This document shows positions 1 to 49,511 of a stretch of DNA of 49,511 nucleotides, piece by piece. The notes beneath the pieces were generated by a model. That model was given only the letters and a program-made list of their open reading frames with translations, had not been told where the DNA came from and made no database searches. Both the position numbers and the translations under genes were made by a program. Source of the DNA: Acidobacteriota bacterium (GTDB lineage: Bacteria; Acidobacteriota; Thermoanaerobaculia; Gp7-AA8). Positions within the stretch are counted from its first letter, which is position 1. Every line of letters starts with the position of its first letter. Location of the stretch: assembly GCA_021781455.1 (NCBI GenBank), contig JAJXWV010000008.1, positions 1 to 49,511 of the forward strand. Direction: 5' to 3'.

Positions 1-83
1 AGGCGTACTCGTTCCGCATCTACACCCGCGCCCAACGCTCTGCACTCTCATTCACCGAGCAGCCCGATCTCGGCTTAACTTAA
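1..83 (+). CDS. C-terminal end of an unrecognised protein (partial)
   Basis: The third reading frame is open from the window edge to TAA at 81-83 and encodes about 26 residues ending in SFTEQPDLGLT. The other two forward frames read as low-complexity or unlikely peptides. The fragment is too short to assign a family. It ends 11 bases before an intergenic element that starts at 95, and this element-right-after-stop arrangement recurs through the window. It may also be non-coding. Confidence 0.3.
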   Translation, partial: AYSFRIYTRAQRSALSFTEQPDLGLT

Positions 84-94
84 GGCCATTGGCT

Positions 95-415
95 TGTCAT
101 CCCGAGCGCGCGAATCGCGCAGGCGCAACACCAACGAGAAGAAACGTTCGATCGTTCCCCCTCTCCCCGCCGTAGCGGGGAGAGGGCCGGGGTGAGGGGT
201 CTCGTCCTGGTTCAAAAGGAGACCCCTTGTACGCCTTCGGCACCTTCTCCCCGCTGCGGCGGGGAGAAGGGCAACAAACGCGAGAGCCCGCATAAACACT
301 GGGAGTTTCTTGGAAGCCGCGCAGAGGGCGAGGGATCCCCCGCCAACTCGGGGCGGGCCGGTTGAATGAAGTGTGCGGGGGATTCCTCGCCGCGCTGCGC
401 CGGCTCGGAATGACA
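95..415. mobile_element. MITE-like element, copy 1, with TGTCATYCCGAGC ends
   Basis: This element fills the 380-base gap before the dihydrouridine synthase. Its ends are imperfect inverted repeats: TGTCATCCCGAGC at 95-107 and GCTCGGAATGACA at 403-415, matching at 12 of 13 positions. Inside are two strong stem-loops, CCCTCTCCCCGC/GCGGGGAGAGGG near 159-186 and CCTTCTCCCCGC-type near 243-270. Related copies lie at 2501-2761 (reversed) and 38183-38519 (same orientation). They share the paired hairpins and an internal AGAGCCCGCATAAACACT segment. There is no open reading frame of its own and no obvious target-site duplication, so it would be a non-autonomous element if mobile. Confidence 0.6.
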
Positions 416-463
416 GTCGCTGGAACACCGAGACCCCGCCTGGCGTTAAGCTCTATTCCAGCG

Positions 464-1447
464 ATGAATTACCTCGATCGCAGCTTCGAGATCGGCGGGG
501 TGCACATCGACCCGCCGCTTGCCCTCGCGCCGATGGCCGAGGTTACCGACGTCTATTACCGCTCGCTGATCAAGGAGCTCGGCGGTGTCGGCCTCGTCGT
601 GTCGGAGTTCGTTTCCGCGGAAGGGCTGTCGCGCAAGAACGACCGTAGCCACCGCATGCTCGCGTTCAGCGAAGACGAGCGGCCGATCGCCATTCAGATC
701 TACGGCGGAGACCCCGATCGGATGGACGACGCGGCGGCCATCGTCGAGAAGAAGGGCGTGGACATCGTCGACATCAACATGGGCTGCCCGGTGAAGAAGA
801 TCGTGAACAGCGGCGCGGGCTCGGGGATGCTCAAGGACTTCGACAAGGCCGCGCGCGTCGTCGATCGCATCCGCCGCCGGGTGAAGATTCCGGTGACGGT
901 AAAGGTGCGCAAGGGATGGGAGAGCGACGACGTTCTTCCGTTGCTGAAGCGCTTCGAAGAGATCGGCGTGTCCGCGATTGCCATCCACGGGCGGACGCGC
1001 AGCGAGGCCTATACCGGCGCGAGCGACTGGAACTACATCGCCCAGGTGAAGAGCGCGCTGAAGATCCCGGTGTGGGGAAACGGCGATGTGAAGACGCCCG
1101 CCGACGCCGTGCGCATGTTCGAGACCACCGGCGTGGACGGCGTCATGATCGGCCGAGCGGCGCTGCACAACCCGTTCATCTTTCGTGACGTCGCCGCGTT
1201 TTCCGCGGGCCGGCCCGTGCTCGACGAGGTCGAGCGGCGCATCGACGCCATGCAGCGCTACCTGTCCAAGGTGGACGGCGCGCCGCAGGTCGAGAAGTGG
1301 AAGCTGCACAAAGCGCGCACGCTGGTGGGCTGGTTCTCCCGCGGCATTCCTCACGGCAAGGACATCCGCGTCGGCCTGCAGGACATCACCTGCGTCGGCG
1401 ACGTGCAGCGCATCCTCGACAACTTCCGCGCCTCGGTCGCCGCATGA
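464..1447 (+). CDS. dusB: tRNA-dihydrouridine synthase, DusB-like
   Basis: This 327-residue protein reduces uridine to 5,6-dihydrouridine in tRNA, using FMN and NADPH in the cytoplasm. A TIM-barrel Dus fold is indicated by LALAPMAEVTD near the N-terminus, INMGCPVKKIVNSGAG with the catalytic cysteine at about residue 108, the substrate-loop segment VKVRKGWESDD, AIHGRTRSEAYTG, and the FMN-phosphate segment GNGDVKTPADA followed by DGVMIGRAALHNPF. Length is normal for the family. I chose the ATG at 464 because the family starts at about this point. The frame is open 102 bases further upstream, but that part lies in the MITE-like element. No strong ribosome binding site is visible. The exact Dus subclass is an inference. 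Confidence 0.9.
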   Translation: MNYLDRSFEIGGVHIDPPLALAPMAEVTDVYYRSLIKELGGVGLVVSEFVSAEGLSRKNDRSHRMLAFSEDERPIAIQIYGGDPDRMDDAAAIVEKKGVDIVDINMGCPVKKIVNSGAGSGMLKDFDKAARVVDRIRRRVKIPVTVKVRKGWESDDVLPLLKRFEEIGVSAIAIHGRTRSEAYTGASDWNYIAQVKSALKIPVWGNGDVKTPADAVRMFETTGVDGVMIGRAALHNPFIFRDVAAFSAGRPVLDEVERRIDAMQRYLSKVDGAPQVEKWKLHKARTLVGWFSRGIPHGKDIRVGLQDITCVGDVQRILDNFRASVAA

Positions 1448-1554
1448 GAGTGCTGAGTACTGAGTGCTGAGTACTGAGTAGACTTCGCTTCGCGTCCCAG
1501 GACTCAGGACTCAGCACTCAGTACTCAGCACTCAGTACTCAGTACTCAGCACTC
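1446..1554. repeat. Inverted repeat of CTGAGTACTGAGTG words filling a gene junction
   Basis: The left arm (1446-1480) is a run of GAGTGCTGAGTACT-like words. The right arm (1501-1554) is the complementary run CTCAGTACTCAGCACTC, repeated. A loop of about 20 bases separates them. The arm begins inside the stop codon of the dihydrouridine synthase gene (1445-1447) and ends on the base before the ATG at 1555, so nothing else fits in this junction. The same word family occurs at 24569-24754, 27076-27163 and, with CTGAGTCCTGAGT, at 34555-34613. Confidence 0.9.
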
Positions 1555-2517
1555 ATGCCTTTCCCCGAGCACATCGCAAACATCCTCGAAGCCTACGGCG
1601 TGCAGAGCGCCACGAAGGCCGCGCTGTACGACCTCTACATCGCCATGGGCAGCGAGGTGCTCGAAGTGTTCGGCGACATTGCCGAGGCGGTGCCGGATGT
1701 GTCGGCCCTGGGACCGGAGGAAACGCAGACCATCCGGGAGCGCGTGGTCGAGCGGTATCTCCGTCGTAACCATCCGCAATGGCTGACGGGAACGCCCACG
1801 GCGAGCCTGTGGTGCCCGCGTGCTCTGGAAGGGCGGGCCACTGGAGCGGCGGTGCCGTTAGGCGCCGATGCCCTGGAGCGCGCCAACCAGACCGCACGAG
1901 CCGTGGTTGGTCCTTCGCAACCTCTCGCCGACGGCGTACTCGTCCTGGGACGGAACGCGCACTTTGGAGGGCGGGACGGGTCGGTTTCTTTCGACGTCGT
2001 CGCCGCTGCCATCGACGATGCGATCGCAATCGGCAAAGCGGCGGGGCAGCAGCACACCTTGCCGGGATCGGCCGGCGAGACCAGCGGGAGCTACGACGGT
2101 GAGCGGCGCGTGGGGCTGATCTGGGAAGTGCAGCCGAACGTGTTCAAACCTTCGGGCGACCGGAATCGCGCGATCGCGAAGATCTACCGGAAGCACCGCA
2201 ACTGGCACGTGGTGACCCTGGCCGCTGCCATCGATTGGTTTCGTATCCAGCACTGCACGGTGTTCGTCCTGCGCGGTGAGGCGCTGGCCACCACGCACGA
2301 GGTCAATCCGCAGAAACCGGTCTCCGAGACGATTGTGGCGCACCACAACCGCACGGTCGGGGACGTGGTGGCAGCGATGGGGCTGGCGCTCGGGGAGCCC
2401 GCCGACCTCGACGAGATGCAGTTGCTCGATTCCGCGGTCATGAACCACGCCCTGCGCCAGCACGTGCTCCGCAACGGAGCCGACGGCGCGATCTGGCGCC
2501 TGTCATCCCGAGCGTGA
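1555..2517 (+). CDS. Hypothetical protein, 320 residues
   Basis: I do not recognise a family. The reading frame has the strong third-position G/C bias of its neighbours, so it is likely real. There is no signal peptide and no membrane segment. The N-terminal 80 residues look helical (HIANILEAYGVQSATKAAL). The middle holds a GxxGGRDGSVSFDV segment, and the C-terminal half has WHVVTLAAAIDWFRIQHCTVFVL, which suggests a mixed alpha/beta fold. The ATG at 1555 sits directly after a repeat arm, with no Shine-Dalgarno sequence. The last residues and the TGA (2515-2517) lie inside the left end of the MITE-like element at 2501, so the original C-terminus may have been altered by its insertion. Confidence 0.7.
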   Translation: MPFPEHIANILEAYGVQSATKAALYDLYIAMGSEVLEVFGDIAEAVPDVSALGPEETQTIRERVVERYLRRNHPQWLTGTPTASLWCPRALEGRATGAAVPLGADALERANQTARAVVGPSQPLADGVLVLGRNAHFGGRDGSVSFDVVAAAIDDAIAIGKAAGQQHTLPGSAGETSGSYDGERRVGLIWEVQPNVFKPSGDRNRAIAKIYRKHRNWHVVTLAAAIDWFRIQHCTVFVLRGEALATTHEVNPQKPVSETIVAHHNRTVGDVVAAMGLALGEPADLDEMQLLDSAVMNHALRQHVLRNGADGAIWRLSSRA

Positions 2518-2761
2518 GCGAGGGATGTGGGCGGCTGGGTGGCGCCAGAAAGCAAGTCTTTACGCGGGCTCTGGCGTTGGTTGCCCTTCTCCCCGCCGCA
2601 GCGGGGAGAAGGTGCCGAAGGCGGATGAGGGGCCTTTCTCTCGAACAAGAACGAGACCCCTCACCCCGGCCCTCTCCCCGCTGCGGCGGGGAGAGGGGGA
2701 ACGATCGCCCGTTTCTTGTCTTCGGTGTCGCGCCTGCGCGATTCGGATGTTCGCGATGACA
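2501..2761. mobile_element. MITE-like element, copy 2 (reversed)
   Basis: The element starts with TGTCATCCCGAGC at 2501-2513 and ends near GCGATGACA at 2761. It carries the same two hairpins as the copies at 95 and 38183, but in reverse order and orientation (CCTTCTCCCCGC type near 2586, then CCCTCTCCCCGC type near 2671). Its left end encodes the C-terminus and stop codon of the preceding gene. It accounts for nearly all of the 301-base gap before the peptidase gene. Confidence 0.6.
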
Positions 2762-2818
2762 AAGCTTCCAGCGTTCGCGATCCCCTTTATCATTGCGGCT
2801 TTTCCGAAGGAGCGCTCG

Positions 2819-5212
2819 ATGAAAACCGCCGTCCTCATCTTCCTCGCCGCCGCGTCCGTTCTGGCGCAGGCACCCGCGACTCAGCCGCCGCAGCCGCAGC
2901 GCCTGGTCCTGACCATCGACACCATCATGCGCGGGCCGTCGCTCACCGGCTACGAGCCGCGCGACGTGCGCTGGTCGCCCGACGGCCAGTCCGTGTACTT
3001 CGGCTGGAAAGAGCGCACGGAACCGATCGAGAAGGACTTCGACACGTACGTCGTCGGCCGGGACGGCCAGGGGCTGCGGAAATTGAGCGAAGACGAGGCG
3101 AAGAACGCCCCACCGGTTCGCGCCGTCTGGACGCGCGACAGGACGCGCGCCGTGTTCGTCGACGACGGAGACGTCTTCCTCTGGGCCGCCGGCCGCCGCC
3201 GGAACATCACCAACACCGAAGAGCCGGAGTCGAACGCCCGCTTCACCCACGACGAGCGGCACGTGACCTTCGTCCGCGACAACAACCTGTTCGTCGTCTC
3301 GCTCGATGACGGCACGCTCGAACAGAAGACCTACATCGTCAGTGCGGACGAAAAGACTCCGCTGTGGGACGAGAAGAAGGGCACCGCCAACGACGAGTGG
3401 ATCAAGTCCGAGGAACGAACCCTCATCGAAACGGTCGACCGGCGTGCAAAAAAGCTCGAGGAAGAAGAGGCCAAACGGAAGCGGGAGCACCCCATCAAGC
3501 CGTTCAAGCTCGAGAAGAAGGAACGAGTCGCCGACCTGCAGCTCAGTCCCGACGGCAAGTACGCCATCGCCTCGTTCACGACCGATGTGGCCAAGGTGAA
3601 GAAGACGATCGTCCCGAATTACGTGACCGAGAGCGCGTATACCGAGGAGATCCCGTCGAGAGAAAAAGCAGGCGACATTCTCACCGTCACGCGCATCGCG
3701 TCGATCTCGACCTCGACCGGCGAGGTGAAGTGGTTCGAGACCGGTCTCAAAGCGGCTCCGCCGACCGCCGTCGCCCAGCCGCAGTCGAAGCAGGAAACGA
3801 AGGAGCGCGAATCGGCCACCGAGCAGATGGGAGCTCAGGAGCGCGGGACGACGGCCGCCGTCGAGGATCGCGCCGTCAACTTCGGTCCGGTACGCTTTTC
3901 CGACGACGGCAGCAAGGCCTTCGTCACTCTTCGCGCCGCGGATAACAAGGACTGGTGGCTCTTTTCGTTCGACCCGGTCAGTGCCAGAGGGCGCGTTCTC
4001 GCGACCACGCACGACGACGCCTGGGTGCGCCGGATGTTCCGTAACACCGGCTGGCTTCCCGACAGCGAGCGTATCTGGTTCATCTCCGAGGCCAGCGGCT
4101 ACGCGCATCTGTACGTCGTTCCGTTCAGCGCTGGGCAGCCGCAGCAGCTCACCAGCGGCAAGTGGGAGGTCGACGAGGCCGACATCTCCGACGACAAGAA
4201 GAGTTTTCTGCTCACGACGAGCGAGGAGTCGCCCTACGAGCGTCACCTCTATCGCATGCCTCTGGCCGGCGGCGCGCGCGTGAAGCTGACCTCAGCGCCG
4301 GGGCGGCACGATGCCGTCGTTTCGCCTGACGGCGCCGACGTCGCCGACGTCTATTCGTACACGAACAAGCCGCCCGAGCTGTATGTCGGAAAGACGAAGG
4401 TCACGACTTCGCCGGCCCCCGAGTTCTTCACCTATCTGTGGGTCGACGTCCCGATCACGACCTACAAGGCGAGCGACGGCGCCGACGTGCCGGTACAAGT
4501 CTTCAAGCCGGCGAACTGGAAGCCGGGCGGTCCGGCAGTCGTCTTCGTTCATGGAGCCGGTTACGCGCAGAACGTCGACCGCTGGTGGGGCTTCTATTCG
4601 CGTGAGTACATGTTCCACCACTTCCTGATGGAGCACGGGTACATCGTCCTGAACGCCGATTACCGCGCCTCCGCGGGATACGGTCGCGACTGGAGAACGG
4701 CCATCTACCGGCACATGGGAGGGCGCGACCTCGAGGACGAAGTCGATGCCGCGAAGTACCTCGTCAGCCACTACGGCGTCGACCCGAAGCGCATCGGCAT
4801 GTACGGCGGCAGCTACGGCGGATTCATGACCCTGATGGCCATGTTCACGGCGCCCGGCGTCTTCACCTCGGGCGCAGCGCTGCGTCCCGTCAGCGACTGG
4901 TCCGCGTACAACCATCCGTACACCTCGGACATCCTGAACACGCCGGTTACGGATCCCGTCGCGTATCGGCAATCGTCTCCGATCTACTTCGCGAATGGGC
5001 TGAAGGGGAACCTGCTGATCTGTCACGGCGTCGTCGATACGAACGTTCACTTCCAGGACACCGTCCGCCTTGTGCAGCGCCTGATCGAGCTGCGGAAGGA
5101 GAATTGGAACCTGGCGATCTATCCGATGGAGAACCACGGATTTGTGGAGCCGGCGAGCTGGGCGGACGAGTACAAGCGGATCTTCAAGCTGTTCGAGACG
5201 ACGTTGAAGTGA
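2819..5212 (+). CDS. Secreted S9 family (prolyl oligopeptidase-like) peptidase
   Basis: A 797-residue serine peptidase of the prolyl oligopeptidase/dipeptidyl-peptidase clan, predicted to be exported. The N-terminus MKTAVLIFLAAASVLAQA is a signal peptide. Residues about 30-560 read as a beta-propeller (repeated SPDG, TRDR and SDDGS turns). The alpha/beta-hydrolase domain follows, with GGSYGGF holding the nucleophile at about Ser665, VDTNVH with Asp740, and ENHGF with His773. The ATG at 2819 is preceded by AAGGA at 7-base spacing, which fixes the start; the frame is open further upstream through the MITE-like element. A charged KKLEEEEAKRKRE insertion lies near residue 220. Its likely role is periplasmic peptide breakdown; substrate specificity cannot be read from the sequence. 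Confidence 0.93.
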   Translation: MKTAVLIFLAAASVLAQAPATQPPQPQRLVLTIDTIMRGPSLTGYEPRDVRWSPDGQSVYFGWKERTEPIEKDFDTYVVGRDGQGLRKLSEDEAKNAPPVRAVWTRDRTRAVFVDDGDVFLWAAGRRRNITNTEEPESNARFTHDERHVTFVRDNNLFVVSLDDGTLEQKTYIVSADEKTPLWDEKKGTANDEWIKSEERTLIETVDRRAKKLEEEEAKRKREHPIKPFKLEKKERVADLQLSPDGKYAIASFTTDVAKVKKTIVPNYVTESAYTEEIPSREKAGDILTVTRIASISTSTGEVKWFETGLKAAPPTAVAQPQSKQETKERESATEQMGAQERGTTAAVEDRAVNFGPVRFSDDGSKAFVTLRAADNKDWWLFSFDPVSARGRVLATTHDDAWVRRMFRNTGWLPDSERIWFISEASGYAHLYVVPFSAGQPQQLTSGKWEVDEADISDDKKSFLLTTSEESPYERHLYRMPLAGGARVKLTSAPGRHDAVVSPDGADVADVYSYTNKPPELYVGKTKVTTSPAPEFFTYLWVDVPITTYKASDGADVPVQVFKPANWKPGGPAVVFVHGAGYAQNVDRWWGFYSREYMFHHFLMEHGYIVLNADYRASAGYGRDWRTAIYRHMGGRDLEDEVDAAKYLVSHYGVDPKRIGMYGGSYGGFMTLMAMFTAPGVFTSGAALRPVSDWSAYNHPYTSDILNTPVTDPVAYRQSSPIYFANGLKGNLLICHGVVDTNVHFQDTVRLVQRLIELRKENWNLAIYPMENHGFVEPASWADEYKRIFKLFETTLK

Positions 5213-5232
5213 GGGTGGCGACACGCGGCCCC

Positions 5233-5386
5233 GGGTGTAGGACAGGCTTTCCAGCCTGTCCTCCCGTGTAGGACAGGCTTTCCAGCCTGTCCCCCCGTGT
5301 AGGACAGGCTTTCTAGCCTGTCCCCCCGGTGTACCGCGTGTCCGGACTAGCAGGAGGACAGGCTGGAAAGCCTGTCCTACACGGGC
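5233..5386. repeat. GGACAGGCTTTCCAGCC repeat: three direct copies and one inverted
   Basis: Three near-identical units (5235, 5266 and 5297) read GTGTAGGACAGGCTTT followed by CCAGCCTGTCC. A single reverse-complement copy follows at about 5354-5385, so the region can fold as one long arm or as several small hairpins. Each unit is itself nearly palindromic (GGACAGGCT/AGCCTGTCC). It fills the junction between the S9 peptidase and RimO, both on the plus strand. The third direct copy has one change (TTTCTAGCC). Confidence 0.9.
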
Positions 5387-5425
5387 AGAATAGCGCCGCA
5401 ATCCCAGCTGTTGCGACAAACTCCG

Positions 5426-6802
5426 ATGACCGCACTCCCTCAGCCGAAGCCTGTCCGCAAGGTGGGCATGATCTCTCTCGGGTGTCCGAAGAACCTCGTC
5501 GACGCCGAGATCATGCTCGGGCAGTTGAAGGCGGACAGCGAGGTCCTCATCACGAATGACCTCGACGAGGCGGACGTGGTCATCGTCAACACCTGCGGCT
5601 TCATCGACGCCGCCAAGCAGGAGTCGATCGACACGATCCTCGAGGTCGCGGAGCGGAAGGGCAAGGGGCTGGAGCGGCTCATCGTCAGCGGCTGCATGGT
5701 CCAGAAGTACCGCAGCGACCTGCAGCAGTCGATTCCGGAGATCGACGCCTTCGTCGGGCTCGATCATCTCGAGAAGATCACGGAGGCCGTCAGCGGCGAC
5801 GTGGACGACGCAGCGCCGGCCAAGCGGAAGATGTCGGTGCGGCTCTACGAAGACCTGCCGCGCGTTCTCACGCACGGCACCGCGCACGCATACCTGAAGG
5901 TCTCGGAAGGCTGCTCGAATCCCTGCACGTTCTGCGCGATTCCGCAGATGCGGGGCAAGTTCAGGTCAAGGACCATTGCCTCGCTCGTCCGCGAAGCACA
6001 GCAGCTGCAGCAGCAGGGCGTGCTCGAGCTGAACCTCGTGGCGCAGGACACCACTCGCTACGGCCAGGACATCGGTCTCGATCACGGCCTGACCGAGCTG
6101 TTCAAGGCGCTGCTCGGCGAGACCGATTTTCAGTGGATCCGGTTCCTCTACGCCTATCCGGGCTCGCTCGACTGGTCGCTCTTCGAGCTGATGGGTCGCG
6201 AGAAGCGCTTCGCGTCGTACTGCGATATCCCCCTGCAGCACGTCTCCGCGAGCGTCCTCCAGAAGATGCGCCGCCCGGGATCTCCGAAGGAATACCGGGA
6301 GATGATCACGCGGATGCGCAACCTCGTGCCCGACCTGACGCTGCGCACGACGTTCATCACCGGGCATCCCGGCGAGACGCCGAAGGACTTCGGCGAGCTC
6401 CACGACTTCGTCGAATGGGCGCAGTTCGAGAACATGGGAGCGTTCGTCTACTCGCCGGAAGACCACACGCTGGCGGCGAAGCTCGAGGACGTGCCGACGC
6501 GCAAGACCGCCGAGCGGCGCCGCGCCAAGCTGCTCGAGCTGCAGCAGTCGATCTCGCTCGGGCGCAACGAGGCGAAGATCGGTCAGACGTTCGACGCGAT
6601 CATCACGGGCGTCTGCGAAGAGACCGAGCATCTCCTGGAGGGCCGCCTCGCCAGCCAGGCGCCGGAGATCGACGGCCGTCTGCTGATCAACGACGGGATC
6701 GAGCTGCTGCCGAAACAACTGCCCGCATTCGCCCGCGTCGAGATCACGGACGCGCATCCGTACGATCTGGTGGGCCGCGTGGTCTCTTCGCCGTCACTCT
6801 GA
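5426..6802 (+). CDS. rimO: Ribosomal protein S12 methylthiotransferase RimO
   Basis: This 458-residue radical-SAM enzyme adds a methylthio group to an aspartate of ribosomal protein S12. The UPF0004 domain has three cluster-binding cysteines, in SLGCPKNLVDAE (about Cys20), NTCGF (Cys57) and SGCM (Cys90). The radical-SAM motif is SEGCSNPCTFC (Cys163, 167 and 170). RimO-type segments LVAQDTTRYG, DIPLQHVS and TFITGHPGET follow. Residues from about 390 form the TRAM domain. SLGCPKNLVDAE favours RimO over MiaB. I took ATG 5426; a TTG at 5411 and an ATG at 5468 are alternatives, and none has a clear ribosome binding site. The last codons and the TGA at 6800-6802 lie inside the left arm of the inverted repeat 6791-7030. 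Confidence 0.95.
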   Translation: MTALPQPKPVRKVGMISLGCPKNLVDAEIMLGQLKADSEVLITNDLDEADVVIVNTCGFIDAAKQESIDTILEVAERKGKGLERLIVSGCMVQKYRSDLQQSIPEIDAFVGLDHLEKITEAVSGDVDDAAPAKRKMSVRLYEDLPRVLTHGTAHAYLKVSEGCSNPCTFCAIPQMRGKFRSRTIASLVREAQQLQQQGVLELNLVAQDTTRYGQDIGLDHGLTELFKALLGETDFQWIRFLYAYPGSLDWSLFELMGREKRFASYCDIPLQHVSASVLQKMRRPGSPKEYREMITRMRNLVPDLTLRTTFITGHPGETPKDFGELHDFVEWAQFENMGAFVYSPEDHTLAAKLEDVPTRKTAERRRAKLLELQQSISLGRNEAKIGQTFDAIITGVCEETEHLLEGRLASQAPEIDGRLLINDGIELLPKQLPAFARVEITDAHPYDLVGRVVSSPSL

Positions 6803-7030
6803 GCCGGCGGAGCCGCGGGGGGGCGGTGGTCGGGTGGAGCGGCGGAGCGCGGCGAAGAGTCTCAAACCTGCGGATGGTCCGCGCGACCGACGCTCACCGC
6901 GAGCGCTCGACAAATCGAGCGATCTTCGATCACGGTCACATCACCGGCATCTTTCTATCTGGAGACTCTTCGCCGCGCTCCGCCGCGCACCCACCCAGCC
7001 ACCCGCGGCTCCGCCGGCTCAGAGTGACGG
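6791..7030. mobile_element. Nested inverted repeat with GTCACTCTGAGCC ends
   Basis: The outer arms, 6791-6819 and 7002-7030, are perfect 29-base inverted repeats beginning CCGTCACTCTGAGCC. A second perfect inverted repeat of 24 bases is nested inside at 6839-6862 and 6963-6986 (left arm ends GGCGAAGAGTCT). The loop of about 100 bases is unique. The element sits between the convergent rimO and phosphatase genes, and its left arm supplies the rimO stop codon. The ends resemble those of 9203-9416 and, more distantly, the TGTCATYCCGAGC elements. There is no open reading frame of its own. Confidence 0.8.
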
Positions 7031-7048
7031 GGCAGACCTCGCGCCGAC

Positions 7049-9154
7049 TCAGCACATGGCCACGCCGCGGGACTTGATCACCCACTCGCCGGACGTGGTC
7101 TTCTCCAGATTCAGCGTCAGGCCGCGGCCGCAGTCGAGGCTCGCTTTGCCCGGCTCGGGTTTCGGAATCGGACCGGTCCACACACGCACCGTGGCCTGGC
7201 CATCAGACTGCGTTGCGATATCGAGGCGGATGATTCCGGGCGGCAGCGCACGCTCTTCTTCCGTCGCGTTCTTCGCGTCGATGGTCTTGCGTATCGACGA
7301 TACCGCGGCTCGCGCCGCGTCGCTGACCTGAGCGCCGACGAGAACGGTCGAGGTCTTCCCTCCTTCGACTTCCTTGAGCGCGATCGCAATGACCTTCGTC
7401 AGATCGCCAGCCGTCGACGTCGCGGCCGAGTACGCGACCGGCGGAGTCGTCGTCAGCGTGACCGTCGCGCCCACCGGCGTCGCTGTTGCGCTGGTGAAGC
7501 AGGGGAGAACGCGCGAGTCGGGATCGCCGGCGTCCACGCCGACCTCGAAGCCGAGGCTGCGCGCGAGGTCGGTCGGGGCGACGGCGGCTTCGTAGACGCC
7601 GGGCTTGACGCCTGCGCCCCACAACATCACCGGCACGTGCTGGTCTGCCTCGACCGGCTGGCCGTGCGTGGTGGCCGCGTAGTCCCACATGTAGCCGGCC
7701 TTGAGCGTGATGATCACGTCGCCGTCGCGGTCGGCGCGGAACGATCGCTCGACCATCGACTCCAGATCGCTGCCGAGCGGCTTGTCTCTGTCGGCGAGCA
7801 GCTCGCTGTTGGTGAAGACGCCGGAAACGCCGTGGATCTCCTTGACCGCATCGCTCATGGCGCGCTTGACGCGCTCGCCGTCGAGGTGCAGCTCGCGGAT
7901 CCGATTCCAGTTCAGGTACACCGCCGGCTCGTCGAAGAAGAGGATGAACGACTTCTCCACCGGCGTGCTGTTGCTGACCTTCACGCCCAGCTTTTTCGCT
8001 GTGAGCTCTTCGATCTCGCGCCTCGCCGCGCCGAGATCGGCGAACGTCTTTGCGGTCCTGGCGCGGCGCATGTCGACGCGTCCCGCATCGCGACCCATGT
8101 CGCGGGCCACTTCGGGAATCGACTGCACGCCGTGGTCTGCCGTCAGAGCGACCGTCACGCGGTCGTGGAAGTTGTGGTCGAGGAAGTCGAAGAACTCGGC
8201 CAGCTGCCGGTCGATTCGCACCACCGAGTCCGCAGCCTCGAACGAGTCGGGTCCGTAGTCGTGTCCGAGGTAGTCCTGCGACGAGAGGCTGATGAACACG
8301 ATGTCGGGGTGATGGTCTCCGGTGCCGAGGTTCTCGGTCTCGAGGAGGCGGCGGGCCAGTCCGAGGACCAGGTCGTTGCCGAAAGGCGTGTAGAGGATGG
8401 CGTCGGCGCCGCGGATCGGATGAGGGAACGAGGTGCCGAGGCCGTCGTGCGAGCGCTTGTACTGGCGCAGGCGCTCGGGATCGTGCGTGACCTTGTCGAG
8501 ATCGGTGGCAGGGATGTATCCGGAAAGGTCCCAGACCGGGTGCGCGGCAACGAATGCCGGCACGTTCTTGTTGTAATCGTCGAGCAGCGGCTGGTCGACC
8601 CCGCGGTAGTACGAGCTGGAGACGAAAGCTGATTTCTTCGAGTCGAACCAGTACGCGGCCGTGGCCTTGCGGCCGGCCATGAGGATCGCGGCGCGGTCCT
8701 TGATGGAGACGCCGTAGACCTTCGCGCCGGGATACTTCTCCTGCAGCCGGTCGCCGAGCGAGTCGGAGTCGAGATTCATCGGCGAGAACCCGCCGGCGAC
8801 GCGATCATCCTCGACGCAGTACACGCCCTGGCCGCTCTGCCGGTCGAACCAGTTGTTCGCGACGATTCCGCTGAGGGAAGGCGTGTAGCCGGTTCCGATT
8901 GCCGCGTGCCCGGGACCGGTGAACGTCGTGGCATAAGGATAGAGGGCCCTGGTGAAATCGGCGCCGCCCTTCAGGAAGCGGTTGAAGCCGCCGTCCGTGA
9001 AGTAGGGTGCGAAGCGGGGGAGGTAGTAGTACGGAAACTGATCGATGGAGATGACGACGATGAGGTCCGGCGGGGCGGTGGTCGTCTGTTGCGCAAAAGA
9101 GGAAGTCAGGGCGAGTGCGACGAGGGCGGCAAAAAGCAGGATGCGCTTCTTCAT
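7049..9154 (-). CDS. Exported alkaline phosphatase family protein, PafA-like
   Basis: A 701-residue phosphomonoesterase/phosphodiesterase of the alkaline phosphatase superfamily. MKKRILLFAALVALALTSSFA is a signal peptide, so it acts in the periplasm or outside. VVISIDQFPYYYLPR contains the first metal aspartate. TTFTGPGHAAIGTG carries the likely nucleophilic threonine, as in PafA-type enzymes. YLGHDYGPDS and ALTADHGV supply further metal ligands. The part after about residue 520 is an extension rich in T, A and V that I do not recognise. It contains two cysteines (LDCGRG and the terminal VAMC) that could pair outside the cytoplasm. The start is the natural signal-peptide ATG. Role inferred: phosphate scavenging from organic phosphates. 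Confidence 0.85.
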   Translation of the reverse strand: MKKRILLFAALVALALTSSFAQQTTTAPPDLIVVISIDQFPYYYLPRFAPYFTDGGFNRFLKGGADFTRALYPYATTFTGPGHAAIGTGYTPSLSGIVANNWFDRQSGQGVYCVEDDRVAGGFSPMNLDSDSLGDRLQEKYPGAKVYGVSIKDRAAILMAGRKATAAYWFDSKKSAFVSSSYYRGVDQPLLDDYNKNVPAFVAAHPVWDLSGYIPATDLDKVTHDPERLRQYKRSHDGLGTSFPHPIRGADAILYTPFGNDLVLGLARRLLETENLGTGDHHPDIVFISLSSQDYLGHDYGPDSFEAADSVVRIDRQLAEFFDFLDHNFHDRVTVALTADHGVQSIPEVARDMGRDAGRVDMRRARTAKTFADLGAARREIEELTAKKLGVKVSNSTPVEKSFILFFDEPAVYLNWNRIRELHLDGERVKRAMSDAVKEIHGVSGVFTNSELLADRDKPLGSDLESMVERSFRADRDGDVIITLKAGYMWDYAATTHGQPVEADQHVPVMLWGAGVKPGVYEAAVAPTDLARSLGFEVGVDAGDPDSRVLPCFTSATATPVGATVTLTTTPPVAYSAATSTAGDLTKVIAIALKEVEGGKTSTVLVGAQVSDAARAAVSSIRKTIDAKNATEEERALPPGIIRLDIATQSDGQATVRVWTGPIPKPEPGKASLDCGRGLTLNLEKTTSGEWVIKSRGVAMC

Positions 9155-9202
9155 GGCGGGCGAAGTTTATCCGAGCGAGAGGTCCGCGGAGCGGGCGGGC
9201 CC

Positions 9203-9416
9203 GTGTCATTCTGAGCCGGCTGAGCCGTCGTGTCATTCTGAGCCGGCGAAACCGCGGGGAAGGTGGGGCGGTTGGAGCGGCGAAGCGCGGCGAAGAATCC
9301 CAAGCGAGTCTTGCGTCCCCGCCCGAGCCGGCAGGACGCGCGCGGGGTCCTTCGCCGTCCTTCGCCGCGCTGCCACCGCCCGCCGGCCGCGCGGCTGCGG
9401 CGGCTCAGGATGACAC
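9203..9416. repeat. TGTCATTCTGAGCCGGC element between phosphatase and receptor genes
   Basis: Two tandem left ends, GTGTCATTCTGAGCCGGC at about 9203 and 9230, face one right end, CGGCTCAGGATGACAC, at about 9402-9416. An inner inverted pair (GGCGAAGCGCGGCGAAG near 9278 and CTTCGCCGCGCTGCC near 9360) mirrors the nested design of 6791-7030. It looks like a diverged member of that family with a duplicated left end. With the two terminators that follow, it accounts for the 446-base gap between the genes. Confidence 0.65.
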
Positions 9417-9441
9417 GTGACTTCGCAGCGCTGCCACCACC

Positions 9442-9473
9442 AAAAAGAAAGGCCGCCCGAAGGCGGCCTTTCT
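9442..9473 (-). terminator. Intrinsic terminator, distal
   Basis: Read on the minus strand, this is a perfect 12-base stem (AGAAAGGCCGCC and its complement) closed by a TTCG tetraloop and followed by TTTTT. It lies about 130 bases past the stop codon of the TonB-dependent receptor gene and behind a second terminator at 9544-9578. Confidence 0.85.
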
Positions 9474-9543
9474 CGCAGAGTTCATTCAGCCGAACGGCAA
9501 GCCGCGGGTGGGGGAGCGCGACCCGCGAACCGGCACCGCGACC

Positions 9544-9578
9544 CAAAAGAAGAGGGCCGCCTCGCGGCGGCCCTCTTC
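9544..9578 (-). terminator. Intrinsic terminator, proximal
   Basis: On the minus strand, a perfect 13-base stem (GAAGAGGGCCGCC and complement) with a GCGA tetraloop is followed by TTTT. It starts 23 bases after the receptor stop codon and is the first of two tandem terminators for that gene. Confidence 0.88.
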
Positions 9579-9600
9579 GATTGATGCGATGCCGACGGAA

Positions 9601-12600
9601 TCAGAAGTTGACGCGAAGTCCGAGGCGACCCTGCCACCGTGAAGCAACGTTCGCGGTGGAGAACTGTCTTCCCGGTGTCAGGCTGCCGCTGAAGTTCTCC
9701 TTGTACACGGCCTTGCCGGTCGTTGGATCCTGACCGGTGTAGCGGACCGCGGTGTACGTGCCGAAATTGACGTACTTCTGCACCCCGGAGTTGTGATCGA
9801 ACAGGTTCACGAGATTGAGCACGTCGGCCTGAATCAGGACGCGTGCTCCGTGGATGGCCGGCAGGCCGAGCTCGTAGTGGAAATCGAGGCGGCGGTTCCA
9901 CGGCGCAAAGATCGAGTTGCGCTTCGGCGTGGAGCCGCTTGTCGGGTCGAGCCCGACCGAGCGCATGAAGTTCTGGAAGAGCGCCGGATCGAGCGGAGCC
10001 TTGCCGCCGCACGGGCTCGAGGCCGTCGGGTTGCCGGCGTTCGACGGGCAGAGAATCAGGTCGTTGGCCGCGGGAACGTAAAGGAGGTCGTTGTTCTGTG
10101 TCCCGTCTTTGTTGGGGTCACCGGCCATCAGCAAGGAATATGGCTGTCCTGCTTGCGCGGCGTAGAAGAGTCCGATGCCGTGCGTCAATGCTCCGGTGTC
10201 GAAGTGATAGGTCGCGGCGATATTGAAGCGATTCTTGATCTCGAACGTGGACGTTGCCAGCTCCTGCTGGAAGATGTTGCCGCGCGAGAGCTGGTTGAAC
10301 TGCCAGTTCGAGTAGGCGATGCTCGATTGCCCCTCGCCGACGGTTCTCGCATTCTCGTGCGCGTAGTTGACGGACACGTCGAGACTGCGGAAGTTGCGGT
10401 TGAACTGCAGCGTCTCCATCACCTGATTGCCCTTCGAGGTGTTCGACAGGAGGATGGCATCGAGGATGCTGGTGCTGACCGGTCCGTACGTCGGGCGGCC
10501 GTCGAGCGGGCTCGTGCCGGTCTGAACCTTGTTCACGTTGTAATAGAAAAGGTCTTTCTGAGTCTTCGACCAGAGCACCTCGGCGGTTCCGCGGATGCCC
10601 CAGAAGAGCTTGCGGTCGTATCCGAGCGTCGACCTGAGAACGCGCGGGAACTGGAAGTGGCTGTCGGTGACGTTGATCGTCGGCGCAGCGCCGGATCCGA
10701 GGTTGTGCGGCTGGTTCGTCGTGTCGGGATTGAATGCCGGGGGGTTGCAGTGGGCCGACTGCAGGCAGCCGAGCGAGGTGGTCTCGACGCCCGTGTTGCC
10801 GTAGTTGTTCGAGATCCACACGTACGGAGCGCGCCCGAGGAAGATGCCCACGCCGCCTCGGAGCTGCTGCGTCCCCTGACCCGTCGGATCCCAGTTGAAG
10901 CCGAAGCGTGGCTCGAGGATCAGCGACTGGCTCGGCTTGGTCGCCGTGGAGTAACCGATCGCCTGCTGAACGGCCGGATTGAACGACGGTGTGGTGTCGT
11001 AGTGCGGCTTGTCGAGGCGCAGACCGAACGTGAACGTGAGATTGTTGGTCGTGTGCCACTGGTCGCTCGCGTAAAGGCTGTACTGCCCCGCCTTGAACGC
11101 GGTCGGAGCCTTCGGGTTCGAGCCGTTCGCGAAGCTGATGCGGTAGATGTCGGGCGTGCCTGCCTGGAAGTCTTCCCAGGTCTTGAAGTGGTAGTAGCCG
11201 TTGATGTCGGTGATGAAGAGGTTCTTGAAGTCGAACCACTGGTTGCTGGTGCCGAACACGAGCGTGTGCGCGCCGATGGTGCGGGTGAAGTCGTCGGTGA
11301 ACTCGAGGATGTTCTGGTCGAGTGCGTTCGCGCCGGAGAAGCGCTCCGTGCCGAAGAAATAGTTGCCGTTGCGCTCACTGCCGCCGATCTCGACCGATGG
11401 GAAGTTGGCCAGGACCTGGCGCTGCTCGCGGATCGTCGTGTAGTTGAGTCGCGCTTCGTTGTACGAGTTCTGCCCGAGGACGCTGTTGAGCTGCGCGACC
11501 GAGGAGTTCGTCTTGCTGAGGAACGGATAGATGGAGGTGGGGAAGTAGAAACGGCTCGACGTGCGCGCAGCGCTGGAAGGCGTGTTGTCGCGGTTGGCGC
11601 TTACGTAGTTGTGCCGGACCGTCAGGTTGTTCGCGCTCCCGATGTTGAAGTCGAGGCGGCCGAACAGCAGCTTGCTGTGCGTCCCGAGTGAGAGAGGACC
11701 GGAGCCGCCGAGGTTCACGTTGTACTTGTTCTGGACATAGGCCGCCACTGCATCCGGCGTCGGGAAATCGGGATTGCTGAACGGCGTGTAGTCCTGCGGG
11801 TCGTTGCGGCGGTTCGATTCGCCGCTGACGAAGAAGAAGAGCTTGTCCCGCATGATCGGACCACCGACACGGCCGCCCCACTGATTCTGGCTGAAGTCGG
11901 AGACCTTCTGATTCGACGGACCCTTGCCGACGAAGGACGGATCGCGCCGCGTGCCGAAGACGGATCCGTCCAGGTTGTTCGTTCCCGAGCGCGTGACGGC
12001 GTTGATGCCGCCGCCGGTGAAGCCGCTCTGGCGGACGTCGTACGGCGAGACCACGAGCTGCAGCTGCTGGATGGCATCGAGCGAGATCGGCTGCGTTCCC
12101 GTCTGTCCGCCCGGAGTTCCGGACGAGGCGAGACCGAACACGTCGTTGTTGACCGCCCCGTCGATCTTGATGTCGTTGTAGCGGTTGTTGGTGCCGGCGA
12201 CCGAGAGGAACGTGCTCGTGTCGTCGGTCAGGCTTGCCGCGAAGTAGGGGTTCGTGCGCGCCATGTCCTGAAGCGTACGGTTGACCGTCGGAAGGGTCTC
12301 GATCTGCTCCGTCGAGACCGAAGAGGTCGAGCCCGTGTGGCTCGGGTTGATGAGGTCGTCCGGCTTCGCGGTGACCGTGATCGCCTCACTCACGCTGGCG
12401 AGCTGAAGCTGGATGTCGATTTCGGACGAAGCGCCCAGGTTGACGGTGACGTTGTTCACCGTCGCCGGCTTGAACCCTTCCAGGTTGGCCGTGATGGTAT
12501 ACGGGCCCCCGACGCGCGCGTTCGGGATCGTGTAGCGGCCGTTCGTTCCGGTGACCGCGGCGTAGTGAGTGCCCGTCGGCACGTGGACCGCGTCGACCGT

Positions 12601-12780
12601 CACCCCCGGCATCGCGCTGTTGTCGTTCTTTGCGGTGACGAGACCGGTGATGTTTCCGGCGGTGACCTGCGCGAAGGTCGGCGGCGCGAACGCCAAGAGA
12701 ACACACGCGATGGTTAGGCAGTACGCGAACGTGCGCATTGCGCGCGCCGTGGTGCCGTTGCTGCTTCGCTGAGCGAACAT
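9601..12780 (-). CDS. TonB-dependent outer-membrane receptor with N-terminal regulatory-like domain
   Basis: A 1059-residue outer-membrane receptor that would take up a large substrate using TonB energy. After a signal peptide (LTIACVLLAFAPPTFAQ) comes a carboxypeptidase-regulatory-like beta-sandwich (ITGLVTAKNDNSAMPGVTV... TGTNGRYTIPN, about residues 40-125). A plug domain follows (QIETLPTVNRTLQDM, GGINAVTRSGTNNLDGS), and then a barrel of about 800 residues with alternating aromatic strands up to the terminal RLGLRVNF, a typical outer-membrane ending. This is the Oar-like arrangement common in Acidobacteriota. The start at 12780 is fixed by AGGAGG seven bases upstream; the frame is open further upstream. 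Two tandem terminators follow. The substrate is unknown. The TonB-like proteins at 14903 and 27164 are possible partners. Confidence 0.92.
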   Translation of the reverse strand: MFAQRSSNGTTARAMRTFAYCLTIACVLLAFAPPTFAQVTAGNITGLVTAKNDNSAMPGVTVDAVHVPTGTHYAAVTGTNGRYTIPNARVGGPYTITANLEGFKPATVNNVTVNLGASSEIDIQLQLASVSEAITVTAKPDDLINPSHTGSTSSVSTEQIETLPTVNRTLQDMARTNPYFAASLTDDTSTFLSVAGTNNRYNDIKIDGAVNNDVFGLASSGTPGGQTGTQPISLDAIQQLQLVVSPYDVRQSGFTGGGINAVTRSGTNNLDGSVFGTRRDPSFVGKGPSNQKVSDFSQNQWGGRVGGPIMRDKLFFFVSGESNRRNDPQDYTPFSNPDFPTPDAVAAYVQNKYNVNLGGSGPLSLGTHSKLLFGRLDFNIGSANNLTVRHNYVSANRDNTPSSAARTSSRFYFPTSIYPFLSKTNSSVAQLNSVLGQNSYNEARLNYTTIREQRQVLANFPSVEIGGSERNGNYFFGTERFSGANALDQNILEFTDDFTRTIGAHTLVFGTSNQWFDFKNLFITDINGYYHFKTWEDFQAGTPDIYRISFANGSNPKAPTAFKAGQYSLYASDQWHTTNNLTFTFGLRLDKPHYDTTPSFNPAVQQAIGYSTATKPSQSLILEPRFGFNWDPTGQGTQQLRGGVGIFLGRAPYVWISNNYGNTGVETTSLGCLQSAHCNPPAFNPDTTNQPHNLGSGAAPTINVTDSHFQFPRVLRSTLGYDRKLFWGIRGTAEVLWSKTQKDLFYYNVNKVQTGTSPLDGRPTYGPVSTSILDAILLSNTSKGNQVMETLQFNRNFRSLDVSVNYAHENARTVGEGQSSIAYSNWQFNQLSRGNIFQQELATSTFEIKNRFNIAATYHFDTGALTHGIGLFYAAQAGQPYSLLMAGDPNKDGTQNNDLLYVPAANDLILCPSNAGNPTASSPCGGKAPLDPALFQNFMRSVGLDPTSGSTPKRNSIFAPWNRRLDFHYELGLPAIHGARVLIQADVLNLVNLFDHNSGVQKYVNFGTYTAVRYTGQDPTTGKAVYKENFSGSLTPGRQFSTANVASRWQGRLGLRVNF

Positions 12781-13123
12781 AGAACTTCCTCCTGATTTTT
12801 CATCGAGCTTGCTGCCGCGAGCGGACAGCGGTTTGGATGTGAGATGAGGGACCGCACCCCCGCGTTGCCGCAGAGCTGCGTTGCTGAGGCGTTCCTGAAG
12901 AATGCGCGAGTCACACCGAGTCACACGAGGAACCCGTGTCGTTTTGGACCGCGCGATGATACGACGAAAGATGCGCCGAGTCAGCCTAAAAGAAGGTGCT
13001 CACGCACAAGAGCGAACTCCGATTCGTTGAATTCGAAGTCCAATTTTGTGAAGGGAGGGGGAACCGGGTCGCAGGAAAGTCTTGATTCCTGCGACCTGAA
13101 AGCTGCAATCTGGGACTGCGACC
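12781..13123 (-). promoter_or_regulatory. Leader region between rho and the receptor gene
   Basis: This 343-base stretch holds no gene that I can support. Next to the receptor start it carries the strong AGGAGG ribosome binding site (12787-12792). It must also contain the receptor promoter; I see no convincing -35/-10 pair, and TATCAT near 12955 on the minus strand is only a weak -10 candidate. The end near rho carries the stem-loop at 13067-13096. Confidence 0.4.
13067..13096 (-). terminator. Stem-loop downstream of rho
   Basis: A perfect 11-base stem, GGTCGCAGGAA with its complement, and an 8-base loop begin 28 bases past the rho stop codon. No T-run follows, so it is either a 3'-end stabiliser or the pause hairpin of a factor-dependent end rather than a classical intrinsic terminator. 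A partial third copy of the word (GACTGCGACC) lies between it and rho, so it may belong to the intergenic repeat class. Confidence 0.4.
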
Positions 13124-14482
13124 TCAGAAGCTTTTGAGGAACGTCTCGTTGGTCGGGAATCTCTGCAGCCGCTCGAGCAGCATCTTCATGGCCGTCATCG
13201 GATCGGTGCCGGCCAGGGCGCGTCGCAAGGTGTGGATCTTCGGCAGATAGGCCGGAGGGATGAGCTTCTCCTCTTTGCGCGTGCCGCTCTGGGCGATGTT
13301 CATGGCCGGGAAGATCCGCCGCTCGAAGAGTCCGCGGTCCAGCACGATCTCGGTGTTCCCGGTCCCCTTGAACTCCTGGAAGATGACCTCGTCCATGCGC
13401 GAGCCGGTGTCGATCAGGGCCGTGGCCACGATCGTCAGCGAGCCCCAGTCCTCGGCCTTGCGGGCGGCGCCGAAGAAACGGCGAGGTTTCTCCATCGTCC
13501 TGGCGTCGATACCGCCGGAGAGGATCTTGCCGCTGCCGCGCTGCTCGTTGTTGTAGGCGCGCGACATGCGCGTGATCGAGTCGCAGAGAATCACCACGTC
13601 CTTCTGGAGCTCGACCAGGCGCCGGGCGCGTTCGAGAACGACTTCTGCGATCAGGATGTGGTTATCCGCAGATTCATCGGAGCTCGAGGCGATGACTTCG
13701 CCGTGCTCGAGCGAGCGCCGGAAGTCGGTGACTTCCTCCGGCCGCTCGTCGACGAGAAGGACGATCACCGTGACGTCGGGGTGATTCGTGTTCACGCCGT
13801 GCGCGATGTCCTTCAGCAGCGTCGTCTTTCCTGCTTTCGGCGGCGCCACGACCAGGCAGCGCTGGCCCTTGCCAATCGGTGCGAGAAGATCGAGCACTCG
13901 TGTGGTCAGCCGTTCCGGCTCGACCTCCAGCTTGAACATCTCGTTCGGATCGATCGAGATCAGCTCGGAGAACGGCCGGCGGGAATCGCGGAACTCCTCG
14001 ACGGTCATGCCCTCGATCGTTTCCAGGACCACGAACTCGAGGCCGCCGTTGCCGCCTCGCCTGGCATTGCCGGAGACCAGAAGGCCGGGATCGAGGTGCA
14101 TTTTCTCGATCACGTTGCGCGGGACGATGGCGTCGCCCGGCTGCGGCACGAAGTTGTTGGCCGCCTGCACGAGAATGCCGCCGCCGTTCGGCTTGACGTA
14201 AAGCACACCGGCTACCTGCGTCAGCTCGCCGGGCGCGAGATCGATGACCGGCAGGTTCTCGCCCTGCGAGACCTGCGATGCTTCTCCGGGGCGTCCGCGA
14301 TGGCGTGAACGACGCCGGCGCCTCCGTCCGAACCGCCCTTCCGGGGATCCGTTCTGGGGCGCTTCGTTGCCCGGCATGGCGCCGCCGTTTCCGTTGGGAG
14401 TCTGTTGTGGGGCAGAGCTGCCCCCCTGACCGCGCCGTCTGCGCCGCCGGCGCTTACGCGGTGTGCGATTGTCTGGTGTCAT
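13124..14482 (-). CDS. rho: Transcription termination factor Rho
   Basis: This 452-residue hexameric RNA helicase ends transcription. The RecA-like core is complete: Walker A APPKAGKTTLL, LLVDERPEEVTDFRRS, Walker B DVVILCDSITR, the R-loop region GSGKILSGGID, RFFGAARKAEDWGSLT, and the C-terminal FKGTGNTEIVLDR and SGTRKEEKL. The primary RNA-binding domain is at about residues 75-150. In place of the usual N-terminal helical domain there is a tail of about 70 residues with two arginine clusters (RKRRRRRRRGQGG and FGRRRRRRSRHRGR) separated by an N/G/P/Q-rich spacer, as in Rho of several GC-rich phyla. Such tails probably add RNA affinity. The gene is transcribed divergently from the kinase gene at 14903. 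Confidence 0.97.
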   Translation of the reverse strand: MTPDNRTPRKRRRRRRRGQGGSSAPQQTPNGNGGAMPGNEAPQNGSPEGRFGRRRRRRSRHRGRPGEASQVSQGENLPVIDLAPGELTQVAGVLYVKPNGGGILVQAANNFVPQPGDAIVPRNVIEKMHLDPGLLVSGNARRGGNGGLEFVVLETIEGMTVEEFRDSRRPFSELISIDPNEMFKLEVEPERLTTRVLDLLAPIGKGQRCLVVAPPKAGKTTLLKDIAHGVNTNHPDVTVIVLLVDERPEEVTDFRRSLEHGEVIASSSDESADNHILIAEVVLERARRLVELQKDVVILCDSITRMSRAYNNEQRGSGKILSGGIDARTMEKPRRFFGAARKAEDWGSLTIVATALIDTGSRMDEVIFQEFKGTGNTEIVLDRGLFERRIFPAMNIAQSGTRKEEKLIPPAYLPKIHTLRRALAGTDPMTAMKMLLERLQRFPTNETFLKSF

Positions 14483-14656
14483 GGAACCTCAAAAAAAGCC
14501 ACTGTCACGGCGAGTTGAGCACCTGCGAGACCCGGGGAACGACGATGACTGGGCGGAGATTCGTTTTTTCTCTAAACGCCCGGCAGGAAGCCAAAAGATC
14601 GTCGCACGCGGTGCGAACCTAGTATGCGAAACGTCTGCGCCAAATGCAAGTGATGG

Positions 14657-14793
14657 TGAAATGGGGTTGCGCGGTTCCGCGGTTTCGCGGTCCACCCAGT
14701 CGCGACCACACAACGGCTCCACGCTCGTGGATACGCACGCGCATGGGGCAACCTCGGAACTGCGCAACCGCGCAACCGCGCAACCCATTTCAC
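14657..14793. repeat. GGTTGCGCGGTT inverted repeat between divergent rho and kinase genes
   Basis: The left arm (about 14657-14690) contains GGGTTGCGCGGTTCCGCGG. The right arm (about 14757-14793) is a run of CCGCGCAACCGCGCAACC, with flanking TGAAATGG/CCATTTCA also paired. The loop is about 65 bases. The same word family returns at 21022-21114 and 22919-23000. The rest of the 420-base gap 14483-14902 holds the two divergent promoters, not identified, and the small palindrome at 14866. Confidence 0.85.
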
Positions 14794-14865
14794 GTCAGCG
14801 CCATCCACTTCCGCGCCTCAGCAGTTTCCGAGCCACCCGTCAACTTCCAAATCATTCCACCGATA

Positions 14866-14882
14866 TGCCAAAATGTGGCATC
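14866..14882. promoter_or_regulatory. Operator-like palindrome ATGCCA-AAATG-TGGCAT
   Basis: A perfect 6+6-base inverted repeat with a 5-base spacer ends 20 bases before the start codon of the kinase gene. Size and position suit a dimeric regulator binding site or a small leader hairpin. I tested it as a sigma-54 promoter element and the spacing does not fit. The function is inferred only from symmetry and location. Confidence 0.3.
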
Positions 14883-14902
14883 CCATCCTTGATTGAGTCC
14901 AC

Positions 14903-17776
14903 ATGCCTGAAACCATTCTCGTAGTCGAGTACGAACCTCGTTACACGGATCGGGTTCGGCAAGCGCTTGCAGGACACCCCTTCACCACCGCGTTCGCCAA
15001 GGACGGTGACGAGGCCTTGCGCGCTATCGCCGCCACCCGGCCGACGCTGATCGTCCTCTCGTCGGTCATTCCGCGGACGACCACATCCGACCTGATTCGG
15101 GCCATTCGCAGCCAGAGTCCGCTGGAGCAAACCCCCATTCTGCTGACCGTCTCGGGGTACACGGGGAAGATGCCCAGGGCCGATGCCGAGCGCGTCGGAG
15201 CGTCCGACATCCTGCCGAAGCCCTATACCGAGAGCGACTTTCTCGGCAAAGTGCAGCAGATGCTCGGGATCAGCGCGAGTGCTGCGGACGGGACGCCCAA
15301 TCCAGACTACGGGGTCCACGGCACGAGCGCCGCCGGAGGACAGCTGACGTCGAACGAGATATTCGGCGATCTTCTGACCGACGACAAACCGGCCGCCGCC
15401 GCGAAGAAGAGCATCAACGTGACCGGCGACGTCGACAAGATGCTGGAGTCGACGCTCGCGGGCATGATGCCCCAGCGCAAAACCTCGACGGGCATTCCCC
15501 GTCCGGTGACCTCGCCGGGGACCGAGCCGCGGCCGCGCACCCAACCGGGCGCTGCGGAGCTCGACAAGATTCTGCACGACACCCTTTCAGGCCTCGAAAG
15601 AGGTCCAGGCCGACCGAAGAGCAACCCGCCGGCAGTGCCGCAGCCTTCTGTCGCCCAGCAGACCGTGCCGGCACCGGAAGCACCAGCGCGCCCCATCGCG
15701 CCTCCGCCCGTCGCGCCTCCACCCGTCGCGCCGCCAGTCGCAGCGCCGACCGCTCCCGTCGTGGAGAAGGTGTCGCTCTCTTCGCCGGTCATCCCGAGCC
15801 CCGCGCCGCAGCCGGTCATCGAAAAGCCGGCGGAAGAGGAGCAGGAGCCGGTCGATGGAATCCGATTCGGCCAGTACGTGCTGCTCGACAAGATCGCGAC
15901 GGGCGGGATGGCCGAGGTGTGGAAGGCGCGGATGCGCGGAGTGGAGGGATTTCAGAAGATCGTCGCGATCAAGAAGATCCTGCCACATCTGTCGGACAAC
16001 CGCGACTTCATCGACATGTTCATCGATGAGGCGAAGCTGGCGGCGCAGCTCACGCACAACAACATCATCCACATCTATGACCTCGGCAAGATCCAGAGCT
16101 CGTACTACATCGCCATGGAGTACGTGGACGGCTGGGATCTGAAGACGATTCTCAAAAAAGCGCAGGATCGTGACCAGCCGCTGACCGTCGAGCTGGCGCT
16201 GTTCATCACCTCGAAGATTGCCGCCGCGCTCGATTATGCTCACCGCCGTCGCGACTTCAACGACCAGGAGATGGGGCTGGTCCACCGCGACGTCTCTCCG
16301 CAGAACGTCCTGATCTCGCAGGAAGGCGACATCAAGCTCTGTGACTTCGGAATCGCCAAGGCTGCCTCCAAGGCGTCGCACACGCAGGCCGGAGCGCTCA
16401 AGGGAAAATTGCAGTACATGTCGCCGGAGCAGGCCTGGGGCCGCGCCATCGACCGGCGCTCCGACATCTTCGCACTGGCCGCCGTGCTGTTCGAGCTCCT
16501 CACCGGGCGCAAGCTGTTCAGCGGTGACAACGAGCTGTCCATTCTCGAACAGGTCCGCGAGGCGCGGGTTATTCCTCCCTCACAGATCAACGAAGAAGTG
16601 ACGCCGGAGATCGACCAGGTCGTTCTGAAGGCGCTGCACAAGGATCCGGAGAACCGCTATCAGACGGCCGGCGAGATGGCTCGCGACATCGACCAGATCC
16701 TCTACACATTCCGCCCCACGCCGACCAGCGCCGACCTCGCCATCTTCATGCATCGCCTCTCCACCACCGAGCCGGTGCGCGTTCATCCCGATCTCGATGA
16801 GACCGTGATCGACGAGGCGCCGGCCGTCACCCCTGTGATCGCAGCGATGGCCAGGCCGGTTGCGGCGGCAGTCCCCGCCGCCACTCCGGTCGTTCCACCG
16901 CCGCCCGTCGCGGCGGCCCCTTCCATGTTCGTGGCTGAGCGAGCGGCAAAGAAAGCCCCGATCGTACCGATCGCCATCGCCGCCGTTGTCGTCATCGCCA
17001 TCGGCATCGGTGCGTTCGTCATGATGCGGGGCAAGGGACAGAGCGCAGCGCCCGCTGCCACTTCATCGGCGGTCGCACAACAGAAGGGCGCCGTCGCGCC
17101 GGGCGCTGCCCCGGCTTCAACGACGGCGGCGCCGGAATCTGCCACGGCACCGGTGGCCGCTGCTGCAGCGTCGACCGATACCGCCATCGATCAAACGAAG
17201 GTCGACGCGGAAGTGCAGAAGCGCCTGGAGGCCGAGCGAGCGAAGCTGGAGCAACTGGCGCGATCGCAGCAGCCCCAGACGCAGACCGCTGCGGCAGCGC
17301 GGCCGCCGGCAGCACGTCCGCCGGTTCAGACCGCGTCGGTCGCGCCGCCACCTGTGACCGAGACCCACGCTCCCGTGCCGGTGGTGACGCAGACAGTCGC
17401 ACCGCCACCGGTCCAGACGGAGACACATGCGCCGGCTGTTCCTCAGCCGGTCACTGAAACTGTCGCGCGAGCAAAGGAAGGAGATCTCATCACCGGTGGC
17501 GAAGGTCTAACCGCGCCGCGCCTTCTGCGCCTCTCCACGCCGGAGTATCCGCTGCTGGCCCGCCAGCAGCGCGTCGAAGGCCTCGTGCTGATGAGCGTGC
17601 TCATCTCCGAGAAGGGCCAAGTGATGCAGGTCAAGCTCCTTCGCGGAGTGAACAGACCAGTCGGTCTCAACGAGGCGGCGGAGGCGGCCGTGCGCCGCTC
17701 GACCTTTGCTCCGGGGATGAAGGATGGGGTGCACGTGAAGGCGTGGATGACGGTGCCGATCAACTTTAAACTATAA
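14903..17776 (+). CDS. Degenerate receiver - Ser/Thr kinase - TM - TonB C-terminal fusion protein
   Basis: This 957-residue protein has four parts. Residues 1-120 have a receiver fold (ILVVEYEP, LPKPY), but the phospho-acceptor aspartate position is Ser53 (LIVLSSVIP) and the usual acidic pair is E-Y, so phosphorylation at that site is unlikely. A proline-rich linker follows. Residues about 322-600 are a Hanks-type kinase: ATGGMAEV glycine loop, VAIKKI with Lys357, HRDVSPQN with Asp463, DFG with Asp481, and YMSPEQ. A second proline/alanine-rich stretch leads to one membrane helix (about 686-707). A charged helical segment (about 762-790) and more proline/threonine-rich sequence follow. Residues about 868-957 are a TonB C-terminal domain (TPEYPLLARQQRVEG... 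VKAWMTVPINFKL). The kinase would be cytoplasmic and the TonB domain periplasmic. ATG 14903 has only a weak ribosome binding site. Confidence 0.9.
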   Translation: MPETILVVEYEPRYTDRVRQALAGHPFTTAFAKDGDEALRAIAATRPTLIVLSSVIPRTTTSDLIRAIRSQSPLEQTPILLTVSGYTGKMPRADAERVGASDILPKPYTESDFLGKVQQMLGISASAADGTPNPDYGVHGTSAAGGQLTSNEIFGDLLTDDKPAAAAKKSINVTGDVDKMLESTLAGMMPQRKTSTGIPRPVTSPGTEPRPRTQPGAAELDKILHDTLSGLERGPGRPKSNPPAVPQPSVAQQTVPAPEAPARPIAPPPVAPPPVAPPVAAPTAPVVEKVSLSSPVIPSPAPQPVIEKPAEEEQEPVDGIRFGQYVLLDKIATGGMAEVWKARMRGVEGFQKIVAIKKILPHLSDNRDFIDMFIDEAKLAAQLTHNNIIHIYDLGKIQSSYYIAMEYVDGWDLKTILKKAQDRDQPLTVELALFITSKIAAALDYAHRRRDFNDQEMGLVHRDVSPQNVLISQEGDIKLCDFGIAKAASKASHTQAGALKGKLQYMSPEQAWGRAIDRRSDIFALAAVLFELLTGRKLFSGDNELSILEQVREARVIPPSQINEEVTPEIDQVVLKALHKDPENRYQTAGEMARDIDQILYTFRPTPTSADLAIFMHRLSTTEPVRVHPDLDETVIDEAPAVTPVIAAMARPVAAAVPAATPVVPPPPVAAAPSMFVAERAAKKAPIVPIAIAAVVVIAIGIGAFVMMRGKGQSAAPAATSSAVAQQKGAVAPGAAPASTTAAPESATAPVAAAAASTDTAIDQTKVDAEVQKRLEAERAKLEQLARSQQPQTQTAAAARPPAARPPVQTASVAPPPVTETHAPVPVVTQTVAPPPVQTETHAPAVPQPVTETVARAKEGDLITGGEGLTAPRLLRLSTPEYPLLARQQRVEGLVLMSVLISEKGQVMQVKLLRGVNRPVGLNEAAEAAVRRSTFAPGMKDGVHVKAWMTVPINFKL

Positions 17777-17809
17777 TCCGCGGCCGGCAAGTGCTTTGGA
17801 GGGTGTGAG

Positions 17810-18040
17810 ATGCCGACTCTGACGGACCAGCAGCGGAAGTTCTACGAGACCACTCTGCAGGTCACCAAACAGGAAATCAACGACCTCAAGGATCAGATCG
17901 AAGAAGAGCTCTCCAAGGTCAAGGACAGGATCGCGGAACTGCAAACCGCCATCAACGCCTCCAAGCAGATGTACGCCGCCGCCTGTGCCCGCCTCGGCAT
18001 CGCCAACGACCTCGAGGAAGAAGAGGGCGGCGAGCAGTAG
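17810..18040 (+). CDS. Small coiled-coil protein, 76 residues
   Basis: This short soluble protein is dominated by one charged amphipathic helix (TKQEINDLKDQIEEELSKVK and on to about residue 50), then a segment MYAAACARLGIANDL and an acidic tail EEEEGGEQ. GGAGGG about 10 bases upstream supports the ATG. It lies 33 bases after the kinase/TonB fusion gene and is closed by an intrinsic terminator, so the two are probably cotranscribed. It could be an accessory or scaffold partner of the kinase. I do not recognise a family, and the function is unknown. Confidence 0.75.
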   Translation: MPTLTDQQRKFYETTLQVTKQEINDLKDQIEEELSKVKDRIAELQTAINASKQMYAAACARLGIANDLEEEEGGEQ

Positions 18041-18065
18041 GCCTTCACAACTTCGTCCCTCGTTG

Positions 18066-18095
18066 AACTGCAGCCTTAGCGCTGCAGTTTTTCTT
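18066..18095 (+). terminator. Intrinsic terminator after the kinase/coiled-coil unit
   Basis: A 9-base stem, AACTGCAGC with GCTGCAGTT, closed by a 6-base loop and followed by TTTTTCTT, begins 26 bases after the coiled-coil gene. It ends the two-gene transcription unit. Confidence 0.85.
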
Positions 18096-18127
18096 AGCGC
18101 AACGACTCCAGCCTGCGTCCGGAGTTT

Positions 18128-18204
18128 CAACCACAGAGACGCAGAGCTGGCGAGCGGAGCGAGCCTGCGCCATGTACCTCGGTGTCTCTGTGTCTCTGTG
18201 GTGA
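18128..18204. repeat. CCACAGAGACGCAGAG inverted repeat
   Basis: The left arm AACCACAGAGACGCAGAG (about 18129) pairs with CTCTGTGTCTCTGTGGT (about 18187-18203) across a loop of about 40 bases. The same word family makes the repeat at 19118-19175. It lies between the terminator and the BtuF-like gene. Confidence 0.85.
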
Positions 18205-18252
18205 AAATTCAGGGCCGACCTGAGGGATGAGTCCTGTCGCTATACTCGCCGG

Positions 18253-19107
18253 GTGCGCCCTTCGCTGCTGCTCGTCCTGATGGCGATCGCCTGCGCCGCT
18301 CCTCCTCCTGCCACGATGCGCGACGACCTCGGCCGCGCGATCGCCGTGCCGGCCAAGATTCATCGCATCGTCACGCTCGCTCCGAACCTCACCGAGATGG
18401 TGTTCGCCATCGGTGCCGGAGCGAAGGTGGTGGCGACGGACAGCTTCTCGGACGTTCCCGCTGCGGCGAAGGGTCTGCCGAAGGTCGGAGGTGTTCCGCC
18501 TAACGTCGAGCGGATCGTGGCCGCCCGGCCGGACCTGGCCCTGACGGTGAGCAACAGCGGCGATGCCGCCCTGGCGGCGGCGCTGCTGGCGGCGAACGTG
18601 CCTCTCTACATCGTGAGAACGGACCGCATTCGCGACGTGCCGCGCGCGATCGAGACGCTCGGGCGAATCCTCGACGCGCCGGACGCGACCGGTGTCGCAG
18701 CGGCGCTTCGACGGGGGATCGAGGCGCAAAGGCGGCAGCGCACCCGTCCGCCCCGCGTGCTCTTTGCGATCTGGACGGATCCGCTGTACGTGGCCGGCCG
18801 CGGGACTTTCGGCGATGACCTGCTGTCGCTTGCCGGAGCCCGGAACGCGGTGCAGGCTGCCGGCTGGCCGCAGTACTCGCTCGAGTCGATCGTGGCCGAT
18901 CCGCCCGATCTGATTCTCTATCCTGACAAGTCGGTGACGCCGGCTGCGATCGAAGCGCTGTTCCGCGCCGCTCCGGAGTTGCGGACGCGAACCACGGCAG
19001 TGGCCGTCGATGAGAACCGCTTCACGCGTCCCGGTCCACGCCTTGTCGAAGCCGCCGCGGAGCTGAACGCGATTCTCGACCGCTGGGAAGCGGAGCACCG
19101 GAAGTGA
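18253..19107 (+). CDS. BtuF-like periplasmic substrate-binding (lipo)protein
   Basis: A 284-residue binding protein of the cobalamin/iron-siderophore ABC importer family. The start is GTG. The N-terminus MRPSLLLVLMAIACAAP is a signal sequence with a lipobox-like AIAC, so it is probably a lipoprotein. The family signature is clear: DLGRAIAVPAKIHRIVTLAPNLTE at the start of lobe 1, KVGGVPPNVERIVAARPDLAL, and in lobe 2 VLFAIWTDPLYVAGRGTFGDDLL and ESIVADPPDLILYP. A permease and an ATPase follow on the same strand. The ligand could be a corrinoid, heme or siderophore. No cobalamin riboswitch was found upstream, and the available leader is too short to hold one. Confidence 0.88.
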   Translation: MRPSLLLVLMAIACAAPPPATMRDDLGRAIAVPAKIHRIVTLAPNLTEMVFAIGAGAKVVATDSFSDVPAAAKGLPKVGGVPPNVERIVAARPDLALTVSNSGDAALAAALLAANVPLYIVRTDRIRDVPRAIETLGRILDAPDATGVAAALRRGIEAQRRQRTRPPRVLFAIWTDPLYVAGRGTFGDDLLSLAGARNAVQAAGWPQYSLESIVADPPDLILYPDKSVTPAAIEALFRAAPELRTRTTAVAVDENRFTRPGPRLVEAAAELNAILDRWEAEHRK

Positions 19108-19117
19108 GAAGAGCACC

Positions 19118-19175
19118 AAACCACAGAGGCACAGAGTTCACCGAGGTTCTCTGTGCTCTCTGTGCCTCTGTGGTT
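19118..19175. repeat. CCACAGAGGCACAGAG inverted repeat inside the importer operon
   Basis: ACCACAGAGGCACAGAG (about 19119) pairs with CTCTGTGCCTCTGTGGT (about 19158-19174) across a short loop, with an extra CTCTGTGCT word in the right arm. A second short tandem word, AATTCGCAATCC, follows at about 19206-19231, just before the permease start. Both lie between the binding-protein and permease genes of what should be a single operon. Confidence 0.88.
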
Positions 19176-19257
19176 GGCTGCCGAACATGATCGCGATCTC
19201 CCATCAATTCGCAATCCGCAATTCGCAATCCTCCGGTCTATGCTTTCACCGCAGCGA

Positions 19258-20259
19258 ATGACCGATTCCTCGATCCAGCCGTCGACGCATCTGCCAGGCC
19301 GGCTCTGGCGGCCGATCTTTGTGATGACGGCCGTCCTTCTGGTGGTCGTGGTGATCTCGATCTTCATCGGCGCGGCGGATGTGTCGTGGCGGTCGGTGGT
19401 TGCCGGTGACGAGACCGCCCGGGCGGTGCTGTTGCGCATCCGTCTTCCGCGAGTCATCGTCGCCGCGCTCATCGGTGCGACGCTGGCGGTCTCCGGGCTC
19501 GCATTTCAGACGCTGCTGCGCAATCCGCTCGCCGACCCGTTCATTCTCGGCGTGTCCGGTGGCGCAGCGTGCGGCGCGGCGATCTCGACGGCCTTGGGCC
19601 TGGCTCGCGTGCCGGGCCTGGTCCCGATCGTCGCCTTCGCCAGTGCCTGCAGCGCCACGGCGGCGGTGTTTCTTCTCGCTCGCCGCCACGGCCGCACCGA
19701 CACCACGCGACTGCTCCTGTCCGGGCTCGTGCTGAACGCGTTTTTCTCGGCCATCATCCTGATCGCTTTCTCGCTCGCGCCGCAGAGCGATCTTGCGGCG
19801 GCCCTGCGCTGGATGATGGGGACGCTGGCCGGCGCCACGTGGGGCGATGCCGTGCTGCTCGCTGTTCTGCTGACCATGGCCGTGATCGTGCTCGTGGTCA
19901 CCGGCAACGACCTGCGCATGCTCGCATTCGGCGAGGACGACGCCCGCGCCCGTGGCGTCGACGTGGAACGGCTGAAGCTGATCGGATTCGCGATCGCCTC
20001 GGTCGTCACCGGCGCGGCGGTTTCCGTCAGCGGCATCATCGGATTCGTCGGCCTGCTGGTGCCGCACCTGGTGCGCCTGATCTGGCGGCGCGACTTCCGT
20101 TTCCTCCTTCCGCTCTGTGTGCTCTGCGGCGCAGCACTGCTGGTGCTGTCGGATCTCGTGTCGCGAATCGCCATCGCTCCGGCCGAGCTGCCGGTCGGGG
20201 CATTCACGGCGCTGTTAGGCGTGCCGTTCTTCATTTCCCTCCTGCGGAGCGAGCGCTGA
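19258..20259 (+). CDS. FecCD/BtuC-type ABC importer permease
   Basis: This 333-residue inner-membrane permease has about nine or ten hydrophobic helices. FecCD-family landmarks are RLPRVIVAALIGATLAVSG, FQTLLRNPLADPFILGVSGG, and the C-terminal SGIIGFVGLLVPHLVRL, which precedes the coupling helix. It forms the channel for the BtuF-like and BtuD-like neighbours. The start is uncertain: ATG 19258 and ATG 19240 are both possible and neither has a clear ribosome binding site. The stop codon overlaps the ATPase start by one base (TGATG at 20257-20261), so those two are translationally coupled. Confidence 0.9.
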   Translation: MTDSSIQPSTHLPGRLWRPIFVMTAVLLVVVVISIFIGAADVSWRSVVAGDETARAVLLRIRLPRVIVAALIGATLAVSGLAFQTLLRNPLADPFILGVSGGAACGAAISTALGLARVPGLVPIVAFASACSATAAVFLLARRHGRTDTTRLLLSGLVLNAFFSAIILIAFSLAPQSDLAAALRWMMGTLAGATWGDAVLLAVLLTMAVIVLVVTGNDLRMLAFGEDDARARGVDVERLKLIGFAIASVVTGAAVSVSGIIGFVGLLVPHLVRLIWRRDFRFLLPLCVLCGAALLVLSDLVSRIAIAPAELPVGAFTALLGVPFFISLLRSER

Positions 20260-21014
20260 TGCTGCGCATCCAGAACGCTTCCTTCGCGTACGACGGCGCG
20301 GACGCCATCCGCAACGTCACCCTCGAGGTCGGCGGCGGCGGATTCCTCATGGCCCTGGCCGGCCCCAACGGTTCGGGGAAATCGACGCTGCTCAAGATGA
20401 TTGCCCGCGTGCTGCGCCCCCGCTCCGGCGAGATCTTCTTCGACGGGCAGAAGCTCACCGACTGGCCCGCCAAGGACTACGCCAGGAAGATCGGCTACCT
20501 CCCGCAGGAGATCGACGCCACGTTCCCGATGCGCGCCATCGACGTGGTCGTGTCCGGCCGCGCCGCCTACCTGGGGCGCTTCAGCTGGGAAACTTCGTCC
20601 GATTACGCGAAGGCGGAGGAGGCCCTGGCCACCTGCGATGCTTCCCACCTGGCGGGACGCTTCCTCGACGAGATGAGCGGTGGAGAGCGCAAGCGCGTCT
20701 TCCTGGCGCGCGTGCTTGCCGGCGCGCCACGGCTGATCCTGCTCGACGAGCCGTTCGCGGCGCTCGACATCGCCCATGTCCAGCAATTTGCCTTTCTCCT
20801 GCGTGGGATCGTCGACAGGACAGGCTCGACCGTGATCTTCGCCGCTCACGACCTCAACTGGGCGGCTGCCTACAGCGACAGGATGATCGTCATGCGGCGC
20901 GGCGAGATCGCCGTCGACGCCGTTCCGGCCGCGGTCATGCGTGCCGAGGTCGTGCGTGACCTGTTCGGCTTCGAGGCCCGCGTCGTGGACGGGTGGGTCG
21001 TGCCCCGGGCGTGA
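20259..21014 (+). CDS. BtuD/FepC-type ABC importer ATPase
   Basis: This 251-residue ATPase energises the importer. Motifs in order: aromatic A-loop FAYDGAD, Walker A GPNGSGKST (about residues 35-43), Q-loop GYLPQEIDA, ABC signature MSGGERKRV, Walker B LILLDEP, D-loop AALD and H-loop AAHD. Length and spacing fit the FepC/BtuD/HmuV group. The ATG overlaps the permease stop codon, so the assignment to the same transporter is firm. The transported compound is not. Confidence 0.92.
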   Translation: MLRIQNASFAYDGADAIRNVTLEVGGGGFLMALAGPNGSGKSTLLKMIARVLRPRSGEIFFDGQKLTDWPAKDYARKIGYLPQEIDATFPMRAIDVVVSGRAAYLGRFSWETSSDYAKAEEALATCDASHLAGRFLDEMSGGERKRVFLARVLAGAPRLILLDEPFAALDIAHVQQFAFLLRGIVDRTGSTVIFAAHDLNWAAAYSDRMIVMRRGEIAVDAVPAAVMRAEVVRDLFGFEARVVDGWVVPRA

Positions 21015-21021
21015 TGCCGGG

Positions 21022-21114
21022 TCACGAGGTTACGAGGTTGCGCGGTTACGCGGTAAAGCGCATTAGGGTGGGTGGGACCTCGCAACCCCGCCGCAACCGC
21101 GCAACCGCGCAACC
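21022..21114. repeat. GAGGTTGCGCGGTT inverted repeat
   Basis: The left arm (about 21022-21052) has ACGAGGTTGCGCGGTTACGC. The right arm (about 21077-21114) has ACCTCGCAACCCC followed by CGCAACCGCGCAACC runs. It begins 8 bases after the ATPase stop codon and lies in the gap before the DUF1800 gene. It belongs to the same family as 14657-14793 and 22919-23000. Confidence 0.85.
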
Positions 21115-21169
21115 AGTCCCCGCGCGTCTCTCCCGTAAACGTCACCGACGCATGTTCGTCCAAATCTGC

Positions 21170-22912
21170 ATGAGAAGCACGGCCCGAATCATCGCCACGG
21201 CGCTCTCGCTGTTGCTGCTCGCCGGCCTCACGAGCTCCGACGCGAAGCTCACCGAGCGGCAGCGAGCTCTGCACGCTCTCAACCGCCTCGGCTTCGGCCC
21301 GCGGCCCGGGGATGTCGACCGCGTCATGAAGACGGGTGTCGACGTCTGGATCGATCAGCAGCTTCACCCCGAGGCCATACCGGACAAGGCCGTCGAGACT
21401 CGGCTGGCGCAATTTCCGTCGCTGAAGATGTCGGACTCCGACCTGCTCCGCACCTATTACGCGCCGCTCCTGATGGCGCGGCAGAGGATGAAGCAGGCGG
21501 CCTCGACCGCTGCGGACAACGGCACTGCCAGGACCGATCCGGTGGAGCTGCGCAAGGAGCTGTTGAAGGACATCCCTGCGGACCGGCGGCCGCAGATCCC
21601 CTTTCAGGAGCTGACGGCCCAGCGCATCCTTCGCGCCGCCGACTCCGAGCGCCAGCTCAACGAAGTCATGGTCGACTTCTGGTTCAACCACTTCAACGTT
21701 TTTGCGGGGAAGGGCATCGACCGGTACCTGCTCACGAGCTACGAGCGGGACGTAATCCGGCCGCACATCTGGGGTCGTTTCGAAGACCTGCTCATGGCCA
21801 CCGCGAAGTCTCCGGCCATGCTGTTCTATCTCGACAACGCGCGGTCGGTAGCCGATCCGGCGAACCGGCCCAGGCAGCAGCCACGGGTGGCGGCGCGCGC
21901 CTTCGGGCGCGGTACGTTCGGTGGTGGCGGCTTCCGCGGACGCGGCCTCGGCGCCGCGGTGATGATCAGGCCACCTCGCGCCCAGAGCCGGAACCAGAAT
22001 CGGAACAGGGGCGGGCTCAACGAGAACTACGCACGCGAGATCATGGAGCTGCACACGCTCGGCGTGAACGGCGGCTACACGCAGAAGGACGTGACCGAGC
22101 TGGCCCGCGTCTTCACCGGATGGGGCATCGCTCCGCCGCGGCAGGGCGGCGGGTTCGTCTTCCGCCCGCAGCTCCACGACGTGGCGCCGAAGACCGTGTT
22201 AGGCGTGCACTTCCCGGCCGGCGGAGGGATCGAGGAAGGGGAGAGGATGATCCACATCCTCGCCCACCATCCGGCGACCGCCCACCACATCGCTTACGAG
22301 CTCTGTCAGCGGCTGGTGGCCGACGATCCGCCGCCCGCACTCGTCGACCGCGTGGCGAAGAAGTTCCTCGCTACCGACGGCGACCTGCGGGAAACCGTCC
22401 GCGCGGTGATCCAGAGTCCCGAGTTCTGGGATCCGCAGAACTACCGCGCCAAGGTGAAGTCGCCGTTCGAATACGAGATCTCCGCGGTACGCGCCATGGG
22501 AGCGACGATCGAGAACCCGATGGCCATTGCGCGCACGCTGCGGCAGATCGGCGAGCCGCTTTACGGTGCGCAGCCACCCACCGGCTATTCCGACGTCGCC
22601 GCCACCTGGGTGAACACCGGCGCCCTGATGAACCGCCTCAACTTCGCGCTGGCCCTGGCCGCCAACAGAGTTCCTGGCGTCAAGGGCGATCCCGCCAGCC
22701 TCATCCCTGCGGCAGCCGCTGCGGACCCGGTGAGCTCCGTGGACGCCCTGGCCGTCGCTCTGACCGGCGGCGATCTCACCACCCAGACCCGGGACACGAT
22801 CAAGGCCCGCATCGTGGAGAGGAAGGCACCGGAACAGGACCCGTGGGCCAACACCCAGCTGCCGACCGTAGCCGGCCTGATTCTCGGCAGTCCGGAGTTC
22901 CAACGACAATGA
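21170..22912 (+). CDS. Exported DUF1800 family protein
   Basis: A 580-residue protein of unknown biochemical function, nearly always encoded next to a DUF1501 protein, as here. MRSTARIIATALSLLLLAGL is a signal peptide, which favours the ATG at 21170 over the one at 21152. Family landmarks are ALNRLGFGPRPGDVDRV, VMVDFWFNHFNVF, NENYAREIMELHTLGVNGGY followed by TQKDVTELARVFTGW, and HHPATAHHIAYELCQRLV. Between about residues 240 and 285 there is a glycine/arginine/asparagine-rich insertion (RAFGRGTFGGGGFRGRG, QSRNQNRNRGG), probably a disordered loop. The export route matches its Tat-exported partner only loosely, since this signal lacks a twin-arginine motif. Confidence 0.9.
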   Translation: MRSTARIIATALSLLLLAGLTSSDAKLTERQRALHALNRLGFGPRPGDVDRVMKTGVDVWIDQQLHPEAIPDKAVETRLAQFPSLKMSDSDLLRTYYAPLLMARQRMKQAASTAADNGTARTDPVELRKELLKDIPADRRPQIPFQELTAQRILRAADSERQLNEVMVDFWFNHFNVFAGKGIDRYLLTSYERDVIRPHIWGRFEDLLMATAKSPAMLFYLDNARSVADPANRPRQQPRVAARAFGRGTFGGGGFRGRGLGAAVMIRPPRAQSRNQNRNRGGLNENYAREIMELHTLGVNGGYTQKDVTELARVFTGWGIAPPRQGGGFVFRPQLHDVAPKTVLGVHFPAGGGIEEGERMIHILAHHPATAHHIAYELCQRLVADDPPPALVDRVAKKFLATDGDLRETVRAVIQSPEFWDPQNYRAKVKSPFEYEISAVRAMGATIENPMAIARTLRQIGEPLYGAQPPTGYSDVAATWVNTGALMNRLNFALALAANRVPGVKGDPASLIPAAAAADPVSSVDALAVALTGGDLTTQTRDTIKARIVERKAPEQDPWANTQLPTVAGLILGSPEFQRQ

Positions 22913-22918
22913 TGATTC

Positions 22919-23000
22919 CGGGTTTCGAGGTTGCGAGGTTACGAGGCCCCGCCCATGCCAAGGACCGCCTCGTGACCTCGCAACCTCGCAACCTCGTGAC
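22919..23000. repeat. GAGGTTGCGAGGTTACGAGG inverted repeat between DUF1800 and DUF1501
   Basis: The left arm (about 22925-22947) is a tandem GAGGTTGCGAGGTTACGAGG. The right arm (about 22968-23000) is CTCGTGACCTCGCAACCTCG and a further ACCTCGTGAC. The loop is about 20 bases. It occupies the gap between two genes that normally act together and ends 19 bases before the second start codon, just upstream of that gene's GGAG ribosome binding site. Confidence 0.88.
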
Positions 23001-23018
23001 CAGCTTTTGGAGCTACCA

Positions 23019-24263
23019 ATGATCAATCGCAGATTCTTCCTCAAGTCCTCCGGCCTCGCGCTCGTCGGCGGATCGCTGCTTCCGAACGTCTTCGTGCGAA
23101 TGGCAGACGCTTCGACGACCCGGGGACGCAAGGTCCTCGTGGCGATCTTTCAACGCGGTGCGGTCGACGGCTTGAACGTCATCGTTCCTTACGGCGATCA
23201 GGCTTACTACGATGCCCGTCCGACGATCGCCGTGCCGCGGCCGGGTTCTGCAGCCGCATCGGCACTCGATCTCGACGGCCACTTCGGCGCGCACCCGTCG
23301 CTTGCCTCGCTCGTCCCGTATTTCAGGGACCGCTCGCTGGCCATGGTGCACGCGGTCGGCAGCCCCGATTCGACGCGCTCGCATTTCGATGCGCAGGACT
23401 TCATGGAGTCGGGCACGCCGGGCGTGAAATCGACGGAAGACGGATTCCTGTCGCGCGCCGTCAACGCCAGAAAAGAAGCGAACGCATCGCCTCTGCGGGC
23501 GGTGGCGCTCTCGCCGGCGCTGCCGCGCATCCTTTCCGGATCGGCCGGCGCGGTGGCCATGACCAACGTCGCTCAGTTCGGCATTTGCGGCGGGAAGGCC
23601 AGCGGCGAGCTGGCTTCGTCGTTCGAGTCGATGTACGCGGAGGCGGTGGCTGGCACGCTCGGGGGAACGGCAAAGGAATCGTTCGAAGCGGCTCACATCC
23701 TCCAGAAGAGCGACGTGGCCGGGCTGAAGCCGGACAACGGCGCGGTCTATCCGCAGAATCCGCTCGGCAATTCGCTGCGTCAGATCGCGCAGCTGATCAA
23801 GTCCGGCGTGGGACTGGAGATCGGCTTCACCGACGTCGGCGGATGGGATACACACGCAGGCGAAGGCGGCGCGCAGGGCCAGCTCGCGAACAACCTCCGC
23901 AACTTCTCCGATGCCATCGCCGCTTTCGCGAAGGACCTCGGCTCACGCATGGGCGACGTCGTGCTCGTGACGATGTCGGAGTTCGGACGCACCGTTCGCG
24001 AGAACGGCAACCGCGGCACCGATCACGGGCACGCCAATGTCATGCTCGTCCTCGGCGGCGGCGTGAAGGGAGGAAAGGTCTATGGCGCGTGGCCGGGGCT
24101 CGCGCCGCAGAAGCTTTACGAGAACCGCGATGTCGCCGTGACGACCGACTTCCGCGATGTCTTCGGCGAGTTGATCACGAAGCAGCTGGGTGTTCCGGCG
24201 CTCAAGACCGTCTTTCCGGGATACGAAGCGACCCCGTCCAGATGGCGAGGCGTGATGGGCTGA
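23019..24263 (+). CDS. DUF1501 family protein with Tat signal
   Basis: A 414-residue protein of the DUF1501 (sulfatase-like fold) family. The N-terminus MINRRFFLKSSGLALVGGS is a twin-arginine (Tat) signal, so it is exported folded, perhaps with a bound cofactor. Family landmarks are VAIFQRGAVDGLNVIVPYGD, HPSLASLVPYFRDRSLAMVH, DSTRSHFDAQDFMESG, GWDTHAGEGGAQG, VTMSEFGRTVREN and GTDHGHANVMLVLGG. The ATG at 23019 has GGAG six bases upstream. It pairs with the DUF1800 gene upstream; the joint function in the envelope is unknown. Confidence 0.92.
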   Translation: MINRRFFLKSSGLALVGGSLLPNVFVRMADASTTRGRKVLVAIFQRGAVDGLNVIVPYGDQAYYDARPTIAVPRPGSAAASALDLDGHFGAHPSLASLVPYFRDRSLAMVHAVGSPDSTRSHFDAQDFMESGTPGVKSTEDGFLSRAVNARKEANASPLRAVALSPALPRILSGSAGAVAMTNVAQFGICGGKASGELASSFESMYAEAVAGTLGGTAKESFEAAHILQKSDVAGLKPDNGAVYPQNPLGNSLRQIAQLIKSGVGLEIGFTDVGGWDTHAGEGGAQGQLANNLRNFSDAIAAFAKDLGSRMGDVVLVTMSEFGRTVRENGNRGTDHGHANVMLVLGGGVKGGKVYGAWPGLAPQKLYENRDVAVTTDFRDVFGELITKQLGVPALKTVFPGYEATPSRWRGVMG

Positions 24264-24278
24264 TTGCGCCTCGTGTGG

Positions 24279-24515
24279 TCAGCGGCGGTGTGGTCCGCGC
24301 GGAGCCGTATCGTCGAGAGGACCCGGCGAGACGAAGCCTTTTCCAAGGCAGCGGATGAGGGCGGCGAGGCGGCGGCGGACACTCGAGCGCGCCGGAATCG
24401 TGGGGCAGGCGCATACGAACACAAGCACGACCGTGGCCGAAAGGGCGACGTGCAGGAGTGTCATTTCGTCGCACGGTAGCTGTCCGCCGAACCCGACAGT
24501 GGCGACAACGGTCAC
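24279..24515 (-). CDS. Possible small membrane protein
   Basis: A 78-residue frame starting with GTG has moderate third-position G/C bias, one hydrophobic segment (LHVALSATVVLVFVCACP) and a basic tail. There is no ribosome binding site and no recognised family. It lies in the 491-base gap between the convergent DUF1501 and HD-GYP genes, whose other half is repeat sequence (24569-24754). An ATG at internal codon 18 is an alternative start. It may be spurious. Confidence 0.25.
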   Translation of the reverse strand: MTVVATVGFGGQLPCDEMTLLHVALSATVVLVFVCACPTIPARSSVRRRLAALIRCLGKGFVSPGPLDDTAPRGPHRR

Positions 24516-24568
24516 GTGCGGCGGTGATGTGGCGAGGCGCGAAGCTGGGTGAGGGGGGATGGGCCATA

Positions 24569-24754
24569 CGAGTGCTGAGTGCTGAGATCAGGAGGCGCGG
24601 AGGATATGACGGGTCAGGAGAGACTTCCTGCTCGGGCTTGCGCAGGGCGCCCCACCCGACCCAGATCCCTCGCTGACGCTCGGGATGACAGGCGCGATTC
24701 GTGTCGCACTCAGCACTCAGGACTCTGCACTCAGGACTCAGGACGCAGCACTCG
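24569..24754. repeat. CTGAGTGCTGAG inverted repeat with a solo TGTCATCCCGAGC end
   Basis: The left arm CGAGTGCTGAGTGCTGAG (24569-24586) pairs with a longer right arm of CACTCAGCACTCAGGACTC words (about 24707-24754) that stops exactly at the HD-GYP stop codon (24755-24757). The loop of about 120 bases contains GCTCGGGATGACA (24678-24690), which is one end of the MITE-like family without a partner. The repeat family is that of 1446-1554 and 27076-27163. Confidence 0.8.
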
Positions 24755-26398
24755 TCAGGCGCCGATCTGGTCGAGTGCCGGTAAGAACCGTGCCACGAGG
24801 GCTTCGTCGAACTGCGTCCCTGCGCCCTCGTGCATGCGCGCGGCGGATTCTTCGCGCGACAGCGAGGGCTGGTACATGTTCGACGTCATCGCCACCCAGG
24901 CGTCGACGACGGCGAGAATGCGAGCGGAGAGAGGGATCTGACTGCCGCTCATGCGGCTCGGGTATCCCTTGCCGTCGGGACGCTCGTGATGGCGCAGGAC
25001 GGCCTGGGCGATCTCGCTGCCAAGGATCGGTTCGACGAGGGCGGCACCGACGACCGGATGCTCGGCGAGGGCGCGCATTTCTTCGGCAGTGAGGTTGGGG
25101 CGCTTGTAGATCCGATCGTAGTCGAGCAGCCGCAGCCCGACGTCGTGGACCAGGCCGGCCAGGCGGATGGTCTCCACCTGTGCGGGCGGCAGGTCGAGGA
25201 GCGTCGCGAAGCGCTGTGCGATCTCGGAGACCTGGCGCGAGTGCTCGACGAGGTCGGGATATTTCGTGAAGTCGGGCTCGAGCAGTTTCTCCGCGAGCAC
25301 CTGCCGGTCATTGCGGCTGACGGTGGCGGCGATGGCCGATTCGACCGACTGCTCGATCTGCCGCAGGAAGATGTGCAGCCCGCGCTGTGCCTGCCCTTCC
25401 GGTATGCGCTCGAACGCCACCGTCAGCACCAGGCCCTCCACGCTCTGGGCGTTGACCGGCGCGCTCAGGATCGTGCTGATCCCGGCGGCGCTCACAGGTA
25501 CCACCTGGATGCCGAATGGATAGATCAGCTGCGGCCGCGGCGCGACGTTGAGCGGTTTGTTGGCGCGTTTCAGCCAGGCCTGCAGATGGCTCTGCAGCAT
25601 CTGCATGGCATCCTCGGTGACCGTGGCGATGGCCACGATCGACTGCGGATTGTTGGCGTGACCGATGGCGCTGAAGCAGGCCAGGACCGCTCCGGGAATG
25701 GCCAGTGAAGCCGGGAGGAGAAGGCGCACCACTTCGAAATCCTGCTCGGTGAGGATGCGTTTCGGAGTCGCGGCCGGGAGCTGCCGCCTGGACATGATCT
25801 GGCGGGCGGCGGCGATCGCTTTCATCGCCTCCGGTGACAGGTCGCGGGGCCGCGTGACCACCTGCGGCTCGCTGTGGCGAACGGGCTGAGGAGGATCGGG
25901 ATCGACTCGCTGCGGTGGCGTCTCGACGAGCTTCAGCGGCGCCAGCCCGAAGAGGTTCTTCACACCCAGCAGTTCGATGAGGTTGTCGACGATCTGCTGC
26001 GCCGCATTGAGATCAGGGGTGTCGAATGGTTTTCTCCCCGCCTTGTCGCGCATGTCGATGAAGCCGATGAACCGTCCCCTCGCGAACAGCGGGGCGGCCA
26101 GCAGCCGGTCGGTCCCTTGCCGGAACAGCAGCTCCGAGAAGCGCTGGTCGGCCGCCACGCCGTTGACGAAGAACGGAGTGCGCTTGACCAGCAGCCGGTC
26201 GACCAGATCGTCGGAGCTCTTCACGATGCGGCGCAGCGAATCGCTGAACTGGTAGGAGGTCACCACCTCGAACGTCTTCTCCGTCAGGTCGTAGGAGGTG
26301 GGAAGGTAGAGCGCTGCTTTCGTGGCCTGAACGTGCTCGACACAGCTGTAGAGAATCTGCTTGAGGTCGGGCTCGAGGAGTTGCAGGTCCGGAATCAT
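24755..26398 (-). CDS. GAF - HD-GYP domain protein, probable cyclic di-GMP phosphodiesterase
   Basis: A 547-residue cytoplasmic signalling protein. Residues about 5-145 form a GAF-type sensor (ATKAALYLPTSYDL, DRLLAAPLFARGRFIGFIDMRD). Residues about 220-370 look like a second, unassigned sensory domain. The C-terminal HD-GYP domain has the first histidine in LVEHSRQVSEIAQRFA, the HD pair in GLVHDVG, and HHERPDGKGYP with the GYP signature, followed by PLSARILAVVDAWVAMTS. HD-GYP proteins hydrolyse c-di-GMP; activity here is inferred from intact motifs. Transcribed alone or with VanZ/TonB upstream, but separated from VanZ by a long repeat. Confidence 0.88.
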   Translation of the reverse strand: MIPDLQLLEPDLKQILYSCVEHVQATKAALYLPTSYDLTEKTFEVVTSYQFSDSLRRIVKSSDDLVDRLLVKRTPFFVNGVAADQRFSELLFRQGTDRLLAAPLFARGRFIGFIDMRDKAGRKPFDTPDLNAAQQIVDNLIELLGVKNLFGLAPLKLVETPPQRVDPDPPQPVRHSEPQVVTRPRDLSPEAMKAIAAARQIMSRRQLPAATPKRILTEQDFEVVRLLLPASLAIPGAVLACFSAIGHANNPQSIVAIATVTEDAMQMLQSHLQAWLKRANKPLNVAPRPQLIYPFGIQVVPVSAAGISTILSAPVNAQSVEGLVLTVAFERIPEGQAQRGLHIFLRQIEQSVESAIAATVSRNDRQVLAEKLLEPDFTKYPDLVEHSRQVSEIAQRFATLLDLPPAQVETIRLAGLVHDVGLRLLDYDRIYKRPNLTAEEMRALAEHPVVGAALVEPILGSEIAQAVLRHHERPDGKGYPSRMSGSQIPLSARILAVVDAWVAMTSNMYQPSLSREESAARMHEGAGTQFDEALVARFLPALDQIGA

Positions 26399-26422
26399 GG
26401 AAGAAGGCGGAAGTATAGCTTC

Positions 26423-26610
26423 GCAGATCGCAGACGGCAGACGGCAGACGGCAGACGGCAGACGGCAGACCGCAGACCGCAGACCGCAGACGGCAGACCG
26501 CAGACCGCAGACCCGAGACCGCGCACCCCCGAAATGTCCCGATCAGCCTCGTTACCTAACCTCGTAACCTTCCGTGGTCTGTGGTCCGTGGTCCGTGGTC
26601 TGTGGTCCGC
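26423..26610. repeat. CAGACGG tandem array with complementary GTGGTCCGTGGTCTG arm
   Basis: From 26423 to about 26520 there are roughly 14 head-to-tail copies of a 7-base word, CAGACGG or CAGACCG. After about 45 bases, a run of GTGGTCYGTGGTC words (about 26571-26610) forms a partly complementary arm that ends two bases before the VanZ stop codon. The first half is a true microsatellite-like tandem array, so its length may vary between strains. It occupies the whole gap between the HD-GYP and VanZ genes, both on the minus strand. Confidence 0.88.
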
Positions 26611-26611
26611 C

Positions 26612-27073
26612 TCACTGGAACTCGAAACGCAGGCGCAGCCGGGCGTGTCCCAGCAGGGCTCCGAGTAGCGTTCCGGCCGTGTTCAAGATGATGTCGTTCA
26701 CGTCGGCCACGCGATCGGGGAGGAAGTACTGGACCGCTTCCACGGTCACGGTGAACGTGAGCCCGAGGAGGATCGTCAGCACATAGGTCTGAAGGGTGGG
26801 GCGGTCGGCCGTGTAGAGCGAGATGAACATCAGGAATCCCCACGGCACGAACAGGATGACGTTGGCCACCACCGGCATGACGGTCACGGCGAAGATCTGC
26901 GTGGACACGGGCCGGTGCTCGAGGCGATGGACCAGATGGCGCAGATCTTCGAAGGGAATGGGATCGACTTTCGAGTAGCTCTTCCCCTTCATCGTCATCG
27001 TCAGGCCAATGATCAAGGCCGTGACGACCAGCAGCAGGACGACGGTGACGGGGCGGCGGATGACGATCTGCAT
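26612..27073 (-). CDS. VanZ-like membrane protein
   Basis: A 153-residue inner-membrane protein with four hydrophobic segments. The VanZ-like signature is clear: NVILFVPWGFLMFI in the second helix, VEAVQYFLPDRVADVNDII in the third, and the glycine-rich last helix NTAGTLLGALLGH. VanZ itself gives low-level teicoplanin resistance, but most family members have no known role. The ATG at 27073 comes three bases after a repeat arm, and no Shine-Dalgarno sequence is visible. Confidence 0.88.
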   Translation of the reverse strand: MQIVIRRPVTVVLLLVVTALIIGLTMTMKGKSYSKVDPIPFEDLRHLVHRLEHRPVSTQIFAVTVMPVVANVILFVPWGFLMFISLYTADRPTLQTYVLTILLGLTFTVTVEAVQYFLPDRVADVNDIILNTAGTLLGALLGHARLRLRFEFQ

Positions 27074-27075
27074 AC

Positions 27076-27163
27076 GAGTGCTGAGTACTGAGTGCTGAGT
27101 ACTGAGTCCGGGAGCCCTGAGTCACTCGGTACTCAGCACTCAGCACTCAGTACTCAGCACTCG
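27076..27163. repeat. CTGAGTACTGAGTG inverted repeat filling the TonB-VanZ junction
   Basis: The left arm GAGTGCTGAGTACTGAGTG and following words (27076-27107) pairs with CTCGGTACTCAGCACTCAG and further words (about 27125-27163), with a loop of about 18 bases. It starts three bases from the VanZ start codon and touches the stop codon of the TonB-like gene at 27164. On the minus strand the arm next to the VanZ ATG reads CTCAGTACTCAGCACTCGT, nearly identical to the sequence before the ATG at 1555. Confidence 0.92.
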
Positions 27164-28123
27164 TTACCTCGCGGGCGGCTCCTGGTTGTAGAAGAACATG
27201 CAGGTCACGCGCTCGCTCTCGTTCGGGAAATCCTTCGGCAGGGCGTTCAGAGGCGAGGAGAGCTCGATGGCCTTCTTCGCTGCAAAATCGTACGGAGGGA
27301 CGCTGCTCGTGCTGAGCATCTGCACGTCGGAGATGCGGCCGTCGCGGTGGATCGTAAAGCGGATCGTGACCACGCCCTTGAGGCCGGTCTTGATCAGCTC
27401 CGGCATGTTGCCGTACCAGTTCACGCGGATGCGGCTGACCATCGAGGCCGCGTAGGGACCCCAGTCGTACCACTGGGTCTCGAACGACAGCGGACCGCTC
27501 TCGGCGAACCCCTTCTCGCCTCCGCCGGCGCCGCTGAGATCGAAGCCGCGCTGGCCCGAACCGACTGCCTGTTTGCCGACCGCCGTAATGGCGTCGCGCC
27601 AGTCCACTCCGCCGGCCGACGCGGACTGCACCGGTTTGCGGTACGTCAGCCCGTTGAGCGTCGCCTGAGACTGCTGCGGAGCCGACGGAGCGGTCGGGCC
27701 GCGCTGCGCAAGCTGTTCGGCCGGCTGCTGGATCGACGGCTGTTGCTGTTGCGCGGGACGGTTATCTCCGGCAGCCGTCGGCGGAACGTACGCAGGGCCA
27801 CTTTCGCCGGGGCGAATGGTGGGTTGATCGCCGGTCGGATGCGGCATGCTCGCCTTCCGGTTCGCGTCCGAATAGGGGGCGGAGAGGGGAGTGGTCGCGC
27901 TCTTCTTGCCCGGTGCCTCGGTGAACTGCTTCGGGGCCTGGCGCATCAACTCGACGTAATGGACGATCGGAGCCGCGGCGGGAGTGATCGCCATCGGGCG
28001 ATAGCTCCTCACGACATAGATGATCAGAAGCATGTGGACGATGATCGAGACGAACACCGCGAGGCCGACGCCCTGGCGTGGCTCATCCGCTTCGACAGCA
28101 ACGAGATCGATCCGGTCTTCCAA
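27164..28123 (-). CDS. TonB-like energy transducer
   Basis: A 319-residue TonB/TolA-type protein. A short cytoplasmic N-terminus is followed by one membrane helix (VGLAVFVSIIVHMLLIIYVV, about residues 18-37). Then comes a long proline/glutamine/alanine-rich periplasmic linker, and a C-terminal domain from about residue 215 (MVSRIRVNWYGNMPELI, GVVTIRFTIHRDGRISDV, FAAKKAIELSSPL) that should contact TonB boxes of outer-membrane receptors. No exbB or exbD is near. The frame begins with TTG at 28123 and has no good ribosome binding site; the next in-frame ATG would fall inside the membrane helix, so TTG is preferred. The receptor at 9601 is a possible client. Confidence 0.83.
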   Translation of the reverse strand: MEDRIDLVAVEADEPRQGVGLAVFVSIIVHMLLIIYVVRSYRPMAITPAAAPIVHYVELMRQAPKQFTEAPGKKSATTPLSAPYSDANRKASMPHPTGDQPTIRPGESGPAYVPPTAAGDNRPAQQQQPSIQQPAEQLAQRGPTAPSAPQQSQATLNGLTYRKPVQSASAGGVDWRDAITAVGKQAVGSGQRGFDLSGAGGGEKGFAESGPLSFETQWYDWGPYAASMVSRIRVNWYGNMPELIKTGLKGVVTIRFTIHRDGRISDVQMLSTSSVPPYDFAAKKAIELSSPLNALPKDFPNESERVTCMFFYNQEPPAR

Positions 28124-28202
28124 TGTGTGAGTGAGAAGCCCGCAAGGGGCGATCTTTCTTCCCTTTTCGAGTGGCCGCGAAGGTCATCCGAGGAGAAATA
28201 AT

Positions 28203-28268
28203 ATTGAGTGTTGAATGCTGCTGAATGTTGAACGTTCAATGAGCTGCGACATTCAACGGTGAACATTC
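28203..28268. repeat. GAATGTTGAACGTTCAA inverted repeat between divergent genes
   Basis: TTGAGTGTTGAATGCTGCTG and TGAATGTTGAACGTTCAAT are followed by ACATTCAACGGTGAACATTC, giving a central perfect palindrome TTGAACGTTCAA and flanking partly paired TGAATGTTGAA words. It lies in the 267-base gap between the divergent TonB-like and DUF4013 genes, where both promoters must also sit. The base composition here is clearly more A/T-rich than in the coding regions. Confidence 0.7.
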
Positions 28269-28390
28269 GCGATTCGTCATTTCTCTGATACGGGACACCT
28301 CATGCCGTCGGCCGATATACCGAGGCGCGGCCAGTTTCGTTGAACGCGAGCTCGCCGGCTGCGAACCTGCTGTTAAACTTGGCCCATTCA

Positions 28391-29092
28391 ATGTCGGAAT
28401 TCGTGACAGCGCCGCCCCCGCCGTCGAGTCCGTCGCAACCCGGCTACGATTTCGTGAAGCCGTTCGGCTTCGTCTTCCAGGACCGCGACTGGCTGAGCAA
28501 GATCCTGATCGGCGGCCTCTTCGAGATCGCCTCCATCTTCATCATCGGCATCTTCTTCGTGGCGGGCTATTGCGCTCGGCTGGCCCGGAACGTCATCGCC
28601 GGGATGGAGTCGCCGCTGCCGGACTGGAACGACCTCGGCGAGTACTTCGCGGAAGGGCTGAGGCTCGCCTGCATCGTGCTGGTCTATGCAATTCCGGTCG
28701 CCATTCTCGCGGGAGTGATCTTCGTTCCTGCCGCGATCATGTCGAGCAGCGGCCACGACATCCTCGAGAACCTGGGCGGCGGGATGATGGCCTGCGCCTG
28801 GTGTCTGTTCTTTCCGATCAGCCTGGCCCTGGCGATCTACCTGCCGGCCGCGCTGCTGTTCTCGGTGGTGGAAGGAACCTTCGGGGCGGCGTTCGACTTC
28901 GGCCGCATTCTCCGCTTCATCCGCGACAACGCGGCGAACTACATCCTGGCGTTCGTGGTCTATCTGATCGCGCGCTTCGCCGTGCCGCTCGGGCTGATCG
29001 CCTTGTGCATCGGCATCTTCTTCACCGGTTTCTGGGCGATGGTCGTGGCCACTTTCGCATTCGCGCAGGCATACCGGCTGAGACGGATTTAG
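28391..29092 (+). CDS. DUF4013 family membrane protein
   Basis: A 233-residue integral membrane protein of unknown function. Family features are FVFQDRDWLSKILIGGLFE at the N-terminal side, followed by GYCARLARNVIAGMESPLPD WNDLGEYFAEGL, and several glycine/alanine-rich helices; about five or six segments are hydrophobic. I chose ATG 28391, since a TTG 51 bases earlier would add a polar stretch not seen in the family. The TAG stop codon (29090-29092) is part of the left arm of the repeat 29085-29177. Confidence 0.82.
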   Translation: MSEFVTAPPPPSSPSQPGYDFVKPFGFVFQDRDWLSKILIGGLFEIASIFIIGIFFVAGYCARLARNVIAGMESPLPDWNDLGEYFAEGLRLACIVLVYAIPVAILAGVIFVPAAIMSSSGHDILENLGGGMMACAWCLFFPISLALAIYLPAALLFSVVEGTFGAAFDFGRILRFIRDNAANYILAFVVYLIARFAVPLGLIALCIGIFFTGFWAMVVATFAFAQAYRLRRI

Positions 29093-29177
29093 GATCTGAG
29101 ATTGATGATTTATGAACCGAGGAGTGCGACTTCGATTCTCATCGGTTCATGAATCATCAATCTAAAATCCTAAATCC
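29085..29177. repeat. GGATTTAGGAT inverted repeat spanning the DUF4013-DUF2085 junction
   Basis: The left arm starts at GGATTTAGGAT (29085, containing the TAG stop codon) and continues through GATTGATGATTTATGAACCGA. The right arm runs from TCGGTTCATGAATCATCAAT to ATCCTAAATCC (ending at 29177), with small bulges. The loop is about 20 bases. It covers the junction completely, from inside the last codons of one gene to five bases before the next ATG at 29183. It is unusually A/T-rich for this genome. Confidence 0.92.
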
Positions 29178-29182
29178 ATTCC

Positions 29183-29653
29183 ATGGCTCAATCTCTCGGA
29201 CGGAACGCACGCATCGCGGGGCTGGCGTTCATCGCCATCCCGATCTTCATCCTCGGAACGTCCGTGCTCTGCAGCTGGGCCATCGCCCACGGCGCAGCGC
29301 CGGGATGGCGTATCCCGTTCCGGATCTTCTGCCATGGCATTCCGGACCGCTGCCTTCTGCTGTGGGGCGTCCCGATGCCGATCTGCGCGCGCTGCACCGC
29401 GATCTACATCGGACTGTTCGCCGGTCTGGTGGCCTTCGCGGCGATGCCGTGGATGCGCGAGGACGTGCTGCGCATCGCGATGTACGCAGCGGTCGTTCCG
29501 CTGGCAGTTGACGGAATTACGCAGTTAATCCATCTTAGAGAGAGCACGAACACGCTTCGATTCGGGACGGGTCTGGTGGCCGGACTGGCGTTCGGCTTGT
29601 GGGTGTTGAGCGCGATTGAAAAGCCGGAGAGACATGGACTTAGATCGCCTTGA
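29183..29653 (+). CDS. DUF2085 family membrane protein
   Basis: A 156-residue membrane protein with four hydrophobic segments. The family hallmark is a cysteine/histidine-rich loop: FCHGIPDRCLLLWGVPMPIC followed by ARCTAIYIG. It is followed by PLAVDGITQL and LRESTNTLRFGTGL. The CxxC and His residues suggest metal or redox chemistry at the membrane, but no function is established. The ATG is five bases after a repeat arm and has no Shine-Dalgarno sequence. The 119 bases after it hold nothing I can identify. Confidence 0.85.
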   Translation: MAQSLGRNARIAGLAFIAIPIFILGTSVLCSWAIAHGAAPGWRIPFRIFCHGIPDRCLLLWGVPMPICARCTAIYIGLFAGLVAFAAMPWMREDVLRIAMYAAVVPLAVDGITQLIHLRESTNTLRFGTGLVAGLAFGLWVLSAIEKPERHGLRSP

Positions 29654-29772
29654 CGCAGCTTTTGCCGCTGGGCTACTCTTCGGCGCACCTGCGTCCAGCT
29701 CCAGCCGGCTCCCGGATTTCGCGGCATGGTCGTTGGGTAACGGCTTGAAATCTGCGTCGAGTGCGGAATGAC

Positions 29773-30582
29773 ATGGCCTTCCAGGGTTCACTCAAAGAAC
29801 TGCCACTTCCCGACATCATCCAGCTGGTCAGCGTGTCGGGGAAGACGGGCAAGTTCACTCTGACGCGGGACGCCGACCGCGGGTTCATCTTCCTCAAAGG
29901 GGGGCAGATGGTCCATGCCTCGGTCGGCGAGCTGATCGGCGAAGAGGCCATCTACTCGCTGGCCATCTGGAACTCGGGCGAATTCCAGTTCACGCCAGGG
30001 GAAGAGCCGGATCGGCAGACCATCGCCAAATCGAACACGAACCTTCTGATGGAAGCGGCGCGCCGGCTCGACGAATGGCGCGTGCTCTCGAAGAAGATCT
30101 CCTCCATCGACCTCGTCCCGGAGCTGATGACGCGCGAGAACCGGCACGAGCAGATCACGCTCAATCCTCAGGAGTGGATGCTGATCACGAAGATCGACGG
30201 GCATCGATCGATCGCCGACATCGGCAAGACGCTGAACATTTCCTCGTTCGACGTCGCCAAGATCTTGTACGGAATGGTCACCGGCGAGCTCGTTCAGCTA
30301 AAAAAAAAATCTGATCACGAAGCCGACGAGCAGAATGGCGAACTAGTGGAGTTGGCCGGCCGCATTCGAGCGGCCGCCGAGGAGTTCATCGGCGATTCGG
30401 CGCGCAAGACGCTGGAGAAGCATTTCCTGCACGCCCTGGACGGCATCATGAACGGCGACGGAACGCTGGCCGTCGATCAGATGGTCAAGGAGTTCGAGAA
30501 AACGGCCTCACTCCTGCGTGGAATGAGCGTGACCGAGAAGCTGCGGTCGCGCATCATCGAGATCCGCGCAATCGCCTCCTGA
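29773..30582 (+). CDS. DUF4388 domain protein
   Basis: A 269-residue cytoplasmic protein. Residues 1-100 are a DUF4388 domain (FQGSLKELPLPDIIQLVSVS, GKTGKFTLTRDADRGFIFLK, GGQMVHASVGELIGEEAIY), a module found with signalling and gliding proteins in deltaproteobacteria and Acidobacteriota. Residues about 130-178 resemble a small winged-helix unit (WMLITKIDGHRSIADIGKTL). A run of ten A residues at 30300-30309 encodes Lys177-179 at the boundary to a helical C-terminal domain (residues 180-269). ATG 29773 is preferred over a GTG at 29761. A partner has not been identified. Confidence 0.85.
   Translation: MAFQGSLKELPLPDIIQLVSVSGKTGKFTLTRDADRGFIFLKGGQMVHASVGELIGEEAIYSLAIWNSGEFQFTPGEEPDRQTIAKSNTNLLMEAARRLDEWRVLSKKISSIDLVPELMTRENRHEQITLNPQEWMLITKIDGHRSIADIGKTLNISSFDVAKILYGMVTGELVQLKKKSDHEADEQNGELVELAGRIRAAAEEFIGDSARKTLEKHFLHALDGIMNGDGTLAVDQMVKEFEKTASLLRGMSVTEKLRSRIIEIRAIAS
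30300..30309 (+). other. A10 homopolymer, candidate transcriptional slippage site
   Basis: Ten consecutive A residues in a GC-rich coding sequence, read CTA AAA AAA AAA TCT. One added A gives ATC TGA and immediate termination after residue 180. One lost A gives a stop 16 codons later. Either event would yield a DUF4388/winged-helix protein without the C-terminal helical domain. Confidence 0.45.
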
Positions 30583-30626
30583 GGGCGCGCCTCTGCTCCC
30601 TGTTCTCTTACAATGCGGGCGCTGCC

Positions 30627-31367
30627 ATGGCCGGCTTTCAAGTCGAACAGAGTGTGATCGGGCGGATCGTGGTCGCACCTTCCGTGCCGCGCCGATACGC
30701 GGTCTTCTACACCACGATCGATTTCACGGGACGCATCACCGATGAAGTCGCGCAGGCGCTCACCGCGCTGATCCGCGACCGGTTCGGGATCGAGGCATCG
30801 CTGACCACGTGCTACCAGGTTCACAGTGCGACGGTCCAGCGCGCGCAGCCCGGAAAGCTGTGGCGCGAGTGCGATGCCTGCGACGCGCTGTGGACCACGG
30901 ACGATCACGTCGCCCTCGGTATCAAGGTTGCAGATTGCCTTCCGGTCACGATGGTCGATCCTGCGAACTCGGTGATGGCGAACGTGCACTCCGGATGGCG
31001 TGGCACCGTGCAGCGCATCACCGCCGAGGCGCTCGATGCCATGCAGCGCTCGGCCGGGTTCGACCCGGCCGCCGGCCTGGCATGGCTGGGTCCTTCGATC
31101 CGCGCCTGCTGCTTCGAAGTGGGCGAGGAAGTCGTCGACCAGTTTTCGCAGGCATTCGCAGACGCGGAGCGCTACATCGACCGCTCGCACGGGAAGCCGC
31201 ACATCGACATCGCCGCGTTGACGGTGGACATGCTGCGTCAGCGCGGGTTCCCGGAGGGCCGGATCTTCGACTCGCAGATCTGCACGCGGTGCGAAGGCTC
31301 GATCTTTCATTCTCATCGCCGCGGACCGAAAGGCGGTGGCCGGAATCTCGCGTTTGCCGCACACTGA
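30627..31367 (+). CDS. pgeF: PgeF (YfiH/laccase-domain) family protein
   Basis: A 246-residue member of the YfiH/DUF152 family. Members edit peptidoglycan precursors (PgeF) or act as purine nucleoside phosphorylases. Family motifs are all present: TCYQVHSATV, CDALWTT, VADCLPVTM, ANVHSGWRGTV, GPSIRACCFEVG and QICTRCEGSIFHSHRRG. They include the Cys/His metal ligands. The class A penicillin-binding protein starts 6 bases after its stop codon, so a role in cell-wall quality control fits the context. The choice between PgeF and a nucleoside-phosphorylase role is inference. Confidence 0.9.
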   Translation: MAGFQVEQSVIGRIVVAPSVPRRYAVFYTTIDFTGRITDEVAQALTALIRDRFGIEASLTTCYQVHSATVQRAQPGKLWRECDACDALWTTDDHVALGIKVADCLPVTMVDPANSVMANVHSGWRGTVQRITAEALDAMQRSAGFDPAAGLAWLGPSIRACCFEVGEEVVDQFSQAFADAERYIDRSHGKPHIDIAALTVDMLRQRGFPEGRIFDSQICTRCEGSIFHSHRRGPKGGGRNLAFAAH

Positions 31368-31373
31368 GCTGGA

Positions 31374-33992
31374 ATGGCCATCAACAGACCGCCCCTGTCG
31401 CGACGTGGCCTGATCTTCCGCGTCATCTCCATCGCCGTCATCGCCGGCCTGGTCGCCTTTGCCGCGCTGGCCTTCTACGTGTACCGGCAGTCGGTGGGGA
31501 AGTTCGAGCTGCGCCGGCTGTCGCTGCCCACGCGCATCTTCACCGACCTCCAGCCGCTCAAGCCCGGCATGGCGCTCCAGCCCGACGATCTCGTCGACAA
31601 GTTGAACCGACTCGGATACCGCAGCACCAACGCCGTCGCTCAACCCGGCGACTACGCCACGAGCGGCCGCAACCAGATCGACGTCTACACCCGCCCGTTC
31701 TCGCATCCCACCGGCGCCTATCCGGCCCAACCGGTGCGCATCGTCTTCAGAGGTGGTGCCATCACCTCGGTGGTCTCGCTCGAGGCAGCGCACGACGTCA
31801 CGAACGCTGCGCTCGAGCCGGAGCTTCTGACGTCGATCCTCAGCGACCAGCTCGAGAACCGCCGTCCGGCCACGCTCGATCAGGTGCCGCAGCGCCTTCA
31901 GGACGCGGTCGTCGTGACCGAAGACGTCCGCTTCTGGCACCACCCCGGCGTCGATCCGATCGGCATTGCACGCGCGATGGTCCAGAACATCCGCGGAGGC
32001 GCCGTGGCCCAGGGAGGCTCGACGCTCACCCAGCAGCTGGTGAAGAACTACTACCTGACCAGCGAGCGGACCTTCCGGCGGAAGATCGTCGAGGCGTTCA
32101 TGGCCATCATCCTCGACGCCAGATACTCCAAGCGGGAGATCCTCGAGGCCTACCTCAACGACATCTACCTCGGCCGCAACCGCTCCATCTCCATCGTCGG
32201 TGTAGGCGAGGCCTCGCACTTCTATTTCGGCAAACCGGTCTCGGAGATCAACGTGCCGGAGGCGGCACTGCTGGCCGGCATGATCCGCAGTCCGAACAAT
32301 TACTCGCCGTTCACGCATCCCGACAAGGCGCTGGAGCGCCGGAACACCGTCCTGCAGCTGATGCTCAACAACCGCAAGATCGACCGGGCCACGTACGACC
32401 AGGCCATGGCCACGCCGCTCCCGCGCCAGCCCTTCCGGTCGCGCAGCGGATTGGGGTCGATCCCGTTCTACGTCGACCGCGTCCTCCAGGAGATGGCCAA
32501 CGACTACGGCATCAAGGACGTCAAGGGACGAGGCCTGGAGATTTACACGGCCATCGACCTCGCGGCCCAGGACAGCGCCACCCGCACGCTGGTGAACGGA
32601 CTGGAAGGTCTGGAGCGGGGGAGCCGCAGGCTGCGCCGGCGCAACCCGCAAGAGGCGCTGCAGGGCGTGATGATCGTCGTGGACGTGCCGAGCGGCGAGA
32701 TTCGCGCGCTGGTGGGCGGGCGCAACTACGACACCAACCAGTTCAACCGCGCTCTGAACGCCCGGCGGCAGGTGGGTTCGCTGATCAAGCCCTTCGTCTA
32801 CCTGACGGCGTTCGAGCCGAGCCTGTCGCAGCAGAACATCACGCCGGCCACGCTGGTCAGCGACACGCGTTTCGTCCTGAAGCGCAAGTTCGCGCCGGAC
32901 TGGTCGCCTCGCAATTACGGCGACGTCTATCGCGGCACGGTCACGGTGCAGGAGGCGCTCGAGCAGTCGCTCAACTCAGCGTCGGTGCGCATCGGGCTGG
33001 CCTGCGGGCTTCAGCCGATCTTCAAAACCATGCACACCCTCGGCGTGACCGAGGACCTGCAGGAGAACCCGGCCATTCTGTTGGGCGCCGTGGGCATTCC
33101 GCCGATCGAGATGGCCGACGCCTACTCGACCATCGCCCGCGTCGGCGCGCGCGTTCCCCTTCGCGCCATCCGCTTCGTCACCAACGACCGCGGCAAGCTC
33201 ATCTCCTCGGGCGATTCTCCCCAGCCTGTCCAGGTGTTCCCGGCGCGCGACGCCTTCATCCTCGACACCGTCATGAAGGGACCGGTCGACCGTGGAACAG
33301 CGCACGTCGTGCGCCGGATGGGATTCAAGAAGATCGCCGCCGGAAAGACCGGCACTACGAACGACCTGCGCGACGCCTGGTTCATCGGCTTCACGCCGCA
33401 GACGCTGGCGCTGACCTGGGTCGGCTTCGACGACAACACGCCCGTCGGCCTGGCCGGGGGCGATGCCGCCGCTCCGATCTGGGCGAAGTTCATGATCCCG
33501 TACACCGCCGGTCAGCCGGACCTGGACTTCGCGGCGCCGCCGGGAATCGTCTTCGCTCAGATCGACGAGACCAGCGGCGGCCTGGCCGTGCCGGAGTGTC
33601 CGCCCAACGTCGTCGTGAACGACGCGTTCAAGGCCGGGACCCAACCGACGAATCCCTGTCCGCTGCACAGTCCGCAGGCACCGCCGCCGCCGGCCGTCGA
33701 TCAGTTCGGAAATCCGATCGCCATCGACACAGCCGGGCCGCCGACGACCGAGGGAACCGGAACGGCGACACCGGAATCGACACTCACCGGAGGATTCCCG
33801 ACCGAGACCAATGCGCCTCCTCCTCCGCCGGTGCCGCCACCGACGACCACGACCGCCGCGCCTCCGACATCAACGGCGCCGCCGCCAGGATCTGGCGAGC
33901 GCCAGCGAGACCAGAACCGCGACAATCAGCCGCCGCCGTCGACCAACACGAGCCCGCCGCCGTCGACGAGCACCTCGCCGCCGCCGATCTGA
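31374..33992 (+). CDS. mrcB: Class A penicillin-binding protein, PBP1b type
   Basis: An 872-residue bifunctional peptidoglycan synthase. There is a short cytoplasmic tail and one membrane helix (residues about 15-35). Residues 50-150 fit the UB2H domain of PBP1b. The glycosyltransferase domain has VTEDVRFWHHPGVD (Glu183), GGSTLTQQLVKN and KREILEAYLNDIYLG. The transpeptidase has SLIK (Ser469), QSLNSAS and KTGTTND (Lys658). After about residue 760 the chain becomes a proline/threonine-rich tail (PPPSTNTSPPPSTSTSPPP), probably disordered in the periplasm. It is cotranscribed with pgeF. The 138 bases after it hold no gene or clear terminator. Confidence 0.95.
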   Translation: MAINRPPLSRRGLIFRVISIAVIAGLVAFAALAFYVYRQSVGKFELRRLSLPTRIFTDLQPLKPGMALQPDDLVDKLNRLGYRSTNAVAQPGDYATSGRNQIDVYTRPFSHPTGAYPAQPVRIVFRGGAITSVVSLEAAHDVTNAALEPELLTSILSDQLENRRPATLDQVPQRLQDAVVVTEDVRFWHHPGVDPIGIARAMVQNIRGGAVAQGGSTLTQQLVKNYYLTSERTFRRKIVEAFMAIILDARYSKREILEAYLNDIYLGRNRSISIVGVGEASHFYFGKPVSEINVPEAALLAGMIRSPNNYSPFTHPDKALERRNTVLQLMLNNRKIDRATYDQAMATPLPRQPFRSRSGLGSIPFYVDRVLQEMANDYGIKDVKGRGLEIYTAIDLAAQDSATRTLVNGLEGLERGSRRLRRRNPQEALQGVMIVVDVPSGEIRALVGGRNYDTNQFNRALNARRQVGSLIKPFVYLTAFEPSLSQQNITPATLVSDTRFVLKRKFAPDWSPRNYGDVYRGTVTVQEALEQSLNSASVRIGLACGLQPIFKTMHTLGVTEDLQENPAILLGAVGIPPIEMADAYSTIARVGARVPLRAIRFVTNDRGKLISSGDSPQPVQVFPARDAFILDTVMKGPVDRGTAHVVRRMGFKKIAAGKTGTTNDLRDAWFIGFTPQTLALTWVGFDDNTPVGLAGGDAAAPIWAKFMIPYTAGQPDLDFAAPPGIVFAQIDETSGGLAVPECPPNVVVNDAFKAGTQPTNPCPLHSPQAPPPPAVDQFGNPIAIDTAGPPTTEGTGTATPESTLTGGFPTETNAPPPPPVPPPTTTTAAPPTSTAPPPGSGERQRDQNRDNQPPPSTNTSPPPSTSTSPPPI

Positions 33993-34130
33993 AGGACGGA
34001 TGCGTGCCGCCTCTGGGCGAGGTTCCCGGCTCCTCCGAATTGGTGAGGTGAAAACCCCGATTTTTGGTCACGTCGCTCTGTGCGCGAAATCACGTAGTGA
34101 CGTGCAAGAGTCGAATCAAACTGCTTCATC

Positions 34131-34472
34131 ATGACGCCGAGAGCACGAGCACTCAATGCCCTCAACATCGTTCTCAAGCAGGGCCTGACGATGAAGACCG
34201 CGTTCTGCACCGGCCGGTGCGATGTCGATGCGAACATCGGAAGCCTCATCCGTCAGAGCGGGGTCATTGCCGACGAGCTGTCGGTGAGCGAGGAGGAAGA
34301 GCTGAACACGATGGTGGCCAGTTCGCTCGCCTCACTCGCTTCGCAGTTCGGCGAAGAGGCGAACCGCTGCGGCGACCCGGCTCTCTCCGCCTGCCTCCGC
34401 CTGCAGTCGGCCGATCTGTGGCGCGCCCTCGGTGATTCGGGCGTCGAGCTGACCGAAGAACAGGCGATGTAG
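34131..34472 (+). CDS. Small hypothetical protein, 113 residues
   Basis: The frame has the codon bias of neighbouring genes, at least from the internal ATG at 34191 (MKTAFCTGRCDVDANIG). The protein is soluble and mostly helical, with four cysteines (FCTGRC, NRCGD, SACL) that could bind a metal or form disulfides. I do not recognise a family. No clear ribosome binding site precedes either start. Its stop codon is followed after 3 bases by the repeat 34476-34554. Confidence 0.55.
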   Translation: MTPRARALNALNIVLKQGLTMKTAFCTGRCDVDANIGSLIRQSGVIADELSVSEEEELNTMVASSLASLASQFGEEANRCGDPALSACLRLQSADLWRALGDSGVELTEEQAM

Positions 34473-34475
34473 CCT

Positions 34476-34554
34476 GTAGGGACGCGCAGCAGCGCGTCCG
34501 CAGCTCTCGCTCGTGGTCTACCAGGGTTGCGGACGCGCTGCTGCGCGTCCCTAC
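34476..34554. repeat. GTAGGGACGCGCAGCAGC hairpin, copy 1
   Basis: The left arm starts GTAGGGACGCGCAGCAGC (34476) and is matched by the right arm ending GCTGCTGCGCGTCCCTAC (34554), 27 paired bases including TGCGGA/TCCGCA. The loop is about 25 bases. Each arm is itself partly palindromic (GACGCGC-AGCA-GCGCGTC). Copies 2 and 3 are at 36213-36296 and 40170-40253, with conserved arms and different loops. Confidence 0.92.
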
Positions 34555-34613
34555 ACGAGTCCTGAGTCCTGAGTGTCAGGCCTGACGATCCTCTCAAGAC
34601 TCGGGACTCAGGA
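34555..34613. repeat. GAGTCCTGAGTCCTGAGT inverted repeat
   Basis: GAGTCCTGAGTCCTGAGT (about 34557) pairs with the right-arm run ACTCAGGACTCAGGACTC (about 34606-34623) after a short loop with its own TCAGGCCTGA palindrome. On the minus strand the right arm encodes the final residues and the TGA of the small gene 34608-34868. It directly follows the hairpin at 34476, so this convergent junction holds two different repeat families back to back. Confidence 0.85.
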
Positions 34614-34868
34614 CTCAGGACTCGTCAACATCGTCAGCCCGATCTCGCTCTCGGGCAGGCGCTCCTTGCGGCGATCGAGGCGCGTCACGATCCACTGGTC
34701 GCCGCGCCGCTCCGCCTCCATGACCACCGAGGCCCACATGCCGCCGTCGAGGTTCTCTCCGTGGCGGAACTTCGCACCGCTCCAGCGCTCGGCGCCGAGA
34801 CCGTGCCTGCGCAACGCCTCCTCCGCCATTGCGAAGAGCTCTTCCGGACCGAGGTGATCACACGGCAT
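34608..34868 (-). CDS. Small hypothetical protein overlapping the APC permease gene
   Basis: An 86-residue protein, beginning MPCDHLGPEELFAMAEEALR, with a likely alpha-then-beta layout (GGMWASVVMEAERRGDQWIV, TRLDRRKERL). It starts within the last codons of the permease gene in another frame (11-base overlap), with GGA upstream of the ATG, so it is translationally coupled to it. Its last codons (TSPES and the stop) are encoded by the arm of the CTGAGTCCTGAGT repeat, so the natural C-terminus may have been different. No family recognised. Confidence 0.7.
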   Translation of the reverse strand: MPCDHLGPEELFAMAEEALRRHGLGAERWSGAKFRHGENLDGGMWASVVMEAERRGDQWIVTRLDRRKERLPESEIGLTMLTSPES

Positions 34869-36171
34869 GTCGTCGTCCTTTCGCCCAGAACATGTACGCA
34901 AATAAACCCGCAATCAGGATGCCGATTCCAATGGCGCTGTCCCTGGGTGCCCTGGCGATGGTTCCTCCGACCACGAGCCAGCACGCCAGCACGAAGACGG
35001 CAGTCGTGACCGGATGGCCGGGGACGCGGAATCCGGCGGCCGTTCGATCGCGCCTGCGAAAGATGAACAGCGCCAGACCGGTCAGGCCGAAGAAGATGAA
35101 GTCGATCGAGACGACGTAGCTGAGGATCTGTTCGTAGGTGCCCGACATGGTGATGATGACGGCCACGATTCCCTGCAGGGCGATGGCCACCATCGGCACG
35201 CGCGTTCTCTCGCTGACCCGGGCTACGGCGCGGAAAAAGAGCCCGTCGTCGGCCATGGCGTAATAGACGCGAGGTGCCGTGAGCATGCTCTGGCTCAGGA
35301 AGCCGAGCGTCGAGATGGCGATGCCCAGCGCGATGAACGTCGCTCCGCGATCGCCCAGGGCGCGCTGCATCACCGCCGATGCCGGCGTCGTCGTGGCGGC
35401 GAGCCCGCCCACGCCTAACACGCGCAAGCAGATCACGTTCACGCTGACGTAGACCGTGATCACGCCGGCCACGCCGGCCAGCAGCCCGACCGCGAGGTCG
35501 CGCCGCGGGTCCTTCAGCTCGGCGGACATGAAGCTGGCCGTCTGCCATCCGCCGTAGGCGAACATCACCGGCGTCATGGCCGCGGCGAAGCGGAAGAGCA
35601 TGTCCCCCGAAGTCCCTGCATCGAGCGCCGGACGGATCGACAGTTGCGATCGGCCAGCCAGCAACGCGCCCGCACCGACGAGCACGGCGATGGCCACGAG
35701 CTTCAGCAGCATCAGCGCGGTCTGGGTGTTGCTTCCGCTGCGCACGCCGAGGCAGTTGATGACCGTGAGCACGAGAAGCGTCATCGTGGCGATCAGCCAG
35801 TCCGGCAGCGCTACGTGGGTCAGTACGATCGTGTAGCGGGCGAAGGTCACGGCCACGGCGGCCATCCCGCCGGTCTGGATGACGAGCAGCAGTCCCCATC
35901 CGTAGAGGAACGCCACGGCCGGATGGTAAGCATCGCGAAGGTACGCGTATTGGCCGCCGGACTGGGGCCGCCGGTCTGCCAGCTCTGCGTAGATGAATGC
36001 GCCGAGCAGGGCGATGACCCCGCCGGCGATCCACGCCCCCAGGATCATCGGAGCTGTGTGGACCTGCCGCGCCACGACGTAGGGATTGATGAAGATGCCC
36101 GAGCCGATGATGCCGCCCATGACGATCATCGTGGCGTCGAAGGCGCCGAGGCGGCGGGCGAGGGTGGGCAT
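34858..36171 (-). CDS. APC superfamily amino-acid permease
   Basis: A 437-residue inner-membrane transporter with about twelve hydrophobic helices. The first helix has the substrate-site motif GGIIGSGIFINP. Further landmarks are AELADRRPQSGGQYAYLRDA, FMSAELKDPRRDLAVGL and PRVYYAMADDGLFF, which place it in the amino acid-polyamine-organocation family, near the LAT/YfnA-type permeases. The substrate cannot be told from sequence. It is followed, with overlap, by a small gene and preceded by the ThDP enzyme gene on the same strand. Confidence 0.92.
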   Translation of the reverse strand: MPTLARRLGAFDATMIVMGGIIGSGIFINPYVVARQVHTAPMILGAWIAGGVIALLGAFIYAELADRRPQSGGQYAYLRDAYHPAVAFLYGWGLLLVIQTGGMAAVAVTFARYTIVLTHVALPDWLIATMTLLVLTVINCLGVRSGSNTQTALMLLKLVAIAVLVGAGALLAGRSQLSIRPALDAGTSGDMLFRFAAAMTPVMFAYGGWQTASFMSAELKDPRRDLAVGLLAGVAGVITVYVSVNVICLRVLGVGGLAATTTPASAVMQRALGDRGATFIALGIAISTLGFLSQSMLTAPRVYYAMADDGLFFRAVARVSERTRVPMVAIALQGIVAVIITMSGTYEQILSYVVSIDFIFFGLTGLALFIFRRRDRTAAGFRVPGHPVTTAVFVLACWLVVGGTIARAPRDSAIGIGILIAGLFAYMFWAKGRRHAV

Positions 36172-36212
36172 TGAGGGCTCAGTTTATGACGAGATCGCAG
36201 ACGGCGGATCGG

Positions 36213-36296
36213 TGTAGGGACGCGCAGCAGCGCGTCCGCAACTCTGGTGATGCTCGTGAAAACGAAAGCTGCGGACGCGCTGCTGCGTGTCCCTAC
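36213..36296. repeat. GTAGGGACGCGCAGCAGC hairpin, copy 2
   Basis: The left arm at 36213 is identical in its first bases to copy 1. The right arm ends at 36296 with one change (TGCGTGTCC in place of TGCGCGTCC). The loop is about 30 bases and unrelated to the other copies. It lies between the ThDP enzyme and permease genes, both on the minus strand, eight bases from the stop codon of the ThDP enzyme gene. Confidence 0.92.
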
Positions 36297-36303
36297 GAAC
36301 CGA

Positions 36304-38037
<1,734 letters not shown>

Positions 38038-38182
38038 GCGGTCGATTGTAATGGAGCGCCGGCAGCCTGCCGGCCGGTGCGCGGGCTGCCAGCCCGCGCG
38101 AGCAGCCGGCTCTGCCTGCCGGACTGGTCCGTCGTCAGATCGGTTCGCCGCAATTCCCGATGGGGGTAATGATGCGCGATCC

Positions 38183-38519
38183 TGTCATTCCGAGCAGTCG
38201 AATCGCGCCGGCGCGACACCGGAGAGAAGAAACGTTCGATCGTTCCCCCTCTCCCCGCCGCAGCGGGGAGAGGGCCGGGGTGGGGGGTCTCGCTGTCGTT
38301 CAAGAGGAGACCCCGCATCCACCTTCGGCACCTTCTCCCCACTGCGGCGGGGAGAAGGGCAACGAACGCCAGAGCCCGCATAAACACTGGGAGTTTCTTG
38401 GAAGCGTTAGCGAGGAATCCGGGTGGGCGGGTGGCGCGCGATCGGTGCTGCAACTGGCTGTGGCCGGAAATCCCCGAGCCGCCCATGCCCCGGATTCCTC
38501 GCTGACGCTGGGAATGACA
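38183..38519. mobile_element. MITE-like element, copy 3
   Basis: TGTCATTCCGAGC at 38183-38195 faces GCTGGGAATGACA at 38507-38519. The interior matches the element at 95-415 over long stretches, with both hairpins, GAAACGTTCGATCGTTCCCC and CGCATAAACACTGGGAGTTT. Between 38400 and 38500 there is an added inverted pair (GAGGAATCCGGG and CCCGGATTCCTC). It accounts for most of the 506-base gap between the ThDP enzyme and patatin genes; the remaining 145 bases near 38040-38182 contain a GCCGGCAGCCTGCCGGC palindrome and nothing else that I recognise. Confidence 0.65.
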
Positions 38520-38543
38520 AGCGTCCGCTACCTCGCAACCCCT

Positions 38544-39455
38544 TCACGAGTGCGACTCCGGGTGCGGTGGCCGGCGCCGCCACACGGCCGCTTTCCTGGC
38601 CAGGTCGCGAACGGCGACGAGATGCTCCGAGAGGGCCCGGCCGGTCGCCGCGAGATCGGTCTGGGCATACCGCTCGCCGAGGAGGACCTCGCGGGCGCGG
38701 AAGGCGCCGAGGTCGGCGATCGGAGAGACCTTCGACCAGCGCCGCTCCACGAAATTCAGAGGCATGCGGTGCCGCGGCCGGAAAACGACGACGCGGTCGC
38801 GGTACTCCGGGGCGATCACGTGCTCGTAGTCGTCGGGGTGGCGATAGAGGCCGCCTTCGCTCTCGCCCTTCGACGCCATCAGCACGACTGCATCGCAGCC
38901 CCGCGCAAAGAGCCCTTCGTAGGGGATGCTGTTCGTCCAGCCGCCGTCGCCGTATCGTTCCCCTTCGACGTCGAGCGGATGGGTGTAGAACGGCGGGAGG
39001 TAATTGCTCGCCAGCAGGAGCCGAAACGGATCGGCTGCCTCGCGCACGTCGAAGATGACCTGCTGCTTGTCGCGGAGGCGACTCAGCGCGACGAGCAGCG
39101 GCAAAGTGTCGGCGGACTTGATCCGTTCGTTGCCGACGTAGCGATTGAAGGCGCGCTCGTGCAGCCGCGACCAGGCGAAGGGCGAGTGCTCGCGCAGGAG
39201 GTTGGTCACGTCGATGGCCGGCATGCGCACGAAGAAACGCCAGTAAGGCCGCAGGCGGTGGAGATTGCCGACGGCCACCGCGGCCGCGTTCCACGCACCG
39301 GCGGAGACGCCGAGGCACATCGAGGGGCGAATGCCGAGAGCGTCGAGGGTCTCGACGACGCCGACCTGGAAGATGGTTCGGGTCGCTCCTCCGGAGAAGA
39401 GATAGCCGATGGCTCGCGACGAACGAAGGAGGGAAAGAGCTGCAGTTTCCGGCAC
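38544..39455 (-). CDS. Patatin-like phospholipase family protein
   Basis: A 303-residue serine hydrolase with the patatin Ser-Asp dyad. The oxyanion region is LFSGGATRTIFQVGVVETL, the nucleophile is Ser51 in GVSAG, and the aspartate is Asp169 in YGDGG. No signal peptide or membrane helix is present, so it is probably cytoplasmic. A lipid acyl-ester substrate is likely. The start is GTG at 39455. It is divergent from the poly-HAMP kinase gene, with about 970 bases of relic sequence in between. Confidence 0.85.
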   Translation of the reverse strand: MPETAALSLLRSSRAIGYLFSGGATRTIFQVGVVETLDALGIRPSMCLGVSAGAWNAAAVAVGNLHRLRPYWRFFVRMPAIDVTNLLREHSPFAWSRLHERAFNRYVGNERIKSADTLPLLVALSRLRDKQQVIFDVREAADPFRLLLASNYLPPFYTHPLDVEGERYGDGGWTNSIPYEGLFARGCDAVVLMASKGESEGGLYRHPDDYEHVIAPEYRDRVVVFRPRHRMPLNFVERRWSKVSPIADLGAFRAREVLLGERYAQTDLAATGRALSEHLVAVRDLARKAAVWRRRPPHPESHS

Positions 39456-39522
39456 GGCCCGAAGATTATCGCTCGGAGTGCGGACTTCCGTCCCGCCGGC
39501 GGCCGGGCATCTTCTGTGGCGA

Positions 39523-39945
39523 TCACACAGTCGCCAGGCTGGAAGCCGGGTCGTAAACTTTCGTGCCGTTCAGGCACAAACCAGATGCGCCGAAATAGCA
39601 GCGCATGTTCATGCCGAATGTGACGTGCTGATTGCTGTTTCCCGTGTGGCCGAGCTGATTGCCGAACGGATCGAAGAAATACTGGTCTGTCACGCTGCCG
39701 TTGCGATTGCTCACCGCCCGTATCGACCCATTCAGGTCGTAATGATTGAAGCTCGGCTCCGTGCCGTTGACCGAGGCGATCCGTTCGCGTCATACGAGTA
39801 TGTCGTCGTGTTGCCTGCGGCATCGGTGAAGCTCGCGAGATTCGATCCGCTGTACGCGTAGTGGACTGTTCGCGTCCCGTCCGAGACGGAAATGCTGCGT
39901 CCGCAGGAGTCGTAGGCGAGCGAGAGGGAACGACCGAGGGTTCGG
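39523..39945 (-). pseudogene. RHS/YD-repeat gene remnant, frameshifted
   Basis: Two YD-repeat-like stretches are visible on the minus strand in different frames. The first encodes SLAYDSCGRSISVSDGTRTV and then HYAYSGSNLASFTDAAGNTT. A frameshift follows near 39780. The second encodes FNHYDLNGSIRAVSNRNGSV, TDQYFFDPFGN and, just before the stop at 39523, SGLCLNGTKVYDP, which recalls the RHS core ending. No start codon or upstream part remains. This is the 3' part of a decayed RHS gene; toxin-tip or immunity genes are absent. Confidence 0.75.
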
Positions 39946-39959
39946 CGTCCTGCACCGTG

Positions 39960-40156
39960 GAGCGCTGCCGGCGCCGGGGCACTCCTGCAAAATCGTCCTG
40001 CCGATGGGCGGGGGCATGATCAGCGCCGAATGCGAGGTCGTTCGCACGGAATCGCAGACCGGCAGCGGCCGCAATGAGTTCTTCCGCAGCGGCGTGCGGA
40101 TCGTCAGAGCGGATGAGCAGTCTGCCACGCTGCTGCAGAGCCTGTTCCCAGCGTAA
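39960..40156 (+). pseudogene. 3' fragment of an unrecognised gene
   Basis: A forward frame ending in TAA at 40154-40156 has almost exclusively G or C at third positions over about 55 codons (CKIVLPMGGGMISAECEVV, RTESQTGSGRNEFFRSGVRI, ADEQSATLLQSLFPA). That is the signature of true coding sequence in this genome. No start codon is available upstream, where the sequence becomes the opposite-strand RHS remnant. I read it as the tail of a gene cut by rearrangement. Family unknown. Confidence 0.5.
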
Positions 40157-40169
40157 CGGTTCGACGGAC

Positions 40170-40253
40170 GTAGGGACGCGCAGCAGCGCGTCCGCAACTC
40201 TCGTCGATCCGAACCCTAACCTGGGTTGCGGACGCGCTGCTGCGCGTCCCTGC
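40170..40253. repeat. GTAGGGACGCGCAGCAGC hairpin, copy 3
   Basis: The left arm at 40170 and the right arm ending at 40253 match copies 1 and 2, with the last bases CCCTGC in place of CCCTAC. The loop is about 28 bases. It starts 14 bases after the stop codon of the gene fragment at 40156 and is followed by about 170 bases of leader before the kinase start, in which I see no further feature except the ribosome binding site. Confidence 0.9.
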
Positions 40254-40425
40254 AATGCTCCGCAAAACCGCGCTCAGCCGTGGCCTGAAATCTGCAATCC
40301 GCGGACACGAAGAAGTTCATCGCGCTTCCGAGCGGCTTGAGCCTGATCACCGAACCAACCACAACTGAGGGATGACGCGCGGCCGCATCGTGCCACGCCA
40401 TCGCACCCCGGAGGAGACATCCCCG

Positions 40426-46866
<6,441 letters not shown>

Positions 46867-46871
46867 AAGGG

Positions 46872-46990
46872 AGTTCCTCGGGTTCCTCGGGTTCCTCGGG
46901 TTCCTTGGGTAACTGATCGGACTGGGAGCCGGAGAACCGATTACACCGAGGCACCCGAGGAACCGAGGAACCGAGGAACCGAGGAACCTG
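46872..46990. repeat. GGTTCCTCG inverted repeat inside the signalling operon
   Basis: The left arm (46872-46909) has four GTTCCTCGG-type words. The right arm (about 46953-46990) has four GAGGAACC-type words. A loop of about 45 bases with its own partial pairing (GATCGGACTGGGAGCCGGAG) separates them. It fills most of the 154-base gap between the kinase stop codon and the CheR start at 47021. Confidence 0.9.
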
Positions 46991-47020
46991 GGTCCACCGT
47001 TTGCTCATCAGTACCGCGAC

Positions 47021-47878
47021 ATGTCCACCGAGCCGGAAATCCTGACCGAGGAGCAGCAGAAGCACGATCTCGAGGTCATCGAGATCCAGCTGCTCACTGA
47101 GGGGATCTATCACCACTACGGCTTCGACTTCCGCGACTATTCGATGGCCTCGCTGCGCCGCCGCGTCTGGAAGCGCATCTATGCCGAGGGACTGAGCACC
47201 GTCTCCGGCCTGATCGAAAAAGTGCTGCACGACCCCTCGTGTATGGAGCGGCTGCTGCTCGACCTCTCCATCAACACGACGGCCATGTTCCGCGACCCGA
47301 CCTTCTATGTCGCTTTCCGCGACAAGGTCGTGCCGCTGCTGCGCACCTATCCATTCGTTCGCATCTGGCACGCCGGCTGTTCCACCGGCGAAGAGGTCTA
47401 CTCGATGGCCATCCTGCTTCAGGAAGAGGGCCTCTACGACCGCTGCCGCATCTACGCCACCGACATCAACGAGGCCGTGCTGCAGCGGGCCAAGACCGGC
47501 ATCTTCCCGATCGGCACCATGCAGGAGAACACGTCCAACTACATCGCCGCGGGAGGGAAAGCCACGTTCAGCGACTACTACACGGCGCGGTACGACCACG
47601 CGATCTTCCGTCCCGGCCTCCGCGAAAACGTGGTCTTCGCGCAGCACAACCTCGTGACCGACTCGAGCTTCAACGTCTTCAACGTGATTTTCTGCAGGAA
47701 CGTGCTGATCTACTTCAACAACGCGCTTCAGGAGCGGGTCCAGCAGCTTTTTCTGAACAGCATGGAGATGTTTGGCGTCCTCGGCCTGGGCCGGAAGGAG
47801 TCCATCCGCTTCACCTCCGTGGCCGACGACTACGAAGAGCTGGACATCGAAGAAAAACTCTACCGGAGAGTGCGCTAG
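47021..47878 (+). CDS. cheR: CheR-type protein glutamate methyltransferase
   Basis: A 285-residue SAM-dependent methyltransferase that methylates glutamates of chemoreceptors. The N-terminal helical part holds FDFRDYSMASLRRRVWKRI and LLLDLSINTTAMFRDPTFY. The SAM site is IWHAGCSTGEEVYSMAILL, with YATDINEAVLQRA, and NVIFCRNVLIYFN is the catalytic-domain signature. Length is normal, with no TPR extension. No methyl-accepting receptor is visible nearby, so the substrate is open; the adjacent poly-HAMP kinase is a candidate. CheB follows after 13 bases. Confidence 0.93.
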   Translation: MSTEPEILTEEQQKHDLEVIEIQLLTEGIYHHYGFDFRDYSMASLRRRVWKRIYAEGLSTVSGLIEKVLHDPSCMERLLLDLSINTTAMFRDPTFYVAFRDKVVPLLRTYPFVRIWHAGCSTGEEVYSMAILLQEEGLYDRCRIYATDINEAVLQRAKTGIFPIGTMQENTSNYIAAGGKATFSDYYTARYDHAIFRPGLRENVVFAQHNLVTDSSFNVFNVIFCRNVLIYFNNALQERVQQLFLNSMEMFGVLGLGRKESIRFTSVADDYEELDIEEKLYRRVR

Positions 47879-47891
47879 TGCACGGCCTGCC

Positions 47892-48464
47892 ATGCGGAAA
47901 TGCGAACTGGTCGTCGTCGGATGCTCGCTCGGGGGGATGCGCGCTCTGCAGTCCATCCTGGGGGCGCTCCCGGCCGGGTTCGCAGTGCCGGTGGCCGTGG
48001 TGCAGCACCGCTACCGAAACTCCAATGACGCGCTTCCGCAGTTCCTCTCCAGGACGTCACGGCTGCCGGTCGTGGACGTCGACGACAAGCAGTGGATCAA
48101 GGCGGGGACCGTCTACCTCGCACCGGCGAACTATCACCTGCTCGTCGAGCGCGGCCAGTTCGAGCTCTCCGTCGACGATGCCGTCGCCTATTCACGGCCG
48201 TCGGTGGATGTCCTCTTCGAATCCGCCGCCGACGCGTATGGCCCGTCGCTGGCGGCGGTCGTGCTCACCGGCGCCAATCGGGACGGAGCGCGAGGAGTGG
48301 CACGCGTGAAGGGAAGGGGAGGCTTCGTGATCGTTCAGGATCCGAAGACGGCCGAAGCGCCGTCGATGCCGGAGGCGGCCATTGCCGCGGCCCGAGTGGA
48401 TCGGATCTTGCCACTGGAACGGATTGGGCCGTTTCTCGTAGAGCTCTGCCGCTCACAAAGATGA
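47892..48464 (+). CDS. cheB: Stand-alone CheB methylesterase domain protein
   Basis: A 190-residue CheB catalytic domain without the usual N-terminal receiver. The triad is intact: Ser12 in VVGCSLGGMRAL, His39 in VVQHRYRNS and Asp131 in VVLTGANRDGARG. AGTVYLAPANYHLLV and VIVQDPKTAEAPSMPEAAI are typical of the family. Without a receiver, control must come from another protein, perhaps one of the receivers of the adjacent kinases. The stop codon overlaps the start of the next gene (ATGA at 48461-48464), so the two are translationally coupled. Confidence 0.93.
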   Translation: MRKCELVVVGCSLGGMRALQSILGALPAGFAVPVAVVQHRYRNSNDALPQFLSRTSRLPVVDVDDKQWIKAGTVYLAPANYHLLVERGQFELSVDDAVAYSRPSVDVLFESAADAYGPSLAAVVLTGANRDGARGVARVKGRGGFVIVQDPKTAEAPSMPEAAIAAARVDRILPLERIGPFLVELCRSQR

Positions 48465-49511
48465 ATCCTGCCGAAGAGAAGGTGAACATTCTGCTGGTCG
48501 ACGACCAGCCTAACAACCTCCTCGCCCTGGAGTCGATCCTGGACGAGATGGGGCAGAACCTCGTGCGCGCCGACTCGGGCAAAGGCGCACTGAGACAGCT
48601 GCTCGATCGCGAGTTCGCCGTCATCCTGCTCGACGTGCAGATGCCGGAGATGGACGGGTTCGAGACCGCCAGCCTCATCCGTGAGCGCGAGCGGTCACGC
48701 GATACGCCCATCATTTTTCTCACCGCGCTCAGCCGGAGCGAGACCAACGTATTCCGCGGCTACGAGCTCGGGGCCGTCGACTACATCTTCAAGCCGTTCC
48801 ACCCGGAGATCCTGCGCTCCAAGGTCAACGTCTTCGTGCAGCTGTTCCGGCAGCGCGAAGCGCTCAAGAACCAGGCCCATGAGCTGGCCCGGCTGAGCCG
48901 GCAGAACGAGCTGATCCTGAACGCCGCGGCCGACGGAGTGATGGGGGTGGACCTGCGCGGCGTGGCCACGTTCGCCAATCCGGCAGCCTCGCGCATGTTC
49001 GGCGCACCCGCCGAAGAGATCGTCGGCCAGCCGCTGCACGCGCTGGCACATCCGATCTTCGAGGGTGTGGTGACCTGTGAGCCGCAGAGCTGCACGCTGA
49101 GCTCGGTGCTGCGCACGCATCCGTCAATGGCCGACGTCGAGCAGACCTTCTTCCGCCACGACGGCACGAGCTTCCCGGTCGAGTTCTGCTCGTCGCCGAT
49201 GCGCGACGAGGATGGAACCGTGGTCGGCGCGGTGATCACCTTCCGCGACGTCACCGAGAAGCGCGCCGCCGCCGCGGCATCCGAGGCGGAGCGCCGCTAC
49301 CGGGAAGCGGAAGCGCAGAACCACGCCAAGGACAACTTCCTGGCCACGCTCTCCCACGAGCTGCGCACGCCGATGACCTCCATTCTCGGCTGGGTGCAGT
49401 TCCTCCGCATCGGCGGCTACTCGAGCGAGGAGCTCGAAGAAGCGCTGGAGACCATCGAGACCAGTGCGCGCCTGCAGGCCCGCCTCATCGACGCCATGCT
49501 CGACGTCCCCC
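48461..49511 (+). CDS. Receiver - PAS - histidine kinase (partial, runs off the window)
   Basis: The first 350 residues of a sensor kinase. Residues 8-125 are a canonical receiver ([10 protein letters not shown], acceptor Asp58 in [19 protein letters not shown]). A short coiled coil leads to a PAS domain (about 148-265: [33 protein letters not shown]). HisKA follows with His299 in [12 protein letters not shown]. The HATPase lies beyond the window edge, and further domains may too. The start overlaps the cheB stop codon. Response-regulator-first kinases like this often act in the same pathways as an upstream hybrid kinase. Confidence 0.93.

Follow-up and report, generated by a model that had tools for sequence, protein, structure and literature searches.

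A conserved two-gene module of Acidobacteriota: a bitopic kinase–TonB_C protein and its coiled-coil partner

The locus and its products

The window, i.e. the whole 49,511-nucleotide stretch of contig JAJXWV010000008.1 (assembly GCA_021781455.1, Thermoanaerobaculia) that was analysed, carries on its forward strand, at positions 14903–17776, a gene for a 957-aa bitopic protein that could be delineated from the open reading frame, Pfam matches, an AlphaFold2 model and relatives. The window's genes and domains described below are on the same strand unless stated otherwise. The protein begins with a pseudo-receiver domain (residues 5–117, positions 14915–15253), which is conserved among relatives, scores 39.3 bits against the Pfam family Response_reg (cut-off 30.2) and is modelled with pLDDT values above 90. 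A long linker leads to a catalytically intact PknB-type Ser/Thr kinase domain (residues 325–587, 15875–16663), recognized by Pfam (Pkinase, 145.8 bits, above the curated cut-off), conservation and a structure match. Hydropathy analysis revealed one strong membrane segment in the entire protein, at approximately residues 687–708, and the model places a helix at residues 688–708 (16964–17026) that contains no histidine. Beyond it lie a predicted periplasmic Pro/Ala-rich stalk (17027–17539) with a helical segment at residues 764–788 and a C-terminal TonB_C domain (PF03544; residues 880–957, 17540–17773), which scores 63.6 bits against a cut-off of 24.6, aligns with its relatives and has pLDDT values of at least about 95. 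In the AlphaFold2 model (49 family members), the receiver, kinase and TonB_C domains are confident and the long linkers are disordered. A structure search gave no TonB or receiver match among the matches listed, as the kinase fills the list. The order of receiver, kinase, membrane helix and TonB_C, which a preliminary description of this DNA had proposed, was borne out by Pfam, hydropathy and the model. The same description placed the kinase in the cytoplasm and the TonB_C domain in the periplasm; this topology is probable, given that the protein has no signal peptide and that its one helix follows an ATP-dependent kinase. Some 690 residues stand N-terminal to the helix, and the mean Lys/Arg counts of its flanks (2.6 before, 1.8 after) agree weakly with a periplasmic C-terminus.

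Only 33 bp downstream of the kinase gene and on the same strand starts a gene for a 76-aa coiled-coil protein (17810–18040), supported by its open reading frame, homologues, an alignment and a model, with a long helix (residues 6–62) and a conserved end, QMYxAACxRLG. It is followed by a hairpin with a T-rich tail (18066–18095; −16.4 kcal/mol, z −3.5), which was not flagged by the consensus scan and is the probable end of the two-gene unit. The coil protein, as we refer to it here, is probably made from the same transcript as the kinase. Its reading frame matches no Pfam family (weak coiled-coil matches of 21 bits at best), and NCBIfam likewise gave weak coiled-coil matches only (ZntR and others), so that no known family could be assigned; these matches and one in the PDB to the ZntR dimerization helix (E = 0.0038) were all taken as helical similarity. 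The coil family appears to be undescribed in the literature searched.

The next genes downstream encode BtuF-, BtuC- and BtuD-like importer components (BtuF, FecCD and ABC-ATPase in Pfam; 18253–21014), which recur as downstream neighbours in related loci. The interval from the coil gene to the btuF-like gene contains, at approximately 18128–18205, an inverted repeat (aaccacagagacgcagag ... ctctgtgtctctgtggt) that resembles a dispersed repeat element. On the reverse strand, a gene for a CarboxypepD_reg/outer-membrane beta-barrel protein (9601–12924) is followed by rho (13124–14482); upstream of the kinase, rho is kept in nine loci and the receptor in six. No riboswitch or other RNA reached the gathering score between positions 9000 and 24000.

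Phylogenetic distribution and gene neighbourhoods

A scan of genome contigs (one genome per species, 84,980 species), from which the best 80 loci were retained, showed that the relatives of this protein come mostly from Thermoanaerobaculia, Holophagae and other Acidobacteria records, plus CSSED10-310. Exactly one copy (E below 1e-80) was found in 17 of the 18 genomes of the window's family, the exception being an 86%-complete genome; among the 49 scanned family members, the kinase was present in 49, the TonB_C domain in 42 and the receiver in 38. The recurrence of this architecture is far beyond chance. An isolated fusion, the outcome that the preliminary description had named as speaking against its reading, could be rejected, given the single copy in nearly all family genomes and the relatives across Acidobacteriota. 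The literature searched contained no account of such fusions in Acidobacteria.

In 71 of the best 80 loci, the kinase gene is followed within 0–210 bp by a coil homologue in the same orientation. Seven of the remaining nine, all from Acidobacteriota, are cut by the contig end; the other two (L076 and L080), whose titles give no phylum, encode related kinases and have enough downstream sequence, yet no detectable coil. The coil gene therefore follows the kinase in 71 of the 71 testable loci of Acidobacteriota and CSSED10-310, which settles in favour of the neighbour gene the question of its conservation that the preliminary description had raised. On the scale of the phylum, the coil was found in 74 of 199 sampled genomes, nearly always as a single copy. 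Nine coil-less genomes from seven families were compared, three of them from a single family of the window's class and six from further families. A full-length orthologue was absent from all nine, in which matches to the kinase protein were at most partial and centred on the kinase. Thus, judging from the downstream linkage, the genome sample and the coil-less genomes, the kinase protein and the coil are linked, co-inherited and co-absent. An alignment of 76 coil sequences shows no variation at Tyr12, Glu33, Leu34, Val37 and Leu44, and Cys59 occurs in 75 of the sequences. Over 59 loci, the coil is on average 64% identical to its counterpart in the window, the kinase 68% and the receiver 40%, so that the conservation of a protein without a name comes close to that of the kinase domain of its single-copy and, in this family, near-universal partner. 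The preliminary description understates this neighbour gene.

Upstream of the coil, other acidobacterial families again encode a one-pass membrane partner, the parts of which differ. Many loci combine pseudo-receiver, kinase and TonB_C; four have the pseudo-receiver and TonB_C and lack the kinase (L145, L147, L151 and L153), and in four others the membrane partner carries TonB_C alone (L141, L142, L143 and L196). The kinase is present and TonB_C absent in L135–L138, L154 and L195; together with L064, L066, L068, L069 and L073, these loci have kept the coil and lack TonB_C, so that the module can evidently do without the periplasmic domain. The coil thus stays beside a membrane protein in lineages where the kinase, the receiver or TonB_C is absent. 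Divergent, unlinked copies of the coil, with no TonB_C partner beside them, occur in L146 (6756–7112), L148 (5166–5504) and L149 (3107–3445); two of these have an era-like GTPase gene immediately upstream.

Analysis of the gene neighbourhoods showed ExbB in 25 loci (ExbD in 22), in a divergent upstream cluster that stands behind YebC and RuvC and, where the contig reaches, also includes TonB. BtuC- and BtuD-like genes follow the coil in 26 loci, mostly other than those with ExbB, and a BtuF-like reading frame is the next gene after the coil in 30. ExbB or BtuC is found beside the module in 49 of 81 loci and both are found in two (L032 and L065), which points to all three having been together in an ancestral locus. 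This gene context supports a link to TonB-dependent uptake. Since YebC and RuvC intervene in the divergent ExbB neighbourhood, the context may partly be inherited synteny. A DUF4388 protein is encoded divergently from the kinase, approximately 1.3–2.7 kb upstream, in L010, L017 and about 18 other loci, mostly those without the ExbB cluster.

Kinase, pseudo-receiver and linker

The catalytic residues of the kinase (K357, E376, the HRD motif at 461–463, N468 and the DFG motif at 481–483) and the activation-loop residue T494 are identical in all 81 sequences; this conservation suggests strong selection for kinase activity. Its fold is closest to that of Mycobacterium tuberculosis PknB (5u94; Z 32.4, rmsd 1.7 over 255 residues, 41% identity). 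Like the PknB/StkP-type PASTA kinases, which it resembles in kinase fold and sequence, the protein has a catalytic domain with all catalytic residues, a single membrane helix C-terminal to the kinase and an extracytoplasmic C-terminal domain. PASTA kinases, however, carry PASTA repeats, for which Pfam gave no match in the 957-aa protein, and the NCBIfam PASTA-kinase model scored 307.7 bits, under its cut-off of 450; in their place this protein has TonB_C, together with an N-terminal pseudo-receiver and an obligate coiled-coil partner gene. Many PADLOC kinase models also match, chiefly over the common kinase domain; as there was no other sign of defence, a role against phages was rejected. Paralogues that combine a pseudokinase, a membrane helix and TonB_C are encoded in L084 (1633–3567; contig C38 of the window's own genome) and L157 (1486–3420). 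Both have lost HRD and DFG (HGALLPQFVWIS and AGQ, respectively, stand instead) and retain TonB_C.

In the receiver, Ser53 (positions 15059–15061) occupies the acceptor site, which precedes the conserved Pro57 by four residues, and Glu9-Tyr10 forms the acidic pair. These residue calls had been made in the preliminary description and are right, and both losses are conserved over 69 sequences: position 53 is Ser in 28, Thr in 25 (i.e. Ser or Thr in 53), Asn in nine, Ala in four and Asp in one, and Tyr10 is found in 52. The domain therefore has the receiver fold, according to both Pfam and the model, and lacks the Asp acceptor and the full acidic pair; an active phosphorelay receiver could be rejected. 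The conservation of Ser/Thr at position 53 and of Tyr10 indicates that the loss of phosphorelay chemistry is old and has been retained, as would be expected of a docking domain. The pseudo-receiver may accordingly be a module for binding another protein rather than a phosphoryl acceptor. There is a precedent in FrzS of Myxococcus xanthus, the receiver of which is functional without the phospho-acceptor Asp, as given in the available part of the report (PMC1974792). FrzS is like the protein described here in lacking that Asp; it differs in its role in social motility and its movement from pole to pole, and the available part of the same report describes neither a membrane kinase nor a TonB_C domain (PMC1974792). 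Kinase-less relatives in other families (L144, L145, L147, L151 and L153) have Glu at the acceptor site, possibly a permanent phospho-mimic.

The linker between receiver and kinase is poorly alignable and contains two recurrent motifs. Motif A, SNEIFGDLL in the window protein (residues 150–158, 15350–15376), corresponds to the consensus TSxDIFGDxL and was found in 63 of 69 linkers and in none of 200 shuffles. Motif B (consensus VDxLLxxTLSGL) was found in 57 of the 69 linkers and, again, in none of 200 shuffles; its two copies here are VDKMLESTLAGM (residues 177–188, 15431–15466), which is helical in both models at low confidence, and LDKILHDTLSGL (residues 220–231, 15560–15595). In 24 paired sequences, the few linker positions without variation include Phe154, Thr227, Leu228 and Gly230, and a motif-B-like helix is kept in three of the four minimal forms that have neither receiver nor kinase. 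In a model of an artificial read-through chain of protein and coil (24 paired sequences, the stop codon read as Gln), residues 150–158, 176–185 and 217–231 are helical, with pLDDT mostly below 50; in the model without the coil, which was made from a different alignment, only 178–184 is helical among the linker motif copies. The helices in the read-through chain are thus at most a hint of docking, and the motif helices may form the binding site of the coil.

A proposed envelope-signalling mechanism and its alternatives

The two genes make up a conserved module, unstudied so far, that extends across Acidobacteriota and probably serves envelope signalling. We regard the protein as a variant of known bitopic signalling proteins and propose the following mechanism, to which we assign a probability of approximately one half. 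The periplasmic Pro/Ala-rich stalk would carry the TonB-like domain to a dock in the envelope, such as an outer-membrane receptor, another envelope protein or peptidoglycan, without performing the energy-coupled work of TonB. Stalk and membrane helix would pass the docking state inward; the coil, an obligate partner for which the short helical linker motifs are the probable binding site, would set the clustering of the membrane proteins. Docking outside would thereby change clustering and hence the activity inside of the PknB-type Ser/Thr kinase, the presumed cytoplasmic output. We infer the ligand, the binding of the coil to the motifs and the direction of signalling.

Gating of TonB action by phosphorylation, which the preliminary description had put forward, found no support. 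TonB and the kinase protein share the TonB_C domain, a Pro-rich periplasmic stalk and one membrane helix, and ExbB genes are near 25 loci, all of which could point to an energy transducer. In Escherichia coli TonB, however, the helix residues Ser16 and His20 contact ExbB (PMC12215075), and these contacts have no counterpart in the kinase protein: histidine is absent from the helix in all 74 sequences in which that helix is clear, so that coupling to ExbBD in the manner of TonB is unlikely. Furthermore, the neighbouring ExbB clusters that are complete on the contig encode their own TonB, which does have the histidine, and TonB proteins are in general devoid of a cytoplasmic domain (PMC8262864), unlike this protein with its large kinase part. 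An energy transducer, disfavoured on these sequence grounds, is the least probable of the readings considered here. Nearly as improbable is that the coil serves as a dedicated phosphorylation substrate of the kinase. Since its gene is the obligate neighbour of that of a catalytically complete kinase, it would be a candidate, and the preliminary description had suggested that it might be a partner or a substrate. The part about a partner stands, the gene being conserved and linked. The coil has no Ser or Thr conserved across the phylum, however, and persists beside kinase-less partners, so that a structural or regulatory partner fits better and the substrate found no support. Within the window, a TonB-like reading frame (27164–28123, reverse strand) has SIIVH in its membrane helix, a Ser/His spacing that is absent from the kinase protein.

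Two further readings follow known bitopic proteins. One is a receptor kinase for peptidoglycan or the general state of the envelope, a counterpart of the PASTA kinases in which TonB_C has replaced PASTA. It has in its favour the common PknB plan, with the kinase inside, one helix and a sensor outside, and the fact that the pseudokinase paralogue of the same genome (L084) adjoins an mltG-like gene, recognized from its sequence as a peptidoglycan lytic transglycosylase; the lack of a PASTA domain and a gene context of TonB-dependent uptake rather than cell-wall synthesis make it rather improbable. The best rival is a scaffold like GltG/GltJ of Myxococcus, in which the chain, assembled with the coil, would link the cytoplasm mechanically or positionally to the outer envelope and the kinase and pseudo-receiver would be plug-in regulators. 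This fits with the dispensability, across lineages, of kinase, receiver and TonB_C alike, while coil and membrane helix stay. According to the available part of the report on it, GltG (PglI) of the Agl-Glt machinery is an FHA–membrane helix–TonB_C protein, i.e. it has a cytoplasmic signalling domain, one helix and a periplasmic TonB_C domain as here, and it interacts with the ExbB/TolQ-type motor protein AglR (PMC3169522). It differs in having FHA instead of receiver and kinase, a domain that was absent among the Pfam matches of the 957-aa protein, and the available part of that report describes no equivalent of the coil gene (PMC3169522). Against a scaffold, the strict retention of the catalytic residues in all 81 kinase-bearing sequences favours a signalling output, and no motility genes were recognized in the mapped neighbourhoods. 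We consider such a scaffold somewhat unlikely on its own, although it overlaps with the signalling module proposed here; a module of either the receptor or the scaffold type is the most likely interpretation.

A broader and more tentative version of the signalling module would place the coil and its bitopic partner at the centre of a trans-envelope system, so far undescribed, that is widespread in Acidobacteriota. The membrane anchor, clustered by the coil, would carry exchangeable cytoplasmic parts (pseudo-receiver and kinase) as well as a periplasmic TonB-like domain, and the system would inform the cytoplasm about uptake at the outer membrane, perhaps of cobalamin or siderophores. To our knowledge, few bacterial kinases have a sensor able to reach the outer membrane. 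If the TonB-like domain reads the state of a receptor or of the envelope, the chain would provide a direct route from the outer membrane to the cytoplasm without sigma/anti-sigma pairs, and the module would give a specific, testable partner to a large set of unannotated genes.

Follow-up and report, generated by a model that had tools for sequence, protein, structure and literature searches.

The DUF4388-domain gene studied here comes from the 4.88-Mb genome (G000) of a soil lineage of Acidobacteriota. It very probably serves to produce two proteins, one long and one short, through slippage. It carries ten adenines within its reading frame, and both the length of this run and a stop codon in one shifted frame are conserved among its relatives beyond what the amino acids require. 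Our reading, to which we give a probability of about three in four, is that the run is a programmed site on which RNA polymerase would slip, yielding two protein forms in a fixed proportion. The same genome has two other genes that present a mirror-image layout, which the earlier note on this DNA, made from the letters alone, had missed.

A run of ten adenines at a domain boundary

The window, that is, the whole stretch of 49,511 nucleotides that was analysed, contains the gene on its forward strand (Table 1). The encoded protein scores 95.9 bits against the Pfam cut-off of 25 for DUF4388 (PF14332), a domain that we take to overlap the PATAN domain; literature matches for PATAN were limited to unrelated uses of the word. 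Downstream of this domain, the AlphaFold2 model presents a winged-helix-like part made of helices (132-170) and a strand (174-177), with a weak Foldseek match to the winged helix 2yu3 (probability 0.96 but E 0.87). For the protein, Foldseek returned no match in the PDB at E<=0.001. The model has a mean pLDDT of 83.8 and a pTM of 0.54, a value at which the relative placing of the N-terminal part and the four-helix region is unsure. The N-terminal part ends with strand 174-177, pLDDT falls below 50 only at residues 181-184, and four helices follow within 184-268. This succession of strand end, low-confidence joint and helices puts the run at a domain boundary.

The sequence at 30298-30315 reads CTA AAA AAA AAA TCT GAT in frame. 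One extra A changes the end of the product to LKKKI followed by a stop. The earlier note had reported the run, had placed it between the DUF4388/winged-helix part and a C-terminal helical domain, and had described immediate stops in the two other frames. The run is indeed present and the model agrees with its placement. The TGA that an extra A was said to produce at once is reached, after one intervening codon, and the TAG ascribed to a missing A "after 16 codons" is correct to within one, being the 16th codon counted from CTA.

Elsewhere in the window, the only A or T run of at least seven is a single A7 (14491-14497), and about 0.002 runs of at least ten As are expected on one strand under an order-1 composition model. 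We considered an antisense terminator using the T10 of the other strand and rejected it: the flank folds no better than its shuffles (z 0.49), no terminator-like site is listed at the run and the hairpin test was negative.

Table 1. Features of the DUF4388 gene in the window and related sites in other loci (aa, amino acids)
Feature	Position	Strand	Basis
DUF4388 (PF14332) protein gene, 269-aa long form	29773..30582	+	ORF; Pfam DUF4388 E 2.3e-27, residues 4-103
DUF4388 domain, residues 4-103	29782..30081	+	Pfam
Winged-helix-like part, residues 130-179	30160..30309	+	PF13463 E 0.0019, below its cut-off
Candidate slippery site CTA AAA AAA AAA, A10 at 30300-30309	30298..30309	+	NTA AAA AAA AAR in 15/15 family orthologues
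TGA after one codon in the +1 A (= ribosomal -1) frame, end of the predicted 180-aa short form	30312..30314	+	Translation; stop at the same place in 15/15
TAG in the -1 A frame, end of the predicted 190-aa form	30344..30346	+	Translation
C-terminal four-helix region, residues 184-268, long form only	30322..30576	+	AlphaFold2 model
Sister-family DUF4388 gene with A10, long/short polarity swapped (L182)	G018:C2:27830-28369		
FHA-domain gene, A9 at its stop (L065; L070, run at 1249-1257)	G000:C70:48184-48192		PF00498
DUF374 acyltransferase gene interrupted by A10 (L060)	G000:C10:29036-29045		PF04028

Closely 3' of the DUF4388 gene we observed a Cu-oxidase_4 (laccase-domain) gene and then a bifunctional penicillin-binding protein gene (29773-33992 for the three). 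By eye, a frame resembling the laccase-domain gene also lies 3' of the DUF4388 gene of G018. Judging from these neighbours, it is possible that the DUF4388 gene is linked to cell-wall work.

Run length and shifted stop are conserved beyond the encoded amino acids

We searched 18 genomes of the family, the named relatives being gp7/Thermoanaerobaculia MAGs, and assembled a set of DUF4388 orthologues from 15 distinct genomes (L001 and L037-L050). Another 13 loci (L007-L019) match 13 of this set in identity and in the codons at the site, and were not recounted. In three genomes (87%, 87% and 90% complete) the thresholds used yielded no orthologue and only paralogues of at most 34% identity. Most of the genomes compared are MAGs, in which a homopolymer count from a single genome may err; this is less serious for features found in 12-16 genomes, and assembly error as a general cause was rejected for a feature that recurs in 15.

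The run consists of A9G, A10 or A11 in all 15 orthologues, while pairwise identity at four-fold sites of these genes is just 26-70%. The codon before it is always NTA, which accounts for 3.9% of the other leucine and valine codons. Lysine is encoded by AAA in 41 of the 45 site codons, as against 59 of 183 (32%) in the rest of these genes, where the remaining 124 are AAG; all four AAG codons at the site are the last codon of an A9G run. The first two site lysines are AAA in every orthologue, and their codons are identical in all pairs compared with 0.47-0.87 at the 12 other lysine columns. The third (AAA or AAG) is no more conserved than the others, with a pair identity of 0.58, and some other columns of the gene also reach a codon identity of 1.00 (mean 0.593, n 235).

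The shifted stop is conserved as well. The codon after the lysines ends in T in 15/15 genes, against 9.1% T at third positions overall, although its residue varies seven ways (S, P, F, I, L, R or A); the second codon after the lysines is GAN in 14 genes and AAC in one. As a result, all 15 orthologues meet a stop after a single codon of the +1 A frame (TAA in G016, TGA in the others), whereas the next best of 266 columns presents stops in 5/15. Translation with one extra A gives exactly 180 aa from each orthologue. In the other shifted frame, two of 266 columns likewise have stops in 15/15, and one of the two is the NTA-A of the site; it is only in the +1 A frame that a conserved stop is out of the ordinary. 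The predicted -1 A products have 188-226 aa and the +2 A products 189-227 aa, compared with 246 (cut by a contig end) to 278 aa without slippage. In no orthologue does a slipped product, whether +1 A, -1 A or +2 A, reach the length of the unslipped protein.

We then extended the search to the class with the pattern NTAAAAAAAAARNNTGA, which was found in 14 of 148 genomes, all of them in the family and at the DUF4388 gene; the reversed control gave none. When calculated from the codon usage of each gene, the joint probability comes to about 1e-16 for the run and 1e-13 for the stop. It is 1e-12 and 1e-9 if each genus contributes a single genome, and 4e-4 and 1e-3 for just three rows (L050, L049 and L001). 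These values are only indicative, since they treat the genomes as independent, which they are not. The run appears to be under selection as DNA, beyond the encoding of lysine.

The earlier note had reasoned that lysines encoded by AAG in orthologues would speak against slippage, and that the A run itself, not only the lysines, should be conserved. The orthologues are consistent with its proposal on both counts, and the joint maintenance of run and +1 A stop in 15/15 supports its suggestion that RNA polymerase slippage could give two protein forms. The notion of a lysine-rich linker in an AT-rich patch, whose run has no function, would account for three lysines that are themselves conserved in the family. 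It is scarcely credible given the preference for AAG at lysines elsewhere, and is contradicted by the conserved shifted stop as well as by the NTA codon and the nine or more As kept in all orthologues. Chance A-richness was rejected.

Long and short frames are exchanged in one sister-family genome

The only genome analysed from another family of the order, G018, retains CTA followed by A10 in its DUF4388 gene. There the template frame stops 16 codons past the lysines and encodes 195 aa, and one additional A restores 274 aa with the C-terminal helical part. This swap of polarity is known from that one genome, in which a homopolymer error is possible. In 17 more distant loci (L020-L036, 42-61% identical) the longest A run is at most 5, and 16 of them present a single open frame of 271-299 aa, L020 being cut by a contig end. 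The lack of A runs longer than five suggests that one form suffices in these more distant relatives. The simplest reading of these sequences is that both products are wanted in the order, with the assignment of frame to product free to change.

FHA-domain and DUF374 genes with the mirror-image layout

Six A or T runs of at least nine are present in the whole of G000. Three are terminator tails after GC-rich hairpins and three are sense A runs in genes, namely in the DUF4388 gene, an FHA-domain gene and a DUF374 acyltransferase gene.

The frame of the FHA gene stops within a few codons past its run. A further stretch of about 280 residues, which includes hydrophobic segments, is encoded in a shifted frame in G000, and one extra A would join the FHA part to it. 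The run is found in 16 of the 18 family genomes; joining the two halves calls for +1 A in 13 of these and for -1 A (or +2 A) in the other three, and the codon before it is NTA in 14/16 and TCA in 2/16. The two FHA genes devoid of the run (G004 and G005) have the FHA and C-terminal parts in one open frame of 413-415 aa. Among the DUF374 orthologues, 12/17 have A10 or A11 and continue the domain in the +1 A frame, and 5/17 are intact and have no run; the length of the run is kept and its codon phase varies. One of the genes with no run (L101, from G016) is 57% identical to the query, against 81% for its genus-mate G017, and may not be the same gene. In most of these genomes both the FHA and the DUF374 gene have the appearance of broken genes, which, judging from these patterns, they probably are not; the DUF374 gene interrupted by A10 is likely mis-annotated as broken. 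The gene tree has little resolution, with 12 of its 21 inner branches open, and does not order the origins of the three runs.

These frame states also bear on phase variation at the DNA level, by which As would be gained or lost in replication and the gene switched. Homopolymers are slippery for DNA polymerase too (PMC3711429). A switch would show both states of each gene among relatives, whereas the states are fixed in a sample of one genome per species: the DUF4388 gene is in the long-form frame in 15/15, and the run leaves the gene out of frame in 16/16 FHA and 12/12 DUF374 genes that have it. We consider phase variation very improbable and have rejected it for the three genes.

A runs across the family and the class

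A census of the 18 family genomes yielded 95 runs of at least nine As, of which 43 lie at the three genes (15 in DUF4388, 16 in FHA and 12 in DUF374). Among the remaining 52, the three in G000 are all terminator tails, and 20 of the 49 others are terminator-like by a crude hairpin test that errs both ways: it flagged L146 as a terminator and missed L157. Only four pairs recur among these 52 runs. Three of them (L145/L152, L139/L181 and L157/L161) are terminator-like by sequence, and the fourth (L146/L177) is an in-frame A9 in a lysine-rich gene of G008 and G009, which belong to one genus. By eye, this gene has a lysine-rich N-terminal tail and a C-terminal part of Fic-like appearance. Several single runs of at least nine As were also seen inside long open frames.

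An order-1 model predicts 2.2 runs of at least nine As on both strands of a 4.88-Mb genome with this composition. The six runs of G000 are thus not fewer than expected by chance, and it is their position that matters. Among other genomes of the class the number of overlapping A9 matches differs greatly, being 223 in G019, 1 in G058 and 0 in G105. Neither the FHA nor the DUF374 gene was found among seven of the further places in G018 with at least nine As. Finally, dnaX of G000 has no run of A6 or longer in its 4065-base locus, the sole A or T run of that length being one T7.

RNA polymerase slippage as the probable mechanism and ribosomal frameshifting as its rival

In the mechanism that we propose, RNA polymerase would slip on the A10 and release mRNAs with extra or missing As. 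The unslipped mRNA would encode the 269-aa protein with its DUF4388, winged-helix-like and four-helix parts, the +1 A mRNA a 180-aa protein made of the first two parts and one residue, and the -1 A or +2 A mRNA proteins of 190-191 aa. The organism would maintain the two proteins at a fixed ratio, in the manner of tau and gamma from Thermus dnaX. Presumably the short protein, by way of the N-terminal part common to both, competes with the long one or co-assembles with it. By analogy, we infer a role like that of gamma and tau, with both forms in one assembly at a set ratio.

The same 180-aa product would result if ribosomes underwent a programmed -1 shift at A_AAA_AAA/G, as they do in E. coli dnaX, re-reading one A and meeting the TGA one codon on. 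All 15 orthologues contain the A_AAA_AAR heptamer, which is inevitable within such a run, and the conspicuously conserved stop falls in exactly the ribosomal -1 frame (15/15). Its distance resembles the E. coli dnaX layout, in which ribosomes "terminate one codon later" according to a review (PMC5009743). Downstream folding energies are somewhat low within the gene (mean rank 0.28), and the upstream pairing with the anti-Shine-Dalgarno (anti-SD) sequence is in the best 17% of the own gene in 5 of the 15 genes.

The heptamer, however, requires neither nine As nor an A-ending codon before it, and both are kept in 15/15. Shine-Dalgarno (SD)-like and stem-loop stimulators are present in E. coli dnaX and are defining for its type of -1 frameshifting. 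At the DUF4388 site, the 22 nt upstream contain no conserved SD-like sequence (anti-SD pairing at mean rank 0.37, the other ten genes ranging from 0.27 to 0.61), and we did not find a conserved stem-loop downstream: the consensus reaches -1.3 kcal/mol over 13 of the 15 sequences, and z values for single-sequence folding range from -1.95 to +1.11. This lack of conserved stimulators argues against ribosomal frameshifting and favours slippage of RNA polymerase. The same is suggested by what is conserved, which is the length of the run and not one heptamer in one phase, and by the three FHA genes of the lineage that need the opposite shift, since the FHA genes taken together require both directions. 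Moreover, one tRNA-Lys that reads both AAA and AAG belongs to the E. coli dnaX type, whereas this genome has both tRNA-Lys CTT and TTT, and separate tRNA-Lys genes for AAG and AAA favour the polymerase, an argument that the review PMC5009743 raises in its treatment of Thermus. Stops close by in both other frames point the same way. We therefore regard ribosomal frameshifting as unlikely, and RNA polymerase slippage as the better-supported and most likely mechanism on these sequences.

More broadly, we think it rather probable that poly(A) slippage serves this family as a regular means of gene expression, at least three unrelated chromosomal genes having each acquired an A9-A11 run that would set the ratio of two products. 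Selection would act on both products and not on the frame, with the polarity swapped in DUF4388 and the FHA shift being +1 or -1 by genus.

Comparison with known systems

To our knowledge, conserved cellular slippage genes outside IS elements are few, and here three candidates occur in one environmental lineage. They come with natural internal controls, namely the swap of polarity, both directions of shift and in-frame relatives devoid of the run (2/18 for FHA and 5/17 for DUF374), which make selection for the ratio of isoforms directly testable. They also constitute a warning to annotators, to whom the FHA and DUF374 genes of most of these genomes would seem broken.

Transcriptional slippage at poly(A) is established for Thermus dnaX, Shigella genes and IS elements in the accounts given by PMC1088944, PMC5009743 and PMC3711429. 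The first of these describes selection against slippage-prone runs as evident at length nine in many bacteria, and in the third, reporter cassettes from a different gene family showed frameshifting of 63% with 11 As, 40% with 9 and 10% with 7. Among the papers searched, the sole match for transcriptional slippage and Acidobacteria was a 2013 GeneTack survey, which names the phylum in a table with three genomes. Its main text does not contain "FHA", "forkhead" or "PATAN", and its sole "acyltransferase" is a kinase/acyltransferase pair under translational coupling; a related cluster is possible in the supplementary cluster lists. We found no literature linking transcriptional slippage with the FHA domain, and a wider search returned the survey and papers that, judged by their listing, seem unrelated.

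The closest parallel is dnaX of Thermus thermophilus, in which slippage at nine As yields tau and gamma (PMC1088944, PMC5009743). As described there, that gene has an in-frame A run of at least nine with close stops in both shifted frames, its template frame encodes the long form and slipped mRNA the short one, and there are two tRNA-Lys. A sense run of at least nine As inside the coding sequence is likewise found in 15/15 family orthologues and in G018, and nearby stops in both shifted frames give shorter products. Unlike Thermus dnaX, the present gene is an unrelated DUF4388 regulator and its +1 A stop is pinned at one codon. E. coli dnaX shares with it the slippery As, the -1-frame stop one codon on and the shortened second product (PMC5009743), but the DUF4388 site keeps at least nine As and presents no conserved SD-like or stem-loop stimulator that we could find. 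The DUF4388 gene of G018, with a short template form and a long shifted one, recalls the dnaX genes of reversed polarity that the same review describes (e.g., Chlorobium, with the short form in the zero frame), although the gene is different and the reversal, seen in one genome, sets apart two sister families that share a conserved run.

Finally, the layout of the FHA and DUF374 genes, in which the template frame stops past the run and the second half is in a shifted frame, is like that of Shigella mxiE and spa13 and of IS elements, for which a shift is needed for the long product (PMC1088944, PMC5009743). Unlike mxiE, which slips at a run of Us, the FHA-membrane and DUF374 acyltransferase genes have runs of As; they are chromosomal, and their conservation extends over genera of an Acidobacteriota family from the environment. 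The kind of mechanism is thus already known, and what would be new is these genes and their unusual concentration in one lineage.
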